From Branchiostoma floridae (lineage: Eukaryota; Chordata; Leptocardii; Amphioxiformes; Branchiostomatidae): DNA of 64,000 bases. The number at the start of each line of letters is the position of its first letter. Position 1 is the first letter of the stretch. Positions 1 through 64,000 of this stretch are shown piece by piece. The notes under the pieces were generated by a model. The model saw only the letters and a program-made list of their open reading frames with translations. It did no database searches and had not been told where the DNA came from. Both the position numbers and the translations under genes were made by a program. The stretch is from the NCBI RefSeq assembly GCF_000003815.2, contig NC_049993.1:10307459-10371458 (forward strand). The letters run 5' to 3'.

Positions 1-759
1 TTAATTGGGCACTGAGGTGAATCAATATCCATATTTGCACTAAGTTCCTCAAACCTGGGTAATAATAGCACAGAAAAAATGACCACATTGTAAATATTAG
101 TCAGATGATAGCACTATGAAATGAAAATCTTGTTCAGAATTCACTCTAAAATGGTTGTTTGAGAAGGTATGCTACAACAGTCCCTCCCGCGATACTTATA
201 GAACAGTCCCGCAAGGAGGTCACATGACTAGTGCCCGCCATTTTGAATTGCTATAGTTAAAGTATGGTAGTATCGTCGCCGTACATTTTGACCAAAAACA
301 GGGACTTAAAATGCTTGTAAAGCACGGAAACTCCGTACACATCAATGGGACACAATCTTGAACATGTTTGTGGCGGTAGGTTTAGGTGTCGTTGCGCGAC
401 AGCCGATATTTTTGTGGATATAGTGGGCATTCGCTAAAAAGACATTTTGCTGGGCGTTCGCTAAAAAGACCATCGAGAATCGAAAACTTTGATTTATGTC
501 ACTTCGGGTCAATGGATTGACTTGAAACTCAGGATTAATACATGGGAGCACAACGTGGACATATTCCAAGCAAAAAAAATGAGATCCGTGCAGCGCGGAC
601 TTCTCTAGAGTGGGCGTTTGTGGGCATTCGCTAAAAAGACCCTCCCGTTGTTGAGTATATCTGTACATGTCTTCATCTACTGTTGGAATTCGCTTATGAG
701 TCAACAGCCATCAGATGGAGAAAGACGTATCAATATTCATACTTACATTCTCCTTCCAG
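1..759. other. Upstream intron/flank with a short repeated motif
   Basis: No exon found before the acceptor at 758-759. 'GGGC(A/G)TTCGCTAAAAAGAC' occurs three times (near 424, 452 and 622). This segment is probably intron, with the signal-peptide exon further left. Confidence 0.6.
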
Positions 760-3700
760 CCGATGTCTGGCCCGTGACCTTCACAGTGACCGCCAACACA
801 GGTGACCCCGTGACCCTACAGATGGTGCAGAAGTCCGGTAGAAACGGTACCCTGGTGTGGAGGAAAGGCGGGGTCGGGGGGACTGTCCTGACTGGACAGA
901 ACGGGCTCAACCTCACCATAGCCAGTGTCCAGTCTTCAGATGAGGGGATCTATGAGTGCTATTATCAGGGCGATACTGATAGAAAACAGGGCATCATGAG
1001 GCTCATCGTCAGAGGTATCTTAAATTATTCATCTTCGGGTGGATTCATGGTTATCTGTATGTGCACGGTCGATAGATATGTTGCACGTGGTAACAATAAA
1101 TCTATCAGGTGTATCATTGTTAAGTCCTTTACTGTCGTTGAAGACGTTGCCACACAGTACAAAGTGTTAAATCCTGATCATCTTCGTGCTCGTAAATTAA
1201 TCCAAAGTATTCTGCTTGGCAGACTGTGCTGAGAACAAGTGGGGCCCGCCCTCCTGTACCGATGACTGTCCTGTGTGCTACAACGGCGGTGTGTGTGACG
1301 ACAACACGGGGAAATGTGTCTGTCCTCCGGGCTTCCATGGACAAAACTGTGAAAGTGGTAATATATATATATATGTAATAAATTTCTTTTAGACACAACC
1401 AGGATAGTACTCACATCCAACGTTTCGATGTCTGTCAGACACCATCATCAGGGTTAGAACCTAAACGCACTTGGAAGTTTCCTAACGTTTCATGCTTACA
1501 AATCAACAAATCTAGAAAAATGTTCCGCCCTTTGTTTCAAGCCTGTGAGAACAACCAGATCGGTACCAGCTGCACGAGAGAGTGTGACGGTGGAGACTGT
1601 ACAGGCCAGCTGCTGTGTGTGATGGACCCGTACGGCTGCTCCTGTGCTCCTGGACTCATGGGGATAGAGTGTAACACAGGTGAGTACATATTAAGACAAA
1701 CCTCATTCTAAAATCAACCTTCAGTATTGTTATAAAACGGAACAAACACATGCCGCAAGTATTAGACACCATGGAAAAGTGAAATGTGTCAAGGACCTGT
1801 ACATTTCAAATAAAATGCACTTTCTGACATCCCAATTCATTCCTTGAAATGAATTACACAAGCCTATACTTCCTACTTCAGGTTGTCCAGACGGCATGTA
1901 CGGAGCTGGCTGCACCCAAACCTGTCACTGTGCGGACGGAGGTTCCGTGTGTGACGTCATGACAGGAGTCTGCTCTAGTGGAGGGTGTGAGGCTGGGTGG
2001 AAGGGAAGCAACTGTCAGACAGGTAGTTCAGATATGTGGTGCCATGTTGACACTTTGTCTTCTGGTCATAAGTGAAATAAAGTGTTTCAGCCGAAATTGT
2101 TTTAACGAATACACGAATGATATGTTTTCTAATTGTTTCTCTTGTAGTGTGCACGTCTGGTGAGTTCGGACCCGACTGTGCTTTCACCTGTCACTGTGCT
2201 GACGGAGATTCTGTATGTGACGTCATGACTGGAGTCTGCTCAAGTGGAGGGTGTGAGGCTGGATGGGAGGGGAGCAACTGTCAGACAGGTAACAGCACTA
2301 AGTGGTATCAGCAGTGGCCCACATGTTCGTCCATATGTAGAATGATGTATGGTTAATCTACAAATTATGATGTCTGAATTTTCCTGAATTATCATTATTG
2401 TTACTTCAGAATGCACTGCCGGTGAATTCGGGCCCGATTGCTCTCGCACCTGTCACTGTGCGGACGGAGGTTCCGTGTGTGACGTCATGACTGGAGTCTG
2501 TTCTAGTGGAGGGTGTGAGGCTGGGTGGAAGGGGAACAACTGTCAGACAGGTAATTGCATTCCACGGTCTCATCAGTGACATATTCGTCCATATATCGAA
2601 CAACCAATGTATGGTTCATCCACAAGTCTTTAAATCTGACTTTTCCTCATATTCTTCACTCCAGTCTGTACGCCTGGAGAGTTCGGACCCGGCTGTACCG
2701 ACACCTGTCACTGTGCGAGTGGAGGTTCCGTGTGTGACGTCATGACTGGAGTCTGCTCAAGTGGAGGGTGTGAGGCTGGGTGGAAGGGGAGCAACTGTCA
2801 GACAGGTAATTGTATTCCGTGGTCTCAGTCGTGGTCCACATATCCACTCAGATATCGAACCACTATAGTATGGTTAATCTGTACGTTTTTAAGTATGACT
2901 TTTTCCTCGTATTCTTTACTCCAGCCTGTACATCCGGTGAGTTCGGACCCGGCTGTACCGGGACCTGTCACTGCGCGGACGGAGATTCCGTGTGTGACAT
3001 CCGGACTGGAGTTTGCTCTAGTGGAGGGTGTGAGGCTGGGTGGAAGGGGAACAACTGTCAGACAGGTAAGCTATTCCACAGTTACCATCAAAAATATTGA
3101 ACTATACAACTCATTTGGAGGTAACTTCAGCGTTCTCACTGGCGACATCGATCTGAAAACTATAACTGACTGATGAACACATCGTGTAGCAATACATAAC
3201 ATTAGCTGGAAAATTGCCACCCGAAAATATAGACGAAGATTCAACAGTTTTATCCGTTGACTACCAGCGTCCTATTGTAAGTGAGTTATGTACAACAGAT
3301 AGTGCTATTTTCTGAATAAAGAATGATTTTATATACTACATAAAGCATAGCGATTGTTACAACTTACTAAGTGTTATACTAAGTAATAACAAAGACATGT
3401 ACAGGTCGGGTGTGGATTTATTTTCTCTCCCTTCTATTATTTTTTAGACTATTGCTGGATAAATTCAACTTTTCCTCGCTTTTCTGTTATAGTGGAGATA
3501 AAAGAGGCAGATAGTTGCATCATTTGTCTACCTGAATATGAAAGTATTTTACATATATACAGAACTTAAGTGTATGAAGTGAGGAAATCGGTTTTGTATA
3601 ACCTTAAACAGTTCACTTCTGTCTACGGTACACAACCTACAGTCTACAATAGATTCATGTTACTAAATAAAGTCTGCTGCCCATTTTCAGAGTGTCCAGA

Positions 3701-3834
3701 CGGTCTCTTCGGAGCTCACTGCACCCAAATCTGTCGCTGTGCAAACGGACCAGCTGCCTGTGACAAGGAGACTGGAGCCTGTACTGGGGGTTGTGTGGAC
3801 TTCTGGACAGGAGACTCGTGTCAGACACGCACAG
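760..3834 (+). other. Tie-like Ig domain plus EGF-like repeats of the RPTP
   Basis: The first exon encodes an Ig-like fold ending in the DEGIYECYY signature. The next two EGF-like exons resemble vertebrate Tie1/Tie2: the first begins CAENKWGP and has [14 protein letters not shown], and the second carries [11 protein letters not shown], a stretch I recognise from Tie receptors. Six more exons follow (1882-3834), each one EGF/laminin-EGF-like unit of about 47 residues. Five of them are nearly identical ([15 protein letters not shown] endings) and 141 bp long. This is the part of Tie2 that binds angiopoietin, so a ligand-binding role is possible but inferred. Confidence 0.85.
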
Positions 3835-6800
3835 GTACTAGAATTACCATTGTTGTTCTTATGAAATGACATACATATATTTGTGGTTACATTATGAAAT
3901 GGCAAGTCTCATATGCTTAAGGGTTTAATCTTATCTCTTTCAAGTTATGATATTTCAAAATGAGGTAAAATTTTTGCAAATTAGATACTGTCTCGTACGA
4001 GGATCTCTTCACCAAGGAGGAAGGCCGCTTCTTCGGTGATCGTCCTGACAACATAGCAGATTACAACAACATAGACGCAGACGAGTGTGCCCGCCGCTGT
4101 CTGCAAGGTTACGGCAGTTACGACGGCGTCAACCCGCCATGTCTGTCCTTCAACCATCGCCCGGCGGGATCGCCAGAGGGCGGCAGTGCACGGTGTTGGC
4201 TCCAAAGTAGTAACAATGACACGGCGGCATCTCCTGGGTCTGAGTGGGATAGTCAGCCTCACCGGAATTACTACCAGAGGAAACGTAACTATGTTTATCA
4301 TACTTCTGCTTGCCAAGGATGCCAGTGCTCGTTTTATTAGATTCTGTAAATGTACAACGTTATACGTGAAATGTATTGTTGCGCGCAATACTTTTTTTAA
4401 TGTTATTCTATGCTTTTTTATACCACCCACTACAAATTACTACAAAGGAAAAGTTATTAACAATACTTCGACAATGCCATTGTTGTCTATCTGGTATATA
4501 ATTATCCCCATGTCTATAGTTTTGTAATGATAAAAAATGTAGCTTAAGTTGTTAGTTTTGATATTCAGTACATAGTAAGTAGTCTAACCTTAATAAACGT
4601 ATAGTATGCATTGTTCAGATGGTGACCTTTAGTATGTGTATTGATATGCTCAATAGATACAAACTACGTTTATATTGCTTTGTATCCATAATTTATATTC
4701 TAATTGATAAATTATGAATTCCAGATATCCTAGCACCCCAAGACTGTACTGACATAGTCGCCCTTGGGATTCAGTACAGTCATGTTTACACTATTGGCCA
4801 CCCCCAACCATTCCAAGCCTACTGTGACATGGACACTGCTGGCGGCGGGTGGACGGTCATACAGCGGCGGCAGGACGGGTCGGTGCCGTTTGACAGACAT
4901 TGGGCTGAGTACGAGCAGGGGTTCGGTAATACTAGCGGAGAATACTGGCTGGGATTGGAGAACATCCACAGTCTGACAACACAGAAACAAAGTGAACTGT
5001 ACGTGTACTTGGAAGACTGGGAAATGAACAGCCGGTTTGCGCGGTACAGCACGTTTTCTGTGGGAGATGCCGGCAGCAAGTACACGGCAACAGTCACTGG
5101 ATACAACAGTTCTAGTACCGTGGGTAATGACTTAGATCCGTCAAAAGGGAGTCAGAAAATCAATAATGTAAAGTTTTCCACTAAAGATGAAGACAACGAC
5201 GACAACAGAAAGCATTGTACAGCACTCTTCGGACAAGGTGGATGGTGGAATCCCCAGAGTTGTGGCCTGGCCATGTTGAACGGACAGTATCTGGAAGGCT
5301 GTTCAATAACTTCTCCCCCGTCCTGTAGTCATGCCGATGGAATCGTCTGGCGCTCTTGGAAGGGTTACGCATATTCTTTGAAAATGACAGTGATGATGAT
5401 CAGGCCTGACAATTTTCCCGGTATGTGTCATGGCATTACTTTTGGCGTCATGCGCTTGATAGACTCATTGTAGGTAAATTTCCTTTAATATGTCTTCATG
5501 CTATAAGTCCCATTTCTTAATGGCCTTAACAATTCTTTACTCAACATTGTTTTGCTGCCAAAGGCACCTAGTGGCAAGTAAATGACATTTGGGCAAATAG
5601 AAGAAGTAGTTTGTACTCGATAACATCTATTGAGTTTGAAATAGCATGGTAATTGATTAATCTTGTTACTACTTTTCCACAGTGTCGTCATTCAGACCCT
5701 GTGAGAATATCGGAACCCTGACATCAGGACCGGAAGATTCCGGACTTTACATCTGCACATGTTCAGATAGTTGGTATGGTGCCTTCTGTGATCAGGGTAG
5801 GTAATCTATTTGATAGAGTATTTTCAGTCTTAAGACAGATTGCATGTAAAAACTGTTGGTAAGAAATTATTCAGAATTGACGTTTTAATTATCCAATGTA
5901 CCATAAAAGGAAAGCTGCGTATAGTTGCTCTGTCTTATTTGACTCGTTGTTCGTCTTTCTTCACAGAGTGCGGACATTGTTACCTGGGTCAGACTTGCGA
6001 CAGGATCCATGGAACATGTCCAACTGGAGGGTCTCACGTGTGTGAGGCAGGATACCATGGCGACAACTGTGATCAAGGTTAGCCGCCATGCATACCGAGA
6101 GTTCTATGCAGTTTTCTTTCCCTTCCAAGAGAGAAAGTAGTCTGTTCTATATCTCCGCGCATCAACAGACCTTATACGACTCGTATGAGAAGAACTTTAT
6201 TGCAAATTTTTCCCATCAGGAGTTAAGTACAGGTCACAACAAGACATGTTGAAGAAACAGTTAACAGATACAAAACTAGAAAGGCCGACATTTGCTTGGG
6301 TGCAAATACAGCATATTTCAGTCATACCCATTCCCACGCAACATTGGACTGTTCCAAGTCACTGTTCCACGTCCTGCGCAATAATGGAACATTTTGACTG
6401 TAAGTTATCCCCAAAAGAGAACTTATATTGTGAATTGATTCCAGGTCAAAACAGAGCTTGCTCAATATGCCCCGGGCCCATATGGAAGAATATAATCTTC
6501 CACAGGAGCCCCTATGCATAACTAATTGTTTTTTAGAATCGCGGCAGCTCCTATTTTTCCGAAAGTGAAAAAAAAACACCGCATCTTCCATTCAGAAGAT
6601 TTTCATCATGAAATTACATGAAGCCATTCAACAATTTCCAGTACAATAACTACGTCTAAGTACCGTTATCAGCTCCTAGTGATGTGGATACATTTATTAT
6701 TGCAGTGAACTTTTCTTTTATTCAAGTATGGCATGCGTTTTAATAATTATCAAGCAGGTGCAGGTACTGTGTACTCTCCAAGCTGAGATTAGGCTCCGGC

Positions 6801-9800
6801 TGATTTTTTTAACGTTTTTTTAGTCTTTTTATCGGGCTTTCTATTTTTTTTATATCTTACTGTGTCAAAACCTACTGGCTGGCGTACTTCAAGAAAAATG
6901 ACAAAATAGAAAGCCCGATAAAAACGACTAAAAAAACGTTAAAAAAAACAGCCGGAGCCTAACCTCTGCTTGGAGAGTAGATACTGTATTTCTTTTCTGA
7001 AAAATTCAGGACCAACAACTTAACTTGATGTGGCTTTATCTATATATTTCATTTCCTTCTTTGTTAAGTATATCCTCCTGCATACCACTGTTAAATTGTT
7101 TTACTTTGTATGCAACAGCCAACGGGAGTAATCTTGTTGTGTAAGTGTTATAATTTCCTGCTCGTAGCGTGCGAGACCCAGAGGATAGGAGTTTCTACCT
7201 TGTTCGAGGGTTTCTTTTCGGGAGTCAGTGGTGATACCCTGGTACTGGGAGTGTTTTATTGGGCTAAAACTCTGACAGTTTAAAGTTACTTACAATTTGA
7301 ATGTACAAAGTTTACGTAATAAAAAACAACAACAACACTAGAAGTACCTACATTTGCTCGGGAAAAAATACATCACTTTTCTTTCCAGTACAGTGAGAGA
7401 AATGTTGCCACTATAGACATATGGCCACTTTAGAAAAAATGCTGATCTATTGACAAAGAGCAATAAGTTACACATAATTTTAGTACCCACTGATCTTTAT
7501 TCATATAAAAATTGCACATGTAAGCCAATNNNNNNNNNNNNNNNNNNNNNNNNNNNNNNNNNNNNNNNNNNNNNNNNNNNNNNNNNNNNNNNNNNNNNNN
7601 NNNNNNNNNNNNNNNNNNNNNNNNNNNNNNNNNNNNNNNNNNNNNNNNNNNNNNNNNNNNNNNNNNNNNCAAATGTCTCAACTAACCCTACGAAAGTTAA
7701 CTCTGCCGAAAATGATTGATATCGCCATGCGGAATGTTGATTAATTCAACGACACGACAAAGACTTGTATTCTAACATTCAATGCATGCGTACCGTCCGC
7801 TACCTCTCAAGTGACCCTGTCTGAACTCTAAATCCTCGCAAACTACAATTTTAAACCGGGCAAAGGGTGACACACACATGTATGGCCACTGTAAGGCTGT
7901 AATATGCATGTGTTTCTGTCTGTATATACGGCATTGGAAGCCAGCTTATGGATGTTAATTAGCATTCGTCTTCCTCGGCGCTGATTGGCTGGCCCCATTA
8001 AATTCAATTAACTCGCGAAAGCCCAGCCTGCCGCAGATGTGAGGGGTCACTGGAGTTCACGGCAGGTGGCCGAAAGAAAACCAATTTCTCCTCAGAAAAG
8101 TGCTGAAATTAAGCATTTTAAAGTAGTTTATGCCAACAATTTTACTTGGATCATTTTACCAACTATCTAATGCCTATCTACACTAAATTTCAGGCCAGGG
8201 TACAGGGGGCCAAAATATACCGTTTTGGTCAAAACATGACCTTTAAACCTCAATAAAATCATTTTAGAGGCAGATATGAAAAAAATGAGAAAAACACACC
8301 TATGTATTGACCCACTCTACCCTTGTGCCAAATTTCAGGTCATTCGGTCCAGGAACGACGGAGATGAATCACTTTGAAGATTTGACAGGAGAAAGAAAGA
8401 AAGAAAGAAGAAACACTAGAAAGGCCGACATTTGCTTAGGAGCAAATACAGCATATTGCAATCCATCTTCATCCTTGAAAAAATCCCAAAATTCAACAAT
8501 TTGAAGTAATGTTTGCTCAAAGAGAAAATGAAGTACTGTGGGCACTTGTCCTATACACCTTCATGCCGAATTTTAGGTCATTTGGTTTCAATACAAGGGC
8601 ATAGCAGCCAAAAATATACATTTTTTAGTTAAAAATGGCTAAAAATCCCAAAATAACTCATTTTATAAGTGCTCTATGAAAAAAGTGTCAATTGGATCCT
8701 GTTGTCATATGTCCAATTTACCTCTGTACCAAATTTCAGGTCATTTGATTTACATACAAGGGCATAGAAGCCCAAAATATACATTTTTAGTAAAAAATGA
8801 CTGAAATCCCAAAAATAACTCATTTTTGAAGTGATCTATGAAAAAAGTGTCAATGGGGTCTTGTGAGCATATGTTCAATGCACCTCTGTACCAAATTTCA
8901 GGTCATTTGGTTTCTATACAAAGGCATAGAAGCAAAAAATATACATTTTTAGTAAAAAATGTCCAAAAACCCTAAAATAACTCATTTTTGGAGTAAACAA
9001 TGAACAAAGCGTTGATGGGGTTCTGTGGTCATATGTCAAACGCACCTCTGTACCAAATTTCAGGTCATTTGGTTGTAATACAAGGGCATAGGAGCCAAAA
9101 ATATACATTTTTAGTCAAAAATGGCCAAAACCCCTAAAATAACTAATTTTTGAAGTAATCTATGAAGAAAGTGTTGATGGTTTTCTGTGCTCATATGTCC
9201 AATGCACCTCTGTACCAAATTTCAGGTCACTAGGTTGTAATACCAGGGCACAGGGTCCCAAAATATACATAATTGGTCTAAAAATGACCAAAACCCCTAA
9301 ATATCATAAATTTTAAGGCCTTTATCAAGAAAGTGAAAAAAAAACCTGGGGGTATTTGCTATCCCTACCACCCTGCCAAATTTCAGCTCATTTGGCCCCA
9401 AAATGAAAAAGTTGAATCAATTTGAAGATTTGACAGGAGGAGAAACAAAGGAAAAGCAATATATTGCAATCCCATACTATGTATGGATTGCAATATAATT
9501 ACGAATACAATATATTTCACCATACTATGTATGGCTGAAATATAATAAGACTACAGTATCGTTAGATAAATTCAACTTCTCCTCGCTTATGGGTAACATC
9601 ATAGATCAGGCCCTACGAACATGATTTAGAAAAAAAGTGGATGAATTAACATACAGTACAGAATAGGGTAGTAAATCTACGTAACTATTGCGGGGTTTAA
9701 TGAACCTATTCTATCATTTTCCTCCTGTAGAATGTGACGACGGTTTCTACGGTAACGACTGCCTGGAAACCTGTGGAAATTGCACGGCAGGCACGGTCTG

Positions 9801-12800
9801 TGAGAAAACCAACGGCAGTTGTCCCGGATGTGAGGACCCTTGGGTCGGGGACACGTGTAAAATGAGTATGTAAACATTTAATTTTCATTACTAAATGATG
9901 TACAAGTGCGCATGCAATGTTGTCCAGTCAAGATTGGCCTGTTGTCTTTTTCTAGCCTCAAAAAAGTGCTTGGATTGTGGAAAATATGGCTTTAAAGAAA
10001 TCATAAGGTGAGATTTAAATATAAAACAATCAGCGCACTGAATATTGTCGGTGGAAGGGATTCTATCACATGCACTTGATATGCTTGTCTTGATACATGT
10101 ATACACCTTAGACACGTCCCTATGTCATTCCAGTACCTGCAACAGTATCAGATGATCCAGAAAGCGTAACTCTAGTTGTCGAGAATGAAGCAACGTTCAA
10201 CTGCACCGGTCGCGGTGTTCCCCGCCCTACCGTCGTCTGGCACCACGGTAACAACGTCATCACAAGCCGAGACCAGATCAGGATAGACGTTACAGATGGA
10301 GGTCTGGTGGGAGAACAACACGTGATCCACAGCACCTTAACCATTACGTCAGCACGTCGACAAGATAACGGACAGTACGTCTGTATCTCGTCTAACGCGG
10401 CGGGGAACGACACGTCACAAGAAGCTACACTTGTGGTGCAAGGTACGATCACATCGTTCACATTTGAAATAGACATATCAGCCCCTTCTCATTCAATATC
10501 TTGTAGGTATACGTAGCTTTTATACAACAGGCAAGTAGCTTTAATTTGTGTAGATAAGTACTCTTATTTTGTATCTGCAGAACGCCCCGATGACGTGACA
10601 GTGAACGTCACCGCCGTGAACTCTACATCCCTGCACGTCACGTGGACAGTAGGAGTAACCGGTAACCTCGACATCATCGACTCCCAGGTACGCCACAAAC
10701 GGAGAGACACGGAGGACTGGGGAGACTGGGAGTCTACTGGAGTGTCCGATGAGAACGGCGATGTCTACATCCATAACTTACGACCGGCTTTTGAGTACGA
10801 TTTCCAAGTACGGGTGAACAACTCACTAGGATGGAGCGATGGTGACGGTGGGATGGGAGCTACAGACGAAGCGCGTAAGATATCTCATTACCTATTTCAG
10901 CTCATGTAGGGTTATGCTTCTCATTATACTTTAAGCCACAATGTTAGCATAAAATGTAATAACAATCTCATCTACTACACGTACAGCTCCGGGTCCTCCT
11001 CGCGATTTGCAAGCCACACCAAGCTCCCACAGCTCTGTCCACCTGACCTGGGAACCTCCGGTAGAACCTAACGGGGAAATCATCAACTACACTGTCCAGT
11101 ATGGACCGTCAGATTCGTGCAATGAAACTGAGTTTCTTCATCAAGTTACCACATCGAACGACAGCACCACTACCGTTATTGGAGACCTGGTCCCGTACAC
11201 AAACTACACATTCCGGGTACGCGGGGCAACAAGCGCAGGAGGAGGAGACTTCAGCCACTGTAACATCACAAGGACACTGGAGTACTGTGAGTAGGGCATC
11301 AACAACAAGATATAAATGCATATGCTAGAAAAATTGTAATAAAAAACAGTAACTTAAAAGAAAATAACCGAATTTAGTTTTCAATAGAAGCTATATGCAT
11401 AGTAAAAACACAGCCAATGGCTACTAGAGAACGTCTTAAGTTAATACAGTTATTTAGAGACATAGAACAATCTATCTGACACATCCTTATCTGACAATAT
11501 CCCGTAGACCCAGCAGCCCCAGTTATCCAGACGTTTACAGATCAGCACGACTGTAACTGTCAGTCCCCGAACATCGCCCGGCCGGTCCAGCTGCATGTAG
11601 CCTGGCGGCGCCCTGACCACATCCACGGCCAGCTGCAGGCGTACCGAGTCAGCCTGTACAACAGGACCGGTGGGGAACCGTTCTACCAGGAGAACGTGAC
11701 GTCAGGACTGCAGCAGGAGAACCTGACAGCTGCGGTGACGTCATCACACCTGCAGCCCGCAAACAACTACTCTGTCACGGTGAGTCAGATTTGTTTTTAC
11801 TGCAACGTTTTGTTGCAATCTTGAGAATATCAAACGCGTTATGTAATTGACATAAATCTCTTGACTTTGAATGTCTGATCCAGTTATCCATGCTATAACG
11901 ATTCATTATGCCTTGCATCCGTAGCATATATGGCTATGAAGTGAACCAGTAGTAAGTAATGTGAATCCATCTTGTCCCTTTTACATCTAACAGATATCAG
12001 CCATTAACACCTTCTACCATGGGGACGAGAGCCATCCATATGAGGTCCGCACGAGTGACGGATGTGAGTATAAGTTTTCACTTTAAACAATGTCACGTTC
12101 AGGATCTAGGAACACTAAATTGTTAAAGTACAAATCTGCAAAATTCCTTGCCTGTCAAGACTTGTACTATTTTGTTACGCACGTATACCATATTGATTGA
12201 ATTTCACAATTCCATAAGACACCATATCGCTACCCTGACTCATAATGATATAACGTTACATCAATCGTATCTTGATCATCAGGCCCAGATGCTCCGACGG
12301 TGACATGGATGGCAGACAGCGAGTGTGGAGTAAAGTGGACAGGTCCTACAGAAACCCGAGGGAGGCTGACAGGGTACAATGTAGGTACAATATTGCATGA
12401 ATGTGAAACATTTATAGCAATTTGCGTCCTTAGGCCCATAAAATTATCGAAAGATGAATCTTTAACTAGATGGGTCATAAACTAAGTACAAGTATGATCT
12501 TTTCCACACAGGTTACATATACAGACACACCACTTCATGATCCAGACGTGTCTGAACCGCGCGTCAGCTTTGACACGACGGGTTTGAATCAACACCAGTG
12601 GTCCAAGTCACTGGATGACCTCCCGGCCAACTCACGGGTCCGAGTCACAGTCCGTGCGGTAACCTGTGCCGCAGGAGACAAGGGAGAAGAGTTCACCTGT
12701 AACGTGACAAGATTTGGTGAGAAATTGTCATGTTTCTAACACAAACATCAGCAATTGTCAGCAGATAGACGTTTCAGTGAATTAACATTTTATTTGGTAA

Positions 12801-15800
12801 TTAATATCAGTTAGTATTCGGAAAATTTAAGGCTTGTTGTTTGCTGTAGTAGCAACTGATACCTGCTAATACGAATTAATTCAAACCTTGAAGAGTAATA
12901 ATAATTTATTCCTTCTCTCGTCCATCTTTAATTTCCTTCTCTGTATAGAAAAACCCCCACCTATAGTGCTCCCTACCGGTCCAACCCCGAACGCTACGGT
13001 GACATCTTTCCCCATGGTCCTTCCGATGGTGAGCGAGAGGAACGGTCCCGTACGGTACGATCAGTACTCTTTTCTTATAATGAGGAACAGTTTACAGATT
13101 GTCTTTAGCATTGAATTTCTTAATTCACCTTTTTTTGCATATATTTACCAACGATTGCAATGCTTTTTTTTGTATGTACCCGTCTTATTCCTTAGCTGTT
13201 GCCAGATCATCGTCATCACAATGAAAGAAGACGAAAGCCTTGCTGACCTGGAAACAAGAGTTGGAGAACCTGACGTCATGCTTACCGAGGACGCTCCTGC
13301 GGACGGGAAAACTCAACCTTATGTGGCGTTATCGCTTTCAAAGTAAGCCTTTTCATAGATATCTTTTTTTATAGTACAAAATAGCTTATACAAGAAATCG
13401 AACGCTTATAATACTTTCTTCGCCCATCCCTCCATCAGAGAGCAGTACAAAAGCACTAAAGAAGTACAGATTGGAGAGGGCGGACCCTGTGGGCACGAGT
13501 GGTGCTGTGAGCGGAGTGAACTTGACGATCCCAGCCTAGCAAAGAATCCTGGAAATGTAAAGCTCCGATCAGGGGTGACGTACACAGCAGCAGTAAGATG
13601 TTACATGGACTCTGGTTCCAGGAGACGCAAGCGGAACACAGAAGGGGTAATCACGACTTTCCTTTCCTGGGGAATTTTCGTTCGGCTTTTGCCACTAGTT
13701 TATCCTTTACTGATTTTTATCCATTTCTATTTTGCTTCATTCAATTTTGCGAGTAAATTTGTGACCTATATTCTTGTGCTAAAGCCACATATCGTACAAG
13801 AATACATTGATGCATATATTCAAATTGTCATGCGTTTTATAAAACATGAAATGTTTTCTTTTTCAGTCATTCACCACAAGCGGATACATAAAGCCCGTGC
13901 GCACCGAACAACGGGGTATGTTTAAAAAAAATATAAGAACATTTTGATACTCCTTTTTTTCTGTTTTACCTATTAGTAATAAAAAAAAAGTATCGAGTGC
14001 TTCCATCTCGCATGGAAGAGAAAACAGCTCCGATATAGCCATGACTGACAGGTCTCTGTTTACAACTAGTCCCTGTGGAGCAGGCCATCATGCCCATGGT
14101 TCTTGGAGCTATTGCCGGTGTCTGTGTGGTCGGTCTGGTCGCCGTGGCCATCTTCTTTTACAGGTAAGATCCATTAAAAAAAACATCGACACAGACAATA
14201 ACATAAAAGTAGTAATTATGGATTTTGCGCTCAGGGCTTAATTAAGTTTTTTTAATACCTTCTCTACGAGGAATAACGAATCTTCAATAATCGGTTCCAT
14301 TTATGTCTATGTCAGGTAGTTGCTAATCATAACACAAATCAGTAACCAGTGTAGCGAGTTGCGTGAATTAAAGCACGATAAGAGGTGTGAACCACATGGA
14401 CTGTAATAGCTAATTATAATCTTTAAAAAACGTTGACGTTATGTGATTTAATCTTCTACAGGAGGCGCGCTGCTAGTAAGAAGGATGCTCCAGACATCGG
14501 TCTGTCAGACTTGGCTCGTATCCGTAATAAGAGAGAAGACGAAAATGAGGAGGAACTGCAGGGTGCGGTCGGTCCCGCTGCAGGTCACGTGGAGGAGGTC
14601 ATTGTCAAACCGCAGAAACGTAGATCCGGTCAGTCATCACATACATTCTTGTAACCCATTATATTAGGATCACTAGTGAAGGTCGTTAGCATTTGTTATT
14701 GGTGACAGCCAAACCTACCAAAACTACTGTCGCCATAACAAAGTCTTTTTCGTTGTCAACATTGTTTTGATACTATTTTTGGAGATATCTGGTATTTATA
14801 AAATTAAATGGCATATTTGAACGTGTTAGAAATATCAGCTATATCAGACATTTTAACATTAAAGAGAAAACTGATGATAGTCAATATTTGACGTACAGCA
14901 ATTAGAGCCTTTGCCCTTATTATTTGTATAGGCAAGAAGCCAAAGTCGCCAAACTTCCGAGAGCCGATCCCCCTCCCTGACCTGGAGGCTGAGTTTGACA
15001 GGAGAACCGCCAATGATAACCAGATATTCGCGGAGGAGTACTCGGTAAGGAGACGACAACTCTAAATTCAACCTTGTTTGAACATATAAAGTTACTTTAT
15101 ATGCTTTTTTTTCTAAATATTTCTAATCATCTTTGATTATTTATACGTTCAATTTAACACTTGCAATGATCATTGTTGTCGCTTCGAAACCTTGCCTAAG
15201 CTACGTTTAAATTGTGTTATTTCTGTTCTTGTCAGTAATGGCGGCTCCAACTAAACAATGAATTTGAGTTTTATTGAAAAATTTAAATACTTGTTTTTTT
15301 TTTCTTAGGCTCTTCCCGGTACACTGGGGAAGGAACAGGCAGAAGCGTACCACAGTGACTTCAACACAACCAAGAATAGGTTCAAGAACATCATCACTTG
15401 TGAGTTTCCTTCGTTCCCTAAGTTCATTTGTCGTTGAACAGACCTCGTTCCAAACGAATATTGAAAATCAATATTTATCTTTGTTTTCGTATATATTTCT
15501 GGTTTCACACGTTTCTGTAGATTATCAACATTCTTATGATCTACTTGAGGCGTGAGTTGTTTTTGTCTGTTTACATAAAACATAACTTACCGGTATCCCT
15601 TAATTTACCTCCATACTTGCAGATGACAGCGGCCGTGTGAAGCTTACTCCCATCCCTGGTGTGGCTGGGTCAGACTACATCAGCGCATCATACATGGATG
15701 TAGGTTTTCGCGATAGAGTACTATTATTTACAGACTTTGCTGGCTGACCGGCTGTGTACTCGCTGATTCTAAGTACATTATATACTTCTTGTTTTTAAAG

Positions 15801-18513
15801 ATCAAACATTTTTAATACAAATGTAGGCCTGAATAATCGTTACAATTTTATACATGATTTGTTGCAGGGTTACAATGCACCACGGAAGTACATCGCGGCG
15901 CAAGGTCAGTGTTCAATTCTTATTACGTTGTCGACTTTATAAACATGTATCGCAATAGAGTACACTATCTACTTTTAGAAAAAAATTTGTCTTCTTTCAC
16001 TACATTCAATATACACTGCGTCAACTACAGGTCCCTTACCGAACACGGTGGACGACTTCTGGCGGATGATCTGGGACACCAAGGCCAAGAATATCGTCAT
16101 GGTTACCAACCTGAAGGAGAACAACAAGGTAAGTATTAGTAACGCAGTGCTGGTTAATATGTACCATAATCTATCAGAATATCAAAGTTTGTATTAGACC
16201 TACCTTGGAATATATACTTTACTTCCTCGAGTATAATAAAAGTTTAGATATGAACTGCTCGCTACCCTGATACCTTCCACAGCAAAAGTGCACACAGTAC
16301 TGGCCGGACAGCGGAAAGAAGATTTATGGGGACATTGACGTCACCTTAGTTGACGCCATCCCCATGGTTGATCACGTGACACGGATCTTCATGGTTGGAA
16401 AGGTAACCTTACATATAACTTTTCACTTTAAGATGAGTAGTGGTGAACACCTCTTCTACCACTTTTCTAATATGATAACACCTCAGCCTGTCCTATGATC
16501 AGGAATAGAAAAACACGTGCTCGGGTCATTAGATCTTTTGTCCAAATTAGTGCAAATTAATCTAATACTTAATCTAAGCAGACATGACTAATAAACTACA
16601 TGGCTAGTAACGTTGTTTTTCTCAATGCAGATTCTACCCCTACCCCATTTATTTCCTTGTGACGTCTATCGGTTCTACAGGAAGGTGCTCCCGCGAAGCG
16701 TGAGGTTACTCAGTTCCACTTCCTCGGCTGGCCGGACTTCGGGCTGCCGCGGAGCCCCATGGGATTGCTGAAGTTCCGCAGGGCAGTGGTCACCAAAGTG
16801 GCACCTAAGGACATACCTATCGTCGTGCACTGCAGGTAGGATGCGAACACAAATTGTATAACTATACCCAACATGTCATTAATGTAACGACGGTAAACAG
16901 GACATTCATTCATCGTGAATAAGAGAACATGCATGCATTGTACAAGTATATAAACAATTTTATGACCTCAACTACAACTGTTACACTGTTACGATATGAC
17001 AAATTGACAAGTACATGCAGCCAAGGACGTTATATGATGCAGCCAATGCCCTGATTCTAGTACCAACTACTTGTCGTCCTACTACTCTAACATGACTCTA
17101 ACTCTGCAGAATGTACTGTAGATCAACAAGTACTTCATGAAGTTTTCAGTGCTTTTTTGTTAGGGATCTCTACTAAAGTAATAAGGTAAATATTAAATGC
17201 AAAATCACTTCAATCCTGCAGTGCCGGTGTTGGCCGCACGGGCACCTTCATCACTGTGGACGCCATGTTGGAGATGATGCAGGCTGAAGAGAAAGTAGAC
17301 GTATTCGGGTTCGTCTCCAGGATGCGGGAGAATAGAAGCACCATGGTTCAGACAAAGGTATGAATGCACAGTCCCTTAATATTTCACAAAAGACAGGATT
17401 CGTTAAAGCTAAGTATACTCTTAAGCTTGTCGATTCAGCGTTACATGACTTACGCTATACGTATACTGTCCTTACTTCTCTAATCATTTTTACATTTAAT
17501 TTTTTTTTTTTACATTTTAGGCCCAGTACGTGTTCATCTACCGCGCCCTGCTGGAGCAGCACCTGTACGGAGACACGGAGGTGGAAGTGGCCAACATCCA
17601 GCACTACATGCACAAACTCAGGACCGAGAAGCCGGGTGCTGACAAGACTGGATTCGAGATAGAGTTCGGGGTTAGTTGACAAAACCATCAGATATTGGTG
17701 AAAATTCAACAGTGGCATCGACTGTTTGATTCCCGCCAGTGACTTTAATTAGGGAAGTAAAAAACGGTGGAAGCAGAAGGATGGCCTCTACTTTCTAATG
17801 TTGTATCCTACACACAGTGTATAACAACTAACTGTCCCTGAGGTCTTATAAAGGCAACCTCAAAGCTTTCTCTTAGCTTTTTGCAACAAGGCCTCATGGT
17901 AACTCATGACAAACCGAATTTCACACATGATATACATGATGATGATATATCCTTTTGGTTAAACAGAACCTTACCCGTCTTCCCGTGGACCGTGCGAACA
18001 TGCGCGCTGGTAACCTGCCCGAGAACATCTCCAAGAACAGAGTCCTGATGATTCTACCATGTAAGCTTTAAAGTTGATAGATGAGAAAGTACTATGTATT
18101 TAACAGTTACATATGGTTAACTTCATTTGTCTAATTAACGTCCATGACACGTGTAGTTAGCGACGATACAAGTTTGGGACTCAGAAGAAACATGACAGTC
18201 TTTTGGAGGGCTGAACTTTTCAACGTTTTTTTACAATCAATCTATCAGACATATAACCTGATCATATTAATATATTCTGATGATTCGTGGTCTTAACAAT
18301 ATTCTGGTCTCGTTGGGCAAGGTAGCTTGACAAGTCATCTAGAATAAGCGACTTTTAATTGTTCTTTTCTTTTCCAGACGATACCAGCCGGGTGTTCCTG
18401 CAGCACAAAGCAGGCGTGAAGGGTTCGGACTACATCAACGCGTCTTTCATTGACGTAAGTCACTATCTCTCTCGATCTCTCTGTCTGTCTGTCTCTCTCT
18501 CATGTAAACACAA

Positions 18514-18544
<31 letters not shown>

Positions 18545-18552
18545 TGTACACA

Positions 18553-18614
<62 letters not shown>

Positions 18615-18656
18615 CACACAAACACACACACACACACACACAGGCACAAAGACACG

Positions 18657-18709
<53 letters not shown>

Positions 18710-20142
18710 TTCACTAGCTTTTGCTCATGATTTCAACCAGCAATTGATGAGTCAAATTTCATTTCATATTTTCGGACAGGGCTACCGTGAGAAAGACGTG
18801 TACATCGCCACGCAGGGCCCGCTGGACCGGACTGTGGAGGACTTCTGGAGGATGGTGTGGGAGTGGAACTCCTGCTCTATCGTCATGCTCACCGAGCTCA
18901 AGGAGAAAGCACGAGTAAGACTCACAGCTCTGAAGATTGTATCATTGCCCAGTTACAAGATTATGGCTGACAATATGTCACTGTTAAATCTGTAACAATT
19001 AGTGAAGACATATCTGACCTATCACAGTGGTTTGTGATATTCACATGGATGCCTCTGAAGTTAGAGATCTGTTTCGCTAATATAGAAACTGACTTTTTTC
19101 TTGCATGTACACAGAACAAATGCACCCTCTACTGGCCGGAGACAGGGCAGAAGACGTTCGGTGAAGTGGTGGTTTCAGCACAGGGCGTAGATTCGTTCGG
19201 TGACTACGATCTACGGACATTTACTATAACACATGCAAAGGTATGCCACAAGATGTTCGTTAGATAACGTTCAATAAACTATATATAAGGGTACTGCAGT
19301 TGAATCTTCTCAGAGATTTTACATGATGAACGCCGCGATCACAATGTTAAAGAGGGTATACCAGCCACAATTTTACGAAAAGGATAACTGGTAAATCCCT
19401 TAGATTATTGTTGAAACAACAGTTTTTTGTCATAGCAGGAAGGCAAATCCCGCACAGTGCAGCAGTTCCACTTCCACGGCTGGCCGGAAGTCGGTATCCC
19501 TGACAACGCCGCCGGGATGATCGATCTGATTGGTCAGGTCCAGAAGCAGCAGCAGCAGTCTGGGAACGGGCCAATCACCGTGCACTGCAGGTTAGAGATT
19601 AACAAATCCGTATCACTACTACAACTAGGCCAAATACTAGTAAGAAGCAACATTTGATGCAAGGGTAACCGCGAGTCGACCTTACAACTTTTTCACTACT
19701 AAAAAGTAAAATTTTTATTCTTTGCAGCTCGGGTTCTGGCCGCACGGGGACGTTCTGCGCCATCAGCACGGTGCTGGAGCGGGTGAAAGCAGAAGGAATC
19801 TGTGACGTGTTCCAAGTCGTCAAGGCGCTCCGGCAGCAGCGACCTCACATGGTGCAGACGCTGGTAAGTGCTATGTCACTTTTCCATTTGGTCTATTTAA
19901 ACTATTTATCATGTTGGCAATCCATAACGCGATCACATATATTCTACATATGTGTAGTGTAGTGACTGCATATGGGAAGCTCTGTTGACATGAAGGAGAC
20001 CTTTGCAGTCAGTTGTATATTTATGAAGATGGGAAACGAATGTGAAGCTGTGTTGTTTCATCCCCAGGACCAGTACCAGTTCTGTTACCAGGCTGTTGTG
20101 GAGTATCTGGACAGCTTTGACCATTACGCCAACTTCCGCTAG
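760..20142 (+). CDS. Receptor-type protein tyrosine phosphatase with Tie-like, PAN and fibrinogen ectodomain (5' end missing)
   Basis: Predicted type I membrane receptor that would dephosphorylate phosphotyrosine in the cytosol under control of a large ectodomain. Exon starts-ends: 760-1014, 1223-1357, 1542-1679, 1882-2022, 2148-2288, 2410-2550, 2665-2805, 2925-3065, 3691-3834, 3985-4284, 4725-5420, 5683-5796, 5967-6077, 9731-9865, 10134-10442, 10581-10874, 10987-11286, 11508-11779, 11994-12063, 12283-12380, 12512-12716, 12949-13054, 13196-13342, 13439-13646, 13867-13915, 14070-14163, 14462-14628, 14932-15044, 15309-15399, 15623-15699, 15868-15904, 16031-16128, 16283-16402, 16681-16835, 17222-17357, 17521-17670, 17967-18060, 18378-18454, 18780-18914, 19115-19240, 19439-19590, 19728-19863, 20068-20142 (TAG). 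All have AG/GT borders and join into one frame of about 2273 residues. Most ectodomain exons are symmetric phase 1. The signal-peptide exon is not seen and probably lies upstream of the window. A further exon could hide in the 3.6-kb intron with an N gap. Known: RPTPs pair with FN3/Ig ectodomains. Unusual: the Tie-like N-terminus and the PAN-fibrinogen insert. Confidence 0.92.
1882..3065 (+). repeat. Five tandemly duplicated EGF exons with related introns
   Basis: Exons at 1882, 2148, 2410, 2665 and 2925 are each exactly 141 bp, spaced about 255-266 bp apart. They share long stretches such as the one encoding [17 protein letters not shown]. Introns between later copies are also alike: after 2550, 2805 and partly 2288, each has a 'tccatat...cgaac' motif and a 'ctccag' or 'cttcag' acceptor. 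This points to recent unequal crossing-over or gene conversion of an exon-plus-intron unit. Because each exon is symmetric, copy number can change without breaking the frame. Confidence 0.9.
3985..4284 (+). other. PAN/apple domain exon of the RPTP
   Basis: A single 300-bp symmetric exon encodes about 100 residues with the PAN/apple cysteine layout: DADECARRC, then PPCLSFNHR, then [11 protein letters not shown] modules mediate protein or carbohydrate binding in plasminogen/HGF and in many invertebrate secreted proteins. No Tie or RPTP of vertebrates that I know carries one. It directly precedes the fibrinogen exon. Confidence 0.75.
4725..5420 (+). other. Fibrinogen C-terminal (FReD) domain exon of the RPTP
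   Basis: One 696-bp symmetric exon holds an entire fibrinogen-related domain. Visible hallmarks are [20 protein letters not shown] at the start, [10 protein letters not shown], the calcium-loop region [11 protein letters not shown], the [11 protein letters not shown] segment, the [15 protein letters not shown] region and a C-terminal [20 protein letters not shown]. Conserved Cys pairs and the Asp-rich calcium loop look intact, so it should fold. Such domains are the receptor-binding part of angiopoietins and the recognition part of ficolins, tenascins and FREPs. Here the domain is inside a receptor. Confidence 0.95.
6771..6978. mobile_element. MITE, family with ends TACTCTCCAAGC
   Basis: About 208 bp with long inverted arms. 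The left arm runs TACTCTCCAAGC, aggctccggctg, then a T-rich stretch and ATCGGGCTTTCTATTTT. The right arm is its complement, ending GCTTGGAGAGTA. A related element is at 54194-54319. No coding capacity. Confidence 0.75.
7530..7669. other. Assembly gap (run of N)
   Basis: 140 undetermined bases inside the long RPTP intron. Its true size is unknown. Confidence 0.99.
8160..9420. repeat. Tandem array, about 161-bp unit, seven or so degenerate copies
   Basis: The phrase 'aaatttcaggtcatttgg' or close variants recurs near 8328, 8572, 8733, 8895, 9056, 9218 and 9379, spaced about 161-162 bp from 8572 onward. Each copy also shares 'cctctgtacc' and 'aaaatatacattttta'. A short unrelated insert (8370-8460) repeats a fragment also present at 6270-6320. 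Confidence 0.85.
9461..9543. repeat. Two adjacent short palindromic hairpins
   Basis: Hairpin one (9461-9495) has arms ATATTGCAATCC / GGATTGCAATAT around a CATAC/GTATG pair. Hairpin two (9512-9543) has ATATTTCA / TGAAATAT arms around the same CATAC...GTATG core. They sit just beyond the end of the 161-bp array and may be its terminal structure. Confidence 0.7.
12949..14163 (+). other. RPTP juxtamembrane module, furin-type site and transmembrane helix
   Basis: Exons 12949-13054, 13196-13342 and 13439-13646 form a membrane-proximal FN3-like module typical of RPTPs, with [14 protein letters not shown] and [12 protein letters not shown] strands. It ends in GSRRRKRNT, a basic furin-like cleavage motif (R-X-K/R-R). 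A short exon, 13867-13915, follows. The exon 14070-14163 then encodes the helix [20 protein letters not shown], followed by a basic stop-transfer sequence (YRRRAASKK). Cleavage before the membrane is known for several vertebrate RPTPs; here it is inferred from the motif. Confidence 0.85.
14932..17670 (+). other. PTP domain D1 (catalytic signature intact)
   Basis: Nine exons. [18 protein letters not shown] is the pTyr-loop region and has Phe where the classical KNRY motif has Tyr. [19 protein letters not shown], the general-acid loop GWPDFGLP, the P-loop [12 protein letters not shown] (split by the intron at 16835/17222) and the Q-loop [13 protein letters not shown] are all present. The nucleophilic Cys, Arg, Asp and Gln are therefore kept, and the domain should be active. 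The Tyr-to-Phe change may alter substrate binding. Confidence 0.93.
17967..20142 (+). other. PTP domain D2, PTPRA/PTPRE-like
   Basis: Seven exons. The sequence from GWPEVGIP through [16 protein letters not shown] to [18 protein letters not shown] and HYANFR closely recalls the D2 of vertebrate RPTP-alpha/epsilon. The P-loop is [12 protein letters not shown], with Cys and Arg kept. The pTyr-loop position is Val ([11 protein letters not shown]) and the acid loop is WPE rather than WPD. These are the two substitutions known to weaken RPTP-alpha D2, so low residual activity or a regulatory role is expected. The gene ends at TAG 20140-20142. Confidence 0.93.
18495..18710. repeat. CA/TG microsatellite
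   Basis: About 215 bp of almost pure (CA)n with a few CATGTACACACAAA interruptions, inside a D2 intron. Likely length-polymorphic. Confidence 0.97.
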
Positions 20143-23100
20143 ATGGCGTCCAAGCGTTTACAAAGTTTGCTATTCTACATATTACGTTCGAACCTTTTTG
20201 TTCACGTGGTTTGACGAAGTTACTTTTACTTATTGTTTCGAAGGATGTTGCAATTATAATATTCTCTAAATGAATTCGAATCTTGAGACTTTAGGTCAAA
20301 TTCTCTAGCTGACTTGTTGGTAAGTTTTTGAAGTGCCTAACTGGAAATGTTACATAATAGACAATGGCGTATTATAGTGAATAGATGGAATGTTTTATCT
20401 CTGAATTTCATATACTTTGGAAAGTAATCACGTAAGGTTGTATTAAGCTGTATCAAGGTTTTAATACAATCAAGCACCTAGATTTTCTCAAGTTTGTATA
20501 TGCCAGAATATTTGAATGTCGCATATCTTACTCCTTGTGCAATATAGTCAAGAGATGAAACATGATATCTGTCATTATGCAGAATTTCGGTTAAAGTGGA
20601 CCCTCTTAATTTCGCCGATGTAAGTAATTAACATAACAATGCATCATAAATGATAATGACAATCAATAATGATATTTGGGACTATTGCTATATTTTTCCA
20701 ACTGGTAGATGATACTTCTCTTTTGGTCGCGGATGGTCGTAATAGCACGTAAAACCATAGTTTGATAACTCCTATCTTCAGATTTATTTTACGCTGTATC
20801 TAGGATTTTATTCTAAGCACCAAAATGTATCTGGATTATTCTCTCATCATGTCTCCATGCGCATTATTTCTTTATATGTGTGAAGTGCGGAGACCACTGA
20901 ATCATCCGCATCAAGACATAGACTCATAGAAGGAGAAAATCTTCACATCCGTTGAAGACAGTGTATTGTCATAAATGTATGCTACACGGTGCAAAATATG
21001 TCAATATATATCAGCTGTGAGAAAAAGTCCTATTGAGGTATCATTTCTGAATGTGTGGCTGTTTGCTTATACTCTGATGCCTTACTTTCAATGACAAGTT
21101 ATTGTCTAGTTAATGTCGAGGGCAGTATCGCTCTAGAAATCTGGTTAAACAAATCTATTGCCTGAAAGCTATGACCCCCAAAATGTTGTCAAGGGCTGTT
21201 CCATTTTGCAGTTAAGGGGACTGTTGGTAAATCTCAATCACGTGTGATGAATTTGCTAAAAGCTTAATCAAAGGATGAATACACATGGCTAACAACATAT
21301 CGGTAAAGATCTTCGAATGGCGCCGAGGAAAACACTTTTGTAAATTTAGTTTAGTGCATGTGCATGTTTGAATGTTGTAGCTATACCTCATAAGCGCTGA
21401 CATTTACAGTAAACCCCATATATTGATTGCCAGATCATAACAAAGATGACCTTCCAAGCTTTCTGGGCGCGGTGAGCAGTTGAACCGGTACGTCTGAGTG
21501 CATATGGCCCGGGCCTTCGATCTGACCTTTAACCTTTTACCTACCGATGAACCAAGGACACCTTGAGCCATGGCTCCAGGCCATCTTTCGGGCTCACGTG
21601 CTTTTTTTAAAAATAAAGGACCATTAATATCTGCCAAGTCATCTGAATGAGGCATCTGAAGAACAATTCCTTCACACTTTATGCATAGATAATATCAACA
21701 GACAGAAGTCAACATCGATCCTTCTACTTGAACCATGGCAAATATTGCACATATGTGGGTTTTCAATTGTACCGCTGCTTTATTGTATTAATCAGAAAGG
21801 TAAAAGGCAATCTTTTAAGCCTATCATTCAGAATCAATTGACAAAATTATGTATTGATTACATTATATGTCCATACGATACATTACAATTAATATAAGAA
21901 TGTCCGTAACGACAAATGCAATTTCAAGCAGCCGCCCCGCATGCATGTCTGAAACATTCCTCGCCATTGTTCTCAGTATGTCAGGTGTGTGAACAGGTTA
22001 GAGAATAACATCTAGACTAAGCGTTGCCCTCGGCTATGCTGTACAGGCGTCCCTGTGTGTGCGAGCTGTCAACAATCAGACAGTCAGGACGATGTTTCTT
22101 CTGACAAAACTTTCATTTTCGACGGTCATGTGCACGTGAGTACAGTTTGTTTTGTTTGAAAAGGTATGGATAGCGATTTTTGTACGCCTGGTGAAAGAAT
22201 TGATGGAATTATTTGATTAAAAATTCACGAAACGATCGACGTTCAAATACAAACACTGTCAATCTAGTCTGTGTTGGAATGTGAAGTACGCCCAGCTTAT
22301 TAACAGTGGAGTACCCACAATAACGTACATTGCATTCTTTTACCCGCTGCCATTCTTGAACTAAACGGATAAATTTTCAATAGTCACAAGTGTTACATGC
22401 TTGATATATGACTGATGGATGCTACTGTTTGTACCGAAGAGCTTGAGATACGGAAAATAGGAGAATTTGGAGGTCGCCTTGAAAGAACTCGTCACTTGCG
22501 TTGTTTCTTATTATGTACACATGGATAGTCGACTAGAGACGAATGGAGAGTCTTGGGTTCAAACGGTTATTATTATCACACTCAGTGATTTAGTAGAATA
22601 TAGAAAAATTAATTCTGTTCTAAATGAGGTATATATGCAAGTCATTTAAGGGCAACCTACCTCGATGCACTAATTCCGCATACGAACAAGTTAGTCATTG
22701 GCTATTTGTTGAACCAGGTTGACATTTACTCTTTCTGTTGTCTTTCCCTATATTTGAAGCCTGTAAGGCCAGTGGTTTGGCTACAAGATATCGTAATGGA
22801 CGAATAAACGAATGGGGTCTACTATAAAGAATTCAGAACATTTTGGAGTAGGGCGTAGTGCCTAATATGATTTATTGTTAGGAGATATTTTGAAGTTTCT
22901 ATCAGTATGTAGCTTTCAGTGTGCTATCATGTCAACTATACAGATATTCAGGATGCTTTGCCCCTATATTTTGTTTCCTACAATATGTCTTGAATTAGAA
23001 ATAGACGTCCAAACATGATCGACATGGCCTTCAGAACATTTAATTGAATGATACACACCCAATGATTCTCTCTGGGCGAGACATTTGATACGCACGACCT

Positions 23101-23465
23101 TTCACCATCGAGTGATTCATCATCATGGTACCTGCATGAAATTAATGATGTTTGAAAATATAGGGGGTTTTGACAGAACGCGAGTGTGCAAAGTAGAAAG
23201 CCTCAAAGTAAACAAAGACGCACCCCTTCTATAATGTGGTCAAGCATACAATGTGAAGACTGTGTTTGCACACTTTCACTGGGGACGTACAAAACTTGAT
23301 TTACGTTGTCCTGAGATGTCCGATGCTGTCAGTAGGAATTTGTGTTCACCACATGTGGTGATCTTAGGTTCCTTATTGTTACGAATGATTAATTGGTAAC
23401 CGTCGATGTAGCTATTCTGGTTAATGCCTTGAGACAATTGTATTGTTCTTAAAATATCTCTCAAA
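20143..23465. other. RPTP 3' UTR and intergenic region
   Basis: No exon-like open frame with splice sites or family resemblance was found. An AATAAA occurs at 21612-21617, 1.5 kb past the RPTP stop, but it is only a weak poly(A) candidate. The right half should contain the promoter and 5' UTR of the adhesion GPCR; I saw no convincing TATA box. Confidence 0.6.
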
Positions 23466-23510
23466 ATGCTTCACTCTTTCTCTGTCTGGGTAGGTTTTGA
23501 AAGACATCTA

Positions 23511-24290
23511 ATGGCTTCCATGGCCAAGCAGTGTTCTCTTTTGGTGCTGTTGTACCTAGCGCATCTCCATGTGGTCCTACCGTGCCCGGATGTCTGCACA
23601 TGTACGAACACAAACACAGTGGTCGACTGCAATGGCAAGTCCTTACAAACTGTACCACAGAACATACCTACAAGTGTGACGTTTCTCATGCTGAGGGAAA
23701 ATGACATATATCAGTTGTCAAACAGTTCTTTCTCTACTTTATCAGATTTGTACTCACTGAATTTGCAAGCCAACAAGATCAGGCATATCCCGAAAGGAGT
23801 TTTTGTATCCAGTATTCGGTACCTTTATCTGAAGAACAATGTCATAAGTGACATCGCGCATGGTGCTTTTGATAATCTCATTAATCTCCGTGAGCTGTAT
23901 CTGGACAACAATGCCATAACCAACATTCAATACGGCACTTTTACCGGGTTGGTAGAACTTCAAACTTTGTCACTTATTTCTAACGCCATAAATAGTGTTA
24001 GTAATGACAGTTTCACTGGTCTGACCAAGCTCCGAACCCTGTATCTTGAAAACAACGACATAACCACCATCCCCATTGGCCCGTTTAAACAATTACCTAA
24101 CATCGTCACACTGCATCTCCACAACAATCCACTGAGATGTGACTGTCTGCTGTATGACCTAGTACAGTGGTTTAACAGTGGCGGGCGAGATCTTTCCTCC
24201 GCGGCCTGCGCTTCTAGTCCGTTTCCCGAGCTAGTAGGTGTATCTCTGACCGATGCAGCTTCCCAGTTGTCAACCTGTGTCTCTACGGCA
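23511..24290 (+). other. Signal peptide and leucine-rich repeat domain of the aGPCR
   Basis: After the signal peptide comes an LRRNT cap (CPDVCTCTNTNTVVDC). About six 24-residue LRRs of the LxxLxLxxN type follow, e.g. LRELYLDNNAITNIQ and LRTLYLENNDITTIP. The LRRCT cap begins NPLRCDCLLYDLVQWF. All lie in one 1.8-kb exon, which is unusual beside the small exons of the rest of the gene. Confidence 0.92.
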
Positions 24291-27200
24291 TCTCAGATGC
24301 CTGACGTCATCAGTACACCAACCCCTCAAATCCAGACAACCACCCAACTGAGCAGCACGACCACAACGCCACTAATGTCGGGGGAAATGTCCTCCACTCT
24401 TCTCACCGGCAGCACTACAACTACAAACAACGCCAATACAACCAGCAAAAGTACCGTCATGAAGACCATTTCTGATTCCCCAGCCAAAACCTCACCGTCC
24501 ACTAATGCCAGTGTCCCTATGGAAATTCAAAGAGGCACAACTCCTAAAACCACGTATTCAGCTGGCAGAAACACCCTTGTCAGCTCCAGCACTGAACTCA
24601 ATTTTAAAGGCACGTCACCAGTTGCGTTAACCAATAACACATCTCGCAGTGTTACCACACGAAGCAGTCTAACTCCAAATCCTTTTACATCTTCAACTGG
24701 AAATAAAACCGACTCAAACTTGGATGATCGTCAACCGATTCCTCCAAACACAACTAGAGCTACTCTCAGCCAAAGCACGATTGCACAAATAGTTTCATCA
24801 TCGCAAGGACAAACAACCACGTCCCCTTCTCATTTGACTAGTGGTGCCACCAGTCAAAACAGCACAGTTCTACAAGTATTTTCAACACCTTCCAAAACAA
24901 CGACTTCCACACAGACCTTTTCAACAACGAGAAATGTGTCAACGACAAAACATAACACAACAGCCAGCAAGGCAACAACCAAATTCACCACAGAGCAAGC
25001 TTCTACCATCCAAAATAGCACAATTCTACGAATGACCCGAACGACACAAGAAACGACTAAGACTCGTTCTTTTGTAACAAGTAGAGTGGGAACATCAAAG
25101 CAAAATACTACAACGGACGCATTACCGTCAGAAGGAAAAGTAATCCCTGTCACTGAGCATCTTATTGGGATTCAGGACGTCACCGTTGGAGAGACAGTGA
25201 CCATACGGTGTGACGCCGCGAGCACTTCCAAAAACGTCACGTACAAGTGGTCAGTTGACGGCAATCAGGATCCTGACTACCTGGGGCAAATTCTACGGTA
25301 TGTGTCAAGAGCTTTGATGCGTATTATATACATTTGTATTTGGGTAAGCACAGGTATATGGCGTTTTGCCCAATGTAACATGTGATAATTATTGTAGCTT
25401 TCTGGTTACACCCAATGTGCTCGACTCCATAGCTACTCAAGCTGGTATCCCTTTCAAAGCTAATGAGTACTTTATAAACGCTATATTCTACGAGCTGTGA
25501 TTAAACCGTCTTTGAAGTCTTGTAAATCTAAGAGTGAGTGTTTCCATACAGCTACACTCCCCAGACGAATGGCTCTCATCGGATCCAGTGTACAGCACAT
25601 ACAGATGATGGGGAGGGCGTCTCAGACATCATTACACTGTTTGTTAAACCGGCAGCTGCAGGTTAGTTGGCCTTTCCTCACATTACCATCCTTTCAATTG
25701 AAATATCTGACGACGTTTAACCAATCTGTGACAATATGCATCACTACCCGAAGCATTGGCTTTGAATGTGACATAGCTCATTGTGAACATTGTGTCTACA
25801 TCATAAACACTGTGTCGACAGCATGAACATTGTGTCGACAGCATGCAATTTAGTGAAAATCAAAATGAAATGCAGGTTTTACATCTAATGATATGATTTT
25901 TCCCATATATACAAATGTCGTGATGTTTAGTGGAGATTCAAACCACAGTCAGCCCGAATGAGACAACAACAACAACCAACGCAACCACAAACCTGCGAAC
26001 TAGTACCGTCACCATCCCTCAGAGTTCTACCACGTTAACGACACCAAAGAGCACTACAAATCAGACAACACCATTTCAGTCAACCAAAGTGTCCACAACA
26101 AGCCAAGCACATTCAACCACCAGACAGTTTTCTACGTCACGAACTACAGAGAACACTACTGCCAAAGTTCAAACAACGACTGTCGGTATAAACGTGACCA
26201 TCCCCATGCCGGACATATTGATAGAGAGTGCAGGTGAAGACTCGGCAGCGCCTGGGAACGGCTCTACGCCAGTTATTCGTGTAACCGAGCATATAATCGG
26301 GATCCAGGACATCAGTGTGGGGGAGACGGTTTCGGTGAGGTGTGACACTGAAGGTCTGCCCGCAGTGTGTGTGACGTACAGATGGACTGTGGATGGGGTG
26401 GTCATTGATGATCAGAACGGACAAATTCTAAGGTAAAATAATTTCACAGATTTCGCTGGTAAATGTAGTACAAATGTAGGTACAAATACACTATTTAACG
26501 TAGCTTTCAATGAGTAAACATGTGCATACTGATTACGTATTTATCAATCAACAGGTATACTCCAAGGACGGACGGACCCCACAAGATCCAGTGCACGGCA
26601 ATCATCAACGGTGTAGACGGTACTTCGGACGTCATCACTGTATTTGCGTTGCCAAAAGGTATGTTTGTCCTTTAATTGTCAATGTGATTTTGGGGAATTT
26701 GTTATAGAAAGGATCAGATGTTGAATGTAATAGAGTCATCGTGATGATAGGTACGTTTCATTACAATATTGTGCAATAACATCATCAGTGAATGTCTTAA
26801 TGAAAAACAGTGCTTGCCAGGTTCACAAATTGTCTCTAGGAAATGTTCCAACTTCCATTGCACATTTGTGAATGATTTGCAGGTAAAAAGTTAGACATGA
26901 TCACGAGATGTGAAAAAGACCCTCATTCAGGAGTGAGCTGGGATAACATAGTGAAGGACTGTGATCTCCATATTCATGAACTGGCAGAGGTATGTGCAAG
27001 CCATTTCTAGATCTAACTTTTATTAGCAAAAAGCTTCGGTAGCTTATGTAATTATGTAGCGAAATGGTTTTGTAGGCAATAACAACAGTTGAAGTCAGAT
27101 ACAAGTGTAGATATTCGACGATAATGTCACTCCAGATACCCGTAACTTCCACGAATGCTCTGGACGTAGCGGGAAAGCTTCACAACATAACATCAAACGA

Positions 27201-30200
27201 CAACGTGACAGTCAACGACTTGGGAGATGTCAGGAGGGTTTTTGAAGATGTTGTGAACGCTAGCTCACAACCAGAGGTAAGGATGTTCTAGTATTGCATA
27301 ATATTCAATGTCCTTTGAATTCCCATGACATGGGTTTTAGTACACTAATTGGTTTACATAGATTTGACTTAATCTGATTGATCCTGTTACTAGCGAAACC
27401 TTTCTCCTATAGCTCTCGAGTATTAACTTAAATTCAAATGTCCTTGTTGCTTTAGATCGGTTACTCACTTTTGGAAACCGTGGACCAGATCATGGAATCT
27501 GACGATGATGTGCTTCTGAACAGCCAGAAACTTGACGGTTCTCCATCTAAGTGAGTAAAACCAAGAATGCAAAATTATCTTCATTTCATGGATTTGACCA
27601 ATCTTGGAGCCGGTTTTCTACGATAAAATCTGCTCATTTCGTTACAGAATTGTGAAGACAATGGAAGAGAGCAATGATCGGATTGACCTCACAAACGGCA
27701 GGTTCAGTCATGTTGGGAAAAACCTTGGAGTAGAAGTATTTGAGCTGAAATCAACCGAGTTAGCAGACGGGTTCGTATGCTATCGAAATCATTGCTAAAT
27801 ACAGTTTATCATCCCATGGCAAATTGTGCAACCTAACAAGCACTACTTCCTATAGTCCAACATGAAAAAGCATGCAAATTAATTTCAAGCTCTTTCATAA
27901 GATGATGCTCGGGGAATCCATCCAAACGAACAGATAGGAATATTGACTTACCAACATCTTATTTTCAGGATCGTCTTTGCACTCCTCGATGACGGCAGTA
28001 ATACCTTAAACAACGCAACAGTTCGGACGTACATCGGCGAGGAAGCTGAACTGATGCCTACTGATGATGTGGTCGCCTCGATCGCCTTACCTGATCAGCT
28101 CGGTAGGTTTACTGGGGCAATAATGCATTCTTTGATTCTATCTTTCAATTTTTCTCTGTTCAATCAGTACAGCAGAAATACAATGAAACATACTTCTGAA
28201 CCGATTGTTGATTTTCAGTACAAATCATTTGCACACTGATGACACACATGCAGCGACTGGAAATATTTTAAAGCTGTAAACAGCTGATTGTTGAGGCAAC
28301 GTTTGAGCAATGGTAAAGAATGTTAAGTATCGTTCTGATTTAATCATTTCGCATATACCATCTGTAATATGTTATCAACATTACAAATGGTCACGTGAAA
28401 AAAATATTATGTATTAGGTAACTTACTTTTTGATTTTGTTGAAATAATCTTATCATTTTCTTCAAACTTCTACCCTAGAAGCAACCAGTGACGATGTCCG
28501 TTTGAGTTTCACCATCTTCCAGAACAGCAAGTTGTTCCAGTCCGATCAGACCGTGGATGCCGACCGTGGCTTTCACCCACAGACCGTTAACAGTAAAGTC
28601 ATCGCAGGCAGAATAAGTGGACTTCAAACCAAAAATCTGTCGAAGCCAGTCATCTTAAAATACCTCCCTGTCGACGTAAGAAAAACAGACTGTGTTGAAG
28701 CGCAAAAACAGTAAATAGGGCCGGCGGCCATAGATCTAGAGCTTGTAGGCCGCGTCCATGTTTTAAAGATGAAGAGATGTTGTATTTTCTTTTGAGGTTT
28801 TCCATGGATTTCTATATTGATGATATGCATTCCCCCAGTGCCCTATGCCTTTCTCCTGAGTGCAAGTATACATTAAATGTATTTGCATGTATTTTTCAGA
28901 AGCGCAACATGACTAACATAACCTGTGTCTTCTGGGACTTCGCTGCTAACCATGGAAGCGGTGCCTGGTCAACAGACGGCTGTTCATTTGGAGGAATCAG
29001 CCAAGACAGAGTCGTGTGTGAATGTGATCATCTCACAAACTTCGCGTTCTTAGCGGTAAGCCTCAAACCTAATTGTTCATGCTACCATCTCTGACCTTCT
29101 ACCTTACGTAACTGCCAGTGTTACCTTCGTAGAATTCCTAACTCATGTATGATCTCTATACCTACAAGAGAGCACTTGCGAGCACCTTTTATTTCTTTTT
29201 TTTTTTCAAACTGCAGCAACACACTGTTCACAAGAACACCTTTGCCGGCCTGATGGTCGTGTGTAAGATACTGTGCGGTCTGATGGTCATTGGGATAGCC
29301 ATCACTTTGATCACACATGTGGCATTTGAGTAAGTATTGCCATCATTCTACATACGTACAATTCAATATCAACATTTACCCTTAACACAACGTTTGCTTG
29401 TTTTTTCAAAATGGTAAATAGCATTTGGGTATGCCACGCCTATTTTGTCAGGTTTGGGCCACTTAACAAGTAGCGCGCCCGGATGATGATGATTAGCCAC
29501 TTTTAGAATGTTAGAATTTTACCCTAATCTTCCCGATAGTTGAGCTTGGTGGGTTTTTTAACGTGCTCAATGTGTGGCTTTCCTCAAACACGGGACCCCG
29601 ACTTTCCTGCTATCCGAGAGGACGAACCTTACCGAAACTAGTTATACATTTACACCTGAATTGATTGGGGAAATAAGACAGCGTTAACAAAAGTGGATTT
29701 CTCAAGGGCACAACATTGTTCGTTTGTCAAAGATTCGAACCCAGAACCTTTACACTCTAATTCGACTACCCTAACCACAAGACCACCTTATCATGTATTG
29801 TTTTTTTCCTTCCATCACATGAAAAGAAATGTTTATATCTCTCCTAGACAGTTACGTCAGCACCGATCCCAAATCATCCTCATCAACATGTGCATCGCTC
29901 TCCTGGCAACTCTGGTCGGCTTCCTCCTGGGGATCGGCTGGACTGACAACGACGCAAGCTGCAGGGCGGTGGCGTTCTTCCTGCACTACTTCCTGCTGGC
30001 CTTCTTCGCCTGGACTGCTATCGAGGCTTACAACATGCATCTGGCTTTCGAGAAGGACGTTGCCGAGACTATGAAAAAGTTCATCATCAAAACCGCAGTG
30101 GCCGGATGGGGTGAGTGTCGAATTGCGAAGGGGTTATTAGCGATTTAACATAACGTTAGTTGTCGTTTGAGTGCCGCCTAAAAATACCTCAATTGGAAAC

Positions 30201-31964
30201 GAAAATAACTTATGAAACAACCCATGGTGATATAAGCGTGCATAGGAGGGAAGAGAAAAGCAGGAGTGGCGAGGAATCACACGGCATTTGTTGCTTCTTT
30301 CTCTCTCCAGGTTTTCCATTCGCCATTGTTCTCATCACTCTAGTATCTGATGTGCAAAGCTATAGGAGTGATAACTTGTAAGTACCCAACATGTTGGTTA
30401 ATCTCTGGCTTATAGAGAAATGTTAGAGCGAAGTTGGTGTATGTAGGATAGCAACAATTCATTGCCTCTCTGTGCCAATTTTACACGAACCTCCTTTGGC
30501 CTGACGAAAGTCTCTTTTATATCTTTGTACAGCTGCTGGTTGGAGGGGAACCAGTTACTGATCGGGTTCCTGCTGCCCGCTGCCGTGATCTTGTGTTTTA
30601 ACATGGTCTCCTACTTCATGATAGTCAGGAAACTGCGTCACCCTGACGCACCGAAAGGTCAGAGTAATTAAGACTGTTCTAAGCCACACAAATTCCTTCA
30701 AGTTGGCTCCCATGCCCATTGTGTAATAGAATGCATTTTTTCTATCTATCCAAAAACTGTTTCATCCTTAACTGAACATAATTGTGAAAACAAGGATCAG
30801 CTAGTAAATGGAGTGATGGTGTGTAATTGCTTTTCTTTTTCTGGAATAGATGGAAAACTGAATGACAACGTCACCAAAAAGATGATCAGCATCGTCATCA
30901 TCATCATGATTCTGGTGGGACTTCAGTGGATCGTTGGCTTCATCCTTATCAGGTAAGATTAAACGAAGCAGATTGTATTTGTTACTGTCTGTAGGCATTC
31001 GCATGCTTCTTTCCTTGTATTGAATGTTTTCATGGCTATAATGTTTGTAGTCACGTGACCTTGACATACGTATGGTCCACCATGTTGGATGGTTAATACG
31101 AAGTACGTATGAATGGGGAACGGCAAACGTGATCATTACATTACAAATTACATTAATGATTTTGTTTCTCTCAGGTTTAACTATAAACCAGTATAACTGC
31201 TGCGACGTTACACACCTTATAGATGGAATAGGTTAACAGTCTCTTGAAAGGTATTAGATACAATGAGTTTCTTTTGTTGTAAACAATCTAATTGCTCTTG
31301 TCATCGTTCAGAGACGCTGAGCTGGGCGTTGCCTGCGTCTTCTTCGTCATGAATTCTCTACAGGGACTTTTCATCTTCCTGTTCCGGTGTGCGCTGCAGG
31401 AGGAAGTTAGATCTCATTGGCGCACGTAAGAAACATACTCAAGTTCACGTCTAGAATGAATCTCCTTGCTAATTGCACTTGTCCCATTGTAGAGTTGATA
31501 TGTTTACTTCTACGTCTAAGCTTTGTCTTCTTCTGAATATGCAGTTTAGTCAAATATGACAGTGAGGAGTTATGAGAGTATTCATATGTTACTTAGAGAG
31601 GCATAGTTTGGAGAACTCTGTCTTGTAAATATTGACGCAGTGTTATTATTATATATTAGCACGTGCAACTGCTCAACGGGCAACAACTCGCACAAGTTAA
31701 ACACCTTATAACCTTGATATAAAGTGTATATAGTAGGTATATTTTCTCATGTTGGTTTGTTTGTCTGACACGTCTCCAATTCTGAATGCGTTTCTTATCT
31801 ACAGGTGCTGTAGTCGCGATGTCAGCACGTCTGCTGATGACTCAGCAACATCGACTCTACTGAAGACACCCTCCAGTCCGCCGGATTCGCCCGACGCCGA
31901 AAAGAAGCACCCTACAGACATAGAAGACGAGGAGGCAGTACCACTAGTCATCACTACTGAATAA
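23511..31964 (+). CDS. LRR and Ig adhesion G protein-coupled receptor
   Basis: Predicted adhesion GPCR of 1466 aa. Exons: 23511-25297, 25552-25661, 25931-26432, 26555-26658, 26883-26989, 27136-27276, 27456-27550, 27648-27770, 27969-28102, 28479-28675, 28900-29055, 29217-29329, 29848-30110, 30311-30377, 30533-30657, 30850-30952, 31312-31425, 31805-31964 (TAA). All junctions are GT-AG and the sum is a multiple of three. The Met at 23511 is preferred because a signal peptide (MAKQCSLLVLLYLAHL) follows at once; an in-frame ATG at 23466 is possible. Domain order is LRRNT, about six LRRs, LRRCT, Ser/Thr/Pro-rich stalk, Ig, second stalk, second Ig, GAIN with GPS, 7TM, acidic tail. LRR plus Ig recalls ADGRA (GPR124/125), but the double mucin-Ig cassette is not in those. 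Ligand unknown. Confidence 0.93.
24291..26658 (+). other. Duplicated mucin-like stalk plus Ig cassette
   Basis: Two cassettes, each a Ser/Thr-rich region followed by an Ig domain split by an intron at the same codon. Cassette one: the end of exon 1 (GIQDVTVGETVTIRCD to GQILR) plus 25552-25661 (YTPQTNGSHRIQCTA). Cassette two: 25931-26432 (GIQDISVGETVSVRCD to GQILR) plus 26555-26658 (YTPRTDGPHKIQCTA). The shared splice position and wording show internal exon duplication. The stalks are expected to be heavily O-glycosylated. Confidence 0.9.
26883..29055 (+). other. GAIN domain and GPS of the aGPCR
   Basis: Exons 26883 to 29055 encode the helical and beta parts of the GAIN fold. It ends in the GPS: CVFWDFAANHGSGAWSTDGC, then CECDHLTNFAFL. 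The HL-T cleavage triad is intact, so autoproteolysis between Leu and Thr, with a tethered agonist starting TNFAFL, is expected from the family. The first exon's C(x)nSGVSWDNIVKDC may be a degenerate hormone-receptor motif; I am not sure. Confidence 0.88.
29217..31964 (+). other. Seven-transmembrane domain and C-terminal tail of the aGPCR
   Basis: TM1 is in 29217-29329 (CKILCGLMVIGIAITLITH). TM2 and TM3 are in 29848-30110 (NMCIALLATLVGFLLGIGW; FFLHYFLLAFFAWTAIEAYN). TM4 is in 30311-30377, TM5 in 30533-30657, TM6 in 30850-30952 (SIVIIIMILVGLQWIVGFI) and TM7 in 31312-31425 (VACVFFVMNSLQGLFIFLF). WTAIEAYNMHL after TM3 and NSLQG in TM7 are class B2-typical. The tail (31805-31964) is Ser/Asp/Glu rich and ends VPLVITTE, which could be a PDZ ligand. 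Confidence 0.92.
29400..29790 (-). mobile_element. tRNA-derived SINE in an aGPCR intron
   Basis: Read on the minus strand from 29790, the sequence has GTGGTTAGGGTAG (A-box-like) and then GGTTCGAATC (B box, 29732-29741). This is the layout of a tRNA-derived RNA polymerase III promoter. An unrelated body of about 300 bp follows. No acceptor-stem pairing or intact cloverleaf is seen, so it is a SINE rather than a tRNA gene. The left end is uncertain. Confidence 0.6.
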
Positions 31965-32317
31965 CGGTATCTGAGAAATCTTTGCGGTGTGGATCATTAA
32001 ACAAATCTTTGATAAAAATTAGATGGAGACTCAGCAGAATGAGTTTTAATTCGTGACAGCTGAACGTTGGAAATGTTTAACATTATAGTGGGTCGTTTGT
32101 CACCGATATTGTGGATAAAAATGATAGTAAAATTCTTTTGTACTACATATATGGTAAATAGTTTTTTGCTTCAAATGCTGTAACAGATACCGTAAATATT
32201 CACCAGATATAGTAATTGGTATGTGTAGAAAACTGGAATGGACACCTATGTTTAACAGTGATTCAAAAAATACCAAAGGCAAAATATATTCGGTCATAGT
32301 AGTAAGTCACTCTTAAG

Positions 32318-32499
32318 TACAGTCAAACCTGTCTATAGTGGCCACTCAAGGGACCGGACAAATGTGGCCATTATAGACAGGTGGCCTCTGTATAGAGGTG
32401 GCAACTTGTAGATAAAATACCCAAGGGACCGAGAAAAAGTGGCCACTATGGACAGGTGGCCCCTCTGTAGAGGTGGCCCCTAATACAGGTTTGACTGTA
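32318..32499. mobile_element. MITE with TACAGTCAAACCTGT ends
   Basis: 182 bp bounded by perfect 15-bp terminal inverted repeats (TACAGTCAAACCTGT / ACAGGTTTGACTGTA). The inside has further inverted 'gtggcc' segments. Non-coding. It lies 350 bp past the aGPCR stop and may be in its 3' UTR. Confidence 0.85.
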
Positions 32500-32606
32500 T
32501 CATTTTTGATACCAACCAATCAGCGTATCATATCCGCCACCTTGCGATTTGCGTTATGACTGCATGGGCTGTTTAGCTTTTGCAACCTAGTGGTAGAAGT
32601 CTACAC

Positions 32607-33039
32607 TAGGGGTGGGTACCGGTACAGAAATTTCAGGTCCAGGTCCGGTTCAGGTCCAGAGGATCAGGTCCAGGTCCGGACCTGAACCTGGACCTGATGC
32701 AGTATGACTCATACCAATGGTCCATATCACTACAAAGAAATCTGTTTGGTGGAGTATTAGACTTACACTGGCGTTTTAAAATTCTACAACGCTAACTGCA
32801 CCTGTACGATTGGCTGTAAAACTTGGTAGAAATTACTGTAACCTCTACTCTACTTCACTCTTGTTATTTTCTTCCACCTGCAAGCGCTAAAATGTGTGAA
32901 TGCCTGATAAAATAATCTGTTAATTTTCTAATCGGTCCAACATCCGGTCCACCTAATTTTTTCAGGTCCGGTTTTTCTGGACCGGTCCAATAAGAAAAAC
33001 CGGTTTTGTACCGGTACGCTGTACCGATACCCAGCCCTA
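32607..33039. mobile_element. hAT-type MITE with 8-bp target duplication
   Basis: 433 bp with imperfect TIRs (TAGGGGTGGGTACCGGTACAG / its complement variant TAGGGCTGGGTATCGGTACAG). It is flanked on both sides by GTCTACAC (32599-32606 and 33040-33047), a perfect 8-bp target-site duplication diagnostic of the hAT superfamily. The interior holds repeated 'caggtccaggtccgg' motifs. No transposase. Confidence 0.9.
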
Positions 33040-34086
33040 GTCTACACATGTAACCCTGTTCATGGGCATTTGTGTAAATCGTCAAACTTGATGTAGCTAG
33101 GTAATAGAAATGCTCTGCCTGACAAGATGGACATTTTTATGATCTTTAAAAGCCATTACGCATATGATGTGTGTATGTCGCGTGCCTATTTCAAAAATGA
33201 TGTTAGATGTATGTATATACCATCTAAATTTTTACTTCGCGATTCGATCAAAATCTACTAGGTTGGAATGGTTACACTAATGTTAAGGAAAAGATGCATC
33301 CTTTAAGGTATGAAAGGGGGATAAGGAAAGGTATAGTATGAACAATTCTTCGGAAAATGTGCAGCTAGTTATTGATGGAAATGTTGATGCCGATTTATAG
33401 TTGAGTACATATGTGGAATAAACTGTACATATATCAATGTATAATCATGGAAATTTAGCAGTTCAGCAGTACGTCATGAAGTATATTCGTGGTGAAGCAC
33501 TTGACTTTGACCTTACGATGCATAGGTTATACTACTAAATGTATTGGAATGTGATGCTTTGGCTTACATGGTGGAATAAATAATCTAATTTGAGGTATCA
33601 TTGGCCGATGTTTCTTTGTATTTGTCACTTGATATTTATTCTTTCTGATATTTATTCTGTATTTTTCATGGTGCATTTTTCATGCAGAAATGTACTCTTT
33701 ATGATCTCCATTCTATTCCTACTCAATCAATGCCTTTGCCCAAAGCTGCTTCATTATCGAGTTACACATCTGCTATTCTTACGTACTAGAATACTAGTAG
33801 TTGAGTGAAAAGGCCAAAGTTGTTACAGGAAAACTGATTTTGTCCATATATATCCTTAACCCGCTCAATACACTCAATGGCGCTTCCACGGGTGGACATG
33901 GTATTACAGGCGCTAGTCGCGCGGCGCCTAAAATTGATTCTTTCTATGTCTCCTAGTATCTTAAAGGTCATTCTAGATGTATGTAAAGATGCCTGGTTGG
34001 GTGAGTTTTCACAGGCATCTTTACATACATCGGGTTTTCACAGGCATAAAACTCAATCTCCAAGCAGATGTAGGAATGAAAGATTA
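33040..34086. other. Intergenic sequence with a direct repeat of the neighbouring element
   Basis: No gene seen. AATAAA motifs on the plus strand at 33417 and 33575 are possible distant poly(A) signals for the aGPCR. The stretch 33870-33970 (tggcgcttccac...gcgcggcgcct) is a diverged direct copy of 34240-34340 in the long-inverted-repeat element, so part of this segment belongs to the same mobile family. Confidence 0.55.
33977..34030. repeat. Perfect 19-bp-stem hairpin
   Basis: ATGTATGTAAAGATGCCTG (33977-33995) is exactly complementary to 34012-34030, with a 16-nt loop. It sits at the left border of the long-inverted-repeat element. Probably a transposon end or a local fold-back. Confidence 0.8.
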
Positions 34087-37000
34087 TGAGGTTTTCTGAG
34101 TGATGATCAAACTTCCCTGGTAGCCCCTTACCATATTAAACAGATGAACAGTTCAGTAAAAAGCAAAGATGTTGGGGGAAAAACTGGCATTTGTCATCAA
34201 TTTGCTCATTTATGCTCAAAACACGATGTATACATGAATGTAGGTGGCGCTTCAACAGGCGGACATGATGATAATTGGGCTAATCACGCGGCACCTGAAA
34301 ATCCACTATTCTATGTCAACTAGTGCTTCAAAAGTTCTTGTAATTGAGTGCAATGGTGCCTGGACCTAGTAGAAAAGCTTTTTACCAACTCAACAACTAA
34401 TCCCTTTATATAATCACATTTTACGAGTCAGAACTACATACCCTAATAGAGCCCAATCTGCAGTACCGCTCCCGGCCGCCCCCTGAAAAGTGGCTAAAAC
34501 GACCGCCAAATTGCCAAATGTCCATCTTTTCGGGAATGGGGAAATCGTGAGAGGCTCTAAAAGGGGTTTGAATTTTAAAGGCATATTTGACCTTGTTTTC
34601 GAAAATACGACCATTTGAAATTAAGAATGACAAAATTTAAGAAATTTCGCAAATAAAACCATGAAATATTAAGCCATAGATGACATATTTTCTTCCCAAT
34701 TTATCAACAAAAGTAGTCGAGTGTACATGTCCTCTGAACTCACATTCTGAATGGATAACAAATCAAAATTGCAATTCGATTTTGTGAAACAAGAAGACGT
34801 TGAACAAAGGCAACGGGATTCTGACTCTTTGTTGATCAATAGATGGCATTTTTTTTACTTAAACTCCTGAAAGGCGTTTGGATTATTTGTGGATGCAATA
34901 TGTTCAAAGGCTGTAAGAAATGTACCTGGTGTAAATGTTAGCTAGCGGCTACACGATTCTCTGAAACAATACAAGCTGCCTATCGAGGAAGAAACAATTA
35001 CAGCTTATTTATATGAGCTAATATAACGACGTAATATATGTATCATGTTTTTTTCATAACTTTTTCATAAGGTGGAAAATAATCTAATAATATATACTCT
35101 GGGAGATATTTTGACAAAATCAAAACATGGCATGATATTAGAAAATCTAATTTCATTTCCAACATGATATAGACTGTTTTAGAAGAAAATGATGTTACAT
35201 CATGTGACAGAAACTGGTTGTTGAGTCTATCAAAATGTGAATACACTATTGTTCATTATCATACGAGGGGCGTTCAAGAAGTAATCCACCTGACCCATTT
35301 CCCAAAAGAAGGAGATTAATGAAACTTGGTGCAGGTATTAGTCTTTCTCTTCATAAGAACCACCCAGAGTTATGCATTTCTACCATCGTTTGATGCAGCT
35401 CTGTACACCGTTTTTGTAGGACGCCCCAGGTTGGTCCTGCAACAGATGCCTCATCAATGGCAGAAGAGGGACGACCAGGTCTGGGAGCTGTTTCCACAGA
35501 CTTCCGGCCATGTTTGAATTCACAATGCCAGCGTTTTACAAGGTCATATGATGGGGAATCATCACCATAAGTTTCTTTTATTTCATCAAAAGTCTCATTT
35601 GGTATGCGTCCTTTCAAATACAAAAACCGGATCACTGCGCGACACTCAACTGGCTCCATTTCACACCTGGTCCATTTCACACCTGACTCAGTTCAAACAC
35701 CTTTAAATCAAAAACCAAAATTAGTTCAGAGCTGTTTTTTGCAACATAACCCATAGAGATATGAATCATTACATATGCAAAATTTCATCTAGATCAGACA
35801 ACTGGAAGTGGGTCAGGTGGATTACTTCTTGAACGCCCCTCGTAATTTATCCAGCAGAAGCTGGCGTTCTGCTAAGAGATGCAAGCTTTCATAAAATAGT
35901 GTCAGATCAGTGTTTCATGTAAGACACGTTTATGTATGTTATATTGGTGTAGTTTTGTGTAAATTGATGGCTGTTCTTGTTAGATATTTCTGTTGTTGGG
36001 TGTGAAATTAACCACGGATAAAACTCTCGGAGTCCTGGTTAAAAAACAAGTCAAGTCATATGTCTTTGACGTATCTCCGGCTGGAGGGTCTTTAACAGCC
36101 AATATTCAATCAAAGGTTTCATAATGGCAGAAAAAAAATTCGTTGGAATGAAAGTATGAGAAACAGCTCTTATGTTTCTGAACAGGACAATACTTCCATT
36201 GTATATAGTTACGACCATGTTGATACAACACCAAGTTCACAAGTTACGTAAGGAACAAGTGATCTCAGGCGACCCTTATATGGCACATACTGGTCATCTT
36301 CTTTGGCTAAGTTGTCAGAGATATATTTACTAGTAACAGGTTTTTAACGAGAGAGGCCACTTGTTAAGTATGATTCATGACTTTTCTATGATGAAAGACA
36401 TACATTTACTTGTGGTTTATCACACCACCTGCACAAAAGAAATTACACTTACCTGTAGCAGCAGCTTATCAATTACACAAAATCACACCAGTATATGATA
36501 CCATACAGGAATGTGTCTTACTTGAAATACATCTGACATTATTTGATAAAAGCTAACATATATCAGTAGACCGCAAAGTTCTCATCGATAAATTATGATA
36601 ATGACCGGTTGCACTCCATCAGACTGAACTACCAATTTCTGTCAAACAACGCAACATTATCTTTTCCGTCATTTGGTGGCTTCAAAACAAAGCCTGTAGA
36701 AATAAGCTGCAGTAAACACTTGTAGAGATATGAAATAATATACATGTAGGTAACGTCACTCTCCTACCATGTCAACTTTTATGTTACATCCATTCTGTAC
36801 TCCTGTTTTCAAAAGTACTACAGTGTAGTATTTTCAAATCATTTGTTCTACCTTTGCAAATTTATTGCCGACGGCTACAAAGGTCACTCTGGCTTGATTT
36901 CATAGATGACATCCTCTGAACAATCTAAAAGAAATTGATGAGAACGCACAGCAAAATTGAAATTTAGATGCTTTAGCCCTTCAAAACGTGACAGGTTATA

Positions 37001-37625
37001 CTCGGCCCTTCCATTGGTAAATTTTGAAGGAAAATGCCATTTATAGCTTAATATCTGATAGTTTGATTTGTAAATGTTCTTAAATATTGTTATTCTTGAT
37101 TTTAAATGGTCAGAAATTTAAATAAACCTAAAAAATTTCAACCCCTTTGCGAGCCTTTCACCATTTCCCCATTCCCGAAAAGACAGAAATTTGGCAATTT
37201 GGCGGTCGTTTTAGCCACTTTTCAGGGGGCGGCCGGGAGCGGTACTGCAGATTGGGCTCTATTAGGGTACGTAGTTCTGACTCGTAAAATGTGATTATAT
37301 AAAAGGGATTAGTTGTTAAGTCGGTAAAAAGCTTTTCTACTAGGTCCAGGCACCTTTTCACACATTTACAATAACCTTTGAAACGCTAGTTGGCATATGA
37401 TAATGGTTTTTCAGGTGCCGCGTGAGGAGCCCAATTATCACAATGTCCTCCTGTTGAAGCGCCACCTACATTCATGTATACATCGTGTTTTGAGCATAAA
37501 TGAGTAAGTTAATGGAATATATAGGTTTTTCCTCAACATCTTTGCCTTTTACTCAACTGTTAATCTTTTTATATGGGGTAATGGACTGTCAGAGAAGCCT
37601 TGTCGCCACTAAGAACCTCATGAGT
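34087..37625. mobile_element. Composite element with about 0.6-kb inverted arms
   Basis: The left arm (about 34087-34730) and right arm (about 37005-37625) are inverted copies. Both contain 'ggtggcgcttcaacagg', 'gagcccaatctgcagtaccgctcccggccgcc' (split here only as a landmark) and the AAAGCTTTT segment in opposite orientation, with scattered mismatches. The 2.3 kb between them has no recognisable transposase but carries a nested mariner. Probably a foldback-type or non-autonomous long-TIR transposon. The outer ends are approximate because similarity fades. Confidence 0.75.
35264..35842 (-). mobile_element. Internally deleted mariner (Tc1/mariner) transposon
   Basis: 579 bp bounded by 34-bp perfect inverted repeats beginning CGAGGGGCGTTCAAGAAGTA and flanked by TA on both sides, the mariner target-site signature. 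On the minus strand an open frame (start near 35657, stop 35351) encodes the N-terminal helix-turn-helix of a mariner transposase: VECRAVIRFLYLKGRIPNET, SYDLVKRWHCEFKHGRKSVE, PRPGRPSSAID. It jumps to a short C-terminal piece without the DDE/D catalytic core. It is a non-autonomous deletion derivative nested inside the long-inverted-repeat element, so it is the younger insertion. Confidence 0.88.
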
Positions 37626-37749
37626 CTTTTGCTCCAACATCTGCTTGGAAGTCAGGCATTCTGAAAAGCGTACCGGCATTTGAAACATTTTGCCAAAGCT
37701 ATAATGGGTTACGTCGATGTAGGTTAGAGATCCAGGTAATACGATACGC

Positions 37750-37837
37750 CAAAAATAGTTACTCAAGCAGCTGGATATGGTTTTGAAAATATGTTTCAAA
37801 ACCATATCCAGTTGCTTGAGTAACTATTTTTGGCCTA
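37750..37837. repeat. Long near-perfect hairpin, about 41-bp stem
   Basis: GCCAAAAATAGTTACTCAAG... is followed by its complement after a loop of only about five bases; I see one mismatch (CAGCTGG against CAACTGG). The flanking 'taatgggtta' also repeats on both sides. Most likely the end of an unidentified mobile element. A small-RNA precursor is a less likely reading. Confidence 0.75.
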
Positions 37838-38876
37838 TAATGGGTTATTCTACATGAAACTACATTATAACGTTCATACAAATGTAAACTGCTCTACTAG
37901 CCTCGTAGGGGGCTTAATTGCTTTCTATAAGCTAAAAACTTGCATACTATACACGGTGACCACCCAGATAAGTTTAAGCCTCGCTGGCTTTCACAGTAAA
38001 GTATTTACAAATGGTGTCCAAGTGATGATAATTATGAAGGTAGATGGTAAGCAGGTTGAAGATTTGGGTTGCAATATTTTTTACCGTGGATAAAACCTGT
38101 GTTATGTGGCCTGAAGGTGAAATTGACGCTGATTGGTCGTGTAAATGTACATACAGATAATTCAATTAATATTACTCCACATCAAACAACGTTATATGCT
38201 GATTGGTCAACTACAATTAATTGAACAACTAGAAAGGCAACATTTTTGAAAAAAATGCAGGATGTGGGCGAAGGGAAAAGAAAGCAAAAATCGCAGGAAA
38301 AGAAGCAACAAGAAAGGCAACATTTTCGCGAAAATGCAGCAAAAAGAAAAAAAAATTAAAAAACATTATCTGTCCACGGATTCGATCACGGAGCGTTGGT
38401 TTACCACGCGTGAATAATCCCATTGAGCCAGTGCTACAACATGTTACGAGCGCACGTTTTAACAGGTATACAAATGTATTGCGTTGCTTGAAAAAACCCG
38501 CGAGCTTCCGCTGGCTATTTTTCTCGCTTATAATCGAAGGTATTTCATTAAAACTTGGACAGAATACTAGAATATTTTTTTGTGGGGCATTTTTATGTTG
38601 TTATTTAGCCGATTAGATGCTCTGAACTTGTTGCATTTTCAACGTTTTTCGGCCCCGTAACCGGTTCTACCCAACGTCCAATACCCCTACTTTTTGTGAT
38701 ACTGCGCTGCCGAGTGCCATTTTGTGACCTGTGCGTTGATAGGTTTACCCCTGACGTATCCACCAAACAGTCAGAATGTTAGCCAATCAAAAAGCTGGAA
38801 ACGTGGACTGCATGCTACAGGTTCCATTTTTTCTGAGTTTTGATTGGTCGGGTGGAATATCTGTAGATAATACTAA

Positions 38877-38945
38877 ATGTGTGGCTTCGCCCACATAAAA
38901 ATGTGTGGCTTCGCCCACATAATAAATGTGTGGCTTCGCCCACAT
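38877..38945. repeat. Three tandem copies of a 20-bp hairpin
   Basis: ATGTGTGGCTTCGCCCACAT occurs at 38877-38896, 38901-38920 and 38926-38945. Each copy can fold on itself (ATGTG, GGC, loop TTC, GCC, CACAT). Spacers are A/T-rich, 4-5 bp. Only three copies, in an animal genome, so this is not CRISPR. Confidence 0.9.
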
Positions 38946-41729
38946 AATAAATGTACAGCTATGGCACTCTCAGTACGATCTAAAAATGGAACTATTATAC
39001 CACAACATGTCCATGCCTCGCTGGCTTTACGTTAAAGCAGAAAAATCACAGACACACACCCAAAAAATCAGATCCCAAAACACATGTTACAAAGAAATGT
39101 ATTTCTGTCACAAGGTCATTACATGGTGTACTGTTGGGGACAAGTCGACCCTGACATCCATAGTAAAATTGCCAAAGAGAACAACTTCAACCCACAAATA
39201 CATCATTTTCCACAATAGCAGTAATTTAGAAATCTTGGTAGATTTAATCACCCAGTGTCATTCTGCAAATTGACCGACATTTGGGAGTTGGTAAACTGGA
39301 TCAGCTTTAAGCCTTGTATTTCAAATAGCAGCTGAATGTTTAATAAAGAATCATGATCATATGTCTATCAGGAGAACAGAACTTACTTTTACTCTATAAA
39401 ATGGTATCTTTTTGTATGTCATTCTGATAAACAATAATTGTAATCGTTGACATATGTTATTAGCTAAGTTGTTAACTATGCTTGAACATAGAATTCATTA
39501 GATTGTTTGACTAATTCCAATCATCTTAAGGTTGATGTATAATTCCATCCAAAAGTTGTACTTGGTATTTCCCAATACAATGTAGATATTATACATTCTG
39601 AATCAATATGTACAAGAACTAGGACATGACTCTCAGACAAACAAACTGGGGAAAAGATCAACTTTAGTTTGATTAGCAGTGTAAACAAATCAGATATTTT
39701 GTTCCACATTCAATGTGGGGACTGCATAACATCACACTGATATGCCCAAGTCAGGTGTAGAAACAGTACCATCTTATCCTTTCAACAACCATTCTGACTC
39801 ATTTCTTGTCATAAAGCAATTAAACTCTTAAACACAACCTATTGCGGTACCAACAAATCTCCATGCTCTTCCTTATATGTGATCATTATTGAGTTTAGAT
39901 AAAATTTTCAGTATTTGAGACAATTATTTACATCCCAGGTCACTGCTATTCACTTCCTGTGGGTCATCGTCAAGTTGTGAGGAGCAGAAGAGGTCGGTGT
40001 CCTTAGGATCAGGGGTCAGGTTTGGTGTCCCCTCGACCTCGAGTCCCTCATGCAGACTGAACTTCTACTTCTGCACCAGTCCCCAGCAGGACGAAGATTA
40101 ACCTGGACATGTCTGGCAACCACCAACACTGCAGAAACAGGGGTAGAATCGTCATTGGTTTTTCTTTATTCAGTTCAGAACACAACTAGAAAGCCATTAT
40201 ATCATTTATTTGCAAAATTATGCCCAAAGGTAATTGCATATACAGTCTCAAGATAGTGTGATACATAAAACTGCACTGATTATAAGCTGTGTCACAAAAG
40301 TTGTATGTCACTAGTCTATTTCACTTCTTATACAGCTCCATGGATGGCAGGTACACCTGGCTTCCTAATGATAAAATTGGTACAGAGAGAATGGGGATCA
40401 TGATCTGGAGACTGGAGCCAAACACTGAAATGTACCAAAGGCAGATACAATGAACAATACAGAAATGTATGGACAAATCAAGACTGCCTAATGTAAGTTG
40501 TTATCAACAGCTTCAATTCGATCAACGGTAAACAACACTGTTGATGTGACAGACACTGCAGGATCATAACATAAGGTTAAGGGTTTCGATTCTGCCCTAC
40601 TTGTTCTGAGCCGCCACATACTAAGAGTGACACTAACAGTAAGACGTTTAGTCTCTCGGAACATATCCCACAATTATATGTGTCTAATGAAGGTCTAATG
40701 AAGATGGTCCTTTTACAATAGACTTACTGCAAAGACACCACCGTGTCTTCTGACAGAGAAGCTGATTACAGTCTCTAACTTCGTATCAGAAAAGACCATG
40801 TCATCTCCGAGGTGCAGGATGTAAAGGGGGGGGGGGCTACATAGCAAAGCAACAACCCATCAGACACGCCCCCTCGTTCTCAGCATCTTTCACATATATG
40901 GACCCTGAATCAGCTGAATCTGGCCCGAGGTTTAACCGACAGGTGTGAGGTGCCACGATACTAGAAAATAACCTACATCACGGCATGGTAGAATTATAAT
41001 TTGAAACACGAAAATGGACGACACACCTAGCCTGAAAACAACACCCCAAAAACTTTATTTTACCTGGTCAAAAGTAACCCACTTAACGTTACCAACGTAA
41101 GTGTCTCTAACACTTGAAAATATTTCTAAAGTTTCAACCACATAAATATTTACTATTTACCCGTGGCTATAAAACAGATCCAAAACTCACCTGGTCTTCC
41201 TTGAAGCCCAACGTTACACTAAAACTTCAAACGGTCCACGGAATTTAACCTTTGACCCTTTAACAACAGCAAATGGGAATCAATTTTCAAATAGCATCGA
41301 TGTATGTCAGTTTATCTATATCGGTTACACCTGTCAGTGAGGACCCCTAGCGATTTATATCATTTTTGCCGCTGCTGGATACAGATTTCCTGCAATGATA
41401 TCTTTAGCCGTTAGGCGGCGCTTTTGAGTCGTGTGCAAGATGCACCTTTGTATAGGCGTAGATACGTTGATTCTAATTGACTTGATTCCAGCAGAATGGA
41501 CTAATTACTGGCGAATAAAGATGGAAAATGCACTATAAAATTGGCCAGTACAATGTTCATCGAGGAAATTGATTTTCGAGGATGAAATCCCAGCCTCTTG
41601 CACCTACTTGCAGATTAGAAATCCCATGTTTATGCCGTAGGAATATTCATAGAACTTTTAGTGTAGAATACAAGTGACAACACGGATAACAATTACGAAA
41701 GAGCTTGACAAGATGGTTTAATCAGCAAT

Positions 41730-41735
41730 TTTATT
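41730..41735 (-). terminator. Candidate poly(A) signal of the Pax gene
   Basis: AATAAA on the minus strand, about 320 bases past the TAA at 42058. It is the nearest canonical signal I saw. No downstream GU-rich element was assessed. Confidence 0.4.
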
Positions 41736-42057
41736 CTGAGATCGCTGCAAATCTTGAGCTGACAAGACAATATCTTACTATATTCTACATATGCGTATAC
41801 GGTTGTTTGTCTACTTTTTACAGATCGAGTTTGACGTCGATGTCAATAGATTGGCCATGGCAATCAGATTCAAACTAATTGCATAAAATACGTACATACT
41901 GGTACATGGTCACATTACAATTTGCTTCTGTACTTCACTACTGATCAGATTCCAACGTTTTAAGACACAATCGCAAAATGGCAATGGCAATGAACACTTC
42001 CAGACATTTCCAGATACTTTCAGGTATTATAAACTGCAACATAAGTATTTGAAAACT

Positions 42058-43992
42058 TTAAACCACCCTCCACTGGCGATACACTGACCTCAAGTGAAGA
42101 GGATGATCGCTGATATTGTAAAGTGGTAAGGTTTGGCCTTCGGTTTGGCCATTGCCAAGGCGGCGTTGGTGCAACATTAGTGGCATCCGCGAGGCGGCAT
42201 TGCTGCGTTGTGCTAGACCCGATGAGGTGGGAAGTTCGATCATTCGTGGCTGTGAGAGGGCAGGATCGATGTTTAAAGATGCTGAGCTATTCTTTTCCTC
42301 AGTTTTCTTCACAACTTCCTTCCTCGGCCCCCCAGGTTGCTCTACTAACCCATTCGCCTTGAAGCCAGAGTGATCATCTGTCGCCGCTGGTCCACCTGCT
42401 GCAAAGTAGACCAGCTGTTAATCAACAGAATCATTACAACAGTATGGGGATATGGATTGTACACATTGTATGATTGGTGCAAACAGCACAAAGATTAACA
42501 CAAGGCAGAGTACCAGGGACATTAAACTGTGTGAGAAACGGCGAGTTCAAGAATCGGAAGTGAAAATGCAACATAATTGGTGACTGAAATATCAGCCACG
42601 TATATAAAACTTAAAGGCATTGGGTATCTTCAACTTGATGATCATACGCATCTTATCACAACCAAGGGGAACTATGTGTTAAGGGCTACCTGTAGTGTCA
42701 GATGCCGAGGAAGGTTCCATGAGGCTGCCGTCTTTTCTATTTTCAGTCGTTTTGTTCTGTTCTACAGTCACTCCAGTTGGTGGGCTTACTTTGGTCGGTA
42801 CAGTGCGGGATGTGTCATTTCCCGATGTACTAGTATTCTTCACCGATGGACCACTAGATGTCGCTATTTGAACTGGTAGGAGAGGGATCGGTGCGTGGAT
42901 ACCTGGAGCCCTGATAGTTCTGAAGTTGATGGGTAGTCTCTGTTGGTCCTGGAAAAAAAGAAATAAGAGTTTTTAAAATTTCATAATATTCAATCTAGTA
43001 AACATTTGAACAATTGAAAGAAGTTGCCATATACATTACTACTAGAATGTGCTGTGCGTGAGTACAATTTCCTGTGTTTTGAAATGATGGCTGTACATTC
43101 AACTTACGCATGTGGAAGTTGGTAAAGTCCTGAGGATGCGGTTGATGGAAGAGACGCTGGGCAGGTTGCCTTCCGTGCAGACCCTGTCCGCTAGGAGGCG
43201 CTCACGGATCTCCCAGGCGAACATGCTCGGCTTCTCCAGCTTGTACCCCAGGATCTTCCGAACCACCAGCGGTGTCGCTACCTGCGAGAAACAACGTGAA
43301 CAAATCAAATAAAGTATGTTCTATAGCAGTAGGCAAAGGGCGTACAAACGTTCGACTTCTGAATATCAACAAAGCTTTCAACAACGGGAAACATAGATTT
43401 TGGCAACTTTACCTTTGGCCTGCTTCCTCCAATGGACCCTGGTCTGACTGTCCCCGTCTCGAAGTAACGGGACAGAATCTTGGAGACACAGCCGTGCGAT
43501 ACCAGCAACCGCCGCGAGATGTCGCATGGCCGCACGCCCATCAGCGCCAGGTGCACGATGTACCTTCTGACGTGGTCCGGTAAAGGGCGTCCGTTTACGA
43601 AGATACCACCCAGCTGGTTTATTCCCGTTTGTCCTGTAAAAGAAAATCAAGAAAGTGAAACTATACAGTGATATTTTCAACGTATAATTCTCATGCTTGT
43701 CACAAGACAGCTACGTCTGTAGAGAACTTAATAGAAACAGATGGCGATTAAACTTTAACAGTTCATGCATTTAACGTTGACTACAAAGAAATCGACTATT
43801 TTCTCTCCATTCGTTAGGGCTATGTCTTCCAAATCTTTTTATTTTCCAAAGTCTTCATATGTATACTGCATGGTAGAACATATTACTCAATGGAAGCCAA
43901 AGGTATCTTCATATCTTTGGCTTCCAATCAGAAGTGCGTCCTACTTGCGTAACGTTATATGTATACTTGATCAACTCACCTGTGTGGGACAT
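42058..43992 (-). CDS. Pox-neuro-like Pax transcription factor, paired domain only
   Basis: Complete minus-strand gene of 335 aa. Exons: 43980-43992 (ATG 43990-43992, MSHTG), 43413-43633, 43108-43281, 42690-42948, 42058-42398 (TAA; the last acceptor could also be 42395). All junctions are GT-AG and phases match. Residues 6 to about 130 are a paired domain: [65 protein letters not shown]. The choice [24 protein letters not shown] and GSIGGS matches Pox-neuro better than Pax1/9, 2/5/8, 3/7 or 4/6. No octapeptide and no homeodomain follow; the rest is Ser/Thr/Pro-rich. DNA-binding nuclear regulator; in insects Poxn acts in sense-organ and brain development. Orthology is inferred without a tree. 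Confidence 0.92.
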
Positions 43993-44991
43993 ATCTGCAT
44001 ATGATGGACAATCTCCTAATGTTATAGATAAAAGAAAACATTGACATCAAACTTTAATACAATTACATAGAAGAAGTAACTTGATATTGCTATGTGAATC
44101 ATTTATAACGCGTCTATACCCCCCTACGTCTTTATGTAAGTTAAAGTTGCTGACGCCAACAATAGATTTACAATGTCAACAAATCGTCAGAACATCAAGC
44201 ATCGTTTAATTTCTATTTGAGATGTTAGAAAAGACTAAAAGAAACACGGAAAGCATCTTTCATTCATAGAGGAGAGCAAACATCAGTCAAAAGACTGTCC
44301 GAAAACACCCCCTTACCTACAACAGGATCTGTAGTCACGGTTATACTGAACCAAACCGACTGTACTGTTCGTAGTCTGCAACCACCTCGGTGAGCAACTG
44401 CAAGCAATTGTTGTTTCATTGAAGTATTCGAATTCTCGTATTTATACAGACGAGTAGGGATGTTCCAATATCTTTGCCAGAGAGGTATATATTTCTTAAT
44501 GTCATCACCAAACCATTTAAAGATGCGATGAACACAATATATCCCTTGTGAAGTACTAAGTATCCTCATGAAGAATCCAGGGCTTGATATTATTCTTAAT
44601 AATTGAAGCTTCATCTGCAAAATGTTTTAAATCACTTCGGAATAACCCACCTTGTTTTAAGTGGAATGTCCCAAATCCAGGAGTCGCTAACGAGAAAAGG
44701 AAACGCTTTAATCTCTGCCCTGTGCACCTGCCGAGTCTACCGGGACAGGTACCGTCCCGTTAATCTCCGAGCAGATGTTGGCCCTAGCTTCGTTTTCGTC
44801 TTTGATCTTATTTTTTCCGTCTCAGGGTGCTGCTACTTTCTATATATAGTGGAAACAAACAGTATACACTATTCACACATGCCTCTTTTTCTGTCCACAG
44901 CGTGATAGCAAATAATGCTATAGATCACTGGAATAGATCTTTAATAGAAGCTGAACGTACAATGACATCTATCAAATGGCAAAAATCATTG
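43993..44991. other. Pax upstream region and sequence up to the duplication
   Basis: Should hold the 5' UTR and promoter of the Pox-neuro-like gene; no TATA was recognised. A plus-strand open stretch follows an acceptor-like tag 'tctgtccacag' at 44901. It reads VIANNAIDHWNRSLIEAE and ends TGA at 44997, exactly at the duplication border. It may be the last exon of something unseen, or chance. Confidence 0.45.
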
Positions 44992-46242
44992 GCTTGATTC
45001 CATTATCACGGAAAGATTGGTCGGAAAAAATGATATTTTTAAGAATAAGAGCAACACAATAGTGTATACAGAGTCTGTAAATACGTAAATCAATCCCTGC
45101 AGTTCACAGCCTTCTCATGATAGGCATGCCAAATGTCGTGACTTCCTCATGACTTCCTCATTACAAGACTAAACCATTATCAGGGTCCCAATGACTGCAT
45201 GATCCCCCTCCCCTCCTCCCCACTCGTCCATGCATCTTTAATGACGTGTTCCTGCCTTAAAAGCCGTCATTAAGCAGCTAATGTCCCCCTTCTTCTGTCA
45301 CCTTTCCTGTTAGACAGGTGCTAACGTGGTTGTCTTTATTCCCAGTCCCTGTAATTGAAAGAGATCGCTTGGAATCATTTTGTATTCTAGCATATAGTGG
45401 CGGATGCAGCTGCTTTGGCCAGGAAACAGCTGGAACGCTTCCAACAAAGTGCTAATCTCTGGAACACGGAAACGTTATGGAATAAAGTCCTGCGCTGTCC
45501 TATTAGAACACATACAAACGGGTGAGTACTATATAGGCTGAAAGTTTTAACTGGTGTTTTGTAAGTCTATAAAGGTCCCTTGTGCGAAGGAAGCTTTGTG
45601 TTCACCTTATCTATCGATGCACCGGCGGTTCGCTCATTAGCGCTCAAGTACTCTCAGAGAAGGGTCATTATCTAGGATAATCCCATATCAAAACTACAAG
45701 ACAAAAGAATGGACAACAAGCTACGTATACAATACGGGTTATTATAGATTTAATACTTGTCACAGTACAAAAGCTCTCACGTAGAAACTTTACCTGCGTA
45801 ACGTTATACGTAATTTGGTACAGTTCCTCACATTTGACATTGCACTCATTACAAGTACATTGTAGTTATACATTGACCCACGAGCTCATTTCCTTCTAAC
45901 GTTAGAAATCTCAATATCTCATTCTTTTATCTTGGCAAAGTACGAATACTTATGTGCAAATATCTACCAGGAGACGGTGCCAAAATTTACAACTTATAAA
46001 TGTGTTTAACACGTATAATTAAGCCATACAACAAAATACAGGCATAAATACGTTGGAAATACCCTTCAGAAACACATAGTAATAGATGCTACGTTATGTA
46101 GTTTGATAATCTAGTCAAAAGATGCATTTAATGCATACGTGTATAAATAACCGTGCTCTCGGAGCATAATACTAGGAGAACCACTGGAAGGATTCGCATA
46201 TTCTTTAACATCTGTAGGCACCATAGGTGCTACCATTTGTGT

Positions 46243-47269
46243 CTAGTCTTGCCATGCATATTTATCATACATGAAATATAAATGATGGTAGCTGTTTTCG
46301 ACAGCAACCCTGAAGTCTCGCAGTACCAGGAAGTCCCGGATATGACGCAGGTACTCGGAGGGCGGGTCCTGCATATCCGGTTCCATGACGTATGAGGGTC
46401 TGCCGGGATGTTGCACATCAAGCACGTCTATCTGCAGTGGTTGGTGGACAGAACATGAATTCAGTACGAATATGATGTAACTGTTTATGTCATGGAAAGG
46501 AGAACTGATTTTGTTTTGAACGAGCCTTGATTTATACACTAAGATGAAATTATTCGTACTGACCGTGACATTGATGGCTGTTATGAACGTTTGCAGTTGG
46601 TGCCGACAGGCGGTGATGTTGGCAGCGAGGCTGGAGTGGGTCCCCTCCTCCAGCACAGCGTCCCACTCCATCTCGTACAGGTACCGCCGGGCCACGTACA
46701 TGCTGCTGTAGATGGCAGACAGGCGCGCTGCATCCTGGGGACAACATGGCGGAACTTTACTCTGGGCTGTTACATGCTCAAGATAGAAGTGAATAACACT
46801 GTTTTCTTATCACCAGAACCGCCACCTAAGTACTCATCATCAGGCACACGGACGGAAACATAGGGCAGCTTGCATTGGAGCACTCCGCTATTCTCCAAGC
46901 AGAGGTTGGATCGTGGGGGTAGTGTCCGTGGTTTAAAGCCGCTCGGAAGGGATCAGTTAGAAATCTCGGCCACTACTATCCCCCGATCCCAAACCCTGCT
47001 TGAAGAATGGCTTGACAGTTCATAATAGACCTGAACTGTATTTATCGGTGTCATTCTTGTCTGTAGTGACGACTCAACATAACATAGCCCGTACTCTTTG
47101 AGACAGGAAGTTAGCTCACAGTGCATTACGTGCAGATCAAAATCAGATATGTGTTCTAAAAGTACTATCTATAACTACAAATTACTAAATCTGGATCAAA
47201 ATAACGTACGTCCATGTCGAAGAAACCATCGTTGTAAGGGCCAGGCAGCAGGAGACCGGGAATCTCGTC
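46243..47269 (-). pseudogene. Duplicate 3' exons of the cytokine-like gene (truncated copy or alternative exons)
   Basis: Contains an exon 4 copy (46564-46734, two residue changes: DAARLS for DEARLS and ANITAC for ANLTAC) and an exon 5 copy (46243-46431) that keeps frame, splice sites and stop. The exon 3 copy (47210-47269) lost its 5' 42 bases and real acceptor. A fortuitous 'caagcag' before it would give TGA at once in the required phase. With no exon 1-2 copy of its own, the unit cannot be a free-standing gene. Its two intact exons could still serve as alternative 3' exons, or exon pair, for the parent gene. Intact coding after duplication suggests recency or use. Confidence 0.8.
46889..47007. 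mobile_element. MITE in duplication copy 1
   Basis: Inverted arms ATTCTCCAAGCAGAGGTTGG...GATCGTGGGGGTAG and CTATCCCCCGATCCCAAACC...GCTTGAAGAAT. About 115 bp, non-coding. The CTCCAAGCAGAGGTT end is shared with the elements at 6771 and 54194, so they form one broad family. Confidence 0.65.
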
Positions 47270-49554
47270 ACTGCTTGATTCCATTGTCACGGAAAAATGA
47301 TGTTTTAAAGAATAAGAGCAACAAAATAGTGTATACATAAATCAATCCCTGCACTTCACAGCCTTCTCATGATAGGTATGCCAAATGTCGTGACTTCCTT
47401 GTGACTTCCTCATTACCCAGACTAAACCATTACCAGGGTCCCTATGGCTGCATGATCCCCCTCCCCCCTCCCCACACGGCCATGCATCTTTAATGACGTG
47501 TTCCTGCCTTTAAGAGCCGTCACTAAACAGCTAATGTCCCTCTTCTTCTGTCACCTTTCCTGTTAGACAGGTGCTTACGTGGTTGTCTTTAGTCCCAGTC
47601 CCTGTAATTGAAAGAGATCGCGTGGAATCGTTTTGTTTTCTAGCATATATTGGCGGATGCAGCTGCTATGGCCAGGAAACAGCTGAAACACTTCCAAGAA
47701 AGTGCTAATCTCTGGAACACGGAAACGTTATGAAATAAAGTCCTGCGCTGTCCTATTAGTACACATACAAACGGGTGTGTACTATATTAGGCTGAAAGTT
47801 TTAACTGGTGTTTTGTAAGTCTATAAAGGTCTCTTGTACGAAGGAAGCTTTGTGTTCACCTTATCTATCAATGCACCGGCGGTTCGCTCATTAGCGCTCA
47901 AGTACTCTCAGAGAAGGGTCATTATCTAGGATAATCCCATATCAAAACTACAAGACAAAAGAATGGACAACAAGCCGCAATGCGGGTTATTATAGATTTA
48001 ATACTTGCCACAGTACAAAAGCTCTCACGTAGAAACTTTACCTGTGTAACGTTATACGTAATTTGGTACAGTTCCTCACATTTGACATTGCACTCATTAC
48101 AAGTACATTGTAGTTATACATTGACCCACGAGCTCATTTCCTTCTAACGTTAGAAATCTCAATATCTCATTCTTTTATCTTTGCAAAGTACGAATACTTA
48201 TCTGCAAATATCTACCAGGAGACGGTGCCAAAATTCACAACTTATGAATGTGTTTAACACAAATGTGTATAATTAAGCCATACAACAAAATACAGGCATA
48301 AATACGTTGGAAATACCCTTCAGAAACACATAGTAATAGATGCTACGTTATGCAGTTTGATATTCTAGTCAAAAGATGCATTTAATGCATACGTGTATAA
48401 ATAACCGTGCTCTCGGAGCATAATACAAGGAGAATCACTGGAAGGATTCGCACATTCTTTAACATCTGTAGGCACCATAGGTGCTACCATTTGTGTCTAG
48501 TCTTGCCATGCATATTTATCATACATGAAATATAAATGATGGTAGCTGTTTTCGACAGCAACCCTGAAGTCTCGCAGTACCAGGAAGTCCCGGATATGAC
48601 GCAGGTACTCGGAGGGCGGGTCCTGCATATCCGGTTCCATGACGTAGGAGGGTCTGCCGGGATGTTGCACATCAAGCACGTCTATCTGCAGTGGTTGGTG
48701 GACAGAACATGAATTCAGTACGAATACGATGCAACTGTTTATGTTATAGAAAGGAGAACTGATTTTGTTTTGTTTTGGATTAACTCTTAGCCTTGAGTTA
48801 TTCGCTAACTTAAAGATGAAATTATCCGTACTGACCGTGACATTGATGGCTGTTATGAACGTTTGCAGTTGATGCCGACAGGCGGTGAGGTTGGCAGCGA
48901 GGCTGGAGTGGGTCCCCTCCTCCAGCACAGCGTCCCACTCCATCTCGTACAGGTACCGCCGCGCCACGTACATGCTGCTGTAGATGGCGGACAGGCGCGC
49001 TTCATCCTGGGGACAACATGGCGGAACTTTACTCTGGGCTGTTACATGCTCAAGATAGAAGTGAATCGCACCCGCACTGCTTTCTTATCACCAGAACCGC
49101 CACCTAAGTACTCATCATCAGGCACACGGACGAAAACATAGGGCAGCTTGCATTGGAGTACACCGCTATTCTCCAAGCAGAGGTTGGATCGTGGGGGTAG
49201 TGTCCGTGGTTTAAAGCCGCTCGGAATGGATCAGTTAGAAATCTCGGCCACTACTATCCCCCGATCCCAAAACCTGCTTGAAGAATAGCACTTGGCTTGA
49301 CAGTTCATAATAGACCTGAACTGTATTTGTCGGTGTCATTCTTGTCTGTAGTGACGACTCAACATAACATAGGCCGTACCCTTTGAGACAGGAAGTTAGC
49401 TCACAGTGCATTACGTGCAGATCAAAATCAGATATGTGTTCTAAAAGTACTATCTATAACTACAAAGTACTAAATCTGGATCAAAATAACGTACGTCCAT
49501 GTCGAAGAAACCATCGTTGTATGGGCCAGGCAGCATGAGACCGGGAACCTCGTC
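47270..49554. repeat. Tandem segmental duplication, copy 2
   Basis: The proximal copy, containing the working exons 4 and 5 and the 3' part of exon 3 of the cytokine-like gene. The shared MITE inside both copies shows that the MITE was there before duplication. Confidence 0.95.
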
Positions 49555-51109
49555 CCCTGGATGGCTGTAGTCAGGGTCGCCAAACCTGCTGATCTTCTGC
49601 AAGAGGAACAAACAGCCATATTTCGTTAGTTGATTTGATTTCCTTCACAAGCAACTGTGACCATCACATAGCACAGAGGTTTCCATCTAGGTACGAAACC
49701 AACTAAATATTACAAAGCAAAAATATATGATTCTAGGAATGTCAAAGTTGATTTCACAAGTTGAAAAAAAAAACCCAGTGAAATGTGAATTACTTACGAA
49801 ATCCTCAAATGTGACGTTGACTTTGGTGAATAGTCGTATACTGATCTGTACGGCATTATCGAGAACTTCAACCTTGGACTGCTGAAACCCAGAGTCCGCA
49901 TGCGCAGTAGACTTCACTGATTGGAGCTGCAAGGGTACCTGGGAAGTGACGTCATTCGACGTCATCACTGAAGAGGCTGTTGAGGATGGGAACGGTTCCG
50001 GAAGTGGAGTTGATGATATTTCCGGCAAGAAAAGCAGCATTGTAACGATGACGACGTTAAAAAGACTGCAACCTGTGAAAGGAATAGAAAAGAAAAAACA
50101 GTTGGTTACAAAAACAACTACCAGAGGGAAGAGAAGTCCAAACGTCAACACCAAATACAAACCAGGATCACTAAAATCATTGAGATGCCATATCAGGAGT
50201 GGTTACAATAGTCCATTGATTTGATAAATCTATATCTATAAATAGCAAATTGAAGAGACTAACTCTGTTGGTGGCATTTCAAAAAGCGTCGAAATAAGAA
50301 CATATCGGCGAAGACCATTTCGATGTTTGAAAACTCCTCAACGTATCAAGATGAATTTCTGACAGAGAAAATTGTATCTAATGCCGCTTAAGCTTAGACC
50401 CACCATTTATACACCATGCTCACGTCCCAAGCAGCTATATTTAGATCCATATTTCAGAGGTATAAGCCATGTGAAACTATCAAACGTTCGTGGGCGGTAG
50501 ACAGTCTCGATGCAATCGGAAACGATCGTAGGTAGTTTCGTTAATGATCGGTAATCGTCGTCAGATTTGCCGAAGGCTTCCAATGTTTGACAAGGAACAG
50601 TTTTAAAAGATAAGGACGTAGCTATATAGTTGCTCCGTAACCTCTTCCAAATTTGGTAATGAGGCTATAAGCCGCTATAAGTACTAGTAATGAAAGAGTT
50701 ACCGCAATAGAAACAAAGAATACGTTTTGAAGTAAGCTCTAATGTGTGTAAAAATTCCCGTGGAAAAATATGCTTTTTTGACATGTTTGGTCAAATGGCA
50801 CATCATGCTCTATTGGCTATGATCGTCCCTGCAAAACTTTATCTATAACCGTTTACTTGCTCCATTGGAAACAATCGAAGGCAATATTTCCGGCGATACT
50901 GCCTGTCCTTTATCGGGTACAAATGACAAAGTCCACCGAAGATAACGTGTGACGTTGTATCTCTAGGCGTGAACAATCATCTCAAGACTCAGGTATGCGG
51001 AAGGTATTCTTACAAGACATAGACATTAGAGAGTAAACGGCATTGCCTGAAGAAATCGTCTAACGGAAATTCTAAATTAGACAAGCTTGTACTTACCGAA
51101 CGTAGTCAT
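48497..51109 (-). CDS. Putative secreted four-helix cytokine, IL-6/CNTF/CLCF1-like
   Basis: Complete minus-strand gene of 249 aa. Exons: 51097-51109 (ATG 51107-51109), 49798-50072, 49495-49596, 48836-49006, 48497-48685 (TAG). GT-AG borders; total 750 nt in frame. The N-terminus is a signal peptide (FNVVIVTMLLFLPEISS). A Ser/Thr/Pro spacer follows, then four predicted amphipathic helices: A (KVEVLDNAVQISIRLFTK), B (DEARLSAIYSSMYVARRYL), C (SSLAANLTACRHQLQTFI), D (SEYLRHIRDFLVLRDFRVAV). The long A-B loop has FGDPDYSHPG and LMLPGP, like the N/DPDFNPP...LP loop I recall in CLCF1. Helix D RDFLVLRDF resembles DDFWLLKEL of CLCF1. Five short coding exons with a tiny first exon also fit class I cytokines. 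Similarity is low, so the family is an inference; a different secreted helical protein remains possible. Confidence 0.72.
49165..49290. mobile_element. MITE in duplication copy 2
   Basis: Counterpart of the element at 46889-47007 at the same relative place, in intron 3 of the cytokine-like gene, with a few base differences and a small insertion near its right end. Confidence 0.65.
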
Positions 51110-51198
51110 GATGATTAGAGCGTATTGTTGGTCTTGGACTCTTCTGTGCACCCCTGTGTGCTACCTGTTGGTGTGTGGAGACAGTGGTGCCCTGACCA

Positions 51199-51205
51199 TT
51201 TTATA
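51199..51205 (-). promoter_or_regulatory. TATA box of the cytokine-like gene
   Basis: TATAAAA on the minus strand, about 90 bases before the ATG at 51109. Position and sequence fit a core promoter with a short 5' UTR of roughly 60 bases. It is the only strong TATA I noticed in front of a gene in this window. Confidence 0.6.
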
Positions 51206-52239
51206 GGACTCTGAGAGATGAGTTTGTGGTCTAAAAATGACTCAATTTAGACAAAAATCTCTATATTTCCAAAAACCTCCAACATTGCACCAAATGAAAC
51301 TATTGGAGTCTGAACTGGAGTCTATGTTGAATTGAAATCTGACCATCCGGTACATTGCAAACAGAGAGAAACTTTCGATGCGATGGCACTTTCGTGATTA
51401 AAATCATCTATTTCTACGATTTTTATGGTAAAGTTTCGAAAAATATCATAGAGATTTTATGCATACTTTTCACAAGTTTCAATATCAAGTGCATCTATTT
51501 TCATTTTGCTGCAAATATGACATCGAAGCTGTTGAGCTCAGTCATCAGAATGACCATGGTTGATTGAGTAGTTCGGAAACCCCTTTCCCGTTGTTGATGT
51601 ACAATGACTTGAAATGTTGCTTTGTTTTCATTCGAATTATCGATTTGAATATCTATGTGGAGCCTGTGAATAGTAGATTAATACTTAGCATTATATTTAG
51701 TTCAAAACTACCATACATGGATGAAAACTGAAACTTTATTACCAGATCTAACTACCCTAACATTGTATAGCACTCTAAAAATCTTGTTTTGCTGCACAAA
51801 TAGCTTTTCTGTCCAATTCGGCCCACAATGACGTTTGCCCAAACAATTCAGGTTGGTGGCAATCAATCAGGCAATCAATAAACCAAGCTTTGTGTGCTCT
51901 CGGGTCTCCAAAAGGTCACACAACACACTTTTGATACATCAGGTAGCGCTGCAACTAACATAGTTTCTACTGCATAGTCAATCTCCCACGCAGTTGTTCC
52001 AACAGAACTGCATGTTCAGGAATCTATACATAACGTGGAAAGAAGCAATTAATAATGACATTTTTGTGACATCTGACCTCATCTGAGCTATAGCAGCTTA
52101 TCCCTACATGTACAGTGATAACTGGTGCCATAAACAAATAAAGTGGTCAATAAAAGTCTCATTGATCAAACAAGGCAGTTTCCAGTGGTAGATTCAGTAA
52201 TGATTAACTTTTCTGTTGGTGTATTTGTTACTGTGGGCT

Positions 52240-52500
52240 TGCTTCTCGAGGACTTTTGGCTGGACTTTTTACAACGTTCTTGGACAGATTATAAAACCAC
52301 CAACTTAGCAAAGGTACTTTATTTATACCTTTTGTATGTGTATTACTGTTAAGGGTAACCATAAGGGGAATTTTCGAGGACTTTTTCCTTGGACTTTTTA
52401 CGACGTCATTCGATAGGTTATAAAATCATCAACTGGGTAAAGGTACTTTCTTGGTAACCTTTCGGATGTGTAATACTGTTGGGGGAACCCATAGGGGAAA
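52240..52500. repeat. Two-copy tandem repeat, about 130 bp
   Basis: Both halves share 'cgaggactttt', 'tggactttttac', 'ttataaaa.catcaact', 'aaaggtacttt', 'gtgtaatactgtt' and 'ataggggaa' in order. Non-coding. Confidence 0.85.
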
Positions 52501-53150
52501 TTATGATGACCTCAATGGTTATAGGTCAGTTTCTTAAGTCTGATATAACCACATGCAGCTCACCAATTGTACAATACATGATTGGTAATGTGTACAGTTA
52601 TAATTAGGTAACTTGGCTAGTTGCCATTGAAAAGAAAAAGTTTTGGTGAGTTCAAAACGTTTATGTACCCACATTTGATCGTGCATGGGGATCTTACTAA
52701 GTTTAGAAAATGATTTCCTGTGAAAACGTCCAGCGATAATGACAATAGGTGATCAGCAGGCCTACCAAGCTTTGAGTGATAATTACTAATTCTAATAGCG
52801 CCATACGAACAATCGTGAGACCTGTCTGAACATAGAAACACTTGATGAAGGAAAGGAAAGGGGCAGTAAATTTCTTCAACAATGGAAACAAGGAAGGCGC
52901 CATGAAGGGAGGACATGGTGAAAAAGATAGTGGATTCGACAAATACAAACATCATGGCCAGGTACGAGCAAAACACAATTGTTTAGCGTTGGATGCATCT
53001 ATAATGCCAAATATATATATAGTGCTATCCTTGTGAATAATGTGGCGAACTTTCTTGAAATGTTTGTGGACACTTTCGTTGCGTAAGAAAGGAAATACAA
53101 AGAAATAAAGAAATAAAAATAAATAAAACAAGGAAAATGTTATTATCTGT

Positions 53151-53156
53151 TTCTTT
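53151..53156 (-). terminator. Candidate poly(A) signal
   Basis: AATAAA on the minus strand about 750 bases beyond the DUF229 stop and about 20 bases beyond the end of the small open stretch at 53176. Confidence 0.45.
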
Positions 53157-53906
53157 ATTCTATTTCATTACTCATTCATATCAATGAATACGTATTCAAC
53201 AAATCAAAGAGACCAGCTCTTTGACACATTGTAGGAAGACACTGTTGAAGACATAATTCATTTTTGTCACAGTAGCCGCGACAATCACTTTTCTTCGACT
53301 TATCATAAGGATACAGCAGCAATATGTCAACTTCAACATTCATTTGGACGGTATAAGTTACGAAGCACCGTGCTATGACTGGATACTGGGTGGTGCTACG
53401 AGTAACTTTGTAGTTGCTAGTCAGATTATCGCTGTTCCTTTTAGAATGCAATTTAAGTATCTTGATAGAGACATTAAGTAATTGTTACTTACATCCCCTT
53501 TACTCTCATTTGCATCTTGGCTTTCATACAAAGTTCCAGTTCTGTTTTAATCCATTATTTCTATTATTGTCGTTCTCAATAATGATTAAGCGGGAAACTG
53601 GATGAAGGGAACGGGAAGGGGGATGTACCAAACGTCTGCGGGAAAACGACGGGAAATATCGAATAGCGAAACGAGTCATTTGGACGAGTGACAGTATAAG
53701 TGAATCACGACACTAAGTATATCATCTGTGTCCAGTATTGTGTAATTGTTTCACCCATGTGACGTTTATGACTAGCCATATAATTGTCCTAAAGCTACAT
53801 TTACAAAAAGAAAGTCTGTTTTTTGTGAGATCACAGTTGCCGGCAACTGGGGCTGAGAATCATAACAGATATTCTGTTGTAAGACGGTAGGAAAAGTCTG
53901 CAGTTT

Positions 53907-56900
53907 TCACGGCTCTCCTGCTCCAAAGTGTTTACATACACAGTACTGTAAGATCACTCTTCTATCCCAGCATTCCTCGTATTTCCGGTACAGACTAAGT
54001 TGCTTGATCTGGAAAAAACATAGGAAAATTTACTAGAAACTGTTGTGTTTAATGATATGACATTAGAAAAAAACGTATGTCTATGCCATCGAATTTTGTC
54101 TTATTCTAAGCTAGAACTAGTATTAATTGCCAGAAAATTAAAAAAAAACATCGCTCTTACGCGTTATATTCTAACAGGTACATGACTTGCAAACTACTCT
54201 CCAAGCAGCGTTTAGGCTCCTGCTTGTTTCGACTGGAGAAGAAAACTGGCAAAATAAAAAGCCCGATATCAAAACGACGTCCAAAACAAGACGGGCTCTA
54301 ACCTCTGCTTGGAGAGTACTTACAACCTACTGATTCTATTTTATCTGTTTATAAAGTTAACATGGAGCGTACCTGTTGTATATGAAAAGCGTCATCTATG
54401 ACCAGTTCCCATAATGACGGCCCCTCCAGGGCTGTGAAGGTGATCTGGTATCTTCTCATGGCTGCCGACGAGCCGGGATTCCTCGTCTCAAAAACATGGA
54501 GGATCCGGTCAAAGGTCAGGTCCATACAGGACGTTTGCGCCGTGACTAGTCTGTTCAGTCTTCGTATTCTTGAAAGTGTTTCCTGGTTTAAGAAAGACAA
54601 CGTACAAATTCAACGAAAGCTAAAAATCAGCTGACCTACAGAATACTTAGAGTTTAATATATACTATGTCAATGTGTATCGTCATTTATTTTATTGGAGT
54701 GTTTAAGAGTCCAAATATATTCAACTACGCTCCATCACATATTACGCCATTGTTTTCAAATTCAATAATGAATGAATGAAGACCTTTATTGTACGTTTTT
54801 GCTTTCTGACAAGCTAAGTACAGGTCAAGGTGAGTAATAGTGAAGTACAGATTGTGTAGGGTGTGATACATGACTAATACATAGATTTTGGATAACAATC
54901 GCCTCCTCAAAGCAGAATTAGAAACAGGACCTAAGAAACGATCGTTATAACAATATGCACGCGTATTCAGGGTAGTGTTGATATGGTTACCATACTTACC
55001 GGTCTGTGCATGTTGTTAAGGTAATGTAGGGAGAACTTGGCCATTTCTGTGTGTCTCGCTGACCACTCTGTCTCTTCTAATTGCTGTAAAATGTTAAAAC
55101 AAACACAAGTTACAGCAACACAGTCTGCCATATGAAATATTTATCAGTATAAATGTTGATTAATTAAGAAACGCCCCGTCATTTTAACCTTCTCTTCATA
55201 GAACCCTCTGTTGTCTCAAATAATAAGACTGATGGTTTTTAAGCTTTTGTTAACAGCGCTCCGTCCCTGAGGCGTCGCAAAAAAGGTAGGACAATGGATA
55301 AGGAAGTCTGTGGACACCAACTTTAATAGCAAATAATCAAGAACACCCACCCCTTCTGATGGAACCATTTGTACATAGAAACAAGACACTCGTACCTTCA
55401 TTAGGCCGCATGCGCAGGTCCATGTTGGCAGGCCTGCTTCCTCACACGTCCGGTTTCTGTGATAAGATTAAAAACATGTTTCATGCTATTTTATCGGGAA
55501 AAGCGGAATGTTTACAACCACTGACCTACTTAGAGTTATACACGATACGCACTTCTGCCAGTTGAAGTTTTGGTATATGTTACTTGCCTTGTGAATTGGT
55601 GCGAGAGTAAAACTAGGTCTTTTGCACCAGATTATCCTGAAATAATCTGTCATGATTATTGATCAGTGTCAATAACTTACTAGTATCTCAGAAGTTTAAA
55701 ACAACAAGACATGCACATAAAAAGAGAGATATAGATAACATTAACGCTAATAAGGCTTGGCGTTATGGAAACTAAGTTAGAGGTATAACCACACGTACCT
55801 TGGTACAGTCTCAGTTAGTAAATTGATAGCAGTATCTGCCGTGTGCCCCTCTACACTGTCGAGATGAGGGTAATGTAGTAGGGACTTCATAGTCTTATGT
55901 AGGTCCAGATGAACCTGAAATAATGGAATACGACTGTCATTGAAAGGCTTTATACAACAGAATGCAGCGCCAGCATTTGCCCTTGCGGCTGAATGAAAGA
56001 CTGCAGTATACACAGAAAAAGTTACATAATTAGACAATAAAAGTGTGTTTTTCTTACAATATATTTTCTCTGGTTGGCGGCAAGATTTTTCAAGATGGTG
56101 GGCCTTTCTCTGAGCAGCCATGTTGGGAGAATGATTGACAGGAACGGCAGGAGAGTCTCGTAGTGCCCGCCCAGATGGGACGCGAAGCGATGGTAGGACT
56201 TCCCGTGGTCACCGAACAGGAACTGAAACGTCATAGAATCATATTTTTGTAATCCAACTGTCGGTAGTATTATCAATCGGTTCTTCCTAACTGCTCTATT
56301 TGTTTGCACTAGAAAAAATAATAACGAAAGCACCCCCGTCTATGTGCACCTTGGTACCGTCCGTCACAAGCATATGACCTTACCCTGTCCTTGGTGCTGA
56401 ATCCACTATCAGGGCAGGCAGTAGCATAATTATGCAATCTTATAAGCGCTTGAATTTTAGCCTTATGAAAAGAACAAAATCGCTTACAACACAACACGCT
56501 TACATGTAGAAGACGGGCAGTTGAGATACACTAAGACAGAAGTTTGTACATTTCTGACGTTCATAAAACCTACCACTACGAGGTTTGGGTCTTCACTCAG
56601 GGCATCTTGAAGAAGCGCCACCATGCGGTCGTCCAACTGATTGACAGACTCGGCGGAGTAGCCGTGGTGAGCGTTGAGGTCGAACGCTGCCCACTTGGCC
56701 GGATGGGGCATGCGCAGGAAGTCACGTGTGTAGTTCATGATGTACTCGTGTAACATGTGGTTTCCCTCGCAAAAACCGGACAGGACGTTTGGACTCACCT
56801 ATTAGATTAATGTAGCGTTTGACCAAGTACAGTACTTAAAGGTTGCACTATCGTTAACATAGATACCAACGTATGCAAGTATAACTATGAGCTCGAGCAC

Positions 56901-59097
56901 AACACAAGTGCCTTATTACTGGTCCGTTTGAAGAAAATTTCCTACATAGGTTTCGTACGAAGTTTCCTACAAAATTTCCTGACACTTCGACACAACTATC
57001 AGTTTGGGCAAAAACATATGCTAACAAGTATCAAACAGTGCGTGACAAACACATATTACAGTTGTAGCTAATGGCGAACTGACCTCCTCATTTTCCCGCT
57101 TGATCCATCCGTGTTCTTGGTGTGGCAAAACAGGGGGTCGGTAGTGACAGTCCTGTAGAGAGATTAACAATAACAGGCGTTCTTGAGACTGCCTTCGTTT
57201 ACTCGATTGAAACATCGTGATAAGCGCAGTTATGTGGGTATCGTCTCTATCTGAAAAGGCTGAAATGTATTCTGTAAGAAATCCTCGGCTGTAAGATGAC
57301 TCGTCTACGTACCACACATGGTGTTCTCGTGCCCATCAGTCCACCGCTGTTGTCAACACCATAACTGGTGACGTAACCACGCCTGCCAGCGTACTCCCAT
57401 ATCCACTCATTTACCCTCTTGGCAAATCTGTGACAAATTAGATGATTGACAGATCATTTGTACGACAAAGACAACATCGTATTTCTGCGCAGATGACACT
57501 GATAGACAATTTCATTGACTATTTTCTTTCCGTGTCTTCATAACTTAATGTTCCTTTTCGGATGATGAAAGTGTATGTCAAGGTTCAGTTGTTAAGTGAT
57601 AAAGGCACGAAAAGGTGATGTGTGATAAATTCCTTGAGAATGTAGTCTTTATTGCAATATTTGTGGTTACGCCTGTTAGCTACCCTTGCTGGATTCTTAC
57701 ACTCTGTTCCGGACCTTCTCCTCGTCCACCTCGTCGTACAGCTGCCCTGCGTACAGCGGGGTCAAGTTCATCACGGTCGAACCGGAAATGGCGTTCAGTC
57801 GGTTGAAGAGAAAAGCATGATGGGAGAGTGGTCCGCCATTTTGCTCTGTAGATGTTTGGAACAACAGAATAGTAAAAGAAAGCTGGGGTTAACGTTTTAT
57901 ACGTTTTTTACGATCTTTAAATCACACATTTTGAGATTAACAACGTCTAAGTAGGCCTTTCTTTTATCTTAAGTTGCAATATTGCCAATATTCAGACCTT
58001 CTGAGGCGCCATTGTACAGTTTCCTGAGAAAGGCGGACGTTTTAGGGAGCCCGCACGGCCGGTGGAAGTGAGCACGTGACACAGAATCCAGACTGATGGA
58101 CAGTACAGACAGCGGCTTCCACGATGTCTCCTTCGTCTTGGTCTCCAGAAACTTCTCACGCTGGGACTCGTTTATGTCGTCATCCGTCAGGAACTGCGTG
58201 TGATAGTTGTGTTGGTCATTTCCGCTGGGATAAAAGATAATAAAACAGACATAAAAGAAAGTTTGAGACAGATTCTATGAGCAGTGACACTTCTAAATTG
58301 TCTCAACTGCGTCAGAATCTTAATCGAAGGATCACAGACCTCAAACAATTTCAGAAATAAAATCCATTTTTGCATACTTTTGGTCCTTGCAGACGACATC
58401 GGCATAGCTTGTTTCCATGGCAACTGAGGTGGGTCCTTCATAGTAGTTCCACTGGGGATACTCCACGTACTGTCCACTGGGGAGGGGGGCCTCATGTTCT
58501 CGCCTCTCCAGAAAGTTAACACGGAAAGTCCCTGGACAGTTCACGTGTATTGTTCTGTGAGGAAATTAAAAACAGTGTAATTGATTAAATTTTGTATAAT
58601 TAAGTAAAGATGTTGTGTCTATTGTTTGATTAGCTCGAAAACCTAACCATCACTCAAGAAAAGAGAGGCCATGAGAGAAGTTTAAGAACGGTAACCAGAG
58701 AAACCAGCCCACCTGTTAATGAGTGTTGAGAATGTGGCGGTCATGTTACATCTCCACGTCACGTTTCGCCAACACAGCTCATCCGGGGCCTTCAGGTCAG
58801 GTATGGCGCATGCGCTGTCGCTCTCAGGACCAACATCTGTTGAAAATAGACTGTCCTCTGCAGACTTGAGTTGAAATAGAATATCGGCGTTGTTATTTTT
58901 CCAGATGCGAGTTTCCTCGTGTTTTTGCCAACTCTTCGTCGTTCCTTGGAAACTGGAGTCCTCAGAGACCGTTCCCTCTAGACTTGATGTGGGCTGTTTG
59001 TGCCAACTCCTGTGGTTCATAGGACGTCTGCCGCGCAGCCCCAGTGCCAAACCGTCATACAGTCTGCGGACAGGTGCTTCCTCCGTGGAATGAACTT
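53907..59097 (-). CDS. DUF229 alkaline-phosphatase-fold protein (5' end missing)
   Basis: Thirteen minus-strand exons giving 692 aa, 5' end not found: 58713-59097, 58378-58554, 57998-58224, 57701-57845, 57313-57427, 57084-57152, 56574-56798, 56058-56222, 55799-55914, 55396-55456, 55000-55083, 54373-54582, 53907-54008 (TGA). Every junction is GT-AG and phase-matched. Family hallmarks are SVLSISLDSVSRAHFHRP (nucleophile/metal region of the alkaline phosphatase fold), the GYVTSYGVDNSGG strand, DCHYRPP, AAFDLNAHHGYS, LVVFLFGDHGKSYHRF (second metal site D and H) and the Cys-rich end CWDRRVILQYCVCK. DUF229 proteins of nematodes and insects are type II or secreted proteins of unknown substrate; the metal ligands suggest hydrolase activity. 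The missing exon should encode a signal or anchor. Confidence 0.9.
54194..54319. mobile_element. MITE in a DUF229 intron
   Basis: About 126 bp, ends ACTACTCTCCAAGCAG / TGCTTGGAGAGTACT, interior arms AAAAAGCCCGAT and complementary T-rich parts largely lost. Same family as the element at 6771. Confidence 0.7.
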
Positions 59098-61257
59098 CTG
59101 CAATATATGGATTGAAAAAGATGAAGGAAAAGATGGAAAGATTCAGCATACTTCAACACAAGGTTTCATCATGAAAATGAATGTATGATTTATTTTTGCC
59201 ACAGAATATCATATGTAACGTTATGTCAAGATAAATTTTGAACAAAAATGCTTCACAAAATTTCTCTGCCGCCGTAGCTAAACGATATGTTGGAAGCTCG
59301 CAGGTCAGTTTGTCAAGGAATGGTTGCTACTGACGCCAAATAGCGAGGTTTGTTGTCTGTAAGGTGTTAATGTATAAAACAATGTTCTTATCGACTTGTG
59401 AAATACGCATTTCCTAGTAACCCTGCCTTTGATTTCTAAGTGCCACACACGTTCAAACTTCCCACTTTCTTGAGAAAGAATTCTGCCTTCCTTGCTGTAT
59501 AACCACCCTTCCTTGCAACCTTCAGCGTCTTTGTTTTACATTACTGACTAAACGCACCAGAGCCTTCTCGGCCCACACATGTATCAATAGCACGGTTTGC
59601 CTTTCCTGACGTGCAGTATATCTCTGCGGACATAAACCAAGAGTAGGCGATTAGAGCACGCCAGAGAAATGCCAAGGAACCGCTTGCCAAAAACAACAGG
59701 GAACTGCTCTGATCGTTTCTTGAGCCGCCCCCACTCACTGAACCTGCCAGGACAGTTTACCAGCGCATGCGCTCTACCTGCCGAATCTCTCGACATTTGC
59801 CATATGTCGGCAGGGGTCGCTTCTCCACGTCAAACGATCTAACAGAGTGCCATCTCTCACGTGTGTTTAGTGCTGCGGGCGCTTTTAAGTGACACAGACG
59901 CTCATGAACGCGATCAGAAATCACTAACAAAGCCGTCACAAGACCACAGTAGGCCACTATAAGGTCATAGTTGGTACACATGTGAAGATGGATGTTGGCA
60001 CATGGTAGTGGCGCAGTCACATTCGTTGTCCGATTTTTACGTTGTAGGATTTTATTTTGTAGGATATTTACGTTAACGTTGTAGGATATTACGTTGTAGG
60101 ATTTTCAGCAAATGCTTGACAGAATCATCACAAGAATATACGGCAATTTTGTCCGTCGCAAGTCAACTGAACTCCTGGACTCTATACAATATATTCACGA
60201 CTGTCCTACGAATACCCCGCAGTTTGCTACTAAAACCCTCATTCGATGACGAATGACAACTGGCTCTTACAAGAGAAAAATAGAGATTGTTGTTGAACTA
60301 CAGCAGGAAATTTCCCTTACAGAAGGACACATGCTTTTGCTAAGTTCCCCACTGTCAAGGTCTAGTACCAGGAGGAAACGTACAGTGTATTGTACAGACA
60401 ACCCACATAACATTGACCTTTTCGTTTATTTATACAAACAGGCAAGGCCAACTTTAATTGTATTCCAAGACGCAGAAGAACGTTCAGAAGCTAAGCTAGA
60501 CATCTAGTGATGCCACAGTACCACCCGCTAGTGTATAAACTACATGTACACATTAGCCAATCAAAATCTTAATGGAATCACTATTAACGTAAGCGGAAGC
60601 CGTATGTGTCAAATGCTGTATTGCGTAGTTGGGTGTGGTTGCATAGAGGGGCACTGGACGACACCTCAACATGTTCAAATTCTCTGCATTCATGCTGTCT
60701 GTACATGTGAGGATATGGGTTTGGGTGATCAAGTCTGACGCAAATTTACACTGCCCAGTTGTTCAGAACTACGGCGGTACCTTTCCAGCTGGATTTGTGG
60801 ACAAAGACCAAAACCGTTTCCTTCACCAATATGATTGACGTGTAGAAAAGCCAAATCCCCTTGAAGCTGTTGCCAACACAGCTCTAATACTCACACAAAC
60901 CTTTCCTCCCCCACGCTCTGCTCATTCTAGGTCTTGGCGTGCCGCCTCGGCACAAGGTAGATGAAAAATGGACTTGGCAGAGGTTTTTGTGCATATCCTT
61001 GTTAGAGTTTACTGGGTCATTCTAACCCTATCAATTATCTATTTTAAAGTTTTTGTACTGGACTTGCTCTCTTCACACCACATCCGGTGCTACATTCTGT
61101 TTCTTACTTGAGTATTTTCCAAGTTGGGACTTTGACGTGAACACTCCATCCCCTCCCACAATCTTATCAGTGTATATGTTAATAAAATAATAGGGATACA
61201 TTGTATTTATGGTGTCCTTTTTGCTCACTTTGCGATCGCACCGTTATAGAAACTCTA
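59098..61257. other. Region upstream of DUF229, no confident exon
   Basis: Expected to contain the first DUF229 exon. A minus-strand ATG stretch at 59584-59796 has a weakly hydrophobic segment but no good donor, so I did not join it. Around 60030-60110 'cgttgtaggatattt' recurs three or four times as a small tandem repeat. Nothing else recognisable. Confidence 0.5.
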
Positions 61258-61452
61258 GTTCACCCTTATCCCCGGGGCAACCTATATCCGTTGTTTTAAT
61301 ACAGGGCATTTCAGGATACCAAGTTGACAGACAGAACATATATTGCAACTGAAAATACTGCAGCTTGAAACCACCTTGCGTCGACATGATATCCCTAAAT
61401 GCCCTGTTTTTTAAAACAACAGATATAGGTTGCCCTGCGGATAAAGGTGAAC
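61258..61452. mobile_element. MITE with GTTCACC(C/T)TTATCC ends
   Basis: 195 bp. The left arm GTTCACCCTTATCC...GGGGCAACCTATATC...GTTGTTTTAA pairs with the right arm TTAAAACAACAGATATAGGT...GGATAAAGGTGAAC. Central 'ccctaaatgccctg' and 'cagggcatttcagg' also pair. Non-coding. Confidence 0.8.
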
Positions 61453-62609
61453 AAGCGTTACATAAAATTGGTGCGATTTTACGTTTCGGTTAGGACAGTC
61501 CACAGCATTTTTCCACAATATCACTCCGCGGATAGGAATGTCCCGTCGCCCCAACACACTCAAGACCCTAAACACACCGCCAAGAAATACTTTCCGCTGA
61601 CAAATTGTCCCCTCTTGTCTTGGCTTGAAGTAATCATGAAGACAAATTTGTTCCACTCTAATTTGTCTGAGCGACAGCAAATATTTGCCGGTGCCATCTT
61701 GTCAAATAGCACATTCCGTGGGCTCGGAGACCATTGTCTGAAGTTCCTGTGTCTTGCAAAATGTAGCAGAAGAATACATGAGATAGAATTCTTGTTAAAG
61801 GTCACTTTCTTAATCTCGAAGTTAGCCTGTTTACTGTATGTACGAGACTATCATTCTTTCATTTATTTATAAGGTGCCAATTCATCAACAGAGTGACCCA
61901 GTAATGGGGATAAGAAATAACGTTAACGTTAATTTCTATGTATTTGACGCATATAGTCTCCAAGACATGCTCCTTAGGAATGCTTTTTTTCATGACATGT
62001 CTACTTTGCTGAAGTAACGTCCGCGCCAACAAAAGCCTGACTTCCAGTCTTGATGCTTCGCGTAGCCAGTCGGACGTGTCAGTGTAAATGTCAGCCGACC
62101 CATTCATTACTGAGATCATCACTCATTTCCTACACAGGACCCCTGCTTCCAACATAGCAGTGGGTGTATTTGTAACGGATGGGTGTTCGGTGTATTCAAT
62201 AAAAGAACATTCTGAGAACACTTAGTCCACTTAGTCCCCTCCTGCTTTGAGAGTCAAATCCTGACAAGACCCAAGGTAGAATCTCCCGGGTGTAATTTGG
62301 CGCAGACGGGGGGCAACGGTTGAGCGAGTTTTATCGTCCTAAAGACTTCCGAAATGTCACATTCTCACCCTAACCCACAGAGAGCGTGCGGAGATAAATG
62401 CACACACGGTGAAGGCTTGTCCCACAGTTCCCAATATCCGTACCTGCTGGAGTCTTGACTTTCAGATCACTATGTAGGCCGAGACTGTAGCTGACGGAAG
62501 TGTTCAAGGGCCAAACATTACATGGGAACAGCTGAAGATATGTGAATGGCGGAATGAATGAATGAACGGACGAACGAATTAATGAATGAACTAGAGTTCG
62601 GCGACCTCA
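61453..62609. other. Intergenic sequence
   Basis: I see no gene, RNA or repeat that I can support here; open stretches are short and lack splice-flanked family similarity. Confidence 0.5.
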
Positions 62610-63652
62610 TACCTCCATGAAAATTTAGAGCTTTCGTAAATTTCAGGCAATTGACCAACACATCAACATAATTCATGCATGGTGTTGTTCATCATTGACT
62701 AACGTACACATGTCACAATTATAAAATTCCCATTATTGATCATAAAGCAGTTTTGAATTTTTACATAAATTATGCAAATAAGTTCCTCATTACCATATTT
62801 GGTATCTGCTTATATTCCACCTATCATAATTAACATGTGTTACGTGTATTGAGGTCCAGTTATTGAAAACAATGGAACTATACAATTTCCTCATTAATTA
62901 TGCAAGTTAAGTCCTCATTTGCATAGCATGCATATTATTGTGACCATCTTTGCCTAAGCTACCTGCATGCCTAAAATGCAGGCAATCCGTCGTTCCTTTC
63001 GGCAGTTATCCGCTTTGGAGTGTCTTGACAAAAACGCCCCTGCAGTTCCACAATTAAATGTCAGGGGACTGAAACTTGCCCCACATTTTTATGTCGCTAA
63101 AAGCTATCTACCACTTAAATGTCACGACCATATCACGTCAGTGACAAGAGATACATTGAAAAAACTGATAGAATATTCTCATTAATTATGCAAATGTATT
63201 CCTGATTTGCATAATTAGTATTTTATCTTGTACAACATTGTCTAAGGTACCTACATACCAAAAATCATGAAAATCCGTTGTTCCCTTCTTGAGTTATCCT
63301 CGTCAGAAGTTTTTGACAAAAATGCCCCTGCTATCCCCAAACTAGACGCTAGGGGGCCCAAACTTATGTCATTTCTTCCTGAGCACAAGAGCTATCTAAC
63401 ACTTAAAAATCGTGACCATAGCGTGTTCAGAACACCGAGATAGCAAAACCGGAAGTTGCGCTGCAGCACCAAGGGGAGTTGCTAGGGAGCCCAAAATCTA
63501 ATCATTTCCAGCTTTCGTCACACACTACCAACACACCAAGTATGAAACCAATCCACCCAGCCGTTCTTGAGTTATCTTGTTTACACACACACAAACACAC
63601 AGACACACAAACGCGGGGTAAAATATAACCTCCATGACATTTCATGGAGGTA
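62610..63652. mobile_element. Non-autonomous element with TACCTCCATGAAA terminal repeats
   Basis: 13-bp perfect terminal inverted repeats (62610-62622 and 63640-63652) enclose about 1 kb. The interior has direct repeats: 'attaattatgcaa', 'cctcatttgcat', 'aaaatc.tgaaaatccgt.gttcc' and 'acaaaaa.gcccctgc' each occur twice or more, and a CACACA tract precedes the right end. No transposase frame. Confidence 0.65.
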
Positions 63653-63774
63653 ATAATTATTTTGTACATGCGTCACAGCGTAGGAGAAGGCTGAATTACG
63701 CATCACTTACAGGCTTGACGTAAAAAGTATTATAATAGTATAGTAGACATGGCAAGTGTAGGTACGTGCGCAAA

Positions 63775-63815
63775 CGTGCGCGCGCGTGTTTGTGTGTGTG
63801 TACAGTGTGTGTACG

Positions 63816-63845
<30 letters not shown>
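63775..63845. repeat. GT-rich simple sequence
   Basis: Alternating GCGC then (GT)n tract with minor interruptions near the right edge of the window. Confidence 0.95.
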
Positions 63846-63846
<1 letters not shown>

Positions 63847-64000
63847 TCTGTCTGTCCGTGCTTCTGTGTATGGTGTAAAGTGAGTTTCTATTGTTACACA
63901 GGAACCGCGGAAAGTGTGTGATGTCCTGTGTTTTCTTTATTGACTTCTTAAGAAATAGTTTCCTGTAGTCTCTAGTATAGTTTTGTACGATTATACTAGG

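Follow-up and report, generated by a model that had tools for sequence, protein, structure and literature searches.

The window, a stretch of 64,000 nucleotides from the amphioxus Branchiostoma floridae, contains, on its minus strand, an intact gene with five coding exons (48497-51109) and, beside it, a partial tandem copy. A number of other features could be found in the window. These include a fibrinogen C-terminal domain (4718-5470, plus strand; E 8e-64), Ig and fn3 exons followed by a sequence that by eye resembles a receptor-type tyrosine phosphatase (10112-11821, plus), a long leucine-rich-repeat open reading frame with a weak, below-cut-off LRRNT match and a Thr-rich stretch after it (23433-25382, plus), a Mos1-type transposase helix-turn-helix (35354-35692, minus) and a DUF229 exon (57972-58274, minus). 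A Paired-box (PAX) domain (43308-43646, minus; Pfam E 2.6e-39), which we take to resemble pox-neuro best, a class of Pax genes that vertebrates are not known to retain, is located ~5 kb from the intact gene.

The intact gene, referred to here as the window gene, encodes a product of 249 aa in an uninterrupted reading frame, and its exons (13, 275, 102, 171 and 189 coding nt) are separated by four introns with GT/AG ends and phases 1-0-0-0. These splice sites and the open reading frame bear out the extent, exon number and product length of the preliminary description, and the TATA promoter that it had proposed is present as TATAAAA at 51199-51205 (minus), with the first base 96 nt 5' of the ATG. 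All of the parts are on the minus strand. Exon 1 (51097-51109) contributes only 13 coding nt (M T T F and one further nt) and ends in phase 1 at a GTAAGT donor. The next three exons all end in phase 0: exon 2 (49798-50072) encodes the signal-peptide core, a long Ser/Thr/Pro N-terminus and the presumed helix A; exon 3 (49495-49596) encodes the presumed A-B loop, in which FGDPDYSHP resembles FNEPDFNPP of CLCF1; and exon 4 (48836-49006), which has a homologous exon in five paralogues, encodes the presumed helices B and C. Intron 4 (48686-48835; 150 nt) is by chance open in frame, such that its retention would add 50 residues. Exon 5 (48497-48685) encodes the presumed C-D loop and helix D (EYLRHIRDFLVLRDFRVAVENSYHHL) and ends with the stop codon at 48497-48499. 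The IL6, G-CSF and GH genes have a short first coding exon, phases 1-0-0-0, and helix A, the loop, helices B-C and helix D on exons 2-5. With its helices assigned from alignment and not from structure, the window gene fits this long-chain class-I cytokine layout.

The protein begins with a hydrophobic stretch, CSLFNVVIVTMLLFL, with a mean Kyte-Doolittle value of 2.49, versus no more than 1.46 past residue 30, and the signal peptide claimed earlier is supported by this hydropathy. Cysteines are indeed few, being found only at positions 6 and 173, one of them in the mature part; there are three N-glycosylation sequons. The segments initially quoted as the A-B loop and helices B, C and D keep that order in a single colinear alignment with human CLCF1. 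The description of four amphipathic helices fared less well. By two measures of hydrophobic moment, only one of the four segments of the window gene exceeds shuffled sequences at p<0.05; in the same test, three of four segments are significant by at least one measure in human CLCF1, and one of four in the paralogue C4c.

Paralogues were sought by querying the 513-Mb assembly (431 contigs, with the window gene on contig C15) with the window protein and then with one paralogue. Three paralogues with exons 2-5, sharing 24-33% identity with the window gene, were identified on contig C4 (C4a, 206 aa; C4b, 209 aa; C4c, 208 aa). Two others are represented by exons 4-5 only, one on the same contig (C4d) and one on contig C17 (C17), giving a family of at least six genes, the window gene included. 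The phase-0 exon borders, the only ones compared in the paralogues, recur there. The window gene stands above chance and is a real gene, given that exons 2-5 are shared by three paralogues and exons 4-5 by another two, with the same phase-0 borders. Neither these paralogues nor the tandem copy figure in the preliminary description. Nine columns are invariant in all six members, five of them within the helix D pattern E-x-x-R-x-x-R-D-x6-F. C4a-c each have two cysteines that are missing from the window gene, an A-B-loop cysteine and a helix D cysteine; the latter is 7 residues past [FYS], which is the LIF/OSM register. GH has cysteines in the same A-B-loop/helix-D register.

When a profile of the six members was searched against 177,635 PDB sequences, CLCF1 was the top match (8d7h_D, E 5.4e-4), followed by CNTF (twice) and IL-27alpha, with nothing else at E<=10. 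Profile matches to an unrelated family, which the preliminary description held would count against a cytokine, were not seen in this search, and the reversed-profile control matched no cytokine. Among eight cytokine groups, the CLCF1+CNTF profile was the best for all six members (10.2-23.3 bits, as high in none of 2000 shuffles); the LIF+OSM profile gave at most 2.8 bits. The shuffle controls ignore helix periodicity, which the PDB-wide and reversed searches offset in part. Conversely, a four-member profile run on human cytokines scored CLCF1 at 14.0, GH1 at 8.4, CNTF at 7.5, PRL at 6.1 and CTF1 at -2.7 bits, the first four exceeding the highest reported shuffle (5.7). Throughout these comparisons the vertebrate side consists of human reference sequences, with CTF1 represented by a provisional sequence that no PDB entry confirmed, and the amphioxus side of one cephalochordate genome. 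In pairwise comparison, CLCF1 is the best match of both the window gene and the family; the window gene shows no similarity to CNTF (Z -0.2), and the paralogues give Z -0.2 to 1.5 against CTF1, with C4a and C4c showing no CT-1 similarity.

The window protein alone has no Pfam match at E<=10 and no cytokine match in the PDB. Human CLCF1 as a single query likewise misses CNTF, so these empty searches were not counted against a CLCF1/CNTF relationship. None of the six members reaches the Pfam cut-off for PRF, CNTF, IL6 or LIF_OSM; the best sub-threshold scores are 15.9 bits for PRF (cut-off 22) and 12.8 for IL11 (cut-off 25.8), and the human CLCF1 control passes PRF with 33.5 bits. In vertebrate ligands, LIFR is contacted through an FxxK motif where helix D begins. 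F..K occurs in none of the six members, with an aromatic residue at the F place in four and a basic residue at the K place in two (H in the window gene); because this contact is not kept, there is no support for a LIFR-like chain being engaged as it is in vertebrates. In the tree, CNTF and CT-1 join the amphioxus genes, which in the best tree fall outside GH/PRL. The original assignment to the CLCF1/CNTF type is supported in part: it stands as regards the ranking, with CLCF1 and then CNTF placed first when the PDB was searched with the six-member profile, but not as regards the Pfam cut-offs and FxxK. Similarity to the CLCF1/CNTF/CT-1 type within the IL-6 family exceeds both chance and the other cytokine groups for the six-gene family, and does so more weakly for the window gene by itself. 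On this evidence, the product of the window gene is probably a secreted helical cytokine of the long-chain class-I kind, belonging to a set of at least six amphioxus paralogues, whose nearest relatives would be CLCF1, CNTF and, less surely, CT-1.

An alternative is that the gene is a class-I long-chain cytokine predating the split of the vertebrate subfamilies, and that CLCF1 leads the matches simply through its own slow evolution. We consider this unlikely, since the PDB matches that come after CLCF1 are again CNTF and IL-27alpha, and since the A-B-loop pattern F-x-x-P-x-[FY]-x-x-P, albeit written post hoc, is confined to three of the 21 sequences, those of the window gene, CLCF1 and CTF1.

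A second alternative arises from the amphioxus GH-like hormone GHl, which two papers present as a 208-aa type-I helical cytokine and a GH forerunner (PMC9010856, PMC5376476). In the former, GHl is offered as evidence that growth hormone predates vertebrates, and several more very divergent type-I cytokine genes are mentioned in amphioxus (PMC9010856); the window gene may be among these. The GHl qPCR primers, taken from Table 1 of PMC5376476, map to exons 4 and 5 of C4b with 6/25 and 5/23 mismatches, the minimum for shuffled primers (n=200 each) being 8 and 7. They translate to LFLDEVL and TQPTDIT, for which C4b has LFLDEVL and IPPTDVT. Since the published primers fall in these two exons, C4b very probably has its B. 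japonicum orthologue in GHl, and GHl very probably belongs to the same family as the window gene. The sequence comparisons suggest that the family containing GHl is of the CLCF1/CNTF type, an assignment made for GHl by no paper among the matches listed from the open-licence PMC literature.

The family could instead be of the GH/prolactin type, as published for GHl, with the window gene as a divergent GH-like paralogue. The AU test does not reject the grouping of the amphioxus genes with GH/PRL (p 0.183), the GH1 and PRL scores given above beat every reported shuffle, and the GH+PRL score of the window gene was equalled by just 7 of 2000 shuffles. That score is 3.9 bits, however, and the other members reach 2.7, 0.7, -1.1, -2.1 and -1.6, in all six cases below the 10.2 bits or more obtained with CLCF1+CNTF; nor did the six-member profile find a GH/PRL chain in the PDB at E<=10, and the Pfam GH family was listed for none of the six. 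GH and PRL are characterized by an A-B-loop to helix-D disulphide and a C-terminal cysteine pair. This pattern is absent from the window gene, and C4a-c have the first two places without the C-terminal pair. A resemblance of exon 4 to prolactin helix D was rejected, the stretch being short and in the wrong helix (B, not D). Taken together, we regard a GH/prolactin-type family as improbable.

The published GHl receptor bears on the same question. Its primers map with 2/26 and 2/24 mismatches to C15:19.05 Mb, which places the receptor locus 8.7 Mb away from the window gene. An Ig exon is found there together with the two cytokine-receptor modules, which bear WSEFS; there are also an assembly gap and more fn3 exons, as well as, by eye, a transmembrane stretch and a box-1-like motif, WPKIPGPEN. 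Because of the gap, the locus may comprise either a single gp130-like gene or two separate genes. Pfam detects Ig, fn3 and EpoR_lig-bind (40.7 bits, cut-off 27.3), with IL6Ra-bind just under its cut-off. For the ectodomain, assembled with approximate joins, the nearest match is the prolactin receptor (E 9e-34), a result that tells against a simple CLCF1 story and favours part of the published view. Next is CRLF1 (2e-24), the soluble partner of CLCF1 and the best match that also covers the Ig domain, and then gp130 (3e-17), the leptin receptor (2e-15) and GHR (2e-12). This ranking is consistent with a receptor close to where the CLCF1-side and prolactin-side groups are rooted. Within the cytoplasmic part (C15:19040232-19041056, minus strand), the tyrosine motifs NYVQV, NYTQV, DYVQS and DYVQS are present. 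The STAT3 motif of gp130 is YxxQ; the amphioxus motifs have Gln at +2 and so are not YxxQ.

Further first-module exons of class-I receptors (C...CWW) at C7:20654350-20654950 and C7:19439600-19440200 indicate that amphioxus has several class-I cytokine receptors. A genome search with LIFR_D2 gave no match, the control sequences being silent as well, and IL6Ra-bind gave weak matches only. Searches with the gp130 and CNTFR proteins mostly returned fn3 matches, although one gp130 match is inside the receptor locus; WSxWS was absent in the two gp130 matches inspected closely.

Beyond the gene structure, paralogy and sequence relationship observed for the window gene, a CLCF1/CNTF-type cytokine would be expected to fold as an up-up-down-down four-helix bundle and to be secreted and glycosylated like others of its class. 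Such a ligand would join two class-I receptor chains carrying an Ig domain and a cytokine-receptor module, and receptor box 1 would recruit JAK, leading to STAT activation.

The tandem duplication raises the question of whether the gene is functional. The duplicated unit of ~2.2 kb, extending from within exon 3 to the 3' flank and including exons 4 and 5, occupies 47333-49554 in the intact gene and 45081-47269 in the second copy, copy B (both minus strand), with the repeat blocks 94-98% identical. Copy B lacks exons 1 and 2 and the start of exon 3, and retains a partial exon 3 (47210-47269), exon 4 (46564-46734) and exon 5 (46243-46431), all on the minus strand. The two copies differ at 3/60 sites in the shared part of exon 3, 5/171 in exon 4 and 1/189 in exon 5, at 12/475 aligned sites in intron 3, at 12/132 in intron 4 (plus 18 gap columns) and at 44/1155 in the 3' flank. 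Since intron 3 (97.5% identical) is as conserved as exon 4 (97.1%), the duplication is too young for much constraint to be visible. There are 4 non-synonymous and 5 synonymous changes, and on these few changes pN is 0.012 versus a pS of 0.054. The two versions of intron 4 differ by indels of 6 and 12 nt, and both are open in frame. Retention of intron 4 as coding sequence is less likely, and it would be a real intron, because it has diverged faster between the copies (91% identity versus 99.5% for exon 5) and recurs at the same position and in the same phase in the paralogues. That the gene is damaged or unexpressed following the duplication, or that intron 4 is retained as coding, can in spite of the truncated copy B, the open intron and the barely visible constraint be considered very unlikely, given the full reading frame and canonical splice sites of the intact copy, the low pN and the behaviour of intron 4. 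In copy B, an in-frame ATG is kept just 5' of the partial exon 3. It is therefore conceivable that copy B encodes a protein lacking both the signal peptide and helix A, or that it supplies alternative 3' exons for the intact gene.

In a metazoan survey, IL-6-family ligands are reported from vertebrates only, with BLAST thresholds set at E 1e-5 and 30% identity (PMC13203501, 2026). We lean, by a small margin, towards invertebrate chordates having had a CLCF1/CNTF-type system, with at least six ligands and several Ig/CHR receptors, of which GHl is a member and not the GH ancestor. If this is true, the GHl receptor, with its PRLR-like CHR and an Ig domain like that of CRLF1, CNTFR and gp130, would lie close to the point from which the IL-6-type and GH-type axes both arose. 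The evidence suggests that the vertebrate-only and GHl-as-GH statements need joint revision (PMC13203501, PMC9010856). With this set of genes, the receptor locus and the duplicate copy, the question of how gp130-type and GH-type signalling arose can be put directly to the test in a laboratory animal.

Among known systems, CLCF1 (PDB 8d7h_D) is colinear with the window gene from where helix A ends through helix D, and the window gene and CLCF1 share the A-B-loop pattern and the helix D register (Y-L-R-H-I-R-D-F against F-L-Q-K-M-D-D-F). The window gene differs in its long Ser/Thr/Pro N-terminus, fewer cysteines and lack of FxxK, and in having five coding exons, whereas vertebrate CLCF1 has three. 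CNTF, the second PDB match of the family profile and with CT-1 a companion of the amphioxus genes in the tree, is like CT-1 not known to have a signal peptide. LIF and OSM share with C4a-c the cysteine 7 residues past the helix D [FYS], where the window gene has Phe, yet their profile does not pick the amphioxus genes. GHl, published as a GH ancestor, is close in length to C4a-c (208 aa versus 206-209 aa); the window gene has a longer N-terminus and is without the A-B-loop/helix-D cysteine pair. Finally, the IL-6-family ligands, vertebrate-only in the metazoan survey (PMC13203501), are the same ligand class as the window gene.
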